Assembly (NCBI GenBank): GCA_027451445.1
Contig: DAIDJG010000618.1
Coordinates: 1 to 43,062 of the forward strand
Length of the DNA stretch: 43,062 bases
Origin: Singulisphaera sp.
GTDB lineage: Bacteria > Planctomycetota > Planctomycetia > Isosphaerales > Isosphaeraceae
Direction: 5' to 3'
Positions 1 through 43,062 of this stretch are shown here, in pieces. The translations under genes and the position numbers were made by a program. The notes under the pieces are model-generated. The model searched no databases. It saw nothing but the letters and a program-made list of their open reading frames with translations, and was not told the origin of the DNA. Positions within the stretch are counted from its first letter, which is position 1. Each line of letters begins with the position of its first letter.

Positions 1-1
1 G

Positions 2-151
2 GCCTGGAAAGCCGCCGACTGGGGATGGGCCCTCTGGAACTTCCGAGGGGGCTTCGGCATCCTCGACAGCGACCGCGCGGATGTCTCGTACGAATCCTGG
101 CGCGGGCATAAGCTCGATCGAGCGATGCTGACGCTGCTTTCGTCGATGTAG
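2..151 (+). CDS. C-terminal end of a GH5-type glycoside hydrolase (partial)
   Basis: An open frame enters from the left edge and stops at TAG 149-151, leaving 49 residues. The piece contains WALWNFRGGFGILDSDR followed by a YESWRGHKLDR segment, which resembles the C-terminal end of family 5 cellulase-like hydrolases: the last barrel strand with a conserved Trp and the WNFRGGFG turn. The catalytic acids are outside the window, so substrate cannot be judged. The next gene, a sugar 2-epimerase, starts 88 bp downstream on the same strand, which suggests a shared carbohydrate-use operon. The family call is from memory of the motif; the same ending is used by several GH5 subfamilies. Confidence 0.6.
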   Translation, partial: AWKAADWGWALWNFRGGFGILDSDRADVSYESWRGHKLDRAMLTLLSSM

Positions 152-238
152 GCCACGATCGAGAACGTCGGTTCAACAAGATGAACGGCAAGGCGGTTGG
201 GCTTGCGCAGGAAACCAAACCTCTCCCGGGAGTCTGGT

Positions 239-1633
239 ATGCGATCTCAAGGAGTCGGATGGGTGGCTTGGCTCCTGATTGGGGCGGCGAGCGTCAGCGC
301 GGCTCCTTGTTTGCGCGAAACACGAGCCCAGGTGATCTCACGCGAGAAGGCAGCGCAGCTTCGCACGCAAATGGAGGAGCTCGTCCGCCAGGAGCTCGTG
401 CGCCACTGGTATCCGCATGCGCTGGACAAGGACAAGGGGGGATTTCATCAGACGTTGGCCCGTGACTGGTCGTACGTGCCTGACGAGAATCGATTCCTCG
501 TCTACCAGGCACGCATGACCTGGACGGCCTCGGCGTTCGCGGCGTTCGCGCCGGGACACAAAGACGAATTCCGCGGATACGTGCGTCACGGCGTGGAATT
601 CCTCGACCAGGTCATGCGCGACGAAAGTGGCGGCGGGTTCCACTGGGTGCTCGGCGTCGACGGCAAGGTGGATCCACGGCTTGGCGATGAAAAACATGTC
701 TATGGAACGGCGTTCGTCGTCTATGCGGGTAGCAAAGCCTACGAGGTTACGCGCGACGAGCGCGCGCTCAAGCTGGCGCGCGATGCGTTCGACTGGTTAG
801 AGAAACACGCGCACGACGCGAAGAACGGCGGTTACTTCGAGGCGGTTCGGCGCGATGGTACACCCGTTATTCAATGGGACGAGAAGGCGCCGCTCCAGCA
901 GAGGACCGACCGTCTCGGGGTGTACTATGGTTTCAAGTCGATGAACTCGCATATTCATTTGCTCGAAGCCGTCGCCGAGCTATCCAGGGTGGATGCGAGC
1001 CCACTCGTCAAGCAGCGGCTGAGAGAGGTCCATGCGATTGTGCGAGACCGAATCGCGGTCGAGCCAGGTGCGTTGAACCTCTATCTGACGGCCGACTGGC
1101 AAGCGATCCCCGCGCACGACTCGTTCGGTCACGACGTCGAGACGGCGTACCTGCTCGTGGAGGCCGCGGAGGCACTCGGCGAACCCGATGAGCCCAGGAC
1201 GTGGCACATGGCCCGGCGCCTGGTCGATCACGCACTCGACTGGGGGTGGGACGGCGAGTACGGCGGCTTCTACGACAAAGGCGAATCGTTCAACGGCGAG
1301 GCGTATGCCCGGAACAAGGTCTGGTGGACCCAGGCCGAAGGGCTCAACGCGTTGATGGTGATGCACAAGAAGTTCGGCGCCGAGACCGACCGTTACGGCA
1401 AGGCGTTCCTCAAACAATGGGAATTCATCGCGAACCACCTCATCGATCCCCAGTTCGGGGGATGGTTCGGCGAGACGACGCGCGAAGGGCGCTTGATTGG
1501 TGACGGGCGCAAGGCGACACAGTGGAAAGCGAACTACCACGCTTCGCGCGCGCTGATGAACGTGGCGACGATGCTGCGAGAAGAGGGTGAACGGCCAGAG
1601 CGCCGAGCGCCGGCAAACTCGAATCGCGAGTGA
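239..1633 (+). CDS. AGE-family sugar 2-epimerase, secreted
   Basis: 464-residue member of the N-acylglucosamine 2-epimerase superfamily (GlcNAc_2-epim), an (alpha/alpha)6 barrel that epimerises C2 of free sugars such as GlcNAc, cellobiose or mannobiose. Visible family blocks in order: HVYGTAF, MNSHIHLLEA, GHDVETAYLL, KVWWTQAEGLNA and QWKANYHASRAL; the His residues in HDVE and YHASRA match the catalytic pair of cellobiose/mannose epimerases. ATG 239 is preferred over an in-frame ATG at 197 because GGGAG lies 6 nt upstream and the protein then opens with a signal peptide (about 22 residues, WVAWLLIGAASVSA core). Secretion is unusual, since most family members are cytoplasmic. The upstream GH5 fragment suggests an oligosaccharide substrate; the exact sugar is not decided by sequence. 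Confidence 0.88.
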   Translation: MRSQGVGWVAWLLIGAASVSAAPCLRETRAQVISREKAAQLRTQMEELVRQELVRHWYPHALDKDKGGFHQTLARDWSYVPDENRFLVYQARMTWTASAFAAFAPGHKDEFRGYVRHGVEFLDQVMRDESGGGFHWVLGVDGKVDPRLGDEKHVYGTAFVVYAGSKAYEVTRDERALKLARDAFDWLEKHAHDAKNGGYFEAVRRDGTPVIQWDEKAPLQQRTDRLGVYYGFKSMNSHIHLLEAVAELSRVDASPLVKQRLREVHAIVRDRIAVEPGALNLYLTADWQAIPAHDSFGHDVETAYLLVEAAEALGEPDEPRTWHMARRLVDHALDWGWDGEYGGFYDKGESFNGEAYARNKVWWTQAEGLNALMVMHKKFGAETDRYGKAFLKQWEFIANHLIDPQFGGWFGETTREGRLIGDGRKATQWKANYHASRALMNVATMLREEGERPERRAPANSNRE

Positions 1634-1664
1634 TCAGTGCGGTCCGCGTTCTGGCCCTCGCGGC

Positions 1665-1723
1665 GCGAACAAAAAGGGGACAGGCACCTCGAAGACTCGG
1701 AGCCGGTCCCCCTTTTTGTTCGC
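1665..1723. repeat. Dispersed palindromic repeat, copy 1 (REP-like)
   Basis: Inverted arms 1665-1680 (GCGAACAAAAAGGGGA) and 1707-1723 pair almost perfectly around a 26-nt centre rich in CTCGAAGACTCGG. It lies between the convergent genes ending at 1633 and 1741 and could act as a bidirectional terminator. A second copy in the opposite orientation is at 11492-11550, including the centre, so this is a mobile palindrome family and not only a terminator. Confidence 0.8.
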
Positions 1724-1740
1724 GGTGTGTTGGGACGCGA

Positions 1741-2151
1741 TCAGGGGTGAAACTCACCGTCATCGGTTAGCGGGGTGCCGGCTTCTTCGACGGCAAGGAG
1801 CGACTTGCGTTCGCGCCTGAGCGATGCGATCAACTGGCGGAGCCGGGTGTTCTCGGTCGTGAGGTCGACGATCCTTGCGACGAACGGATCGTCGATATCC
1901 CAGTAGGGGGAACCGGAACGCTCCCACTCCTCAAGGCGTCGGGCACCTTCGAGGCAGGTGACCTGAAGCGCGGAGTCATAACCGTCGCATGAGCGGACGA
2001 ACGCCTCTCCTTGCCCTTGATCGACAGCCTCGATCAGGGCGTTGATCATGCGTTCGAGACCGCGGCGGTTGCCGATGATTTCGATCATGTCTTCAGGGAA
2101 GCGGGGTGCGTAAATGTGGGCAATGGACGGTTCGAAGTCGTTCTTTGACAT
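1741..2151 (-). CDS. Conserved-looking hypothetical protein with C-terminal coiled coil
   Basis: 136 residues from ATG 2149-2151; a GGGGA about 9 nt upstream is a plausible ribosome site, and the 58-residue extension further upstream looks like untranslated leader. The N-terminal half is compact and acidic (PEDMIEIIGNRRGLERMINA, then CDGYDSALQVTCLEGARRLEEW). The C-terminal third is a heptad-like helix (TTENTRLRQLIASLRRERKS). I do not recognise the family; no membrane segment or signal peptide is seen. It converges on the epimerase gene with the palindromic repeat between them. Confidence 0.65.
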   Translation of the reverse strand: MSKNDFEPSIAHIYAPRFPEDMIEIIGNRRGLERMINALIEAVDQGQGEAFVRSCDGYDSALQVTCLEGARRLEEWERSGSPYWDIDDPFVARIVDLTTENTRLRQLIASLRRERKSLLAVEEAGTPLTDDGEFHP

Positions 2152-2536
2152 GGTTACGATCCCCAGATTCCTTCCTAAGTCCGGAAATGCCCGAGGCAGC
2201 CGACACAGAGTCCCCGTCGACTCAATACTGCGTTGCATGCCTCTCCGACCGGGTGTGAGTATAGCTCCTTTCGAGTGAAGGGCGTCTGAGGATGTCAAAA
2301 GGAAACGCGCGTTGTGTGTTCTCAACGCATGTTGCGGTCGCAGAGGGCGGGGATAAGTCGGTCGGCGGGTTCGGGCGGGCTAGGGGCAGGGAAGGCGTAA
2401 CGCGAAAAAGGCGGGTGCGACCATTCGTTGAGACGACGTCGCGTGTGGCAGAGAAGACGACGCAGTCGCGGGCGTTATCGGCCCGCGAACCGCTGGGACG
2501 AATTTGTGGCGCCGCGGACTTACCGGCGCTCCTTCT
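2152..2536. other. Intergenic stretch, no supported gene
   Basis: An open frame of 133 codons crosses here on the plus strand (2292-2693), but its Arg-rich, low-complexity translation has no domain signal and no ribosome site. It probably holds the promoter of the minus-strand gene starting at 2151. Confidence 0.5.
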
Positions 2537-2704
2537 TCATCGAAGGTTGCCCAGGCTACTCACCAAACCGGCGAGGCGCAGTTCCGCGAGGTTGATCATG
2601 TCACGACGGTTGGTCTCAGCCGCTTCGGCTTTTTCCCGGAGCAATCTGGACCCAGAAATGCATAGGAACGCGGTCAACATAAAGAGAAACTGAACCAGCA
2701 ACAT
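2537..2704 (-). CDS. Possible small single-pass membrane protein
   Basis: A 55-codon frame from ATG 2702-2704 to TGA. It begins with a hydrophobic helix (MLLVQFLFMLTAFLCISGS) followed by a charged amphipathic stretch (LLREKAEAAETNRRDMINL). The sharp division into hydrophobic and charged halves looks protein-like, unlike neighbouring random frames. No clear ribosome site and no recognised family, so this is a tentative call. Confidence 0.3.
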   Translation of the reverse strand: MLLVQFLFMLTAFLCISGSRLLREKAEAAETNRRDMINLAELRLAGLVSSLGNLR

Positions 2705-2832
2705 TGCGACGATCCGTTGAGAGGGTAGTCAGCGATGGATGTTCTGTTTGGTAACCCTAGAACACGAGTTTCTGCAAGACGATCGGCAAGAACGATCGAC
2801 ACGCACCGGGTTGTCAAGGTGTCGTATGTGGA

Positions 2833-4263
2833 TCAGGGCTTACCGGACGAGGAATGCAGGTTCACGACTACGTGGGTGCTGTGGTGAGTGACCCGGGTGG
2901 GTCTCGGATGTAGGACGTTGACGTGCATCGCGTGGTGGGCGAGAGGTTGGGGTACGCTGTTGGGAACCGCCTTGAGTGCCTCGGCATAGGCGCTGAGCGA
3001 TCCGAGTTGGATCAGGTGAATTCCACCGTCGAGCAGGCTAACGAGACCGTCGACCAGTCCCCCGGCGAGGTTGAGCACTCCTCCGAGTAACCCGCCAAGT
3101 AATCCGCCGCCGGATCCGCTGGTTGAGGTTGTGTTCGAGGTTGTGTCCGCACTCGTACCTCCGCCCTGGTTCGCCTGGGCGGCGACCGTTGTGTTCTGGG
3201 GAGCGATGGAAGTCATCGTGCCACCGGTGAAGTTGACCAGCAAGCCATAACCGCCCGCTGTCCCGCCCGTGGTCGACGCGGCGGACGCGCGGAGGTAGTA
3301 GGTTTGGCCGGGAGTTACACCGTTGATGGTGACCGTGGCCGTCCCACCGAGTGATGTCACCGATGCCTGAGCCAGGCCAGTGACCTTCCCATTGTAGACG
3401 GTGACCCGGGGCTCGAGCAGGCTCAGGTTGCTCGACTGAATGGTGATGGTCATCGATCCATTGGTGTTCTGCGGGACGATGACCGAATACCAGTCAGCAT
3501 CTGTGGCGGCGGAGATCTGCTCGTTGGTCAACGTGGCCTGGCCGTTGCCGTTGAGCGCGACGGATGTGGCGTGGGATGCGCTGGTGTTCCCGGCGGTGTT
3601 GCTCCGGGCGCCGTAAACGCTCTGGATGCCACTGACGTCGTCGGTCGTCAAGCTTTGCTTCGTGCCATTGTAGTAGGCGTACATTGCGGCTGAGGTCAGG
3701 CTTGAGTGGTCCAATCCCAGCGAGTGGCCGATTTCGTGGATCGCGACGGTCGCAAGGTCGTAGCCGTTGGTGCCCCAGTTGACGTTGGAGTTAAAGATGA
3801 TGTCGCCGGCGGCGGAGCCGCCGTTTTTGGGCGGTGGCAAGAACGCGAAGGCAAGCTCACCACTTGGTTCGGGCATGGCGCCGATGCGGATATCGCCGAA
3901 ATTGGAAGCGCCTTGCTGATCAGTTCCAGACCCGACGGCTGAACCGTCGTCGGAAACTTGAACGAGATTGACTTTAGTGACGTCCTCCCACGCCGCGAAC
4001 GCCTTGGCGAGCGTCGTTTCCCAGGAGGAAGTGGAGGAGTACTGGTTGAGTGTGGAGAAGAGGGCGCTTGGGGTGCCCCCGATGCTCGTCCCATCGGGAA
4101 TCAGGCTGTAAGTGACGCGACCGGGGTACACCCAGTCGCCGCCGTTGACTGCGGAAAGGAGCTGGCGCTCTTCGAGACTCTCGATTTGCGGTTGATTCTT
4201 GCGAGTTTGGGCAGCGCGGCGATGTCGACCCTGACGACCACTGTCGTTGTGGTTTTTGAACAT
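2833..4263 (-). CDS. Secreted matrixin-type (M10) metalloprotease with PPC domain
   Basis: 476 residues from ATG 4261-4263 (a TTG at 4335 would add 24). A basic N-terminus leads to IESLEERQLLSAVNGG, the planctomycete LEPR-XLL-like motif of surface proteins. The metallopeptidase domain holds HEIGHSLGLDHS at residue 176 onward, a complete HExxHxxGxxH zinc site, followed by AAMYAYY, the Met-turn. Residues about 230-345 look like a bacterial pre-peptidase C-terminal (PPC) beta-sandwich (ATDADWYSVIVP, GVTPGQTYYLRA). A Thr/Ser linker, a Gly/Leu-rich segment (GGGLLGGLLGGVLNLAGG) and a His-rich tail follow. Predicted extracellular or wall-bound protease. A paralogue with a degenerate zinc site lies at 29164-31617. 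Confidence 0.88.
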   Translation of the reverse strand: MFKNHNDSGRQGRHRRAAQTRKNQPQIESLEERQLLSAVNGGDWVYPGRVTYSLIPDGTSIGGTPSALFSTLNQYSSTSSWETTLAKAFAAWEDVTKVNLVQVSDDGSAVGSGTDQQGASNFGDIRIGAMPEPSGELAFAFLPPPKNGGSAAGDIIFNSNVNWGTNGYDLATVAIHEIGHSLGLDHSSLTSAAMYAYYNGTKQSLTTDDVSGIQSVYGARSNTAGNTSASHATSVALNGNGQATLTNEQISAATDADWYSVIVPQNTNGSMTITIQSSNLSLLEPRVTVYNGKVTGLAQASVTSLGGTATVTINGVTPGQTYYLRASAASTTGGTAGGYGLLVNFTGGTMTSIAPQNTTVAAQANQGGGTSADTTSNTTSTSGSGGGLLGGLLGGVLNLAGGLVDGLVSLLDGGIHLIQLGSLSAYAEALKAVPNSVPQPLAHHAMHVNVLHPRPTRVTHHSTHVVVNLHSSSGKP

Positions 4264-4635
4264 GATTTCGAGAACCTCGAGTTTTGGTCTGCGGTTTTTA
4301 AAGTCGTTCAGTACAAGTGCTGGAGAGCTTTTCAACGGTCGCTTTGGGGAGGGAGGCTAGAAGACTGTCTACCCAAGTACCTATGCCCCGAATCGGGGCG
4401 TGTCCGACGCGTTGAGGAAAAGCGACGTTCGCCGAGAAGTTGCCGAACAACTCTTCCCCTGGGCCGGAGGAGTTGATCTATCGCGAGGCAGAATTGATAG
4501 CTCGCTCGGCGGGGCGCGACGTTGCGCGATGTGTGGTCCACTTGGCCGCATTCGGCTCAGGCGTGTTGGAACGCGTGGGAGCGGCGAGGCGCCGCGGCGC
4601 GGGATGGAAGTGCTCTGGATGGGTCGTCGAGGCAG
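4264..4635. other. Intergenic stretch between protease gene and tRNA array
   Basis: No supported gene. A short perfect dyad GCCCCGAATCGGGGC occurs near 4386-4400; it could form a hairpin in the transcript leaving the tRNA array, but no U-run follows it. Other open frames here are extensions of GC-rich noise. Confidence 0.45.
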
Positions 4636-4706
4636 AGACGCCGGTGGGAGTCGAACCCACTTCAACCGGGTTGCAGCCGGTCGCCTGGCCGTCTGGCTCC
4701 AGCGTC
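4636..4706 (-). tRNA. trnC-GCA: tRNA-Cys (GCA)
   Basis: Acceptor GACGCTG pairs with CGGCGTC; anticodon stem ACCGG/CCGGT encloses CTGCAAC; T arm GTGGG-TTCGACT-CCCAC; discriminator U, as expected for Cys. CCA is not encoded. Position 8 is G and position 14 reads as G, not the usual U8/A14. Last gene of the array. Confidence 0.9.
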
Positions 4707-4728
4707 ATCATGTTTGAGAACGAGACGA

Positions 4729-4801
4729 TGTCCTTGCCAGGAGTCGAACCTGGTCTCCGACCTTCGCAGGGTCGCGTGCGCATCCGTCACACTCCAAGGA
4801 C
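4729..4801 (-). tRNA. trnR-GCG: tRNA-Arg (GCG)
   Basis: Acceptor GTCCTTG/CAAGGAC is perfect; anticodon arm CGACC-CTGCGAA-GGTCG gives anticodon GCG, reading CGC/CGU. Most bacteria use ACG (inosine) here. G8 and G14 replace U8/A14. Discriminator A. Shares its D arm with the next two Arg genes. Confidence 0.88.
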
Positions 4802-4806
4802 CTGGA

Positions 4807-4877
4807 TCCTCCGCCCGGGAGTTGAACCCGGCCTTGCGGCTTCGAAGACCGCCGTGCGTCCGCCACACTCGCAGAGA
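4807..4877 (-). tRNA. trnR-TCG: tRNA-Arg (TCG)
   Basis: Acceptor TCTCTGC/GCGGAGG pairs with wobble pairs; anticodon arm GCGGT-CTTCGAA-GCCGC gives TCG for CGA codons. T arm CCGGG-TTCAACT-CCCGG. D arm matches the neighbouring Arg genes; G8/G14 again. Discriminator A. Confidence 0.85.
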
Positions 4878-4878
4878 G

Positions 4879-4951
4879 TGCCCTCGCCAGGAGTCGAACC
4901 TGGTCTGCGACCTTCGGAGGGTCGCGTGCGCGTCCGTCACACTCCAAGGGC
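4879..4951 (-). tRNA. trnR-CCG: tRNA-Arg (CCG)
   Basis: Acceptor GCCCTTG/CGAGGGC; anticodon arm CGACC-CTCCGAA-GGTCG gives CCG. Nearly identical to the Arg(GCG) gene outside the anticodon, so the two probably arose by duplication. G8/G14. Discriminator A. Confidence 0.88.
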
Positions 4952-4963
4952 TTCAATGAACAG

Positions 4964-5033
4964 CAGGGATGCAAGGATTCGAACCCTGTCCGCGAGTTTT
5001 GGAGGCTCGCTGCTCTCCCAGGAGCACACCCCT
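4964..5033 (-). tRNA. trnW-CCA: tRNA-Trp (CCA)
   Basis: Acceptor AGGGGTG/CATCCCT with discriminator G, typical of Trp; anticodon loop CTCCAAA gives CCA. The D arm is short (CTC-CTGGGA-GAG), giving only 70 nt in total. Follows the HNH gene by about 50 bp on the same strand. Confidence 0.85.
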
Positions 5034-5082
5034 GTATCGAGGCCCTCAACGTGATCGCGCTGAGGGCGGGAAACGTGTCGTG

Positions 5083-5673
5083 TCAGGCGGTCACGAGCGC
5101 GGGTTCGTGTGCCATGAACTTGGTCCAGCTCGCGATCCGAGCGCCCTGAGCGGCGTAGAACGGCTTCCACTCGGGTCGAACGGGTCGCTTGCGGAGCCGC
5201 ATTCCCGCCTGCTCGGGGGTGCGGTCGGCCTTGCGGGCGTTGCACTCGATGCAGGCGGCGACGCAGTTGATCCAGCTCGATGCTCCACCTTGAGAGCGCG
5301 GGAGGACGTGGTCGATCGTAATGGCCTCACTGCCCGGCTGCACACCGCAGTACTGGCACGTGTAGTGGTCACGCTTCGCGACGTTTCGCCGACTGAAGGT
5401 TACGGCGGTGCTGGGAAGCCGGTCGTAGTGGGCGAGGCTGATGACTTCGGGAACCCGAAGCCGCAGCCGGGCAGCCCGGACACAGGGCTCGCCGTCGATC
5501 GGCTCGAGGGCGGCCCAGTCCTCCCAGTCGTAGAGCCGGTACTCGTCGGGCTCGACGACCTTCGCGGTGTCGTTCCAGAGCATGACGAGCGCCCGTACCA
5601 CGTTGGTGACGTGGACCGGTTGCCATTGTCGGTTCAAGACCAGGGTCGGAAGCTCCAGCACGTTCGTCGTCAT
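5083..5673 (-). CDS. HNH endonuclease inside the tRNA array
   Basis: 196 residues. ATG 5671-5673 is chosen because GGAGG stands 5 nt upstream; a GTG 12 bp earlier is possible. The centre holds a zinc-ribbon HNH fold: YTCQYCG, then IDHVLPRSQGG (catalytic His) and NCVAACIECNARKADR (second Cys pair and His-Asn-like region). The N-terminal half (VLNRQWQPVHVTNVVRALVM) is conserved in a widespread bacterial HNH family of uncertain role. Such enzymes cut DNA with a metal ion. The gene lies between tRNA-Trp and tRNA-His on the array strand, so it is probably cotranscribed. HNH genes are common passengers of tRNA arrays in phages and mobile elements; a housekeeping role cannot be excluded. Confidence 0.9.
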   Translation of the reverse strand: MTTNVLELPTLVLNRQWQPVHVTNVVRALVMLWNDTAKVVEPDEYRLYDWEDWAALEPIDGEPCVRAARLRLRVPEVISLAHYDRLPSTAVTFSRRNVAKRDHYTCQYCGVQPGSEAITIDHVLPRSQGGASSWINCVAACIECNARKADRTPEQAGMRLRKRPVRPEWKPFYAAQGARIASWTKFMAHEPALVTA

Positions 5674-5702
5674 CGTCGCCTCCACGATAAGGTCACGATG
5701 AG

Positions 5703-5774
5703 GGTGCCTGACCGGACTCGAACCGGCGCCTTCTGCCTCACAAGCAGGCGTGCTGCCCTTACACCACAGGCACC
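5703..5774 (-). tRNA. trnH-GTG: tRNA-His (GTG)
   Basis: Acceptor GTGCCTG/CAGGCAC with an extra encoded G at -1 opposite discriminator C, the bacterial His signature. Anticodon loop TTGTGAG gives GTG. One mismatch at the 27-43 pair. Canonical U8/A14. Confidence 0.9.
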
Positions 5775-5805
5775 ATCACAGGACAAAAACCGGCCAACGC
5801 CGGAG

Positions 5806-5889
5806 CGGAAGGGGCGGGAGTCGAACCCGCAAGGCTCTCGCTCGCCCGCTTTCCAAGCGGGTCCCGTCACCGGGTCGGGTAGCCCTTCC
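5806..5889 (-). tRNA. trnS-GGA: tRNA-Ser (GGA)
   Basis: Class II tRNA: acceptor GGAAGGG/CCCTTCC, anticodon arm CCCGC-TTGGAAA-GCGGG, long variable arm, discriminator G. Position 8 is C instead of U. Confidence 0.9.
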
Positions 5890-5911
5890 GAATCGGATAC
5901 AAGACTTCGAG

Positions 5912-5984
5912 TGATCCCGGGTGGACTCGAACCACCGCTCTTCCCCACGTCAAAGGGATGTCTTCGCCGCTAGACGACGGGACC
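5912..5984 (-). tRNA. trnV-GAC: tRNA-Val (GAC)
   Basis: Acceptor GGTCCCG/CGGGATC with one G-U pair; anticodon stem TCCCT/GGGGA encloses TTGACGT, giving GAC. Discriminator A, T arm GTGG-type. Canonical U8/A14. Confidence 0.85.
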
Positions 5985-6001
5985 GATTGATCATTCGCAA
6001 G

Positions 6002-6074
6002 CACCCCGACCAGGACTCGAACCCGGAACTCCTCGTTAGAAGCGAGGTGTGATCGTCCGTTTCACCATCGGGGC
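6002..6074 (-). tRNA. trnR-TCT: tRNA-Arg (TCT)
   Basis: Acceptor GCCCCGA/TCGGGGT; anticodon arm CCTCG-CTTCTAA-CGAGG gives TCT. Discriminator G. Its sequence closely resembles the reconstructed split tRNA-Arg(CCT) next to it. Confidence 0.88.
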
Positions 6075-6079
6075 CAGAA

Positions 6080-6124
6080 TGTCCCGACCAGGACTCGAAC
6101 CCGGAACCCCTCGTTAGGACCGAG
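6080..6124 (-). pseudogene. 3' half of interrupted tRNA-Arg (CCT)
   Basis: From the anticodon loop to the discriminator this is a good tRNA: loop GTCCTAA, stem CGAGG, T arm CCGGG-TTCGAGT-CCTGG, acceptor TCGGGAC and A73. Upstream of CTCGGTCCTAA the sequence no longer fits an acceptor or D arm. The matching 5' half is at 8107-8145. Joined at the shared 11 bp the halves give a 73-nt tRNA with seven acceptor pairs and a perfect CCTCG/CGAGG anticodon stem. Confidence 0.85.
6114..6124 (+). repeat. Left attachment-site core
   Basis: TTAGGACCGAG, the left copy of the 11-bp direct repeat. It covers the anticodon loop and 5' anticodon stem of the interrupted tRNA-Arg(CCT). Flanking bases differ between the two copies, which fixes the length at 11. 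Confidence 0.75.
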
Positions 6125-6245
6125 CCAAAACCACCAACATCGGACGTTAGTCGTTACCCCATAATGCTTTGCGTGCTGTCGTTTTGCGGCATCTCCAACG
6201 AGGGATTGCGGAGATTCCCCGAAGCCTCGCTAGCACCGAATTTCG

Positions 6246-6272
6246 CCGAAAACGGTGATTGAAACGGTGACT
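6246..6272 (+). repeat. Element-end repeat, left copy
   Basis: Two copies of AAACGGTGA within 27 bp, 122 bp inside the left core. The right-end copy at 8018-8043 has the same layout and orientation, with one base less in the spacer. Candidate arm-type recombinase or replication sites. Confidence 0.6.
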
Positions 6273-6402
6273 TCGGGATCGCCGGTTACTTATCAACCGC
6301 ACATGTCAAGCAGACGCGGTGAAGATCAGAAAGGTTCGGGGGGAAACTCGACGTATCCAAACTGGGACTCTGGCAACGGGTCGCGTACCGAGTAACGGAA
6401 AT

Positions 6403-6572
6403 GGCTCAAGATGGGTTGCAGGGTGGTGGTTCCGCTAGTTTCGCCGCAAGTCCTTGATCCGTAGGGAGTTGTCGCCTCGGGGAGGAGTTGCCGTCCCCTG
6501 GCTCTAAGTCGTGACAGGGCATGACGTTACACCGAATTGGTCGAGTCACCACTCTGATACCCATCTTGAGCC
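6403..6572. repeat. 14-bp inverted repeat enclosing 142 bp
   Basis: GGCTCAAGATGGGT at 6403-6416 is exactly inverted at 6559-6572. The layout resembles the ends of a small MITE, but no target duplication is evident at the borders. It could instead form a long cruciform or RNA stem. Confidence 0.45.
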
Positions 6573-6948
6573 TTAATCAAAACGCTCTGCGTTACCATTG
6601 AGAAGACTTCGGGCTGGAAGGCCACGGCGAAGACCGGGATCGCCGCCATCCTTTCCCCCAGCACAACACCTTCAGCGCCCAAGCGGTTTGTCAAGATTGG
6701 CTCGACGCTGGTAATTCTGGCGCCGCCCGATAGAATAGGGGATCTCCGCTAGGTACAGGCCCTAATTACGAAGACGCACTTCCCTCGCCATTACCGGATG
6801 CCATGCCACAAAATATTTCTCTCTGAACTACGAATAGCAGGCTATGGACGTGGTGACTTGGGTCAGCACAATTCTCACCTTTGGCAGTGTGCTTACGCCA
6901 AACTTGACGTTTGATGTGTTTCATAGGCCTTCAACCAGGAGCGGACAG

Positions 6949-7539
6949 ATGTTGAGCGGACGTCTTCGACTCGCGCTGATTCTCGGCATGACACTTCTGG
7001 TCGGAGGGGCACACGTCTTTTCTCAGCAGCCACCGCAGAATAAGCAGCACACCACATCTCATGAAGTGACGCGTCTAATCCAACTCCTTGATGATCCGAA
7101 TCCAACCGTCCGAAAACAAGCTGTCATCGCCTTGAGTGAGATTAGCAACTCAATTCACAAATCGCTTCAGGCACATCTTACCGATGAAAATGCCGAAGTT
7201 AGATCCGCCGTGGCCGAAGCGCTTGATCATAAAGATGCCAAGGCTACAACGCCCAAAAACTCAACGCTTCCCACGGAAGTCTGTCAAAGCTGTAAGGGAG
7301 CAAGAAACGTTCAAACGAAATGTGAACGGTGTAGAGGTACAGGAGATGAAAAATGCCTCAACTGCAATGGTACGGGCAAAACTATAAATATCCTCGACAA
7401 GGAAGTTGCTTGTTACAAGTGTAATGGTGCCGGCAAAAACACATGTACGTATTTTCAATGCAAGGGCACAGGAACTTACGAAGACCGATGTGCCAAATGT
7501 AAGGGAGTGGGATACACTATTCGATTGTTTAGCCAATAA
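6949..7539 (+). CDS. Secreted HEAT-repeat protein with DnaJ-type zinc-finger repeats
   Basis: 196 residues from ATG 6949, which has GGAG 7 nt upstream; an ATG at 6844 lacks this. A signal peptide of about 25 residues (LRLALILGMTLLVGGAHVFS) precedes two HEAT-like repeats (LIQLLDDPNPTVRKQAVIAL and a LTDENAEVRSAVAEAL unit). The C-terminal half has at least five CxxCxG(x)G units (CQSCKGA, CERCRGTG, CLNCNGTG, CYKCNGAG, CAKCKGVG), the DnaJ central-domain pattern that binds two zinc ions; no J domain is present. Likely a periplasmic or surface protein-binding factor. Codon use is visibly richer in A and T than the surrounding genes, consistent with its place inside the insertion. Confidence 0.82.
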   Translation: MLSGRLRLALILGMTLLVGGAHVFSQQPPQNKQHTTSHEVTRLIQLLDDPNPTVRKQAVIALSEISNSIHKSLQAHLTDENAEVRSAVAEALDHKDAKATTPKNSTLPTEVCQSCKGARNVQTKCERCRGTGDEKCLNCNGTGKTINILDKEVACYKCNGAGKNTCTYFQCKGTGTYEDRCAKCKGVGYTIRLFSQ

Positions 7540-7569
7540 ATCGCCTCTTTTCGCATTTCGTTCAATGTC

Positions 7570-7689
7570 ATGCCCCTGGTTTCTATTAATGAATCAACTT
7601 CGACGCAGGTCGAGTGTGCCGATGAGCACTCACGCGAGCATACGCGGACGGCGCATGACCACCACTTCCGGCTGCGACTAGCACAGTAA
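7570..7689 (+). CDS. Tiny possible gene inside the insertion
   Basis: A 39-codon frame beginning MPLVSINESTSTQVECADEH and ending RLAQ. Its stop overlaps the next frame's ATG as TAATG, an arrangement typical of translational coupling. No ribosome site or family recognised; it may be the remnant of a longer gene. Confidence 0.2.
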   Translation: MPLVSINESTSTQVECADEHSREHTRTAHDHHFRLRLAQ

Positions 7690-7790
7690 TGGGCGGCACG
7701 GCCGGGCATACCAAGTTCGGCCATCTGCTTGGCTGGCACTACTCGACGCTCTGGCGCAACCTGAACGGCAAGTGTGGTCGGCCAAGATAA
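7689..7790 (+). CDS. Tiny possible DNA-binding remnant
   Basis: A 33-codon frame coupled by TAATG to the one before. Its translation contains KFGHLLGWHYSTLWRNLNGK, which has the spacing of a recognition helix in small helix-turn-helix proteins, and ends GRPR. It could be the tail of a decayed excisionase or regulator. Tentative. Confidence 0.25.
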   Translation: MGGTAGHTKFGHLLGWHYSTLWRNLNGKCGRPR

Positions 7791-7877
7791 TCGACGTGAA
7801 ATCCGCCGTTTCTGATCAACTTCTCCGATTACCCGATCCGATGAACTGGTGATCCAGGCGGTGTTGACCAAACGTAG

Positions 7878-7951
7878 CACCCCGGGCAGGACTCGAACCC
7901 GCAACCTCGACCTTAGGAGAGTCTCGCTCTTTCCAGTTGAGCTACCGGGGC
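7878..7951 (-). tRNA. trnR-CCT: tRNA-Arg (CCT), intact, carried by the insertion
   Basis: Acceptor GCCCCGG/CCGGGGT, canonical D arm GCTCAACTGGAAAGAGC with U8/A14, anticodon loop CTCCTAA giving CCT, T arm GCGGG-TTCGAGT-CCTGC, discriminator G. The sequence differs from the interrupted host gene, so it is not simply a duplicate. It has the most orthodox D arm of any tRNA in the window and supplies the isoacceptor the insertion destroyed. Confidence 0.85.
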
Positions 7952-8017
7952 GAAAAGAGGCGGGATACATGCTCATCGGTGACAATCCATGTGATTCATG
8001 GAAGCGGTGGACGATGC

Positions 8018-8043
8018 CCGAAAACGGTGACTAAACGGTGACT
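8018..8043 (+). repeat. Element-end repeat, right copy
   Basis: CCGAAAACGGTGA followed by CTAAACGGTGACT, matching the left-end copy at 6246-6272 in direct orientation and lying 63 bp inside the right core. Confidence 0.6.
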
Positions 8044-8106
8044 GTGCGATGCAAAGTGAACGAAAACGCCTTGTTTTATAGGGTTTTCTGACCGCGTCAA
8101 TCCTGC

Positions 8107-8117
8107 TTAGGACCGAG
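8107..8117 (+). repeat. Right attachment-site core
   Basis: TTAGGACCGAG, the right copy of the 11-bp direct repeat, continuous with the 5' half of the interrupted tRNA-Arg(CCT). Confidence 0.75.
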
Positions 8118-8145
8118 GAATGATGATCCGTTTCACCACCGGGAC
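8107..8145 (-). pseudogene. 5' half of interrupted tRNA-Arg (CCT)
   Basis: Acceptor GTCCCGG, U8, D arm GTG-AAACGGATCAT-CAT, anticodon 5' stem CCTCG and loop up to GTCCTAA; then the match to a tRNA ends. Pairs with the 3' half at 6080-6124 and closely resembles the D arm of tRNA-Arg(TCT) at 6002-6074. Confidence 0.85.
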
Positions 8146-8156
8146 AACTTCACAAG

Positions 8157-8242
8157 CGGAAGGCAAGGGATTCGAACCCTTACGCCCTTTCAGGCGCACT
8201 CGTTAGCACCGAGGCCCGGCCAACCGTATCCGGCTACCTTCC
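8157..8242 (-). tRNA. trnS-GCT: tRNA-Ser (GCT)
   Basis: Class II tRNA: acceptor GGAAGGT/GCCTTCC, anticodon arm CCTCG-GTGCTAA-CGAGT, long variable arm, T arm AAGGG-TTCGAAT-CCCTT, discriminator G. Position 8 is A. First array gene to the right of the insertion. Confidence 0.88.
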
Positions 8243-8255
8243 GTTTGACTGCGAG

Positions 8256-8326
8256 TGGACCCACCGGGAGTCGAACCCGGACCTCCGCCACGCCAGGGCG
8301 GTGCCATTCCGTTAGGCCATGAGCCC
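8256..8326 (-). tRNA. trnA-GGC: tRNA-Ala (GGC)
   Basis: Acceptor GGGCTCA/TGGGTCC contains G3-U70, the alanine identity pair. Anticodon arm CCGCC-CTGGCGT-GGCGG; discriminator A. Confidence 0.9.
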
Positions 8327-8340
8327 GTCATTACTGACAG

Positions 8341-8411
8341 TGGACCGCCGGGGAGTCGAACCCCGTTCTCCTGGTTGCAGGCCAGGTGTCTTTCCATTCG
8401 ACCAGCAGCCC
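8341..8411 (-). tRNA. trnA-TGC: tRNA-Ala (TGC), with C33
   Basis: Acceptor GGGCTGC/GCGGTCC keeps G3-U70 and A73, pointing to alanine. A perfect CCTGG/CCAGG stem encloses CCTGCAA, giving anticodon TGC but with C in place of the near-universal U33. Shifting by one gives GCA (Cys) with U33 but breaks the stem. Confidence 0.75.
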
Positions 8412-8426
8412 AACTTCGTCACCGAG

Positions 8427-8498
8427 AGGTCCGCCCGGGAATCGAACCCGGTCCACCTCCTTACCATGGAGGAGTGCCGCCGGTAACACCTGCGGACC
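8427..8498 (-). tRNA. trnT-GGT: tRNA-Thr (GGT)
   Basis: Acceptor GGTCCGC/GCGGACC perfect; anticodon arm CCTCC-ATGGTAA-GGAGG. Position 8 is A and position 14 reads T, a swap of the usual U8/A14. Discriminator U. Confidence 0.88.
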
Positions 8499-8526
8499 GT
8501 TCGCGAGAGAGTCGTCTTTGCGAGAG

Positions 8527-8598
8527 AGGTCCGCCCGGGAATTGAACCCGGTCCGCCTCTTTACAAGAGAGGCATGCTCCCGGAAACACCTGCGGACC
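8527..8598 (-). tRNA. trnT-TGT: tRNA-Thr (TGT)
   Basis: Same acceptor and T arm as the GGT gene; anticodon arm CCTCT-CTTGTAA-AGAGG. Again A8 with T14. The two Thr genes look like duplicates that diverged in the anticodon arm. Confidence 0.88.
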
Positions 8599-8611
8599 CT
8601 TCACAAGTGAG

Positions 8612-8683
8612 TCGTCCCGGAGGGAATCGAACCCCCGTTGCCTCTTTGTAAGAGAGGAGTCGTAGCCGTTGGACCACGGGACG
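8612..8683 (-). tRNA. trnV-TAC: tRNA-Val (TAC)
   Basis: Acceptor CGTCCCG/CGGGACG; anticodon arm CCTCT-CTTACAA-AGAGG; discriminator A; canonical U8/A14. Confidence 0.87.
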
Positions 8684-8701
8684 TGAACATCAACACTTCA
8701 G

Positions 8702-8775
8702 TAGCACGGGAGGGAGTCGAACCCACAAACACCAGAATCTCATTCTGGCCGCTGTGCCAGTTTGCGTACCGTGCC
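8702..8775 (-). tRNA. trnL-GAG: tRNA-Leu (GAG), short variable loop
   Basis: Acceptor GGCACGG/CCGTGCT, D arm CGCAAACTGGCACAGCG, anticodon arm CCAGA-ATGAGAT-TCTGG, then a variable loop of only 5 nt (TGTTT), T arm and A73. Bacterial Leu tRNAs normally have a long variable arm. One T-stem mismatch. Confidence 0.78.
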
Positions 8776-8786
8776 ATTCGTTGCAG

Positions 8787-8855
8787 TTGCGGGTCGGGGA
8801 GTTGAACCACCGCTTCCGAGTTTATGAGGCTCAGTTGAGCACCGGCCCACCCGCA
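8787..8855 (-). tRNA. Degenerate tRNA with anticodon CAT
   Basis: Acceptor TGCGGGT/ACCCGCA is perfect and CTCATAA gives anticodon CAT, but the D arm is too short to form a stem, the T stem has two mismatches and the 31-39 pair is C-A. Only 69 nt. Probably a decaying or highly atypical Met/Ile2 tRNA. Confidence 0.5.
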
Positions 8856-8868
8856 ATTCGTCTTCGAG

Positions 8869-8938
8869 TCCCAGACCCCGGTATCGAGCCGGGCGCATCG
8901 GCCTTATGAAAGCCAACCGGGCACCTGCCACGCCTGGG
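8869..8938 (-). tRNA. Atypical tRNA with anticodon CAT
   Basis: Acceptor CCCAGGC/GTCTGGG, anticodon arm TGGCT-TTCATAA-GGCCG, T stem CCCGG/CCGGG. The T loop is CTCGATA (C54 instead of T54) and the D arm is compressed to about 14 nt. Elongator Met or Ile2 cannot be told apart; it may be non-functional. Confidence 0.6.
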
Positions 8939-8956
8939 TTTTCCATTACTGATCAG

Positions 8957-9029
8957 TAGCCCTGACGGGAGTCGAACCCGCTTCTCCACCTTGAGAGGGT
9001 GGTGTCCTGTGCCGGTAGACGACAGGGCC
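8957..9029 (-). tRNA. trnE-CTC: tRNA-Glu (CTC)
   Basis: Acceptor GGCCCTG/CAGGGCT; D arm GTC-TACCGGCACAG-GAC; anticodon arm CCACC-CTCTCAA-GGTGG; T arm GCGGG-TTCGACT-CCCGT; discriminator A. Confidence 0.88.
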
Positions 9030-9044
9030 ATTTCGTTCAGAGAG

Positions 9045-9128
9045 TGCGCCGGGACGGAATCGAACCGCCAGGTCCCCGAAGGGAGCGTGGTTTACAGCCA
9101 CGGGGGCCCACCAATGCCCAGCCGACGC
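9045..9128 (-). tRNA. trnY-GTA: tRNA-Tyr (GTA)
   Basis: Class II tRNA of 84 nt: acceptor GCGTCGG/CCGGCGC, anticodon arm CGTGG-CTGTAAA-CCACG, long variable arm with CCC-TTC-GGGG hairpin, discriminator A. Position 8 is C. Confidence 0.9.
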
Positions 9129-9149
9129 GAATCTTTCTGTATCGTGCGA

Positions 9150-9224
9150 TCGCACGGGTGGGAGTCGAACCCACACATCACCAAGGTTTGAGCTTGGCCG
9201 CTTTGCCGGTTTGCGTACCGTGCG
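9150..9224 (-). tRNA. trnL-CAA: tRNA-Leu (CAA), short variable loop
   Basis: Acceptor CGCACGG/CCGTGCG, D arm nearly identical to the Leu(GAG) gene, anticodon arm CCAAG-CTCAAAC-CTTGG, variable loop of 6 nt, perfect T stem GTGGG/CCCAC, A73. All helices are intact, so it does not look like a decayed copy. Confidence 0.82.
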
Positions 9225-9233
9225 TTGCGTCAG

Positions 9234-9307
9234 CGCCCTCGACGGGAGTTGAACCCGCAAGCTCCTGGTTGACCGCCAGGCGAGCCTCCCACCGACTCTA
9301 CGAGGGC
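9234..9307 (-). tRNA. trnD-GTC: tRNA-Asp (GTC), with G33
   Basis: Acceptor GCCCTCG/CGAGGGC perfect, discriminator G as in Asp, anticodon stem CCTGG/CCAGG enclosing CGGTCAA. The anticodon reads GTC but position 33 is G instead of U. Confidence 0.75.
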
Positions 9308-9323
9308 ATCGTTCTTTTCGGAG

Positions 9324-9397
9324 TGGCCCAGGAGGGATTCGAACCCTCAGCATCTCTCGTTCTAAGCGAGAGTGGTCTGCCGGTTGCCTACCGGGCC
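9324..9397 (-). tRNA. trnL-TAG: tRNA-Leu (TAG), short variable loop
   Basis: Acceptor GGCCCGG/CTGGGCC, anticodon stem CTCTCG/CGAGAG (six pairs) enclosing CTTAGAA, short variable loop, T arm GAGGG-TTCGAAT-CCCTC, A73. First tRNA of the array, 16 nt after the boxA motif. Confidence 0.82.
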
Positions 9398-9413
9398 ATT
9401 CCACGCGTCCAGA

Positions 9414-9426
9414 TTGTCAAAGAGCG
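9414..9426 (-). promoter_or_regulatory. boxA-like antitermination site in the tRNA array leader
   Basis: On the minus strand the leader reads CGCTCTTTGACAA, one or two changes from the rRNA boxA consensus TGCTCTTTAACAA bound by NusB/NusE. It lies 16 nt before the first tRNA. A small hairpin (CTTCGA-TGC-TCGAAG, 9473-9487) lies upstream in the position where boxB hairpins occur in rRNA leaders. A long untranslated tRNA transcript would need protection from Rho, which fits. Confidence 0.6.
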
Positions 9427-9488
9427 CACGGCATCTGTTGAGGGTTGAACAACGCACTGAGCCTTGTCCTTCCTTCGAGCATCGAAGT

Positions 9489-9494
9489 ATTCTA
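9489..9494 (-). promoter_or_regulatory. Candidate -10 element for the tRNA array
   Basis: TAGAAT on the minus strand, about 90 bp before the first tRNA, within the locally most AT-rich part of the leader. No good -35 hexamer is seen 17 nt upstream, so this is weak. Confidence 0.25.
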
Positions 9495-9524
9495 TGAATT
9501 ACTTAGTACTATCTCGCCGCGCAC

Positions 9525-9548
9525 AAAAAAACCCGGTGTGTGACCGGG
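9525..9548 (-). terminator. Intrinsic terminator pointing into the tRNA leader
   Basis: On the minus strand: CCCGGT, loop CACAC, ACCGGG, followed by seven T. This is a textbook Rho-independent terminator. It would stop minus-strand transcripts coming from the right just before the array promoter, insulating the array. Confidence 0.8.
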
Positions 9549-9812
9549 CCGTGGATACACGATGATCCAGGGCCGAGTGTCAGCAATCGAGACGATACGC
9601 CACGCGGGCGAGACAACTTTCGAGACGATGTTCACAACGCAAGGCGTTCATGGGAACCTCTCAGGTTTCAGGCGATCGTTGTCGCTTACACCACAACAGA
9701 CGCACGAGGCGGCGCGGATGTTCGCGCGAAAATCACGAATCTCTGGAAGTCGGCGTCTGGGCTTCATGCCCTTCGCTGCCTCGGGTACGATGAGGCCAGC
9801 AAGGAGGAAGCC

Positions 9813-10274
9813 ATGCTCGATATGATCAGGCTGTCCGAGGCCGCCGTCGCCAACCTGCGGTTTCGTATCAAGGGATTCCCGTTGAGGGAGCAAGACCGGC
9901 CAGCGTATAGGGAGCTGGTCGCCGCCGGCATCATGGAACCGACCTCGGGGTCCGAGTATCGCTTTACCACCTGGGGAATGGAACACTGCGAGGCGATCCT
10001 TGAGAGGGAGTCGGAGAGGATCGCGCGTGAGCGATACGCGCCTCCGGATGCTGACCTTTCGGAGGCGGCCACGAGGCTGCTCGGCCGCATCGCGTCCGGT
10101 GAACGGGTCGAGGTGGATGACGCGAACCGAACCGTCTTCCGCGAACTCGCCGCAGCCCGCGTCATCGTCCTTGGCAGTTCCTTTGCCCGCGGCCCCGAGT
10201 CGTGCTACCGGTTCACGTACTGGGGCTGGAAGCAGAGAGAGGAATTGATCGCCCGCGTGCGGCGGGCGGTCTGA
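9813..10274 (+). CDS. Hypothetical protein with an internal duplication
   Basis: 153 residues from ATG 9813, which has AAGGAGG 5 nt upstream; longer in-frame starts lack this. The protein has two related halves: AYRELVAAGIMEP with YRFTTWGMEHCEAIL near residue 60, and VFRELAAARVIVL with CYRFTYWGWKQREELI at the end. Each unit (short helix, ELxAA helix, turn, YRFTxWG strand) is the size of a winged-helix motif, so a DNA-binding role is possible, but I do not recognise a family. It converges with the next gene, 7 bp apart. Confidence 0.75.
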   Translation: MLDMIRLSEAAVANLRFRIKGFPLREQDRPAYRELVAAGIMEPTSGSEYRFTTWGMEHCEAILERESERIARERYAPPDADLSEAATRLLGRIASGERVEVDDANRTVFRELAAARVIVLGSSFARGPESCYRFTYWGWKQREELIARVRRAV

Positions 10275-10281
10275 CACCATC

Positions 10282-10713
10282 CTATCTTGCCATCGCCTTC
10301 AGGATGCGCTTCGCCTCGGCTCTGATCGGCAGCTCGGTCTTCCAGCCGTGCTTGAGCGCCGCCGCGTGGGTGCCGAGGCGGTCCTCCTCGTATTCATGGG
10401 CGATGATCGCGTCGATCCGGTCGCGGAGGCGCGCCCTGGCGAAGACACGAGCCCCTGGCTCGCCCTTCAGCAGGCTCGGGTTCAGGCAGCCGGAATTGAC
10501 CGCGATCCCTTCCCACAGGTTTCCGCCCTGCCTTTCGCGGACGATGAACGTCGTCCATCGGCCATCGCCCCCAAGGTCGCGTGTGCCGAGCGAGTGTTCC
10601 GGGATCCCGAGTTCCTGCATCCGCAGAGTGCAATATGCCTCAAGCAGACCCGCCCAGCGACGGGCAAAGTCAACGGCGTGGTCGGCGGGGTCTTCGGGTG
10701 GTTTCTCGATCAT
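10282..10713 (-). CDS. Hypothetical protein with HEYEE motif
   Basis: 143 residues from ATG 10711-10713, no strong ribosome site. No signal peptide or membrane segment. The C-terminal third contains RIDAIIAHEYEEDRLG, then HAAALKHGWKTELPIRAEA; a His followed by several Glu could bind metal, but the pattern is not a standard HExxH protease. I believe similar proteins occur in other planctomycetes, but cannot name a family. It is the nearest minus-strand gene upstream of the terminator at 9525-9548, though more than 700 bp away. Confidence 0.65.
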   Translation of the reverse strand: MIEKPPEDPADHAVDFARRWAGLLEAYCTLRMQELGIPEHSLGTRDLGGDGRWTTFIVRERQGGNLWEGIAVNSGCLNPSLLKGEPGARVFARARLRDRIDAIIAHEYEEDRLGTHAAALKHGWKTELPIRAEAKRILKAMAR

Positions 10714-10886
10714 GGGAGAAGCGTAGAGCGTTGCGGGGTAACACGCAAGGATATCAGGGAGGGGACGAATGGGCTGTGTTGAAGGGAAACGTTCTCTAAA
10801 GTGTGATCGTTAATCGTAATTGTCTCCAGGTTTACGCTCGCTCCCAGGAATCTCGTTCTCTGTCGAGGCTTTTCAGGCGGGGTGTC

Positions 10887-11267
10887 ATGCGATTGACGTG
10901 GAATCTCTTGATCGTGGTCGCCCTTGGCGCGGGGTGTTCGGGGCCAGTCCAGCCTGTGGTCGAGATTCATCACGATGCGGAGCAGGCCCGCGTCGCACTC
11001 ATCTCGGCGCTCGATGCGTGGAAGAAAGGTGAAGCTCGCGGCCTGGCTCAGCGAAAGCCGCCGATTCGGTTTGCTGACGACGATCTGGCGATGGGGCTGC
11101 GGCTTTTTGATTACGCGCTCGAAGAGCCCGATGCGCCGATCACGCCGCACAAGAACGTGCCGGTGATCCTTTCCTTACGCGACGCTCGTGGTAAAGCCAT
11201 TCGACGCGAGGCGCATTACCAGGTGTCTACGGAGCCTGCCTTGGCGGTGTTGCGTAGCGATCGCTGA
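10887..11267 (+). CDS. Small lipoprotein of unknown function
   Basis: 126 residues. ATG 10887 follows a GGCGGGG stretch and starts a lipoprotein signal (MRLTWNLLIVVALGAGC) with lipobox LGAG-Cys at residue 17; a longer in-frame start at 10803 would bury it. The mature part is soluble, with DAWKKGEARGLAQRKPPIRF and FADDDLAMGLRLFDYALE, ending in a beta-rich segment (VPVILSLRDARG). The DAWKxGE segment recalls helical proteins found widely in planctomycete genomes, though no function is known to me. Expected to be membrane-anchored at the periplasmic face. Confidence 0.75.
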   Translation: MRLTWNLLIVVALGAGCSGPVQPVVEIHHDAEQARVALISALDAWKKGEARGLAQRKPPIRFADDDLAMGLRLFDYALEEPDAPITPHKNVPVILSLRDARGKAIRREAHYQVSTEPALAVLRSDR

Positions 11268-11491
11268 GGCATCGGCGTTTGTGAAAGGCAATTCATCGCG
11301 AGGGCGTTCGCGATCGAGTTGTGGGCAGCATTGACGGTTCGCGCGCGATTGACTCGAACGGTAGGGTGGGTCGGAACGCCGGGCAGCGGCGCGAGGCCCA
11401 CCGGCGAGGGCGATCGCAGCACGGCGGTGGGCCTCCCCGCCCTGACGGGCGAGTCGGGTGCATCCCACTACCGCATCCAGACTTGGAGCTC

Positions 11492-11550
11492 CCAACAAAA
11501 GAGGGAACTGGCTCCGGGTCTTCGAGGTGCATGTCCCCCCTTTTGTTTGG
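11492..11550. repeat. Dispersed palindromic repeat, copy 2 (REP-like)
   Basis: Arms CCAACAAAAGAGGGA and TCCCCCCTTTTGTTTGG around a centre CTCCGGGTCTTCGAGGTGC. It matches the reverse complement of 1665-1723 over its whole length with a handful of changes, including the non-palindromic centre. Confidence 0.8.
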
Positions 11551-12033
11551 CTTCCCAGGTCTCAGCCCCAAGTCATGACTTGCCGAAGCGAACCATGCGC
11601 CTTGTGAGCGGTCAACCGTCATCAGATGACGAAAAACTTACCACGCAAAAATCACGCGGAACCCCGGAAAACACCGCGTCGAATCACCATCAGGGGTGGC
11701 AAGAGCTAACATGTTACCCGGAGTATATAGAATAGGGGGACGTGCAAGTCCCGGATCTCCGCGTTGTCCCGGGCAACGGATCCCGGCAGAGTTCCGATTC
11801 GACGGTGGCTCTTGAGTCTGTCGCTTCGCGGCAAGGCACCGTCCTGTCTCGCTGGGGACGCTCCCACATGCGAGGGGATACGAACCATGCGGCACGCACA
11901 CGGTGCACACTCGAGGCACATTACGCCGCGCTCGAACGCGCTTCATTCACGGGACGGTCGTGCCGGCGAGGAGCGTGCGCCACGACGAGCCGGTCGCGAC
12001 GACAGCCCAAAACGACCGTGCGCATGTGCGCAG

Positions 12034-12090
12034 CCCATTCGGTAGTTCGGAACCCCAAGGCTAACAAGGGGTTCCGAATTACCGAACGGG
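12034..12090. repeat. 23-bp near-perfect inverted repeat
   Basis: Arms 12034-12056 (starting CCCATTCGGTAGTTCGG) and 12068-12090 pair with two mismatches around an 11-nt loop. Neither side has a T-run, so it is not an obvious terminator. Confidence 0.75.
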
Positions 12091-12650
12091 CGACTCGGAC
12101 GACTATTCGGAAGGTCAAGGGGGACAGGGAGTTATGACGATGCGGATGATAGTAGGCACAAAATGACAGATACAAGCCAGATCTGAGGACACGTGAATGG
12201 AGCGAGAGATTGGCTCCGTCAGCCGCCGTCGCGATTTCGCGGCACGGCATGCGTCCGGCAATGGCGGTGGGTGCGCGGGCGAGGATCGCGATTCGTTTGC
12301 CGACGCAGCGGGCGTCGGTTCCTCAACGCCCGCAGCCGCCATTGGACCGTGGAATCGCGTTCCCTCCCTGGGATCGTTCCCGAAGAGGGACGACCGATCG
12401 CCGAAGTCATTCGGTAGTTTGGGCGAAGCCTTGTGCCGGAGGGAGTTGCGCGGTCCCGGGTAGGCTTCCGGAAGGAACTCTGAGGAAGGAGCGGATTGGT
12501 GGGAAGTTGGACTTTGGTGCGGCGAGTCCAGACGGCGGGGAGGATGTCCTGTTGCGATCTTTTACCGGAGATTTTATAGACGCAGGACTATGAAATGTTT
12601 AGAGATCTGTCATGTGTTATGAGTCAACACGCCGCCACGATCAGCGTGCT

Positions 12651-12680
12651 CTCGTTCCCACGCGGGAGCGTGGGAACGAG
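12651..12680. repeat. REP palindrome CTCGTTCCCACG
   Basis: CTCGTTCCCACG, 6-nt loop, CGTGGGAACGAG: a perfect 12-bp hairpin. From memory, this core is a very widespread bacterial REP, common in planctomycetes and cyanobacteria. Confidence 0.8.
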
Positions 12681-12803
12681 GATTTATGCGTGCAGCCCAC
12701 CAAAACGTCAACTGCGTAACTCGTAACCAAATGGCAGATTCCGAGAGTGCGGTGAGAGCCTGGTTTCTCGGCTCGTGCACTATTCCATAAGGAGTCGCCT
12801 GCG

Positions 12804-12831
12804 ATCTTGCATCTGCCATCTTGCATCTGCC
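12804..12831. repeat. 14-bp tandem repeat ATCTTGCATCTGCC
   Basis: Two exact tandem copies. Closely related units (CATCTGCCATTTTG) recur between the two nucleotide-sugar genes at 21729-21790. Confidence 0.7.
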
Positions 12832-13098
12832 ATTCTCTTATGACTTGTAAACTGGTGGATCGAACCGGATGTGCTTGCCGACAAAAACTCTGAGTGGCCA
12901 GTGTGGAGCACCCGCCAATTTGGCGTGGACGCGGCACTACTTTTAAGTCTCGACGATGCGCAGCACGATCGTGAGGTGCTCTGACGAAATAGCCTTGCCG
13001 GAACTTGGGACGCGCCCGGGTTTTGGCTTATGTTTGCGCATCGACTTGTTGTCTGCAAGGATCTGGTTTAACCCGAGGCGCGTCGCACGCCATCCCAC

Positions 13099-13384
13099 GG
13101 CCCCACCCGCCTTGTGCCGGTGGTGAAGAAGGTCTCTGGCTAGACCCGTCGCACCGGCGCGCACGACCCCACCCGCCTTGTGCGGGTGGTGAAGAAGGTC
13201 TCTGGCTAGACAACGACCTCGAGCCCAACGATGTTCCTTCGCGCGGTTACCCACCTCTAGCCAATGAGTTCCTTCACCACCCGCACAAGGCGGGTGGGGT
13301 CGAGAGAGCCAAGACAGCCCTTGATCCGGGACGGGCTAGCCACAGACCTCCTTCACCAGCCACACAAGGTGGCTGGGGTCGGGG
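13099..13384. repeat. Four-copy palindromic repeat cluster (BIME-like)
   Basis: Copies at 13099-13144 and 13165-13210 are direct; copies at 13256-13302 and 13335-13384 are inverted. Each has the hairpin CACCCGCC-TTGTG-CGGGTG or a variant, followed by GTGAAGAAGGTCTCTGGCTAGA. The fourth has compensating changes (CAGCCACC/GGTGGCTG), so pairing is kept. Confidence 0.85.
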
Positions 13385-13436
13385 AGGCATGGCGCCAGCA
13401 TGCCGTATATCGCGTCCCAAGTTCGTGCAAGGTTAT

Positions 13437-14888
13437 TTAGCGCGTGGCTCCCGCCCTCAGAGCGCTGACCAATTCCAGAAGCTTGTCGGTGATCTTGGAC
13501 GCGGAGTCAGCTTCAAGATAGGCCGAGCGGGCCCTCCAGGTTTCGTAGCCGCCGAGGGCGTGCTGCTCCTTTGTGGGTAAGTATCCGTTGTAGCCGTTCG
13601 CGAGCTCGATCGTGAACGTTGGCTGGAACGGACTCCTGGACTTGATCTCCTGGCCGATTTCCACGAATACCTCGCAAGGGATCGCGACGATACCAAGGCC
13701 GCCGATGCGCAGGGCCTGGACCGTCACATCGACCTCCTTGGGGTATTTACTCAGGAGCAGGGTTTCCCTTGCGTAGGCCTCTTCGACTCCGCGCATCTCC
13801 CGTCCCTTAGCCTGCTTTACGATCGATTCGGCCCGCGCGAGATCATCGGAGCTCGGGTGACGTACGCCGAGCTTGAGGTCGGCGGCGCGAGCGTCGAGTG
13901 TGATGTCATCGAGATAGGTCAAGGAGTGCGCGACCCGAACGGCCTCCTGGGCCAGTTCGTCGGCGACCTTGCGAATCTTGACGTAAGGAGGCGATGCCGG
14001 TTCCGGGTTACGGAAGTTGATGTTGTTGATATCACCGCTCGTGCCGTTCGACATGATCGCGACGAAAGGAGGCTCCGTCCGGTCGGCTTTCATCAGTTCC
14101 TGCACGCGGTCGGCAAATGCGCCGAAGTAGTCTGCCGACGCATGGCCAGGGCCGGTTCCCCCGACGTAGTGGAGCGAATAATTCGCGAGTAAGGCGATGG
14201 GATGGCCGTCGGGCGATTGCACGGACACGATCGATACATCGGGATCGATCGGGCCGGTAGGCTCGATGAGGTCGGGACTGCCCGCGGGCGGATTCATGCG
14301 TGCGGTGTCCGTTTTCTGACCGAACGGGTCAGCGGGGATCTTCCCCGGCTTCATGCGCCAGCGGCGGTTGTGGACCTGCTTGTCGTTTTTGCCGACGCCC
14401 CACCCGACTTTCGCCGGCGCCAGGTTGTTCGAGGCCTGCTGCACGGCATCAGCGATGCGCGCGGCGAGGAACTTCTGGTAGAGCTCGTCAGGATCGCTCT
14501 GGAACGTCGATGTCGCTGTCGGACATGAATGCGCGTGGGTCGCCGAGATGAGAACATGATCGGGCGCCAGCTTCGTCTGTTCGAGAATCCTTTGCTTGGC
14601 CTGGGTGACGATCTCGCGAGGGATCGCGCAACTGTCGCAGACGACGATCGCCAGGCGGGTCTTACCATCGTCGAGCACGAGGGCGCGGGCGTGGAGCTCG
14701 TCGTGGACGTGTTCGACCTTGCGGTCGCTCATCCCGCCGTTCATCGAGAGGCCGATCCACGGAGAGATGTTTGTCTTCGATGCCCCAGCGCGGAACGAGG
14801 AGCGTAATTCGGCGGCGGAGACACAGTGGCTGATCGCCAGCGTGCAGACGGCGAGCCACAACGCCGTCCGGATGGGGAAGGATCGCAT
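13437..14888 (-). CDS. Ceramidase-family (neutral/alkaline) secreted protein
   Basis: 483 residues with a signal peptide (RTALWLAVCTLAISHCVSA). The body follows the N-terminal domain of neutral/alkaline non-lysosomal ceramidases: FRAGASKTNISP, VHDELHARALVLDDG, LAIVVCDSCAIPRE, ISATHAHSCPTA (zinc His pair), LLANYSLHYVGG and FTIELANGYNGYLP. The canonical catalytic GDVSPN is replaced by SGDINN, so the nucleophilic Ser is missing at that place. Known ceramidases cleave N-acyl-sphingosine; planctomycete relatives are numerous and untested, so the substrate is open. It lies 35 bp downstream of a longer paralogue on the same strand, probably one operon. ATG 14886-14888 is used. Confidence 0.85.
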   Translation of the reverse strand: MRSFPIRTALWLAVCTLAISHCVSAAELRSSFRAGASKTNISPWIGLSMNGGMSDRKVEHVHDELHARALVLDDGKTRLAIVVCDSCAIPREIVTQAKQRILEQTKLAPDHVLISATHAHSCPTATSTFQSDPDELYQKFLAARIADAVQQASNNLAPAKVGWGVGKNDKQVHNRRWRMKPGKIPADPFGQKTDTARMNPPAGSPDLIEPTGPIDPDVSIVSVQSPDGHPIALLANYSLHYVGGTGPGHASADYFGAFADRVQELMKADRTEPPFVAIMSNGTSGDINNINFRNPEPASPPYVKIRKVADELAQEAVRVAHSLTYLDDITLDARAADLKLGVRHPSSDDLARAESIVKQAKGREMRGVEEAYARETLLLSKYPKEVDVTVQALRIGGLGIVAIPCEVFVEIGQEIKSRSPFQPTFTIELANGYNGYLPTKEQHALGGYETWRARSAYLEADSASKITDKLLELVSALRAGATR

Positions 14889-14923
14889 GGTAGGAAGTCT
14901 CCAGGCCAGTTTGGTGGGGGGAG

Positions 14924-17089
14924 TCAGGGTTGTCGTGGTTCCGGAGGCGCGCCGGCTTGATAGTGGGCTATCACCTCTTGAGCACTCAGTGCGCGATCGT
15001 AGACCGCGGCCTCATCGAGCTTGCCTTCGAAATTGGCAACGCCATCTGCGGCACCGCCGAGGAGAAGACGTTTGTCGTTACCAGCCGCCGGACGTTTCTC
15101 GTCTGAAGGAGCAGGCGAATGCGTGATGCTCCAAACCGTGGGCTTGCCGTCGAGATAGAGGGTGCGATGCCGATCGTCCGCGCGCGTGAGGACGATGTGA
15201 TGCCAGGTCTTGGGATCAATGTGACCGATTCCGACGAGAGGCGGTGATGTGGACTGAATCAGACAGCCCGGCGAGGACTTGCTACCACCTATCGCAAGCA
15301 TCTCGGTTTCGGCTCCATTCGCACCGATCCAGAATAGAACGCCCGTCACATCCCGCGCTTCGTTGGGCAGCCCGTTCCAGAACCAGAGCTCGACGCTGTA
15401 GGAACTTCCGAGCGCAGGCAGTCGAGCCTCAATGCGCCCACCGGCAAAGTGAGGGGCACGGTTGATCGTCCCCGGTCCAGAGAATCCAGGTCCGGGAGGG
15501 CCTTCGAGATAGAAAACAACACACTTCTCGCTGCTCGCGTCTCGATGATGTCCCGAGGCATCCACGGCCTTGTTCCCGGACATCTCCCCCAGCCGCCAGT
15601 ACGCGACCGGCCTGGAAGCGAGAACCGCTTTGGCGTAGGCGCCATGGGTTTGTTGAGGCGTGCGACGAGGCTGGCCCGAGACCTTTTCGAGCAGGCCAAG
15701 AACCGCTTCCAGGATCTTCGGCTCGGCCTGAACCTCGAGCGCCGCCGTGCGTGCTGGCCAGGTGGTGTAACCACCGAGAGCGTGCTGCTCGGGAGGGGGA
15801 ATGTAGCCTTCGGATCCGTTCGCGAGCTCGATCGTGAACGTCGGTGTGAGAGGGCTCTGTGCTTTGATTTTGAGGCCGGTCAGCGCGTAGACTTCGTTGG
15901 GGATCGCCGTGATGCCGAGGTCGCCGATGCGGATCGCCTGGAGCTTCAACTCTCGCTCGGGATCCTCGTGCAGGAAGATCGCTTCTTTCGCATAGACCTC
16001 GGGGAGCGTTTTGGGAGGCCGGTCGCCCATCGCGTCAACGATCGGCCGTGCCCAGGCCAGCCGGCGCTCGTCGGGAACGCGGCGGCGCAGCGTCAAACGG
16101 GTCTCGGCCATCGCAAGCGAAACCCAAGCGCGGTAAGTGATCGACTGCCAGGCTGCGTGCGCTTTGTTCGCCACCGCCGCGGCGTAGGCGTCGATCGTGA
16201 TGGGATCCTTGGGCTGAGAGTAGCCCATCCAGTGCTGGTCGCCGCTGGTCCCCTGTGACATGATGGCGACGAAGGATTTTCCCTGGGCGCCGACGAGCTT
16301 GGACATCTCGGTGGCGAATCGTCCGAAGTAGTCAGCCGACACGGCGGGTGCGCCGAAGTAGTGCATCGAGTAGTTGGCGAGGAGCGCGATCGGACGGCCC
16401 TCAGGCGTGCGGACGGCCAGTACCGAGAGGCCGGGATCGACGGGACCGGACGGCGCGATCGCATCCGGATTCTGGTAGCCCGGGTGCATGTGCGCCCGGG
16501 CGGTGGCGTCGCCGAAGGGGTCGACGATCAGCTTGTCCGGTCGTCGCACCCAGCGCCGGCAGTGGGTGTGGTCGGGATCGTCGATGAGCGACCAGCCAAT
16601 CTGCGCGGGGGTCAGGTTTTCGTTCGCCAGAGCGATCGAATCGGCGATCCGGCCGGGCAGGAAGGCGACATAGTCGGCGTCCGGTCTGGTCCCGAGTGCT
16701 CCCATGGCCGAGGGCGCGGAGTGGGTGTGCGTCGCGGAAACCAGGATGTGCTCGACAGGGATCTGCGTCCGATCCTGGGCAAGCAGCTTGGCCTTGTCGA
16801 TGAGGTCCCGGGGGAGCATGCAACTGTCGACGACGACGATGGCCAGGCGGCTCGTGCCGTCGTCGAGCACCAGGGCCCGCGCGTTCAACGTATCGTGGAC
16901 TTTCGCCGCTTGCTGTTCGAGGAAACTCCCGTTGATGATGGCGGGCAATTTGGGCGGCGAAACATCGATCGCTGCGGCGCCCGCGCGGAAGACCTTCGGA
17001 CTGGCGGGAGTGTCCTCGGCAGCTCGCCCTTCATTCCGAAGGGCACTGACCACGACGAGGCAGAGAATGACGGCGGAGCGAGGCTTCAT
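14924..17089 (-). CDS. Ceramidase-family protein fused to a LamG-like domain
   Basis: 721 residues from ATG 17087-17089, which gives a signal peptide (SAVILCLVVVSALRNEGRAA); a longer frame adds an unlikely 22 residues. Residues about 30-480 are a ceramidase-type domain paralogous to the downstream gene: FRAGAAAIDVSPP, VHDTLNARALVLDDG, VSATHTHSAPSA, LLANYSMHYFG, FTIELANGSEGYIPP. The GDVSPN site reads SGDQHW, again without Ser. Residues about 490-715 form a concanavalin/LamG sandwich (VAYWRLGE, WHHIVLTRADD, LYLDGKP, FEGKLDEAAVYDRAL), probably glycan-binding. It diverges from the PSD1 gene across 192 bp that must hold both promoters. Confidence 0.87.
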   Translation of the reverse strand: MKPRSAVILCLVVVSALRNEGRAAEDTPASPKVFRAGAAAIDVSPPKLPAIINGSFLEQQAAKVHDTLNARALVLDDGTSRLAIVVVDSCMLPRDLIDKAKLLAQDRTQIPVEHILVSATHTHSAPSAMGALGTRPDADYVAFLPGRIADSIALANENLTPAQIGWSLIDDPDHTHCRRWVRRPDKLIVDPFGDATARAHMHPGYQNPDAIAPSGPVDPGLSVLAVRTPEGRPIALLANYSMHYFGAPAVSADYFGRFATEMSKLVGAQGKSFVAIMSQGTSGDQHWMGYSQPKDPITIDAYAAAVANKAHAAWQSITYRAWVSLAMAETRLTLRRRVPDERRLAWARPIVDAMGDRPPKTLPEVYAKEAIFLHEDPERELKLQAIRIGDLGITAIPNEVYALTGLKIKAQSPLTPTFTIELANGSEGYIPPPEQHALGGYTTWPARTAALEVQAEPKILEAVLGLLEKVSGQPRRTPQQTHGAYAKAVLASRPVAYWRLGEMSGNKAVDASGHHRDASSEKCVVFYLEGPPGPGFSGPGTINRAPHFAGGRIEARLPALGSSYSVELWFWNGLPNEARDVTGVLFWIGANGAETEMLAIGGSKSSPGCLIQSTSPPLVGIGHIDPKTWHHIVLTRADDRHRTLYLDGKPTVWSITHSPAPSDEKRPAAGNDKRLLLGGAADGVANFEGKLDEAAVYDRALSAQEVIAHYQAGAPPEPRQP

Positions 17090-17281
17090 GATCGAACTCA
17101 CTTCGGGGCAGGTCGAGCGACGGATAAGGGCCACCTTACCGGGGTTCGACGGCATTGCAAGGAGCCACCGACTCGAGCAGCGATCGCTTGCCGCGTGGCT
17201 GTCGTTGCGATACGATGCGCTTGTTCAACAACAGTGCAACCGTCATTTCACGGCTCGCGATCCGGATTGTGGGGCTCGTGC

Positions 17282-20200
17282 ATGAGGCCGATTCTGGTTC
17301 TGGCTGGCTGGCTAATGCTCCCTGGTGTGCTACTCGCGGCCGAGGTGGACTATGTCCGCGAGGTCAAGCCGGTTCTTGCCAAGCGCTGCTATGCATGTCA
17401 CGGGGCGTTCAAGCAGAAGTCCGGGCTGCGCGTCGACACAGTGGTCTCGCTGAAACGAGGCGGCGACAGCGGCCCGGCCGTTGTTGCAGGAAACAGCGGG
17501 GAGAGTTTGATCGTTGAGGCCATAGCGGGGGCCGACGACTGGCGCATGCCGCCGGAGGGGGAGCCGCTCTCGGACGGGGAGATCGCGACGATCAAGTCGT
17601 GGATCGACCAGGGGGCGCACGCGCCCTCGGACGAAGCGCCGCAGGCGGATCCCCGCAAGCATTGGGCGTTCCGAACACCCACGCGCCCCGATGTACCCCG
17701 GCCGCAGAACAAGGCATGGGCCGACAATCCTGTCGACGCGTTTCTGGCTGCAGAGCATGAAAAGCGCGGACTCCAGCGACGACCACAAGCTGATAAGGAG
17801 ACGCTGCTGAGGCGACTGTCGCTGGACCTGATCGGTCTGGTGCCTACTCCCGCGGAGCGCCAGGCGTTTCTAGCCGATGACGCACCCGACGCTTACGAGA
17901 AGGTTGTCGATCGACTGCTGGCCGACCCTCGGTACGGCGAGCGCTGGGGACGCCACTGGATGGACGTCTGGCGGTATAGCGACTGGGACGGCTACGCCAA
18001 GGAGGTGCGCGAGAGTCAGCCTCACATCTGGCGCTGGCGGGACTGGATCCTGGAATCGCTGAACCAGGACAAAGGTTACGACCAGATGATCGTCGAGATG
18101 CTCGCGGCCGACGAGGCCGCGCCGGAGGATCGATCGGCCCAGAGGGCGACGGGGTACCTGGTTCGCAGTTGGTACAAATTCAACCGCAACGTCTGGCTCG
18201 ACAACGCGGTGGAACACACGAGCAAGGCGTTCCTGGGGATCACCTGGAACTGCGCCCGGTGCCATGACCACAAATACGACCCCATCGCCCAGGCGGATTA
18301 TTACCGTCTCCGCGCGTTCTTCGAACCGTACGACATCAGGACCGATCGCCTACCGGGCCAGTCCGACCTGTCAAAGGACGGACTCGTTCGCATCTACGAC
18401 GCCAAGGCGCAGACTCCGACCTATCTGTTCGAACGTGGCGACGAGAAGCGACCCGCCAAGGACCGTCCGCTCGAGCCCACACTGCCCGCGTTCCTGGCGC
18501 GGCTCGGCCAGGTCACGATCCAGCCAGTCAGCCTGCCGACCCCGGCTTTCTACCCCGGCATCCAGCAGTTCGTCCGGGACGAGACCCTCAACCAGGCCAG
18601 GGCCGATGTGTCCGCCAAGGAAGCCGGCCTCCAAAAAGCGAAGCAAGACATCGCGGACGCTCAGCGGCGGATTGCTGCACTCGCCGGACCTGGGGAGGAT
18701 AAGCCTAACGTCCCGAGGTCCCCTTTGCTGGTCGACGACTTCTCGGCGCCGAAACCGGAGCTCTGGGAGCAAGGCGCGGGGACATGGCGCTACGAGAACG
18801 GCCGATTGCGTCAAAGCGAGGTCGGTGACGTCGAGTGTCGTCTCATCTCAAAATCGGACATGCCACGCGACTTCGCGGCGGAGTTCCGCCTCAAGATCAC
18901 CGGGGGTAACCAGTGGCGCTCGGTGGGGATGAGCTTTGACATCGCCGAGTCGGGCGACTACATCGGAGTCTACCTTAGCAACTACTCCGGCGGGCCGAAG
19001 ATTCAGATCATGGTCCAGCGGAACGGTCAAAAGTCGTATCCGGCCGAGGGGATGAAACCCTTTCCCGTCAAACGCGACACGGAGCACACGCTGGAGGTGG
19101 TGATCCGCGACCAGCTTGTGAATGTCGCCGTCGACGGTCAGTTTGCATTGGCGTACAAGCTGCCGGCTTCCCGGCAAAAGGGGCCTCTCTCACTCTGGAC
19201 GTTTGACGCATCGGCGGAATTTCTCAAGGTCCGGATCGACTCGCTTCCCAGCGATCGCCAACTGGCCGAGACGTCGAAGGGTGCTCCTCCGGTGACGACC
19301 GAAGCGGGCGCAAAGGCCGCGCTCGCGAAAGCGGAAGCGATGCTGCCCATTGCGGAGAAAGCGCTTGCGGCGAGTCGTGCCAACGTCGCGAGCGTCGAGG
19401 CCAGGATCGCGGCTGATCGCGCGAAGTACACGGTTCCGCCGCAATCCGACGCCGATCGCCTCGCGCAGGAAGCTCACCGGTTGGAGCGGCAGTGCTCGCT
19501 CCTCCAGGCCCAGGAGAAACAGCTTCGCAGTGAGCAAGCACTGAACGAAGCGAAGCAGGCCGCCAATCCCGCCTCGGACGCCGCCAAGAAGACCCTCGCG
19601 GATGCGGAGAAGGCGTGGAACGAAGCAAATAAGGCCGTCGAGACGGCTCAGGGGGCTGCGGGCAAAGAGGGTTCGGACTACGCGCCCATCGGTTCAGTTT
19701 ATCCAACGTCGAGCACTGGCCGGCGACTTGCCCTGGCTCGCTGGATGACGAGCCGTGAGAATCCGTTGACGGCCCGTGTCGCGGTCAACCATATCTGGAT
19801 GCGCCACTTCGGCGAGCCTCTCGTTCCCACGGTCTTCGATTTTGGTCTCAACGGTCGCCCGCCAGCCTTACCCGCCTTGCTCGATTGGCTGGCTGTGGAG
19901 CTGATGGATCAGCGTTGGAGTATGAAGTCGATCCACCGCCTTTTGGTGACGAGCCGGGCGTACCGCATGGATTCGTCGACGGGTGGACCGAATGACGCCA
20001 ATCTCACCCGCGATCCCGCGAACGCCTTCCTCTGGCGCATGAGTGCGCACAGGATGGAAGCGGAGCTCGTGCGCGACAACGTGCTGTACGTCGCGGGGAG
20101 CCTCGATCCCACTCGCGGTGGACCCGATCTCGATCCGGGATCGACCGCGCACCGGCGGAGCCTGTATTTCCGCCATGCGAAGGAGAAGCGGGTAACCTTT

Positions 20201-20599
20201 CTCAAGCTGTTCGACTCGGCGAACGTCAGTTCCTGCTACCGTCGCTCGGAAAGCGTGATGCCGCAGCAGGCACTCGCACTCGCGAACAGCCCTCTCGCGA
20301 GGGAGCAGGCGCGAGTCCTCGCAGGACGAATTGGCCAGGAATCGGGCGTGTCGGATTCCGCGTTCATTGAGGGCGCGTTCGTCCGCATACTTGGTCGTGA
20401 CCCGACGCACGAAGAGCGCGACGCCTGCGTTGAGTATCTTAGCGAGCAGGCGGGTCACCTGGCCGAAAAAGCCAGCCTGAGCGCGTTCAACTCGGGTCCG
20501 GCGAGTACAGTGAAGCCCTCGGTGAATCCCAGGGAACGTGCACGTGAAGACCTCGTGCACGTGCTCTTCAACCACAATGATTTCGTGACGATCCGCTGA
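17282..20599 (+). CDS. PSCyt1/DUF1549/DUF1553 (PSD1) protein
   Basis: 1105 residues; the start at ATG 17282 begins a signal peptide (MRPILVLAGWLMLPGVLLAA). Domains in order: PSCyt1 with haem motif CYACH at 36-40; PSCyt2/DUF1549 (about 150-350) with a second CARCHDH; a beta-sandwich of LamG/DUF1080 type (about 480-660, VDDFSAPKPELWEQG); an Ala/Glu-rich coiled coil (about 680-800); and DUF1553/PSD1 (about 800-1100), ending NDFVTIR. These proteins are a planctomycete-Verrucomicrobia hallmark, thought to be secreted c-type cytochromes linked to polysaccharide use. The usual DUF1501 partner is absent; convergent neighbour ends 19 bp away. Confidence 0.93.
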   Translation: MRPILVLAGWLMLPGVLLAAEVDYVREVKPVLAKRCYACHGAFKQKSGLRVDTVVSLKRGGDSGPAVVAGNSGESLIVEAIAGADDWRMPPEGEPLSDGEIATIKSWIDQGAHAPSDEAPQADPRKHWAFRTPTRPDVPRPQNKAWADNPVDAFLAAEHEKRGLQRRPQADKETLLRRLSLDLIGLVPTPAERQAFLADDAPDAYEKVVDRLLADPRYGERWGRHWMDVWRYSDWDGYAKEVRESQPHIWRWRDWILESLNQDKGYDQMIVEMLAADEAAPEDRSAQRATGYLVRSWYKFNRNVWLDNAVEHTSKAFLGITWNCARCHDHKYDPIAQADYYRLRAFFEPYDIRTDRLPGQSDLSKDGLVRIYDAKAQTPTYLFERGDEKRPAKDRPLEPTLPAFLARLGQVTIQPVSLPTPAFYPGIQQFVRDETLNQARADVSAKEAGLQKAKQDIADAQRRIAALAGPGEDKPNVPRSPLLVDDFSAPKPELWEQGAGTWRYENGRLRQSEVGDVECRLISKSDMPRDFAAEFRLKITGGNQWRSVGMSFDIAESGDYIGVYLSNYSGGPKIQIMVQRNGQKSYPAEGMKPFPVKRDTEHTLEVVIRDQLVNVAVDGQFALAYKLPASRQKGPLSLWTFDASAEFLKVRIDSLPSDRQLAETSKGAPPVTTEAGAKAALAKAEAMLPIAEKALAASRANVASVEARIAADRAKYTVPPQSDADRLAQEAHRLERQCSLLQAQEKQLRSEQALNEAKQAANPASDAAKKTLADAEKAWNEANKAVETAQGAAGKEGSDYAPIGSVYPTSSTGRRLALARWMTSRENPLTARVAVNHIWMRHFGEPLVPTVFDFGLNGRPPALPALLDWLAVELMDQRWSMKSIHRLLVTSRAYRMDSSTGGPNDANLTRDPANAFLWRMSAHRMEAELVRDNVLYVAGSLDPTRGGPDLDPGSTAHRRSLYFRHAKEKRVTFLKLFDSANVSSCYRRSESVMPQQALALANSPLAREQARVLAGRIGQESGVSDSAFIEGAFVRILGRDPTHEERDACVEYLSEQAGHLAEKASLSAFNSGPASTVKPSVNPRERAREDLVHVLFNHNDFVTIR

Positions 20600-20618
20600 T
20601 GCTTGGCTGGGCGGGCGA

Positions 20619-21611
20619 TTAGCCGTTTTCCGGATTGATGGAGGGCGATGCCTCGTCACGAAAGAACGCGATCACCTGCGCGAGGATCTGATCGAGCGTC
20701 AGACTGGGGCGAAATCCCACGAGGGCACTGACCTTCGAGATGTCTGGGACTCGGCGTGGCATGTCCTCAAAGCCCTCTTCATAGGCTTCGGAATACGGGA
20801 CGAGGACGATCTCAGACTTCGACTCGGTCATGGCCTTGACGCGTTCGGCCAGGGTCTTGATGTTGACTTCCTCGTTCGAGCCGATATTGAAAACCTGACC
20901 GACGGCGTCGGGGTGGTCCATCAGCGCGACAAGCGCACGCACCACATCGCCGACATAGGCGAAGCAGCGGCTCTGGGTGCCGTCGCCGTAGACGGTGATC
21001 GGGAGCCCCAGCAGCGCCTGTTTTACAAAGGTGGGGACCACCATGCCGTATTGCCCCGTCTGTCGAGGACCGACGGTATTGAAGAGACGCACGACAACCG
21101 TGGGGAGCTTCTTCTCGCGCCAGTAGGCGAGGGCGAGGAACTCATCGATCGCTTTCGAGCAGGCGTAGCTCCAGCGCCCCTTCGTGGTTGCACCCATCAC
21201 CAGGTTCCCGTTCTCGCGGAAGGGTACCTGGGTGCTGAGCCCATACACCTCCGACGTCGATGCGATCAGGACCTTCTTCTTTTTCTTGTTGGCCTGTGCC
21301 AGGACGACTTCTGTGCCGTGGACGTTGGTCTCGATGGTCCGCACCGGGCTGTCAACGATCAGTTTGACGCCGACGGCGGCGGCGAGGTGGAAGACCACGT
21401 CGCACTGATCCACCAGCTCAGCCACGACCGATTTGTGGTGGACGCTCTCGATCGTGTAGTGGAAGCGAGGGTTGGTTTTGAGGTGGCGGATATTGTCGAT
21501 GCTCCCCGTGGAGAGGTCATCGAGCACGAATACACTATCGCCTCGCGCCAGGTAGGCTTCCGAAAGGTGCGAGCCGATGAACCCGGCCCCCCCAGTAATC
21601 AACACGCGCAT
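20619..21611 (-). CDS. Extended SDR nucleotide-sugar epimerase/dehydratase
   Basis: 330 residues. Rossmann motif TGGAGFIGSH at 7-16 binds NAD; DDLSTG follows beta-2; HLAAAVGV, STSEVYG and YACSK give the active-site Ser/Thr-Tyr-Lys set; RLFNTVGPRQ, the Y-G-D-G-T-Q-S-R substrate loop and the late FNIGS are typical of the UDP-glucose 4-epimerase / UDP-glucuronate decarboxylase group. Sequence alone does not decide the reaction. It sits downstream of a UDP-sugar dehydrogenase on the same strand, so oxidation of a UDP-sugar followed by epimerisation or decarboxylation for exopolysaccharide is a reasonable pathway. ATG 21609-21611 begins directly with MRVLITGG. Confidence 0.92.
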   Translation of the reverse strand: MRVLITGGAGFIGSHLSEAYLARGDSVFVLDDLSTGSIDNIRHLKTNPRFHYTIESVHHKSVVAELVDQCDVVFHLAAAVGVKLIVDSPVRTIETNVHGTEVVLAQANKKKKKVLIASTSEVYGLSTQVPFRENGNLVMGATTKGRWSYACSKAIDEFLALAYWREKKLPTVVVRLFNTVGPRQTGQYGMVVPTFVKQALLGLPITVYGDGTQSRCFAYVGDVVRALVALMDHPDAVGQVFNIGSNEEVNIKTLAERVKAMTESKSEIVLVPYSEAYEEGFEDMPRRVPDISKVSALVGFRPSLTLDQILAQVIAFFRDEASPSINPENG

Positions 21612-21728
21612 TGCGAATTCCTACCTGGGATGCAAGCTGCAACATGTCAGATGCAAGATGCCAGTTGATGCCGCAGGGATCTTCGCGCTAGGCGAGGAAT
21701 TGGGCTCTCACCACTCTTCCGGAGTTTA

Positions 21729-21790
21729 CCATTTTGCATCGCGCATCTGCCATTTTGCATCTACCGTTCTGCCATTTTGCAATTGCCATT
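21729..21790. repeat. Short repeats of the CATCTGCCATTTTG type
   Basis: Three or more spaced copies of GCCATTTTGCA between the two sugar genes, with further ATGCAAGATG pieces near 21650. Same family as the tandem repeat at 12804-12831. This 178-bp gap otherwise shows nothing. Confidence 0.6.
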
Positions 21791-23196
21791 CAGGCGTTAA
21801 CCACGGTGGCGCCGCCCTCTCGCGAAATCCCACGCGTGGCGCCTCGCGTGTCGATCACCAAACGGGCGTGCTCCAAAATGAAGGGCCAGTCGAATCGCTT
21901 GTGGTCCGTCGCGATCAGCACGCAATCGTGGTCCGCCAGCGTCTCTGCGGTGAGCGTGACACTCTCCAGCCGGAACGATCGCCGGCGCATCACGGGCAGA
22001 ATGGGCACGTGTGGGTCGCTGTAGGAGACGAGACTTCCCCGATCCTGAAGCAATTCCATCAGCTCGACCGCGGGGCTTTCGCGGCAATCGTCCACATCGG
22101 GCTTATAGGCTGCTCCCAGGACGAGCACACGGCTCCCCTTGAGCGGCTTACCGCGCTCGTTCAGGGCGGCGGCGAGGCGATCGACCACATAATGGGGCAT
22201 CGCCGTATTGATTTCACCGGCGAGTTCGATGAAACGGGTGTGGACCCCGTGCTCCCGGGCCGCCCAGGTCAAGTAGAACGGGTCGATCGGGATGCAGTGG
22301 CCCCCTAGACCCGGCCCGGGATAAAACGCCTGAAAGCCGAACGGCTTCGTCTTCGCGGCGTCGATCACCTCCCAAACGTCGATCCCCATGCGATCGAAGA
22401 CGACCTTCAACTCGTTAACCAGTGCAATGTTGACGGCTCGGTACGTGTTTTCAAGGATCTTGCACGCCTCGGCCACCTCGCACGACGAGACGGGCACGAC
22501 CTGCGGCACCGCGGAGCCGTACAAAGCACGCGCGAGCTCGCCACTGGTCTCATCCCAGCCGCCCACGACCTTGGGGATATTCGATGCTGAGAACTTGGGA
22601 TTGCCGGGATCCTCGCGTTCCGGGCTGTACGCCAGGAAATAATCGAGCCCCGCGCATAGCCCGCCGGCTTCCAGCTCAGGCCTCAGAGCGTCGCGCGTGG
22701 TGCCGGGGTACGTTGTGCTCTCGAGCACGATGAGCTGGCCGAACCGGAGATGTTGTCCGATCGAACGGCCGGTCGCGATCACGGCCGAGAGGTCGGGCTC
22801 GTGGTGCTTTCCCAGGGGCGTTGGGACGCAGATGAGAACGGCGTCCGCCTCGGCTAGCCGCGCGAAGTCGGATGTCGCTTCGAATCGGCCCGAGTCCCGA
22901 AGCGCCGCGACGCGTTCGGAGGTGATGTGACCGATGTAGCTTTCGCCCGCCTGGAGCCGCTCGACCTTGACGGGATCGATGTCCAGTCCCAGGACCGGGA
23001 ACCCCTTGCCGGCGAACAATTCGACGAGTGGGAGACCCACATAACCGAGCCCGATCACGGCCACTTTGGCCGTCCGATCTTCCAGGGCTTGCCGGAACTG
23101 TACGGCGCGGTCCGCCAGGGAACGGCTGCCTGACATGGGGGCACGCTGCGCTCCGGGTTTGGGTTCCGACGGGCTCGGGACACTCGTATCCGGCAT
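21790..23196 (-). CDS. UDP-sugar 6-dehydrogenase (WbpA/TviB/WecC type)
   Basis: 468 residues from ATG 23194-23196. NAD site VIGLGYVGLPLVE near residue 46; CVPTPLGKHHEPD; LESTTYPGTT; YSPEREDPGN, a segment typical of the UDP-GlcNAc/UDP-GalNAc dehydrogenases rather than UDP-glucose enzymes; KILENTYRAVNIALVNEL; catalytic Cys in GPGLGGHCIPIDP; C-terminal domain LGAAYKPDVDDCRESPA. It oxidises C6 of a UDP-N-acetyl-hexosamine to a uronate with two NAD. About 40 Pro/Ser-rich residues precede the fold. It is followed by the SDR gene after 178 bp. The exact substrate is inferred. Confidence 0.92.
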   Translation of the reverse strand: MPDTSVPSPSEPKPGAQRAPMSGSRSLADRAVQFRQALEDRTAKVAVIGLGYVGLPLVELFAGKGFPVLGLDIDPVKVERLQAGESYIGHITSERVAALRDSGRFEATSDFARLAEADAVLICVPTPLGKHHEPDLSAVIATGRSIGQHLRFGQLIVLESTTYPGTTRDALRPELEAGGLCAGLDYFLAYSPEREDPGNPKFSASNIPKVVGGWDETSGELARALYGSAVPQVVPVSSCEVAEACKILENTYRAVNIALVNELKVVFDRMGIDVWEVIDAAKTKPFGFQAFYPGPGLGGHCIPIDPFYLTWAAREHGVHTRFIELAGEINTAMPHYVVDRLAAALNERGKPLKGSRVLVLGAAYKPDVDDCRESPAVELMELLQDRGSLVSYSDPHVPILPVMRRRSFRLESVTLTAETLADHDCVLIATDHKRFDWPFILEHARLVIDTRGATRGISREGGATVVNA

Positions 23197-23447
23197 TGCG
23201 GTTCTCGTTTGCTTCGGGTCTCGAACGATCGTTCCCGGTTCCAGAACCGTTGACAGGAGGACCTGGACTCGACCGACGACATTGGTTTCTTGTTCTCAAC
23301 AGAATCGACACTCTATTCGTACCATAGCATGAGCCCGAGCGGGAATCGGAACCGATCGTTCGCTGTTTTCGCGCGTCACACGATCGGATCTCGCGGATTC
23401 TCATTCAGACCGGTAAACTTTTCGCAAAACGCAGGGAGGAATCGCGC

Positions 23448-24047
23448 ATGACCCCGAACCCCTTCGTCTTCATCGATGTCGACACCCAGCGCGACTTTCT
23501 CGAACCCACCGGGGCGCTCTACATTCGGGGTTCGGAGGCGATCGTCCCCAATCTCCGGCGTCTCACAGGGTTCGCCAGGACGCAGGGCATACGCGTACTC
23601 GCGACGTCCTGTGCACATACGCCGGGCGATCCGGAACTCGAGCAGTTTCCCCCTCACTGTATGGTGGGCACTTGGGGGCAGTACCGGGTTGAGGCCACCG
23701 AGCGGCAGGATACGCGTGTGTTGCATGCTGACGAACTCTGGGACGGACCGCTTCCGCTCCACTTAACCCTCGAAAAACGCGCTCTCGATCTCTTCAGTCA
23801 CCCCGACGCCGACCGCCTTGTCGGACTGTACAACTCCAAAAGGCCGGATTTCGCCGTATATGGTGTCGCGACTGACTATTGCGTTGAGTGTGCGGTCCTC
23901 GGACTCCTGCGACGCGGTTGCCGCGTGACCGTCGTCGTCGATGCCATCCGCGGCATCGACCAGTCGCGAGAGGGCAGGGTGCTGACCGAGTTTGTGACTC
24001 AGGGCGCGACGCTGGCACTCACGGATCGGATTGTGGGTGCGGATTGA
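23448..24047 (+). CDS. Isochorismatase/nicotinamidase-like cysteine hydrolase
   Basis: 199 residues from ATG 23448, with AGGGAGG 9-10 nt upstream. The catalytic triad is visible as Asp in FIDVDTQRDF (N-terminus), Lys in LTLEKRALDL and Cys in YGVATDYCVECAV. SCAHTPGDPEL followed by FPPHCMVGTWGQ supplies the metal-binding region found in nicotinamidases, which supports that branch (nicotinamide to nicotinate in NAD salvage) over isochorismatase. Diverges from the UDP-sugar dehydrogenase across 251 bp. Confidence 0.88.
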   Translation: MTPNPFVFIDVDTQRDFLEPTGALYIRGSEAIVPNLRRLTGFARTQGIRVLATSCAHTPGDPELEQFPPHCMVGTWGQYRVEATERQDTRVLHADELWDGPLPLHLTLEKRALDLFSHPDADRLVGLYNSKRPDFAVYGVATDYCVECAVLGLLRRGCRVTVVVDAIRGIDQSREGRVLTEFVTQGATLALTDRIVGAD

Positions 24048-24150
24048 GCACTTCAAAGTTTGAAACGAGCGCGGCCGGCCTGCCGCCCGTACACGAACGA
24101 TCGGGATGACTCCGGCGTCTAATTCCTCACCCTTTGCAAGGGGAGGAGCG

Positions 24151-24681
24151 ATGCCCGATTCTTCCTTTCGCCCAGGACGACAATCGGCCTACCCTCAGCG
24201 CCGCCCTCGATCGTCGAGGCTGCGGCTGTCCGGAAGCTCGCTGACGTTGGGAGCGAACCGTCAGCGCTGTCTCGAGGCTCTCAGGCGGTCCGGCCTCTAC
24301 GCGGAGCGAATTGCGGCACGACGACGAGAGGAAGAACGCCTGACCAAACTTGCCGAGGAACGGGAGCATTCCCGACTCCTCGCAGTTCAAGAAGCGGAAC
24401 GGCTCGTTTTCGAAGAACGACGATGGCGACTCGAGGCGGAGCCGAACACCGCACGCGAGCGCGAAGCGATCGGGGTTGCGGCGTTTCGAGAATCCGCACG
24501 ACGATTCGACCAAGATCGTCGCGAACGCGAACTCGCCGATCTTGAACGAGAGCGCCGGGAATTTGTCCTCCTGCTCAGCGAACACATTCGCTCTGCTGGC
24601 ATGACCGATCAACAGAAGGAAGCAGACCTCTGGGCAGAGGAAATCGCCTCGTGGTTGACCGTACCGGAGGAGTCACGCTGA
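24151..24681 (+). CDS. Highly charged coiled-coil hypothetical protein
   Basis: 176 residues from ATG 24151, with GGGGAGG close upstream; an ATG 45 bp earlier lacks this. After a basic Ser/Arg-rich leader, residues about 50-150 form a long charged helix (RRREEERLTKLAEEREHSR, then AFRESARRFDQDRRERELAD), and the protein ends QKEADLWAEEIASWLTVP. No membrane segment or enzyme motif. Family not recognised. Confidence 0.65.
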   Translation: MPDSSFRPGRQSAYPQRRPRSSRLRLSGSSLTLGANRQRCLEALRRSGLYAERIAARRREEERLTKLAEEREHSRLLAVQEAERLVFEERRWRLEAEPNTAREREAIGVAAFRESARRFDQDRRERELADLERERREFVLLLSEHIRSAGMTDQQKEADLWAEEIASWLTVPEESR

Positions 24682-24867
24682 GATCAGTCGCTCGAACAAG
24701 AGAATATCGGCGAGGAAGATTAGACCAAATCGATTGATAAAAATACGATGGATACGGTGTCTCATTATGAATATAGTGGCCACGCGGATTTAGGGGCTCT
24801 CAGAATAATAAGAACTGCGGGACGGTTCCTTATTGCTTGTGCGCACCTTCTATGGCATCGTGGGGTT

Positions 24868-25149
24868 ATGTCCCTCAAAAGCGCACAAACTCATTTGGAA
24901 CGTGTCGTCAGGTTGCGTTTGATCCAGTTCTCGCTGGACCGGACCGACCCTGATCACCTTGCTGGCGTTCCCTGTCCGGTTTGCAGGCAGGCCGTTGTCG
25001 TCCACCTGCCGGATATCGCTGCGCCGCATCGGCTCTTGGCAACCTGTAACCAGTGTAAATCCTGGTTTCTCATGGACGATGCGTCGGAAACCATGATTCA
25101 GCTTCCGACGTCCGATCAATTGCGCGAACAGGCTGTGGAGTCGCGCTGA
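24868..25149 (+). CDS. Small zinc-ribbon-like hypothetical protein
   Basis: 93 residues from ATG 24868 (GTGGGG just upstream); a longer frame from 24748 runs through AT-rich leader. Two Cys pairs, VPCPVCRQAVVVHLP and ATCNQCKSWF, about 30 residues apart, make a plausible zinc ribbon. The C-terminal tail is helical. Function unknown. Confidence 0.6.
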   Translation: MSLKSAQTHLERVVRLRLIQFSLDRTDPDHLAGVPCPVCRQAVVVHLPDIAAPHRLLATCNQCKSWFLMDDASETMIQLPTSDQLREQAVESR

Positions 25150-25325
25150 CGGCGTCGTCCGAGCATCAGCGCTGGGCGCACCTTCGTCGGTGTGCAGAAC
25201 GGAAGGCGGTCTGCAGCCGCTGTGCATCGCTCATTCAGTCGCAGGCCGTGGGGGAAATGGGGCCGGGCTCGACCCCATCCACCCAACGCTCGCCGGCTTG
25301 GTGGACCGGCGTCCCACCGCGAATG

Positions 25326-25688
25326 TCAGTTGTTCTCGCCTGAGGAATTGTGGGTTGCCCGCGGTGAGTACGGATTCGGGCGGACCCGGTCACCTCGCCG
25401 CGGTCCGTTGGCGAGGCCGTGGGCGTGAAGCGGCTCAAAGGGCTCTGGCCCGTATTTTTCGCCCTCGCCTGTGAGGAGCCACCGGGGATTCGCGCCCGTC
25501 TGAAGAATGAACTCGAGGATCACCTGCGCCGGGATGGTGCACCCGGCCTCATAATTCCTCCACGTCTGGCGTGGAAGGCCAAGCTCGTCGGCCACGTGGC
25601 AGTCGTCGTCCTCTCCAAAGACTTCCTGGTGGATCTCACGTACCCGGCTGGAGAGAGCAAGATTCGGGTGGGGGATCCGATCCTTCAT
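25326..25688 (-). CDS. Small HTH protein, paralogue 1
   Basis: 120 residues; ATG 25686-25688 with AAGGAG 7 nt upstream. The first 80 residues form a helix-turn-helix of XRE/cI kind: [52 protein letters not shown], ending [10 protein letters not shown]. The conserved LGLPxxTWxxYExG looks like the recognition unit. A Pro/Arg-rich tail follows that the two paralogues at 27395 and 28263 lack. Probably a transcription regulator; no partner or operator is evident. Confidence 0.82.
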
Positions 25689-26508
25689 TCTCGATCTCCT
25701 TGTCCTCGCTCAACCGAGGTCATTGCAACGCTTCTAGGGGTGCGGAAATTAAGGACGACATCCTGCACAGCGCGCGACGCAACTTCAATCCCTAAGTTTG
25801 CAACGATCCCTCGATGAATCGGGAACGAAATCGCTCGTCGTGTCTAATCATACATGGCAGTGCTCTGTGTCTTGGTAAAAATAGGCGGTAATCCTTTCTG
25901 GCCCGTTTCATCTTCAGAAATGCCGTTTTGGTGGGGAGGGGCAACCAAATCGAGGTCGCTCTTGTGTCGTGGTCTCGGTAATAATATGACATAAATTGAA
26001 TAATGCATTGACAGTTATGTTGATGCAATTCCGGCCCGGCGCGGCAAAAAACCGACGTGTCCCCTGGGAAATCCTCGGAAGGCTTGCCTTAATTCGACGG
26101 TGGCCTGGGAGATCTGAGCTAAATTGTGCTGGTTTAGAAAAATGGCCCGTTGGTGCTTGCCTAACAAGTCTGCGATGTTCTAAGATCCTCTCGTCCCCAC
26201 TGATGTCGGGGATCTGAGATCTGCGCCAGGTTCTATCTTCTCTGCAATCAAGTTGGTTGACCTCAAGCCCAAATGAAGGTTGTGGGTGTGCCGCGCTTTT
26301 GATGCTCACTCCAATCGTGAGTGGCAGAGGTCTCGGGAACGACGAGTACATTGGCAGTACGGAGCCGAGTTGCATCATCCCGCAGTTGCTCCGACGGTGA
26401 AGTGGATGTGCGGAGCGTCGATTCACTCGCATTGATCCGTGGAAGAACCGATTGTGCCCCGGCCGGGCTGAGCTGCCCCCGGGGTTCGCCCCATGAAGGA
26501 GCACCCCC
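25689..26508. other. Sparse region without a supported gene
   Basis: About 820 bp of lower-GC DNA. Frames on both strands lack ribosome sites and domain signals. The right end carries the ribosome site AAGGAG (26496-26501) of the next gene. Confidence 0.5.
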
Positions 26509-26775
26509 GTGTTTCACATCGAGCCGCGTCGCATTGATTCGACGTCCCACCGCACGAGTGAGCGTGCCGTACGGGCTAACAAGGCCCGTCAAGAGAGCGG
26601 TCGTCGGCGCTTGGTGGACCCCACGACGTGCGATCGCGAGTATACGGCTGCCGAACTGGAGTTCATGCAGGCGATGCAGGACTACAAGACGAAGAATGGC
26701 CGTATGTTCCCAACATGGAGCGAGGTTCTCGAAGTGGTGCGGGAACTCGGCTACGTCCAGTCAGACGAGGCCTGA
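26509..26775 (+). CDS. Small conserved-looking hypothetical protein
   Basis: 88 residues from GTG 26509, chosen because AAGGAG lies 7 nt upstream. The basic N-terminus ([20 protein letters not shown]) leads to [20 protein letters not shown] and [19 protein letters not shown]. The second half resembles a recurring planctomycete small-protein motif I recall, with [10 protein letters not shown] as its core. Helical, no membrane part; function unknown. Confidence 0.7.
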
Positions 26776-27394
26776 AGCGGATGGAGTAACCAACACGCCT
26801 CCCATTCTCCCAAGTGGCGAAGGGAGGCGAACTCATTGGACGACACGGGACGCGGCCTCGAACTGCCGAGTCACAAAGTTGTCGGAACTTGGAAAAACGA
26901 CTCCTGCATCGCTGGTCCTCGTCGGCCACCCTCGCTGCCATGTCCACATGAGGCTCTCGAAGTCTCGAACCTCATCGTGATTCTCCTCCAGCACGCCTCG
27001 CCAGTCGCAATCAAACGTGGTTACCATGCACATAGTTATAGATTGTGGTGTGTTCCTCTTACGATTGATGAGATTTGCCGCTTTTTGCCGAAAACCAGCC
27101 TACTTTCGGCCGATGTCGTCGGAACGTGGCACCGGCTTTACCATCGCCGTCAGGATTGGTCTCAAGTTTGCGCAAGAATCACACTCGGTCGTGGTCGTCG
27201 TAGTCAGCTTAGGAGCCGTCTCTTTCTTCGTCAGCCTTACTTGACTTCGGTAGGAACCTTGAATCCAATAGATATCGTTAATGATTCTTGATTCTGCCGA
27301 GAATTAAGCCGCTGAAGGCGGGGATCTGCGAGTGGTGGACCCTGGCGTCAGCGGGTTCGGTGAATCCGTGACGGTTGACGCGAGAGATCATCCT
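26776..27394. other. Region without a supported gene
   Basis: About 620 bp. Frames at 26836-27291 (plus) and 27017-27244 (plus) have no ribosome site and unconvincing composition. Local AT-richness around 27020-27110 and 27230-27300 may hold promoters. Confidence 0.45.
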
Positions 27395-27649
27395 ATGGAA
27401 CCGACAACAATTGGGTCGTGCACGCTCGCGAGCCGAGTGCGCGAGATACGTATCGAGTTATTCGGAATCGACGGCGAACGGCGTATTGCCGAGGCGCTGG
27501 GGCTCCCGTTGCGATCGTGGAAGAGATTTGAGGCCGGAGCATTGATCCCGGCGCCCACAATCCTCCGTTTTATCGGGGTGACCGGTGCCCATCCACGATG
27601 GCTGCTTACCGGAGAAGGCAGCAAGTTCATCGCTGCCGAGGTTGTGTAG
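27395..27649 (+). CDS. Small HTH protein, paralogue 2
   Basis: 84 residues from ATG 27395; a longer in-frame start at 27332 is less likely because the homologous part begins after it. Same build as the genes at 25326 and 28263: [61 protein letters not shown]. Probable small DNA-binding regulator. Confidence 0.8.
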
Positions 27650-27754
27650 GCGCTCATCAGTGTTGGGAACGCAGTAATCCGCAAATTGTTACGCGGATAC
27701 TCCGTGAAGGCCACGTCTTGCTACCACGGGATTCAGAGGCGAGATGGGCTTCAG

Positions 27755-28126
27755 TCATCGCTCCAGACCGTTGCCGACCCGGGCATGGTACGGATTGACA
27801 CCCAGGGTCGCTGTGAGATGTAGGTCGTGAGGACACGGCCGAGCAAACGCGAGACCGAGGTTCTGATCGTGACCGATCCGGACGATGGTTGCCGGAATCT
27901 CATCCGTATTCATGGGCTCTTCGAGGCGCAACCAGAGCGACCTCACCGTTCCCAGGTCGCGCTCCACGCGCAGTTGAGCGCCTCCGTGACTGATATCGAC
28001 CAGCGACCCTTGCGCAGAATGAAGCTCGTCGTCCTCCAGCCACTCGATGCGCGCGCGATTGGCACTTGCGCGGTAACGAACGGACGAGCGTCGTTCTTGC
28101 GAAGGGGTCTGTGGCGTCGGGTGCAT
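27755..28126 (-). CDS. PilZ-domain protein
   Basis: 123 residues from ATG 28124-28126. The c-di-GMP-binding signature is visible: QERRSSVRYRA (RxxxR) near residue 12, then GSLVDISHGGAQLRV (DxSxxG), followed by barrel strands SLWLRLEEP, PATIVRIGHD and LGLAFARP. It is a single-domain PilZ protein, so it would act as a c-di-GMP sensor by partner binding. It lies between two of the small HTH genes on the opposite strand; whether they are linked in function is unknown. Confidence 0.85.
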   Translation of the reverse strand: MHPTPQTPSQERRSSVRYRASANRARIEWLEDDELHSAQGSLVDISHGGAQLRVERDLGTVRSLWLRLEEPMNTDEIPATIVRIGHDQNLGLAFARPCPHDLHLTATLGVNPYHARVGNGLER

Positions 28127-28262
28127 GGCGGTGTCTCTTCGCAGCCACGTTCTGTTGATTCAGGGCAGCAATAGCAGCATAGGACACGTTCAGGGACTTA
28201 GACTGCGAACCATAACGTCACGACGCTGTTGATTCATTAGTCGTTGAGGAGATATCGCTGTG

Positions 28263-28514
28263 ATGAGGCAGGCCGATCTCTCGAAGCGTATCCGGATGAT
28301 TCGCGAGGAATGCTATGGCGACGACGGCCATTTCATGATGGCAGATCACCTGGGAGTGCCCGAGCTGACGTGGCGACACTACGAGCGCGGCGTCACCATC
28401 CCTGCGCAGATCATCCTTCACTTCATCGAGCTCACGGAAGCCAATCCCCTTTGGCTTCTGACCGGCGAGGGTGAAAAGTACCTCTCCTTCGCGGGTGGGG
28501 CGGAGCACGCGTGA
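28263..28514 (+). CDS. Small HTH protein, paralogue 3
   Basis: 83 residues from ATG 28263, or one more from GTG 28260; GAGGAG at 28246-28251 serves either. Same pattern: [61 protein letters not shown]. Closest of the three to paralogue 1 in the second half. Confidence 0.82.
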
Positions 28515-29163
28515 CGCGCGTGTCGCCGTTCGCAATCCACGGGATATTGATCGTAATCATTAATATAAGAAGAATCTCTAAATCGATGTCCCGGTGATTT
28601 GGATAATGCACGATCCCGGACAGCCCTTCGGCCCAACAGTGCTGGGGGCTCGTCCGGGGTGTTCACGCTGCTACGCCTTTCGTGGGCTATTGGGCGCTGT
28701 CGGTCCGCGGGGTCAGCTCGCCAGCATGCCGTTGTACTTCTATAAATGAGCTTCCTTTTTTTGAATCGCGAGCGCGGCTGCCCGTTGTGACTCGACACAA
28801 AGGTTCGCGGTGTCGTCCTTGCCGCATAAATCCTGCCCGTTTTCTCTGTTCGACCGGTTAAGTTGCCTACGCAAAACGCCGGTTGTTTCGGATTTGCCTC
28901 GGGTGCAAAGAGGGCCTAGGCTTCGTTAGCGAGTCGTGGCTTCGAGGCAAATCATTATCAGCAGCATCTTGTTGCTGGCCAGGAAGTAGGCCTCCGCGAC
29001 TCCTCACTTTCTGCCGTGGCCGGGTACTTCCCCCAAGGATTCGGGCTGCGGTCTCCCAATCGACACAACGGAACGACCTCGCGCGGGGCGGGCGATCGCA
29101 CTGCGCAGCGCGGCGCGTGCGCCGCTTGAGGGTACAGCGACATCGTCAAGGGATTTCGAAACC
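28515..29163. other. Intergenic region upstream of the second matrixin-like gene
   Basis: About 650 bp, no supported gene. AT-rich patches near 28550-28600 and 28740-28760 are possible promoter regions. Confidence 0.5.
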
Positions 29164-31617
29164 ATGCGGATGCTCCGGGGTTGGCTAACACGGCAAAAGG
29201 ATGCAAACCAGCAACGAACGAAGCGACGGCTCTCGTTCGAGGACCTTGAAGGTCGAACATTGCTGTCAGGGACCGGCGGAGACTACGTTCTCAGTGGCAC
29301 GCAATGGCCGAATCCTGCGCAGATCACGTACAGCATCGCGCCGGACGGCGCTCTCTGGGATTTCGGCGCCAGCAACCTGAACGCCGCCTTCAATGCCAAG
29401 TTCGGTAACGGCACCTGGCAGCGCGAAATTGCCCGCGCACTGGCCACCTGGGAAGACGCTGCGAACATCAACATCGTGCCGGTTAGCGAGAGCGGATCCT
29501 GGTCCATCAACGCCCAGGGACAAACGCAAAGCGATCCGCGCTTCGGTGACATCCGCTTCGGCGGCGACAATTTCAATAATCCCCAGACCCTGGCCCAGAC
29601 GTACTCGCCTCCCACGCCGGGAAGCACCGACACGGTGAGCGGCAACGTCGAAGTCAACACCGTCATGCCCTGGAACATTGGTAGTGATTTCGACTTTTAC
29701 AGCGTCATGCTGCACGAGACCGGGCTGGCACTGGGCCTGGATGAACCGCCGCCAGGCAACGGCAACGTCGTGATGAACACCGTTTACGGCGGTGTTCGGG
29801 CTGGCTTGATGCCCGGCGACATCGCGGGCATCCAGGCGATCTACGGCCCGCGCACTCCGGATGCGTACCAGGGCCAAGGGCAGGGCCTGAGTCTCTCGAA
29901 TGCCGTGAACCTCAACCCCTCGCTCGGCAGTTCGCTGCAAGCGACTCTAAACAACGTCTCGCTCAACGCGGTTGGCGACACGGAATACTTCACCTTGGTC
30001 GCGCCGAGTAACAGCGGGAACACCCTTACGGTCACGGCTTCGGCCAGCAACATCAGCCTGCTCAGTCCGAAGATCAGTATCGTCGACAGCTCGGGAAATG
30101 TCCTGGCGAGTCAGGGAAATGCCGGCGCCTGGTCGGACAGCGTGTCGGCCCAGATTACCAATGTGACACCCGGTCAGCGCTACTTCATTGAGGTTACAGG
30201 GGCGACGAATGATGCGTTCGCTGCGGGGGAATACCAACTGAGTGCCACCTTTCCCCACGGCAACCCCACAAACACCCCAACCAATCCATCCAGCCCCCCG
30301 TCGACACCCACAACACCCGCACCGACTTCCCCCACGGGTCCTTCACACTCAACACCCACGGCATCCCAAACCACATCCGGCGCGGTGACAGCCGTTTATG
30401 CGGAGATTCTGGGACGCTCGCCCGGTGCCAACGAGTTGACGTACTGGAACCAGCAGTTTCAGTCCGGCCTGACGACTCAGCAGTTTGTGCTCGATTTGTA
30501 CTTCTCGCCCGAACACGAGGCGGACCAAATCAATGCCCTCTTCGAAACTGAGCTGAACCACCCAGCGGACCCGGGCGTCATCAACATCTTCCAGACCTGG
30601 ATGCAGTATGGCGCGACGCCCGACAACGTCAGCCGTGCGTTGCTCGCCAGTGGCGAGTTTGCGATGAAGAATCCGGGCAACTCCGGTTTCGTGAACGCGG
30701 CCTTTCAGGATCTTCTGCATCGCCCCGCTGATGCGACTGGCATGACTGTCTTTACTGGCTGGCTGAACGCAGGTGCGAGTCACGACAACGTCGTCGCAGC
30801 ACTCATGAATTCCGGGGAGTATCGAGCCCAGGAAGTCGGTGCCGCCTTCAACGCAATCCTGAACCGTGCAGTCGACCCATCGGGACTCGCCGCGTTCACG
30901 GGACTACTCGCGAGTGGCCAGGGCAATATCAACACGGTCTACCTGGACCTGCTCCTTTCCAACGAGAATCTCACGGACGTCGGCTTCCTTCAGCCTGCGT
31001 CCCAGCCCGGCAACCCACCGCAACCCGCGGGCGCACAGACGGTGAACATGGCCACGCTGACCTCGGCGCAGTTCGCGAGCCTGTTCCAACCGATGGGCTC
31101 ATCGCCGGCGATGGCCTCCACTTTCCAATTTTCGTCCGGTGTGGCCGGGAACGTGGAGTCAGAGGTGTTTCAAGGAACCGGCGCGGCCGGTGGTCTCTAT
31201 GCGTACGCTTACCAGGTTGACGTTCAAGGAGGGTCGGGAGGCATCCAAGCATTGTCGTGGCTCTTCAATAACACTCCGGTCGGAACCGACCTGACGAATA
31301 GTGGACAGTCGACCTACTCCTACGTGATCTCAGGCGGGTCAATCGGCGCTTTGAGCACCCCGCAGGCCGCGCGTGGGCAGTCGGTGTTGAATCCGTCGAC
31401 CATCGCGTGGCAGCCCGGCAGTAATTCTGCGACGTTGTCCGTGAAGTTCGGCTCGGCGATTGCGAACGGAGGCAATAGTGCCACGTTCATCATTCTCTCC
31501 CGTCAAGCGCCGGCACAGCAATTCGTGACACTGTCGAGCAGCAATTCCAATGACACGAACACGGTGCTGACCTCAGTTTATGCTCCGTCAACGGGTGCGA
31601 TCGGGCCGCTCTCCTGA
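29164..31617 (+). CDS. Surface protein: matrixin-like domain with lost zinc site, PPC, DUF4214 repeats
   Basis: 817 residues. FEDLEGRTLLSGTGG near residue 30 is the planctomycete LEPR-XLL-like motif. Residues 40-235 align by eye with the metalloprotease at 2833-4263 (YVLSGTQWPNPAQITYSIAP, ALATWEDAANINIVPVSE, GDIAGIQAIYGPR), but the zinc site reads HETGLALGLDEP from residue 184: second and third His are Leu and Glu, so catalysis is unlikely. A PPC-like sandwich (NAVGDTEYFTLVAP, NVTPGQRYFIEV) and a Thr/Pro/Ser linker follow. Residues about 405-600 hold three DUF4214 repeats (VYAEILGRSPGANELTYW; AFQDLLHRPADATGM; AFNAILNRAVDPSGL). The last 200 residues are an unidentified beta-rich domain. Probably an adhesive or structural cell-surface protein. 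Confidence 0.85.
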   Translation: MRMLRGWLTRQKDANQQRTKRRLSFEDLEGRTLLSGTGGDYVLSGTQWPNPAQITYSIAPDGALWDFGASNLNAAFNAKFGNGTWQREIARALATWEDAANINIVPVSESGSWSINAQGQTQSDPRFGDIRFGGDNFNNPQTLAQTYSPPTPGSTDTVSGNVEVNTVMPWNIGSDFDFYSVMLHETGLALGLDEPPPGNGNVVMNTVYGGVRAGLMPGDIAGIQAIYGPRTPDAYQGQGQGLSLSNAVNLNPSLGSSLQATLNNVSLNAVGDTEYFTLVAPSNSGNTLTVTASASNISLLSPKISIVDSSGNVLASQGNAGAWSDSVSAQITNVTPGQRYFIEVTGATNDAFAAGEYQLSATFPHGNPTNTPTNPSSPPSTPTTPAPTSPTGPSHSTPTASQTTSGAVTAVYAEILGRSPGANELTYWNQQFQSGLTTQQFVLDLYFSPEHEADQINALFETELNHPADPGVINIFQTWMQYGATPDNVSRALLASGEFAMKNPGNSGFVNAAFQDLLHRPADATGMTVFTGWLNAGASHDNVVAALMNSGEYRAQEVGAAFNAILNRAVDPSGLAAFTGLLASGQGNINTVYLDLLLSNENLTDVGFLQPASQPGNPPQPAGAQTVNMATLTSAQFASLFQPMGSSPAMASTFQFSSGVAGNVESEVFQGTGAAGGLYAYAYQVDVQGGSGGIQALSWLFNNTPVGTDLTNSGQSTYSYVISGGSIGALSTPQAARGQSVLNPSTIAWQPGSNSATLSVKFGSAIANGGNSATFIILSRQAPAQQFVTLSSSNSNDTNTVLTSVYAPSTGAIGPLS

Positions 31618-31728
31618 GCCGGTCAACGCGAGGATAGGTTGCACACGCGAGCGTTCGTCCGGTACGGTGGATCGAGCTTCTCAAAGAGTCCGATCCACCT
31701 TGCACGGCCCGCCCAAGGGCGCTCGTTG

Positions 31729-32511
31729 ATGGATACCCATCCTGAGGGCGACTGGCATCGTCCTCCATCCCAGCTCACTCTGGGAAGCGAGGACGTGCAC
31801 GTCTGGCGAATCCCGCTCGACCCGTCGGACACCGTCGTATCTGAGCTGGCGTCGATCCTTGATGTGGACGAGCGCGCCCGTGCGGCACGATTTCACGCAG
31901 TGATCCATCGCACCCGGTTCGTGGTGGGACGCGCCTTGCTTCGAAGAGTTTTGGGGCAGTACCTCGGCTTACGGCCGGAGGAAGTCGCGTTCGTCTATGG
32001 CGAGCACGGCAAGCCCGCACTACGAGGCGAAGCTACGATCGGCGGGCTACGCTTCAATCTTGCCCACTCGAAGGATCTTGCACTTCTGGCGGTGGTGTGC
32101 GGACGTGAGGTGGGCGTTGACCTCGAGGCATTACGCGCTCTTGAGGACGCGGAACGGATCGTCGCTCGGTTCTTCTCAACGCGCGAGCAAGCGGATTTCT
32201 TCCGGGTGGCGCCGGAACTCCGTCAGTTGACGTTCTTCCGGGGCTGGGTCCGCAAAGAGGCGTATATCAAGGCCATTGGCAAGGGTCTGGCGCTGCCGCT
32301 GGGCGACTTCGACGTCACGTTGGCGCCGGGCGATCCGCCGCGGCTGTTGCGCGTTCAGGATCAGCCTGACGAACCGAATCGCTGGGCGTTGGCGGAGCTT
32401 TCCCCGGGGGTTGGTTTCGTGGGGGCGATCGCCGTGGAAGGGACGGGCTGGCGATTGCGCGGGTTCGATGTGACGCACGGACCGCAAGCGAACACCGAAA
32501 ATCGCGAGTGA
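31729..32511 (+). CDS. Sfp-type 4'-phosphopantetheinyl transferase
   Basis: 260 residues from ATG 31729; the frame extends 30 codons upstream without a better start. Sfp-family motifs: RFVVGRALLRRVLG, GKPALRG, FNLAHSKDLALLAV, GVDLEALR (Mg-binding Asp/Glu), and FFRGWVRKEAYIKAIGKGL with the WxxKE catalytic segment. It transfers phosphopantetheine from CoA to the Ser of carrier domains. Its place beside two NRPS genes and three transporter genes marks it as the activating enzyme of this locus. Convergent with the MacB-like gene, 23 bp apart. Confidence 0.93.
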   Translation: MDTHPEGDWHRPPSQLTLGSEDVHVWRIPLDPSDTVVSELASILDVDERARAARFHAVIHRTRFVVGRALLRRVLGQYLGLRPEEVAFVYGEHGKPALRGEATIGGLRFNLAHSKDLALLAVVCGREVGVDLEALRALEDAERIVARFFSTREQADFFRVAPELRQLTFFRGWVRKEAYIKAIGKGLALPLGDFDVTLAPGDPPRLLRVQDQPDEPNRWALAELSPGVGFVGAIAVEGTGWRLRGFDVTHGPQANTENRE

Positions 32512-32534
32512 GTCCAACGCCCCGTCCCGAACGC

Positions 32535-34706
32535 CTACTCGAAGCGAAGAGCGACGATCGGGTCGAGCCTCGACGCTTTCCACGCGGGGTAGTAACCGAA
32601 GATGACCCCGACGGTGATCGAGGCGGAGACGGACGCCAGGATCGCCAGCAACGACGGCTGCGTGGGCCAGGAGGCGAGCACCTTGACGAGGATCGATGCG
32701 CCTCGACCCGTGACGATGCCTGCCGCGCCTCCCATGAGACAGAGCACCACTGCCTCGACGAGAAACTGGCGCAAAATGTCGCGCGGCCGCGCGCCGATGG
32801 CCATTCGCAGGCCAATCTCGCGATAGCGCTCGGTCACGGAGACGAGCATGATGTTCATGATCCCGACCCCGCCCACAACCAGCGAAATCAGGGCCACACA
32901 TAGTAGCAGCCCGGCGACCAGGTTGACGGTCGATTGGACCTGTTTGACAACTTCCGTGAAGTCACGAACCGAGAAATCGTCGGGCTCATCAGGACCAATC
33001 CGATGCCGTTCGCGCAGCAGCGTCTTGATCTGATCCATGGCGACCGGGATTTCCGCCGTGGATCGTGCGCGTACGAGGACAGTGTCGACGTTCGACATTC
33101 GCTCGAGGCGCGGTGAATCCACCGACTGGCTTGCGGAAAAAGTGGGAAAAAGCCCGGTCCGCGAACGGGGGTAGCGGCCTTTGAGTGAGTTGACCTGCTC
33201 GGCCAGCTCGAGCATCTCCTGCGAGGGGCGCGACGTGTTGCCGGACGAGGCGGCACTGACGCGGAATTTGATCGTTGTCCAGGGGGCGAGCATGATGTCG
33301 TCCTGGTCTTCGCCGATGATGTCCGCGCCCTTGGGACGCAGGACGCCGATGACTCTCAGAGGCACGTCATTGACGTAAACCTCCTGGCCGATCGGCGACT
33401 CATCGTCAAACAGCTCCTGCACGAGCGTTCGGCCGAGGATGCACACCATGGCGCTGTCGCGGACGTCATGCTCTGTGAAGATCTCGCCTTCATCCAGCTC
33501 GTCCCAGTCGCGCACTTCGAGGAAGCCCGGCGTGGTGCCGAGCAAGCTCGCGGGAACCCAATTTTTTCCACCGTGGAGCACTTGCCGGCGCGCGTAGACG
33601 ATTGGGGCCAGACTTTGCACAGACGGGCATTCGCGCAAGATCGCGTCGGCATCCTCCGGCGTCAGCGTCTTGACGCTTCCACTCCCGAGGCTCACGCCGT
33701 TGCGCGACGCGGCACCTGCCTGTACGAGGACGTTGTCCACGCCGGTTTTCGTGAGCATCTCGCGGATCGCTGTCCACGCGCCCTTGCCAATCTCGGCGAT
33801 CGCGATCAACGACGCGACGCCAATCACGATTCCGAGCGTGGTCAATGCCGAGCGTAGCGCGTTTCGGCGCAGCGATCGAAGTGCGGTCGACACAGTGCGG
33901 AACAGGAAGCGAGACCCACCGGCTCCCTCGGCCCGTCGCCGACCGGATTTTGACGGCTCGGTGTCGTTTTCGGGGGTCGCTGATCGCTTAGGGTCGGTTT
34001 TCGGAATCGGAGGTTGTTCGTCCACGCCTGTATCGGAGATCACACCGTCGTGGATTCGCACGATCCGGTCGGCATGGCTGGCGACATGTGCGTCGTGAGT
34101 CACCATCACGATCGTCAAGCCGTCTTCGACGTTGAGCTGTCGGAAGAGGGAGAGGATTTCCTCGCCTGTGGAAGAGTCGAGGTTACCCGTAGGTTCGTCG
34201 GCGATGAGCAGCGAGCAACGATTCACGAGCGCCCGCGCGATGGCGACGCGCTGCTGTTCGCCACCCGAGAGCTGCGACGGTTCGTGATCAAGCCGGTCGC
34301 CGAGCCCCACGCGCTCGAGTAAGGCGATGGCCCGCTCGCGGCATTCCCGAGCGGGCGCGTTACGCGCGGAGTAGATCAGCGGCATCATCACGTTTTCGAG
34401 TGCGGTGAGCCGGGGAAGGAGGTTGAAGTTCTGAAAGACGAACCCGACTTTCCGCCCGCGCAGCAAGGCACGTTCGACGACGGAGAGCTCGGAAACCTCT
34501 TCGCCGCCGAGCCAGTAGCGGCCGGAGGTGGGGCGGTCGAGCGAGCCCATGATGTTGATGAGCGTGGTCTTGCCCGAGCCCGAGGCGCCCATCAAGGCGA
34601 CCATCTCACCCGGTTCGACCGTCAGCGAGATACCCTTGAGCACGGGAACCACGATTCGCCCGCGCTGATAGTTCTTCCGGATGCCTTCGAGTTTAAGCAA
34701 CGCCAC
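32535..34706 (-). CDS. MacB-like ABC transporter, ATPase fused to permease
   Basis: 723 residues. N-terminal ATPase: Walker A GASGSGKTT near residue 40, Q-loop FVFQNFNLLPRL, signature LSGGEQQRVAIARAL, Walker B LLIADEPTGNLD, switch HD. Residues about 280-720 are a FtsX/MacB permease: first membrane helix near TTLGIVIGVASLIAIAEIGK, a long periplasmic domain, and three helices at the C-terminus (LLLCVALISLVVGGVGIMNI, AVVLCLMGGAAGIVTG, LAILASVSASITVGVIFGYY). MacB-type pumps export peptides, lipopeptides and macrolides by mechanotransmission. It follows the adaptor gene by 69 bp and is likely part of peptide export or self-protection here. Confidence 0.94.
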   Translation of the reverse strand: MALLKLEGIRKNYQRGRIVVPVLKGISLTVEPGEMVALMGASGSGKTTLINIMGSLDRPTSGRYWLGGEEVSELSVVERALLRGRKVGFVFQNFNLLPRLTALENVMMPLIYSARNAPARECRERAIALLERVGLGDRLDHEPSQLSGGEQQRVAIARALVNRCSLLIADEPTGNLDSSTGEEILSLFRQLNVEDGLTIVMVTHDAHVASHADRIVRIHDGVISDTGVDEQPPIPKTDPKRSATPENDTEPSKSGRRRAEGAGGSRFLFRTVSTALRSLRRNALRSALTTLGIVIGVASLIAIAEIGKGAWTAIREMLTKTGVDNVLVQAGAASRNGVSLGSGSVKTLTPEDADAILRECPSVQSLAPIVYARRQVLHGGKNWVPASLLGTTPGFLEVRDWDELDEGEIFTEHDVRDSAMVCILGRTLVQELFDDESPIGQEVYVNDVPLRVIGVLRPKGADIIGEDQDDIMLAPWTTIKFRVSAASSGNTSRPSQEMLELAEQVNSLKGRYPRSRTGLFPTFSASQSVDSPRLERMSNVDTVLVRARSTAEIPVAMDQIKTLLRERHRIGPDEPDDFSVRDFTEVVKQVQSTVNLVAGLLLCVALISLVVGGVGIMNIMLVSVTERYREIGLRMAIGARPRDILRQFLVEAVVLCLMGGAAGIVTGRGASILVKVLASWPTQPSLLAILASVSASITVGVIFGYYPAWKASRLDPIVALRFE

Positions 34707-34775
34707 TGCGCGACTCCCACCGATGCGTGTCTGCGCGGCCGAGAGGGCCGCCGCACGTTGGTTCGTTCCGTGAGA

Positions 34776-36059
34776 TTATTTTTTCGCCTTCTTCTCGACC
34801 TGAGTATGCGGCAGGATCGACACGGCCTCGTCTGCGCCTTCGTGGCGGACCACGCCGAGGACAACCTCCATCCCTTCCTGAACCTCGTCACCTTGAATCT
34901 CGGTTTGCACGCCGTCGTTCAGACCGACTTTGACGGTGACCGGCTTTACGAACTCACCCTGCTTGATCCAGACGATACCCTCCGCGCCGGATTCCGAGCT
35001 TGCCTGCGTCGCCTCGTGAGCCCGCTTCTGGCGTTCGAGCAGAAACGTCTCCCGCAACGCGGGGGCGACATGCTCGGGTCGTGGTTGCCAGCGCAGGGCG
35101 GCGTTGGGGACGAGCAGGCTTCCCTTGTGCGCTTCGACCTGGAACTGGAGGCGGGCGGTCAGGTACGGCAGGATCTTCCCGCTACGGTTTTCCACAGATA
35201 CGACGACTGTATAAGTGACGACGTTCTGAACCATGCTCGCGTTGAGGCGGACTTGAGACACGCGGCCGGTGAAGGAATCCTTGGGAAAAGCCCCCACGGT
35301 GAACTTGACGTCCTGTCCTTCGTGGACCGCACCGATGTCGGTTTCGTTCACCGAAGCCCAGATTTCCAGCTTGCTGAGGTCCTTCGCGATCAGAAACAAG
35401 CTCGGTGCATTGAGGCTCGCGACGACGGTCTGGCCGATGTTCACGCGGCGGTCGAGGATGACGCCCTTCACCGGGGATCGGATCGTGGCGTGCTTGAGGT
35501 TGACTTCGGCCTCTTCGAGGTTCGCCTTCGCGACCGCCACGCCGGCTTTGCTGACGTCCAGCGCCGCCTTGGCGCTTTCGCAATTGGCCTGAGCCGTCTC
35601 GTGTTCTGATTGCGCCACAATCCCAGTGCCGCGTGCCTGGAGTTTCTTGCTCCGTTCGAGCTCGCGCTCGGATTGGCGGAACTTCGCATCGGCCTCCTCG
35701 ACCTCGGCCTCGGCGCGCAGGACGCTGGCGTTGGCCTGGGCCAACCGGGATTTCAGGATGGAGTCGTCGAGGTGAGCGAGCACGGTCCCTTCGTCGACGT
35801 GCGTGCCGTAGCTGACGGGTTTTTTAGGGTCGTTCGGATCGGTGCCAAAGCTCTGGATCTCGCCGGCGATTTGCGCGCCCACGTCAACGACGTCTTCGGG
35901 TTCGATGGTGCCTGTGGCGTTGATTGTTGTCTGAATATCGGCACGGCGGACGTGAACGGTGCGGTATTCGACGCGCTGGGTGTGGGTGTCGTTCCAGTAC
36001 CACAGACCGGCGGCGCCTACCATCCAAAGCACCGTCATTACGAATAAGAGTTTTTTCAT
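34776..36059 (-). CDS. MacA/HlyD-type periplasmic adaptor
   Basis: 427 residues from ATG 36057-36059; an 11-codon upstream extension lacks support. One N-terminal membrane anchor (MKKLLFVMTVLWMVGAAGLW), then the adaptor core INATGTIEPEDVVDVGAQIA, an alpha-hairpin rich in Ala/Glu (about 110-190), the returning lipoyl strand ATIRSPVKGVILDRRVNIGQ, and barrel parts (KFTVGAFPKDSFTGRVSQVR). Membrane-fusion protein joining the MacB-like pump to the outer envelope. Located directly upstream of it and 63 bp after the cyclic-peptide exporter gene. Confidence 0.93.
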   Translation of the reverse strand: MKKLLFVMTVLWMVGAAGLWYWNDTHTQRVEYRTVHVRRADIQTTINATGTIEPEDVVDVGAQIAGEIQSFGTDPNDPKKPVSYGTHVDEGTVLAHLDDSILKSRLAQANASVLRAEAEVEEADAKFRQSERELERSKKLQARGTGIVAQSEHETAQANCESAKAALDVSKAGVAVAKANLEEAEVNLKHATIRSPVKGVILDRRVNIGQTVVASLNAPSLFLIAKDLSKLEIWASVNETDIGAVHEGQDVKFTVGAFPKDSFTGRVSQVRLNASMVQNVVTYTVVVSVENRSGKILPYLTARLQFQVEAHKGSLLVPNAALRWQPRPEHVAPALRETFLLERQKRAHEATQASSESGAEGIVWIKQGEFVKPVTVKVGLNDGVQTEIQGDEVQEGMEVVLGVVRHEGADEAVSILPHTQVEKKAKK

Positions 36060-36122
36060 GAAGAGATCCTGACAGAAGGCGATTCGCCCCACGGGGCGCG
36101 AGTCTCATGATTATGGTGAGGC

Positions 36123-37760
36123 TTAGAGGTACTGCTCGCGCGCTACGGCCTGCACCGGTTCTTCGAGCAAGCCTTCGTGCAGGCGAACGACGCGGTCGGC
36201 AGCATGATAGTAGTCTTCATCGTGTGTGATGACGAGGACGGCTTTCCCCCTCGCTTTGAGTTCGGGCAGGAGCTCGAGATAGAAAAACCGCTTGAAGCGG
36301 GCGTCCTGGTTGGCCGCCCATTCGTCGAAAACGCAGATGGGTCGATCTTCGAGGATCGCCGTGAGCAGCGCGAGCCGTTTGCGCTGACCCTGCGAGAGGT
36401 CGAGCGTCGAAAAGCGGCCGTTGCTGATTTCGACGCGACCGACGAGGCCAAGCCGGGTGAGTCCGTCTTTCGCGGGTTGGTCGCACACGTCGGGGGTGAG
36501 ACCGAAAAGATCCTGAAAGACGTGCCCGTCGGCGAAAACGACCGAGAAGAGTTGTCGGTACGCTTCGCGGTCCTCCGACGCGAGTGGCTCGCCATCGAGC
36601 AGAACCTGCCCTTTGGCCGGGGCGTAAAGTCCGGCGAGGAGTTTGACCAGCGTCGTCTTGCCGCTACCGTTGCCGCCAGCGAGAAATACGAGCTCGCCAG
36701 GTTGGAGGGTGAGATCGATCGGCCCCAGAACGAACCCGGCTGTGTCAGCCTCGGCGGGGTACTCGTAAGTGAGGCCATCGAGTTGAAGCGTCTTCGTCCC
36801 GAGTGGTCTTGCCGCGAGGTGCGCTTCGGATTCGAGAGCGTCGAGCGCGGGAAAGAGCGCTTCGATTTTGAGTAACGATGCCTGAGCGCGGCCCAGGGCC
36901 GGAAGCCAGGTCATGAGGACGTCGAGGGGCGAGTTTAGGTACAGCACCACGAGCACCACGCCTACTTGTGTGGCCCTGGGGAACTCTTCAAGCGCGGGGA
37001 GCACGAACAGTACGGCGCCGATGAACGCGAAGAACGCGAACTGACCCCACCCTTCGGCAAGGGCAAAGAGCGTGAGTCCCGTTGCCGTTTCCCGGCGCGC
37101 GTTCTCGGCGGCGGGTTCGAGGGATTCGTTGAGGAAGGCTTCCCGCCTCGCGTGGTTTTGCTTCAATTCGCGGAAGCCTTCGATGAGCGAGTGAAAATCT
37201 GTGACCAATACGTCACGACTGGCTCGAGCGGCACGGAGCGAGCGGATCCCTCGCGACGCCAGCACGAGGTAAAGTGAGACGCCGGGCAACGCGAGCACCA
37301 GGCCGCAAATCAGCACCAGCGGCGAGAGCCAGCCCACGTAGAGCAGGCAGGCCGCGACGATCGCCATGTTGATGCAAAGCAAGGGAACGCCCAGGAGCGC
37401 GTGCGTGACGATCGCGATGTCCTCGGTGAGCGCCGCGAGGAGGGCGCCGTGCTCGGTGGCTTCGAACTGGGCCAATGGCAGGGCGAGGATCTTCCGGCAA
37501 AGGAGCAGCGCAAGTCGGGTGACGGATCCTTGTCCGAGTTGCACCATAGCGACCTGTGCGATGCTGCGAGTCAAGGCCGCCAGCAGGCAGAGCCCCGCGA
37601 ACGCCAGCCCGATCCGCACGTTCGAAGCCTCGGGCCGGCCGAGCTCCGCCTGAATCAGCGCGATCAGCGCGACTCCGCTCGCGGCACTTAGCGTGCCGGC
37701 GAGTACGGAGACGACGAGTCCTCCGCGCGAGGCTTTCAAGAGAAACGCGAACATTTTCAT
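36123..37760 (-). CDS. PvdE/SyrD-like cyclic-peptide ABC exporter
   Basis: 545 residues. About 310 residues with six membrane helices (SVLAGTLSAASGVALIALIQ first) precede an ATPase with Walker A AGGNGSGKTTL, signature LSQGQRKRLALL, Walker B ICVFDEWAANQD and switch ITHD. The DLSQGQRKR and DEWAANQD variants, with a single half-transporter length, are typical of the siderophore/cyclic-lipopeptide group (PvdE, SyrD). These move non-ribosomal peptides across the inner membrane. It begins 37 bp after the second NRPS gene and is probably cotranscribed. Confidence 0.93.
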   Translation of the reverse strand: MKMFAFLLKASRGGLVVSVLAGTLSAASGVALIALIQAELGRPEASNVRIGLAFAGLCLLAALTRSIAQVAMVQLGQGSVTRLALLLCRKILALPLAQFEATEHGALLAALTEDIAIVTHALLGVPLLCINMAIVAACLLYVGWLSPLVLICGLVLALPGVSLYLVLASRGIRSLRAARASRDVLVTDFHSLIEGFRELKQNHARREAFLNESLEPAAENARRETATGLTLFALAEGWGQFAFFAFIGAVLFVLPALEEFPRATQVGVVLVVLYLNSPLDVLMTWLPALGRAQASLLKIEALFPALDALESEAHLAARPLGTKTLQLDGLTYEYPAEADTAGFVLGPIDLTLQPGELVFLAGGNGSGKTTLVKLLAGLYAPAKGQVLLDGEPLASEDREAYRQLFSVVFADGHVFQDLFGLTPDVCDQPAKDGLTRLGLVGRVEISNGRFSTLDLSQGQRKRLALLTAILEDRPICVFDEWAANQDARFKRFFYLELLPELKARGKAVLVITHDEDYYHAADRVVRLHEGLLEEPVQAVAREQYL

Positions 37761-37797
37761 CAGGGTGTGGGCTTCTCGGGTCGTCGTGCGTTTCGTT

Positions 37798-40700
37798 TTA
37801 CCGGTCCGCCGAGCGGCCGATTCGTTCGGGGGTCAGGCTTTGCAAGAGGGCGTCAACCTCCGCATCGCTGAGTGATTCGGTTGCGGGTTCGGGGTCGTCC
37901 GAGGCGCATTGCTCGAGTATCTGCTTGTGCTCTTCTTCACTCATCATTGGGAGCGTGCTGATGGGTTCGTCGGGCGCGGCCGTCGCGCCTTCCAACAGGG
38001 TCGCGTAGTGTCTCAGCATGCGGTCGACTGTGGCAGCCTCAAAGAGCGTGGCATCGTACTCCATAATGGCGTTCAGCCCGCCGTCGTCTTCCGCGACGAA
38101 GAGGCTGAGATCGAACTTCGCCGTGCCACTCTCGGCGGGAAGCGGCGTCATGGTGAGGCCGGGGGCTTCGAGCGGGGGGACCGGGGCGTTTTGCAGTGCG
38201 AACATCACCTGAAACAAGGGAGATTGTGCGGATTCGCGTTCGGGGCGGAGCGCGTTCGTGAGTTGCTCAAATCGAACGTCCTGGTTCGCATAGGCATCAA
38301 GCGATGTCTGACGCACGCGTCGGAGGAGCGACCGAAAGCTCGGGTCGCCCGACAGATCAAGGCGCAAGACGAGCGTGTTGACGAAGAATCCGATCAGGTT
38401 CTCGAACTCCGAGCGCGTGCGGCCGGCGACGGGGGTACCGACTGCGAAGTCAGCCTGGCTCGAGTAGCGATTCAGAAGCGTGGCGAAACCGGCGAACAGT
38501 GTCATGAAAGTTGTCGCTCGCTCCTGCCGGCTCAAGGCTCGTAGGGCTCTGTTGAGATCGTCCGAGAGTCGCAACGTGCGCTGACCGCCGTAATGCTGGG
38601 AAGATGAAGGACGGGGCCGATCGGTTGGGAGCTCCAGGACAGGTAAGCCCTGAAGCTTCGCTTTCCAGTAGTCTAGCGCGGGGCTTTGTTGCGTTTCACT
38701 CTGCCAGGCGGCGTAGTCGGCATACTGGATCGCGAGCTCGGGCAGCGGCGACGGTTTGCCCGCGCGGAAGGCGTCGTAGAGCGTCGCAAGCTCGCGGACG
38801 AGTACGCCCAGCGACCAGCCGTCGGAGGCGATGTGGTGCATTGTCACTACAAGAATGTGTTCGTCGTCGCCGAGCCGGATCAACAACGCGCGAAGCAGTG
38901 GGCCGGTCTCCAGGTCAAAGGGACGGGCCGATTCGGCGTCGATCCAGCGACGCGTTTCGGCTTCGCGCTCGAGGGGCGGCAAAGGGGAGAGATCCATCAG
39001 AGGCAGAGGAACGGCGAATTCTTCGGCGATTGTTTGATGCGCGACGCCATCGAGAGTCACGAACGCTCCGCGCAAGACCTCGTGCCGGCGCACGACCTCG
39101 CGGATCGCGGCTTCCAGTGCGGCCACATGCAACTGACCTTGGATTCGTACAGCAGTTGGGATGTTGTACTGGGCGCTGCCCGGCGCGAGACGGTCGAGGA
39201 ACCAGAGCCGTTGCTGCGCAAACGAGAGGGGCAGGGGGCTCGTGCGTTCGAGACGATGGATCGGTGGCATCGAGAGCCCGGATCGCTCGCGTAGGCCATT
39301 TTCAACCTGGCGTACGAGGGTGGCGACGGTCGCGTCTTCGAGGAAGTCGCGTAGCGAGGGCTCGACAGAAAAAGTGTCGCGAATACGGGCCATGAGTTGA
39401 GTGGCGAACAGCGAATGGCCTCCGAGATCGAAGAAGTTGTCGTGCACGCCGACCCGCTCGAGTCCGAGCAAATCACTCAGGATGCTGGCGATGGCTTCCT
39501 CGACCGGCCCGCGCGGCGGCACGTACACGGCGGTGCGGCTGGCCGCGATTTCGAGCTGAGGCAGAGCCTTGCGATCGATCTTGCCGTTGGGGGTCAATGG
39601 GAGCGCCTGCAATCGGGCAAATGCGGACGGGATCATGTAGTCGGGCAACTGCGTGGCGAGCCACGGTCGTAGCGTGTCGGCGGCGAGGTCCGCGTCGTCG
39701 CGCGTTACGAGGTACGCCACCAAAGCCTGCTCGCCGCTCGCGTCCGGCCGGGCGATCACGGCGGCCTCGCGCACCATGGGATGGCGGAGCAGGATGGATT
39801 CGATGTCGCCGAGCTCGATCCGGAAACCTCGGACCTTGACCTGATGATCGATCCGCCCCAGGCATTCGAGCCGGCCGTCGGCCAACCAGCGAGCGAGGTC
39901 GCCGGTGCGATAAAGTCGGGCGCCGGGCTTCGTGCTGAACGGGTCGGGGACAAACTGCTGCGCGCTCAGGCCGGGACGGTTCAGGTAGCCGCGCGCCAGT
40001 CCGGAACCGCCGATGTAGAGTTCACCCGTAATGCCTACCGGGACCGGGCGCAGTCGTGTGTCGAGCACGTACATTTGAGTGTTGGCGATTGGGCGGCCAA
40101 TCGCGATCGGCGCGTCGCCTGGCGCGACACGCTCGATCGAGGACCAGATTGTCGTCTCGGTTGGTCCGTAGAGGTTCCAGAGGGCCTTTCCTTTCTCAAG
40201 CAGGCGATCGGCGAGCGCGCGGGGCAGAGCCTCGCCACCGCAAAGAAGAGTAAGGTCCGGCTCGCCTTCCCAGCCAGCATCGAGCAGCAGCCGCCAGGTT
40301 GCGGGCGTGGCCTGGAGAAACGTTGTACCGGTCTGCCTTAGCAAGTTGGCCAGGCCCTTGCCGTCGGCCGCTGTCGCACGCTCGACGAGCTCGAGGCGGG
40401 CGCCCTGGATCAACGGAAGGTAAAGCTCCAGCGCGGCGATGTCGAACGACAGGGTGGTCACAGCCGCCAGTGTGTCGCTCGATGTCAGCCCCAGGATCTG
40501 ACGCATCGAAAGGAGAAAGTTACTCAACGCGCCGTGTGTGATCTGAACCCCCTTGGGCCGACCGGTCGAACCGGAGGTGTAGATCACGTAGGCGAGGTTC
40601 GCGATAGTCGACAGCGGTTTCGGATTCTCGACGCTCTCGTTGCCGATCGTTGTCCAGTCGGTGTCAAGACAAACGGCTCGCTCGCCATGCGACGCCAGTC

Positions 40701-41124
40701 GCCCTAGGAGGGGTTGCGTGGTGACGAGCACCGGTACGCACGCGTCGGTCAGCATCAACGCCAGACGGCTCTCCGGGAACTGGGGGTCGAGCGGCACATA
40801 CGCGGCGCCCGCTTTGAGGATGCCGAGTAATCCTATAACCATCTCCGGCGATCGTTCGACGCACAGCGCGACCAATGTCTCCGGTCCGACGCCAAGCTTT
40901 CTCAGATGATGGGCTAGCTGATTCGCGCGGCTGTTGAGCTCATCGTACGTGAGCGCGACGTCGAGGAAGCTGAGCGCCACCGCGTCCGGCGTGCGTGCGA
41001 CTTGCGCTTCGAATAATCGGTGTACGAGCGAATCGAATGCCGCTCGCTCGCGGAGCAACCGTGCGAGTTGCCGGCGCTTGTCTTCGGCGTTGGTGATCAT
41101 GGTCGGCTGGACGGCATTACTCAT
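37798..41124 (-). CDS. NRPS, A-PCP-C, predicted glycine-activating
   Basis: 1108 residues. A short helical leader (NAEDKRRQLARLLRERAAFD) precedes an adenylation domain (about 35-530): LTYDELNSRAN, YVIYTSGSTGRPKG, NLYGPTETTIWSS, YRTGDLARW, NGKIDRKALP. Pocket residues read by eye give D-I-L-Q-L-G-L-I-W plus Lys, which I remember as a glycine code. The carrier domain has FFDLGGHSLFATQ with Ser near 570. The condensation domain (about 620-1050) has LPLSFAQQRLWFLD and HHIASDGWS near 763. The protein ends with a short acidic helix (SLSDAEVDALLQSL). No thioesterase or reductase follows. ATG 41122-41124 starts 3 nt after the previous stop, so translation is probably coupled. Confidence 0.95.
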   Translation of the reverse strand: MSNAVQPTMITNAEDKRRQLARLLRERAAFDSLVHRLFEAQVARTPDAVALSFLDVALTYDELNSRANQLAHHLRKLGVGPETLVALCVERSPEMVIGLLGILKAGAAYVPLDPQFPESRLALMLTDACVPVLVTTQPLLGRLASHGERAVCLDTDWTTIGNESVENPKPLSTIANLAYVIYTSGSTGRPKGVQITHGALSNFLLSMRQILGLTSSDTLAAVTTLSFDIAALELYLPLIQGARLELVERATAADGKGLANLLRQTGTTFLQATPATWRLLLDAGWEGEPDLTLLCGGEALPRALADRLLEKGKALWNLYGPTETTIWSSIERVAPGDAPIAIGRPIANTQMYVLDTRLRPVPVGITGELYIGGSGLARGYLNRPGLSAQQFVPDPFSTKPGARLYRTGDLARWLADGRLECLGRIDHQVKVRGFRIELGDIESILLRHPMVREAAVIARPDASGEQALVAYLVTRDDADLAADTLRPWLATQLPDYMIPSAFARLQALPLTPNGKIDRKALPQLEIAASRTAVYVPPRGPVEEAIASILSDLLGLERVGVHDNFFDLGGHSLFATQLMARIRDTFSVEPSLRDFLEDATVATLVRQVENGLRERSGLSMPPIHRLERTSPLPLSFAQQRLWFLDRLAPGSAQYNIPTAVRIQGQLHVAALEAAIREVVRRHEVLRGAFVTLDGVAHQTIAEEFAVPLPLMDLSPLPPLEREAETRRWIDAESARPFDLETGPLLRALLIRLGDDEHILVVTMHHIASDGWSLGVLVRELATLYDAFRAGKPSPLPELAIQYADYAAWQSETQQSPALDYWKAKLQGLPVLELPTDRPRPSSSQHYGGQRTLRLSDDLNRALRALSRQERATTFMTLFAGFATLLNRYSSQADFAVGTPVAGRTRSEFENLIGFFVNTLVLRLDLSGDPSFRSLLRRVRQTSLDAYANQDVRFEQLTNALRPERESAQSPLFQVMFALQNAPVPPLEAPGLTMTPLPAESGTAKFDLSLFVAEDDGGLNAIMEYDATLFEAATVDRMLRHYATLLEGATAAPDEPISTLPMMSEEEHKQILEQCASDDPEPATESLSDAEVDALLQSLTPERIGRSADR

Positions 41125-41127
41125 CGT

Positions 41128-43062
41128 TCAGTCTTCACCTTCCGTCCGGAGACGTTCGAGGAAGTCATCGAGCTCCTCGTCGGAAAGCTCGTCCACATCG
41201 GGATACAGCCCGTCGAGCAGGTCTGCAAACTCGGCGGGAGGCCCGGCTTGATGACTCAGGACGATCGATCGCTCATGTTCGGGCAACAGATCCAGCTCCG
41301 CGATTCGGCGTTCAGGACCGGAGACCATCTCGACAAGCAGGGTGGCCAGATGTCCGAGGATGCGCTCGGACGTTGTCCTGTCGAAACGCGCACAGTCGTA
41401 CCCGAGCGACAACGTCAGAACACGACCCGGGATGACCGTGAGCGTCAGCGGGTAATTGGTCTGACCGAGAACGCGAATTCCGTCCACGCCGAGTCGCGCG
41501 GCTCGCTCGAGAGTCGAGGAGTCGAGCGGTGTGTTCTGAAAGACGAGCAAGCTCTCGAACAACGGCTGGCCCCGAGCGACGTCGCTCCAGCTTTGAACCT
41601 GGACGAGAGGGCTGAATTCGTGCTCGCGCATGGCGACCTGGCGCTCCTGGACAGCCCTCAGCCAAGCAACGAGCTCGGCGTCCTCGTCCACGAAAACGCG
41701 CAACGGAAGCGCGTTGATGAACATGCCGATCATCGTCTCGACGCCGGCAAGCTCCGGAGGCCGGCCCGAGACCGCAACGCCGAACATCACGTCAGACTGG
41801 CCGCTATAGCGGTTGAGGAGCAAGGACCACCCACCCTGAAGGATTGTGTTCAGGGTCAGTTGATGCAAACGTGCCAGGTTGCGGAGCGCTTCGCTCAACG
41901 CTTTCGACAAGCGCAGCTCGCTTTCGGCGGCGGCGGGACCCGTCGTCTCCGGCGCAGTGCGGGACAACGGCTCGAATCCAAGCGGCGTCGGAGACGAGAA
42001 GCCCCGCAACTGCCGGCGCCAATAGGCTTCGGCTCGTGAGAGGTCGCGCGTCTTGAGCCAGGCGACATAATCGCGGTAAGGCCGAGGCGCGGAGCGATCC
42101 AATAGCGGATTCTGGTAGAGCGCCAGCACTTCTTCCAATAGCAGTGGCAGACACCAGCCGTCGAGCACGATGTGGTGCACTGTCCAGACCAATTGCGTGA
42201 CCTCATCACTGAGCCGGATCAGCGCCAGGCGCATGAGGGGTGCCCACGACAGTACGAAACCCTTCGCACGGTCGTCGCGGAGAAACTCGTCGAGTTTTGC
42301 CTGTTGTTCCGTCGGTAACTCCCCGGACCAGTCGAATTGAGTCCATTCGATGTCCACGTCGCGGACGACCACCTGAAGTGAAGTATCGGTTTCCTCCCAC
42401 TGGATCGCTGTACGAAGCGCGGGGTGGCGGGCAACGAGAAGGCGCCATGCGCTCTCGAAGGCTTTGACGTCGAGGTTTCCCGTGAGCCGACAGAGCGCCT
42501 GCTCGATATAGACCCCAGAACCGGGCGCTGCCGTCCGATCGTGGAACAGCATTCCTTCCTGCACCGGGGAGAGCGGGTACGCGTCGACGATGCCGCGCTC
42601 GTCGGCGAGCAGGGACGTCAAGACCGCCGGGTCGAGCGGGTGTGGTAAGTGGGTCGCCTCGGGCGCCAGAGTGATCGTATCGACGACGGTGGCGAGCGCA
42701 GCGATCGTGGCGTATCGGAAGAGCTGGGCGGGGTCGAGCCGTACGCCGGCCTGCCGGGCCCGCACGACAACCTGCATGATCAGGATGGAATCCATCCCTA
42801 GCGTAAAGAGGTCTTCGTGGACGCCAACCCGGTCACGTCCCAGGACTTCACCGACGAGGCGCGAAAGAAGTTGCTCGATCGCGTTCCGGGGCGCTTCGCC
42901 TTCGGCAAGAGGTTCATTGTTCTCGAGCGGTGGCGCGGGGAGGCTCTTGCGATCGATTTTACCGTTGGCCGACAGCGGGAGCGTATCCAGGAATACGAAG
43001 GCGGACGGCACCATCGGGTCCGGAAGCCGTTCTTGAAGCCAGCGTCGCAGGGTCGCGCCATC
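41128..43062 (-). CDS. NRPS, C-terminal part: A(end)-PCP-C (cut by window edge)
   Basis: The frame is open to the right edge, giving 644 residues; an internal Met at 43014 is not the start. It opens inside the C-terminal lobe of an adenylation domain (VPSAFVFLDTLPLSANGKID). The carrier domain reads FTLGMDSILIMQ, an Asp-Ser variant of LGGHS often found before epimerisation or D-accepting condensation domains. The condensation domain starts AYPLSPVQEGMLFH and has HHIVLDGWC. It ends in an acidic helix (DELSDEELDDFLERL) like that of the next protein. The two proteins share the A-PCP-C layout, so each C domain probably joins its own carrier to that of the next protein. Confidence 0.94.
   Translation of the reverse strand, partial: DGATLRRWLQERLPDPMVPSAFVFLDTLPLSANGKIDRKSLPAPPLENNEPLAEGEAPRNAIEQLLSRLVGEVLGRDRVGVHEDLFTLGMDSILIMQVVVRARQAGVRLDPAQLFRYATIAALATVVDTITLAPEATHLPHPLDPAVLTSLLADERGIVDAYPLSPVQEGMLFHDRTAAPGSGVYIEQALCRLTGNLDVKAFESAWRLLVARHPALRTAIQWEETDTSLQVVVRDVDIEWTQFDWSGELPTEQQAKLDEFLRDDRAKGFVLSWAPLMRLALIRLSDEVTQLVWTVHHIVLDGWCLPLLLEEVLALYQNPLLDRSAPRPYRDYVAWLKTRDLSRAEAYWRRQLRGFSSPTPLGFEPLSRTAPETTGPAAAESELRLSKALSEALRNLARLHQLTLNTILQGGWSLLLNRYSGQSDVMFGVAVSGRPPELAGVETMIGMFINALPLRVFVDEDAELVAWLRAVQERQVAMREHEFSPLVQVQSWSDVARGQPLFESLLVFQNTPLDSSTLERAARLGVDGIRVLGQTNYPLTLTVIPGRVLTLSLGYDCARFDRTTSERILGHLATLLVEMVSGPERRIAELDLLPEHERSIVLSHQAGPPAEFADLLDGLYPDVDELSDEELDDFLERLRTEGED

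Follow-up and report, generated by a model that had tools for sequence, protein, structure and literature searches.

A planctomycete array tRNA-Arg(CCU) gene split by the probable remnant of an element carrying its own tRNA-Arg(CCU)

In this study, we describe a 73-nt tRNA-Arg(CCU) gene of Singulisphaera sp. whose anticodon loop is interrupted by an insert of 1,982 bp; this insert brings along another, intact tRNA-Arg(CCU). The gene belongs to a tRNA array within the window, i.e. the whole stretch of DNA that was analysed (43,062 nucleotides, contig DAIDJG010000618.1 of assembly GCA_027451445.1). The insert is very probably the remnant of an element which an integrase placed in an accessory array tRNA gene, and which carried its own tRNA without making the cell dependent on it.

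Results

The 5' half of the interrupted gene lies at 8107..8145 and the 3' half at 6080..6124, both on the minus strand and both including the core. Joined at the core (8145..8107 + 6124..6080), they adopt a canonical tRNA-Arg(CCT) fold of 73 nt with complete stems. The core, TTAGGACCGAG, is present at 6114..6124 and at 8107..8117 (plus strand) and nowhere else in the 10.9-Mb assembly, which was searched as a whole. Its 11 bp comprise 4 bp of the 5' strand of the anticodon stem and the 7-nt anticodon loop, a length within the range of the short cores (~10 bp) of elements that do not rebuild their target. The attB thus overlaps a host tRNA gene, the tRNA is rebuilt at neither junction, and attP contains no gene half that would restore it, sharing with the gene these 11 bp only. 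A sequence-only reading of the locus had proposed the two halves some 2 kb apart with their common junction sequence, the complete joined tRNA, the different intact tRNA-Arg(CCT) between the halves and a tRNA-targeting element that restores the gene at neither end and brings a tRNA of the same isoacceptor. All of this was borne out. That reading did not mention the tRNA array at 4635-9397, of whose more than 20 genes the split gene is one.

In the reconstructed attP, the core is flanked by two pairs of direct repeats, AAACGGTGA, which are putative arm-type sites of an integrase. One pair (6250..6270, plus strand) is placed 136 and 148 bp from the core start, the other (8022..8041, plus strand) 85 and 74 bp from it on the other side. 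The core between the pairs can also be written CTCGGTCCTAA. AAACGGTGA occurs four times in the 43-kb window (0.29 expected), each time within the insert and twice per side of the core, and no other site in the genome has the repeat pair. Of the words that occur two times in each arm, the longest measures 9 bases; in 3,000 dinucleotide shuffles it never exceeded 6. Paired arm-type sites on both sides of the core are likewise a feature of attP of the lambda/L5 type. Three matches to the AAACGGTGA pair in viral contigs were read as unrelated coding or simple-repeat sequence. Anticodon loop and stem are the classical place of tyrosine integrase crossover in tRNA genes (PMC8371274, PMC4383910). Core, paired repeats and the empty site described below together make integrase-mediated integration the best reading, although the AAACGGTGA repeats could alternatively be operator sites instead of integrase arm sites.

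An uninterrupted gene in a close relative had been proposed as a check of the insertion, and it was found in the same-genus genome G009, 92% identical to the joined halves and colinear with the joined window flanks over ~265 bp, from tRNA-Ser(GCU) to tRNA-Arg(UCU). The array tRNA-Arg(CCU) is also intact in genome G013 and, beside tRNA-Arg(UCU), in L197 and L199, two further genomes of the class. A scan of 397 class genomes, with at most two candidates scored in each, showed the two halves in this genome only. A survey of other arrays for such halves likewise recognised element-sized splits in this genome only, among loci of which many span just 3 kb and in which degenerate tRNAs are common. 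Given the uninterrupted gene in relatives and the halves in one of the 397 genomes, the insertion is derived, and probably recent.

The insert (6125..8106) is unrelated at the DNA level to any other part of its genome, and a second copy of the element was found neither there nor in 44 related genomes, so that its ends are defined by one insertion and the empty site. Its only sizeable ORF (6844..7539, plus strand) encodes 231 aa with HEAT repeats and Cys motifs resembling a DnaJ-type zinc finger; the protein has no relative in the 44 other genomes of the family and no match in viral contigs. A small helix-turn-helix (HTH) gene at ~7655..7850 (plus strand) is broken; its relatives adjoin tRNA-Leu and tRNA-Asp genes in family members. 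GC content is lower in 6750-7750. A MITE-like stretch of 170 bp (6403..6572) with 26-bp terminal inverted repeats (88%) lies inside the element, and its end has short matches at three places in genome G043. Scanning the insert for promoters revealed no sigma-70-like site, and terminator-like sites were at chance level. Compared with phages and plasmids, the insert DNA matched by its tRNA alone (~75-82%) among the matches listed. No integrase or recognisable integrase remnant was found in the insert, and ten frame-wise peptides compared with PHROGs for hidden integrase fragments gave no match. With no integrase left the insert is probably a relic, and the broken gene together with the MITE-like insert suggests decay; we infer a decayed remnant.

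The tRNA-Arg(CCU) carried by the element (7877..7951, minus strand, 55.8 bits) is of the housekeeping and not of the array type, its D arm reading GTAGCTCA as compared to GGTGAAACGGA in array genes. Its identity to the tRNA-Arg(CCU) of the host itself is ~68%, and, judged by its sequence, it is probably foreign. The host's canonical tRNA-Arg(CCU) (70.9 bits) is located at G000:C240:7069-7142 in tandem with tRNA-Arg(UCU). The tRNA genes of this draft assembly (622 contigs, 4.77% estimated contamination) were gathered by regions; of 261 candidates in the tRNA search, 150 were scored. Even though the canonical copy lies on a separate contig, its conservation argues that it is native: of 45 family genomes, 44 contain a match to the C240 tRNA-Arg stretch, among them G009 (88% over 181 bp).

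The target of the element is an array segment at 4635..9397 (minus strand) with 22 ARAGORN genes, the element tRNA included, and two tRNA-Met-like genes that escaped detection. Between tRNA-His and tRNA-Trp it contains an HNH endonuclease-family gene (5083..5685, minus strand), which is conserved there in other planctomycetes. Close relatives of this gene occupy the same array place in other planctomycetes; of the more distant relatives checked, most are not close to any tRNA array. The window and G009, whose array counts 37 ARAGORN genes from Phe to Cys, have in common the order Ser(GCU)-Arg(CCU)-Arg(UCU)-Val(GAC)-Ser(GGA)-His-[HNH in window]-Trp-Arg-Arg-Arg-Cys. Arrays with the HNH gene are also present in other planctomycete records, and array-type tRNA-Arg genes in 81 of the 397 genomes of the class. 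A separate canonical tRNA set of the genome scores mostly higher than the array genes; a large array of partly degraded tRNA genes thus stands beside a full canonical set, as in known degenerate clusters. Across planctomycete families (L174, L175, L089-L103, L191-L213) the array recurs in near-fixed order as a second, degenerate isoacceptor set, in many cases with the HNH gene. Some array tRNA genes (L091 8431-8534, L099 177-291) contain short internal insertions of ~25-35 nt and appear degenerate.

The array is also interrupted at tRNA-Gln(UUG), on contigs C410 (G000:C410:1-3708, L028) and C433 (G000:C433:1-660, L178). On C410 a restored tRNA-Gln(UUG) (3638-3708) stands beside a tyrosine integrase (PF00589, 9.4e-15). 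At the start of C433 is a frame resembling an integrase N-terminus; behind it, at ~520-578, lies the displaced 3' half of tRNA-Gln(UUG). The two contigs have a hairpin-like end in common, by which the tyrosine integrase is apparently split across both and through which they would be joined. A small ORF near 1368-1534 in this element is excisionase-like. The tRNA-Gln(UUG) element is of the conventional, target-restoring kind, unlike the window element. The array itself stops after tRNA-Leu(UAG) (window 9398 onward), and the next gene expected, tRNA-Leu(UAA), sits on C433 after 851, suggesting a further large insertion or rearrangement. Outside the array, three tyrosine-integrase genes (G000, C117:52879-53376, C365:11013-11528 and C536:17172-17648) are convergent with canonical tRNA-Cys, tRNA-Met and tRNA-His, respectively, at a distance of ~140-250 bp. 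From this proximity, the canonical tRNA set seems to be targeted by elements as well.

Discussion

The sequence-only reading had regarded the element as an addiction-like device which disables the only tRNA-Arg(CCU) of the cell and thereby forces dependence on its own copy. Junctions that do not restore the gene and a tRNA of the same isoacceptor inside the insert would fit such a device. However, the host isoacceptor is not disabled, as the insertion hit a surplus copy within a degenerate array, one that is missing at this slot in the arrays of many relatives. Another intact CCT gene, which that reading had itself named as evidence against addiction, exists at C240:7069-7142 and, as noted, its stretch is matched almost throughout the family. 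The disrupted tRNA gene is therefore neither essential nor the sole copy; the array gene is redundant, no addiction follows from its loss, and we consider the addiction reading highly improbable. Instead of a new addiction device, the insert appears to be what is left of a strategy already known from phages.

Direct repeats of 11 bp would fit some IS families, and the core might accordingly be a target-site duplication left by a transposon that hit a tRNA gene by chance. Against this, the insert has no terminal inverted repeats at its ends and no transposase ORF, hence neither feature of a DDE transposon, and the repeat coincides with the part of the tRNA gene, anticodon loop and stem, where integrases classically cross over (PMC8371274, PMC4383910). 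The paired repeats on both sides of the core also speak against transposition, which appears very unlikely. tRNA introns typically sit in the anticodon loop, and examples of the group I type are known from tRNA-Arg(CCU), which would favour an intron or a split tRNA gene with halves joined as RNA. Covariance models of group I and group II introns gave no match in 6000-8250 even at a lenient threshold, splicing would have to remove the duplicated core, another tRNA gene lies inside the insert, and G009, the sole same-genus relative compared, is without it; an intron is extremely improbable. Integration by an integrase being preferred, the element might still be mobile, with a different cellular integrase acting in trans. 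Its att-like ends are intact, the paired repeats are preserved, and the genome has several tyrosine integrases, some of them near tRNA genes. Set against these points are the lack of a second copy in the genome and the signs of decay in the broken gene and the MITE-like insert. Moreover, no resident integrase shows matching sites, since the repeat pair is present nowhere else in the genome. A non-autonomous element of this kind is unlikely.

We thus return to a remnant of an integrase-inserted element. A tyrosine integrase would have recombined this element into the anticodon loop of the accessory, array-borne tRNA-Arg(CCU). The attP of the element presumably shared just 11 bp with the gene, which would therefore have been split and not restored. 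The element would have brought its own tRNA-Arg(CCU), in the layout of tRNA-dependent lysogeny, and it may once have been mobile. Afterwards the integrase would have been lost and at least one gene, the HTH gene, broken. Whatever function the carried tRNA may have had or may still have, it would be dispensable for survival and the insertion probably neutral, because the canonical host tRNA-Arg(CCU) is kept elsewhere.

The layout in which a tRNA gene is not restored and a replacement is supplied has been described before, under the name of tRNA-dependent lysogeny (Guerrero-Bustamante and Hatfull 2024, PMC10865867). In this system, reported for actinobacteriophages (Fionnbharth, cluster L, Gaia), recombination at a core of ~10 bp leaves the tRNA unreconstructed, and a phage tRNA of the same isotype replaces the essential one that is lost. 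The window element has the non-restoring junctions and the carried replacement tRNA in common with these phages. It differs in being only 2 kb long, in having no integrase or phage genes and in its planctomycete host; furthermore, its target is a redundant array copy, another host tRNA-Arg(CCU) is present and dependence is absent. Two defining features fail, as an element-encoded tyrosine integrase was not found in the insert and the disrupted gene is not the sole copy. It is therefore best described as a relic with the architecture of tRNA-dependent integration, and not as a member of this group.

Conventional tDNA islands (Islander; PMC4383910) also include insertions at the anticodon-loop subsite, as in the window, but they supply the gene half that is lost and rebuild the tRNA; the window element does neither. 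In Sinorhizobium meliloti, phage-related insertions substitute a host tRNA gene by a foreign one (PMC11476347), which resembles the window layout outside the Actinobacteria. These phage-related sequences measure 3 to 89 kb, whereas the remnant in the accessory array of the window is small. Clusters of degenerate tRNA genes in planctomycetes have been reported before, and the split gene sits in such a cluster with conserved gene order; in the part of that report available to us, insertion of an element carrying a replacement tRNA is not described (PMC4807772). What is new here is the host group, the array as target, the absence of dependence, and the presence, in this array, of a conventional element that restores its target, tRNA-Gln(UUG).

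These findings extend a layout known mainly from actinobacteriophages to planctomycetes, and show it at a redundant target, which leaves no room for dependence. The array of this genome has received two independent insertions, one restoring its target and one replacing it. One might speculate that the conserved second planctomycete tRNA set serves as a sacrificial landing pad, spare array genes being hit instead of essential ones and some elements stemming from lineages that must bring their own tRNA, an idea to which we give little credence at present. The findings also point to the widespread planctomycete tRNA array as a landing site of tRNA-targeting elements.

Follow-up and report, generated by a model that had tools for sequence, protein, structure and literature searches.

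The window, by which we mean the whole 43,062-nucleotide stretch of Singulisphaera sp. DNA analysed here, is one contig (C618) of a 10.9-Mb draft genome that is 96% complete. It contains a dense array of 22 tRNA genes packed into 4.8 kb, all on the minus strand. The features of the array and of its upstream region are listed below.

4635–9397, minus strand: tRNA array of 22 ARAGORN genes, the second half of a conserved planctomycete order
5083–5685, minus strand: HNH endonuclease gene, between tRNA-Trp and tRNA-His
8702–8775, minus strand: class I tRNA-Leu(GAG) with a type a D arm, called by ARAGORN and Rfam; T-T mismatch at 50-64
8785–8945, minus strand: two tRNA-like stretches with CAT in the anticodon loop, uncalled by ARAGORN; relatives have Met(CAT) there
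9150–9224, minus strand: class I tRNA-Leu(CAA) with a type a D arm, called by ARAGORN and Rfam; all LeuRS determinants present
9324–9397, minus strand: class I tRNA-Leu(TAG) of type b, with a 2-bp D stem and a 6-bp anticodon stem, called by ARAGORN and Rfam
9530–9550, minus strand: intrinsic terminator GGCCCGGT-CACAC-ACCGGGTT TTTTT, part of a putative attenuator
9580–9651, minus strand: leader ORF MNALRCEHRLESCLARVAYRLDC* of 23 codons, upstream of the array and shorter than the usual 33-36 codons

This conserved half-order runs Leu-Asp-Leu-Tyr-Glu-Leu-Val-Thr-Ala-Ser-Arg-Val-Ser-His-Trp-Arg-Arg-Arg-Cys. The Trp gene, at 32 bits with the Rfam model, looks worn, as do the two Met-like stretches. 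An HNH gene occupies the His-Trp position in the arrays of several families, and homologues of the window copy lie inside phage and plasmid tRNA arrays. Inside the array but on the opposite strand, an ORF at 6844–7539 (plus) encodes HEAT repeats and DnaJ-like CXXCXGXG zinc motifs.

The three leucine genes are only 74-75 nt long. Their variable loops read TGTTT in GAG (5 nt), TGATGT in CAA (6 nt) and GATGCT in TAG (6 nt), so that the long class II variable arm is absent from all three, while Ser(GGA), Ser(GCT) and Tyr(GTA) of the same array keep theirs. ARAGORN, Rfam and a direct readout of the loops thus confirm the initial observation of the first-pass annotation, that short Leu genes sit beside long-armed Ser and Tyr. 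With the Rfam tRNA model the genes reach 46.3 (GAG), 52.8 (CAA) and 44.1 bits (TAG), and these scores, together with conservation and covariation in relatives, place them beyond chance. The helices, noted as mostly intact, include one T-T mismatch at 50-64 in the T stem of Leu(GAG). A73, U48 and U8 are present in all three. GAG and CAA have a common D arm, CGCAAAC(T/C)GGCA(C/A)AGCG, with A14-A15 and G18-G19, as had been noted. Leu(TAG) calls for a correction, as it belongs to a different subtype, also found in phage contigs, in which the 'AA' lies one position earlier.

Further genes of this kind lie on other contigs of the same genome. C410 carries 15 more array genes and C118 a lone short Leu(CAG), and C433 has a short Leu(TAA) together with Gln and Ser. 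Each of the five Leu anticodons therefore has a short gene in the arrays of this genome, and the arrays together span all 20 amino acids, provided that the Met-like stretches are counted. Long-armed housekeeping Leu genes (CAG, TAA and CAA) lie elsewhere in the genome; the array tRNAs are redundant with the dispersed housekeeping tRNAs and differ strongly from these host copies. In a sister species (locus L059) the whole array forms one run of 37 tRNAs from Phe to Cys, and five class II Leu genes are present beside it. We considered the absence of class II GAG and TAG from the Singulisphaera genome as proof that the short genes are needed, but dropped this argument in view of a draft at 96% completeness and the presence of both genes in the sister. 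The Leu(TAA) on C433 (L002, 777–850) has G73, whereas the sister-species copy has A73. G73 is a known block to LeuRS, and this one gene may be lost to the enzyme. On the same contig (L002, 490–580), the 3' part of tRNA-Gln(TTG) adjoins repeated 'gtagacca' boxes and resembles an attachment site. The array was probably split between C410 and C433 by an integrated element.

BLASTN with the window array gave matches in 18 of 40 relatives, at identities down to 67%. A covariance model built from five short Leu genes (cut-off E < 1e-11) extended these to 112 of 248 sampled Planctomycetia genomes (~45%), from at least 10 families. Cultured strains with the array include Rhodopirellula rubra, Neorhodopirellula pilleata and Aquisphaera insulae. 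Among the loci read, array gene order and the positions of the short Leu genes are kept despite differing flanks; the distribution is patchy, and arrays occur on large single contigs in G024, G030 and G035 (draft contigs). The family is strikingly uniform at two positions, with A73 in 210 and U48 in 211 of 213 distinct short Leu genes, a set in which a few 79-nt members are probably class II. The other array tRNAs have A73 in 620 of 1150 (54%) and U48 in 364 of 1150 (32%).

Three D-arm types could be distinguished. Type a (TACGCnAA..GGC..AGCG) is used by GAG, CAA, TAA and some CAG genes. Type b (TAGGCAA..GGCAGACCA), with its 2-bp D stem and 6-bp anticodon stem, is used by TAG and CAG in planctomycete arrays, and type c (TAGCCCAA..GGCAGAGGC) by all Leu boxes. 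Covariation is seen in the acceptor, anticodon and T stems. In type a, pairing reaches 97-100% at 2-71, 4-69 and 5-68 and drops to 43-50% once one side is shuffled (100% against 50% for 2-71). These percentages are inflated by ARAGORN's preference for paired stems, although the variety of pair types is real. Position 13-22 is never paired in type a, and the same is true of class II Leu.

These data bear on whether the short Leu genes are decaying pseudo-tRNAs, the debris of a dead array. The worn members of the window array (Trp and the two uncalled Met-like stretches) and its degraded attenuator, described below, would fit such a reading. Decay would not, in contrast, be expected to leave compensatory stem changes, near-fixed A73 and U48, an order conserved over many families, or a short Leu(UAA) that in some families is apparently the sole reader of UUA. 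We consider this explanation improbable, and for the family it is already largely refuted. The earlier judgement that the genes form a maintained family is upheld by the conserved-order array in at least 10 planctomycete families, by the phage copies and by the compensatory changes.

In well-assembled Planctomycetia genomes class II Leu genes are present too for all five anticodons, which makes the array copies dispensable in these genomes. Two very large planctomycete genomes of family f73 (G349 and G315; L130 and L131) contain clusters of class I Leu genes (TAG, CAA, TAA and AAG), which in G349 are near-identical copies alternating with Tyr. The idea that class I provides the sole Leu tRNAs of this family was rejected, as both genomes have class II Leu genes too. 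Class I Leu genes (CAA, CAG and GAG) were also seen at L095 in Plesiocystis pacifica SIR-1 (Myxococcota). Pattern matches in Calditrichia and Prevotellaceae contained no tRNA and are probably due to chance.

Outside the class Planctomycetia the covariance model identified lone chromosomal Leu(TAA) genes of type c. Pattern scans of 294 genomes found a short Leu(UAA) in 28 and a long Leu(UAA) in 205. The long form is missing from 25 of the 28 genomes with the short form, compared with 64 of the 266 others (Fisher p = 1e-11, a value that is too small because related genomes are not independent). A class I Leu(UAA) without a class II Leu(UAA) was found in G464, G422, G474, G254, G304, G454 and others, with class I Leu(UAA) loci at L134, L135, L140, L141 and L250-L276. 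The class II model recognises exactly four genes in each of G464 and G422 (CAA, CAG, TAG and GAG), and a 5'-half pattern recovered the same four and no fifth. We also considered that a class II Leu(UAA) might be hidden by a group I intron, but this was unsupported, as our search found neither an intron-split copy nor, in G464 and G422, such an intron. In several planctomycete families other than that of the window, the short tRNA-Leu(UAA) therefore appears to be the only UUA reader, and in G464 and G422 the decoding of UUA has to fall to it, barring a diverged long gene that escaped detection.

According to a review of identity elements, E. coli tRNA-Leu depends crucially on A73 and also requires A15-U48, G18G19 and A20a as essential elements, but can do without its long arm (PMC9976931). 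These E. coli LeuRS determinants are kept in most short Leu tRNAs. In the window GAG and CAA genes A14, A15-U48, G18G19, A20a and A73 are all in register, while in TAG the D-loop elements and A15-U48 can be matched only with a one-base shift of the D loop. Since the bacterial enzyme recognises A73 and the D-loop/T-loop hinge without using the long arm, the ordinary LeuRS would be expected to charge class I Leu. An inspection of LeuRS had been proposed; taken as copy number alone, it returned a single full-length LeuRS in each of 17 genomes checked. A second LeuRS as the charging enzyme was rejected, none being found in these 17 genomes. Charging by the ordinary single LeuRS is what we infer. 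Most planctomycete LeuRS sequences (L309-L328) carry an insertion near model position 141 and reach 950-1150 aa overall; the insertion is present with or without class I Leu arrays.

A reading in which these tRNAs decode leucine codons but carry another amino acid, as mistranslating or recoding tRNAs, could draw on the class I build, which is typical of other isotypes, on an A73 that is common to many amino acids, and on the unusual anticodon stem of type b. The D-arm pattern AA..GGYA.A with A15-U48, however, matches the class II Leu genes of the host. Moreover, among the matches listed, 132 of 134 viral tRNAs with type a, b or c D arms have a Leu anticodon, covering all Leu boxes, and this counts against another identity because a non-leucine identity would not enforce it. 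We regard such recoding as very unlikely.

The viral matches come from 2.9 million viral contigs, which were scanned with anticodon-blind D-arm patterns. All three types are present in phages, with at least 120 matches for type c, 9 contigs for type b and 3 for type a, and A73 is found in 171 of 176 viral tRNAs among the matches listed. Viral class I Leu loci (L345-L476 and L477-L481) are common and include all Leu anticodons. Cronobacter phage LPCS28, Mycobacterium phage DyoEdafos, cyanophage P-RSM6, Streptomyces phage Wakanda and Pseudomonas phage ZC03 carry class I tRNA-Leu genes of 74-77 nt, as here. The D arm is of type c in LPCS28 Leu(TAA), DyoEdafos and P-RSM6, and a variant of type c in Wakanda and ZC03, which carry a long Leu gene too. 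The records of these five phages pass over the short build without remark. The proposed search for further class I Leu genes in planctomycetes and phages was therefore productive in both. The premise of a nearly universal class II form among bacterial Leu tRNAs is correct for chromosomal Leu genes but overlooks this short form, which phages often carry.

In the plasmid arrays that we examined, from actinobacteria and proteobacteria, all Leu genes are long-armed (class II). A common origin with the plasmid arrays of other phyla was rejected on DNA similarity, which gave short matches only, and on these class II genes. As their D-arm types are found in phages and the plasmid Leu genes are only long, planctomycete arrays share their Leu types with phages, and the array Leu tRNAs may have a phage ancestry.

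Upstream of the first tRNA, many loci have a leader with terminator and antiterminator, including L001 upstream of tRNA-Phe. A typical leader, such as that of Rhodopirellula or of G001, a congeneric relative, is a short ORF, often of 33-36 codons, with its TGA stop within TTGTGACAC. It is followed ~24-39 nt after this stop segment by a terminator, for example GGCCCGGTGTC...GACACCGGGCC-TTTTTT, and the stop segment is complementary to the 5' arm of the terminator. Across 33 leaders, some of them drawn from loci that overlap or are related, the mean length of the longest helix is 8.2 bp within the same genome, compared with 6.8 bp for permuted arms (0 of 2000 permutations reach 8.2) and 4.8 bp for neighbouring segments. 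In family f3 both arms have changed together, ACCCCTGGC with GCCGGGGGT. Leader lengths vary largely by whole codons and the third-position excess is only mild, as would suit an ORF that is important for being translated rather than for the peptide it encodes. The conserved leader is likely to be a translation-stall attenuator. The window leader lies at the homologous position with GAGAGGTT upstream, as in C410 and G001. A terminator before the first gene and a complementary segment at the leader stop characterise the 33-leader set, but the pairing is weak in the window, whose antiterminator has only 4 bp. As this attenuator copy looks degraded, regulation of the window array is uncertain, and the array may be permanently off or decaying.

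These data allow us to propose a model in which the horizontally spread array would provide the cell with a second, nearly complete tRNA set. Arrays of this family would normally be held off by the attenuator: unhindered ribosomes would reach the leader TGA and cover the antiterminator, so that the terminator forms before the first tRNA. If ribosomes stalled because tRNAs were cleaved, uncharged or blocked, the antiterminator would pair with the terminator arm and the reserve tRNAs would be made. The design resembles trp/his-type leader-peptide attenuators in its short ORF, in a stop overlapping the antiterminator and in a terminator before the first gene, but differs in that tRNA genes are controlled and that the leader peptide is mixed, with no single-amino-acid run.

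Similar arrays are known. The tRNA array units with HNH genes described in mycobacteria and other actinobacteria (Morgado and Vicente 2018, PMC5966550; M. avium linear plasmids, PMC12803027) likewise have at least 20 tRNA genes for nearly all amino acids, redundancy with dispersed genes, horizontal spread and an embedded HNH gene homologous to that of the window, although their Leu genes are class II only and their gene order differs. The Anabaena trn operon, with 26 tRNA genes on the delta plasmid, is silent until translation is blocked by antibiotics (PMC10272220). It resembles the window-type array as a reserve tRNA set that is silent, a property we propose here from sequence, but it is controlled by the TrcR repressor at the promoter, and no leader attenuator is mentioned (PMC10272220). 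TrcR was the only other mechanism for switching on silent arrays that we found in the open-access literature, and the leader offers a directly testable one.

The same tRNAs might instead serve mainly in phage-style counter-defence, where molecules of altered shape replace tRNAs cut by defence enzymes or toxins and the missing arm is an escape feature. A putative antidefense function has been ascribed to mycobacterial tRNA arrays (PMC12803027), the same Leu types are common in phages, and the array tRNAs are strongly unlike the host copies. Ser and Tyr of the same arrays nevertheless keep their long arms, and the leader design suggests a general translation-stall trigger and not one limited to infection. 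We view counter-defence as a possible main role, though not the one we favour. Our preferred reading is that the three genes probably encode working class I leucine tRNAs of a phage-related, mobile reserve set, charged by an ordinary LeuRS. It is built on comparison of class I structure, conservation and covariation, anticodon specificity, phage distribution and leader covariation, and from it we infer charging, ribosomal use, induction and phage ancestry. We lean slightly towards a broader proposal, that bacteria and phages have in class I Leu an established alternative form, which arose or spread in phages, was taken into stall-sensing attenuated planctomycete arrays and replaced class II Leu(UAA) in several families.

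The short-armed leucine tRNAs are real, maintained and surprising. A long extra arm is described as a feature of all leucine tRNAs outside animal mitochondria, a rule that the short genes contradict in phages and bacteria. The animal mitochondrial tRNA-Leu also lacks the long arm and is recognised through A73 and A14, but it is an organellar molecule, whereas those described here are bacterial or phage tRNAs in which the cloverleaf is intact and the LeuRS hinge elements are present. Our search of the open-access literature found no paper that deals with a class I tRNA-Leu from bacteria or phages. As far as that literature goes, the Leu genes of class I build are new, and so are their distribution among phages, the replacement at UUA and the leader. 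The short genes provide natural class I substrates for testing LeuRS requirements, and they matter for annotating tRNAs and for designing orthogonal ones. Elsewhere in the window, large ORFs at 37798–43014 (minus) resemble nonribosomal peptide synthetase modules and lie near ABC transporter-like ORFs, as judged from their translations only.
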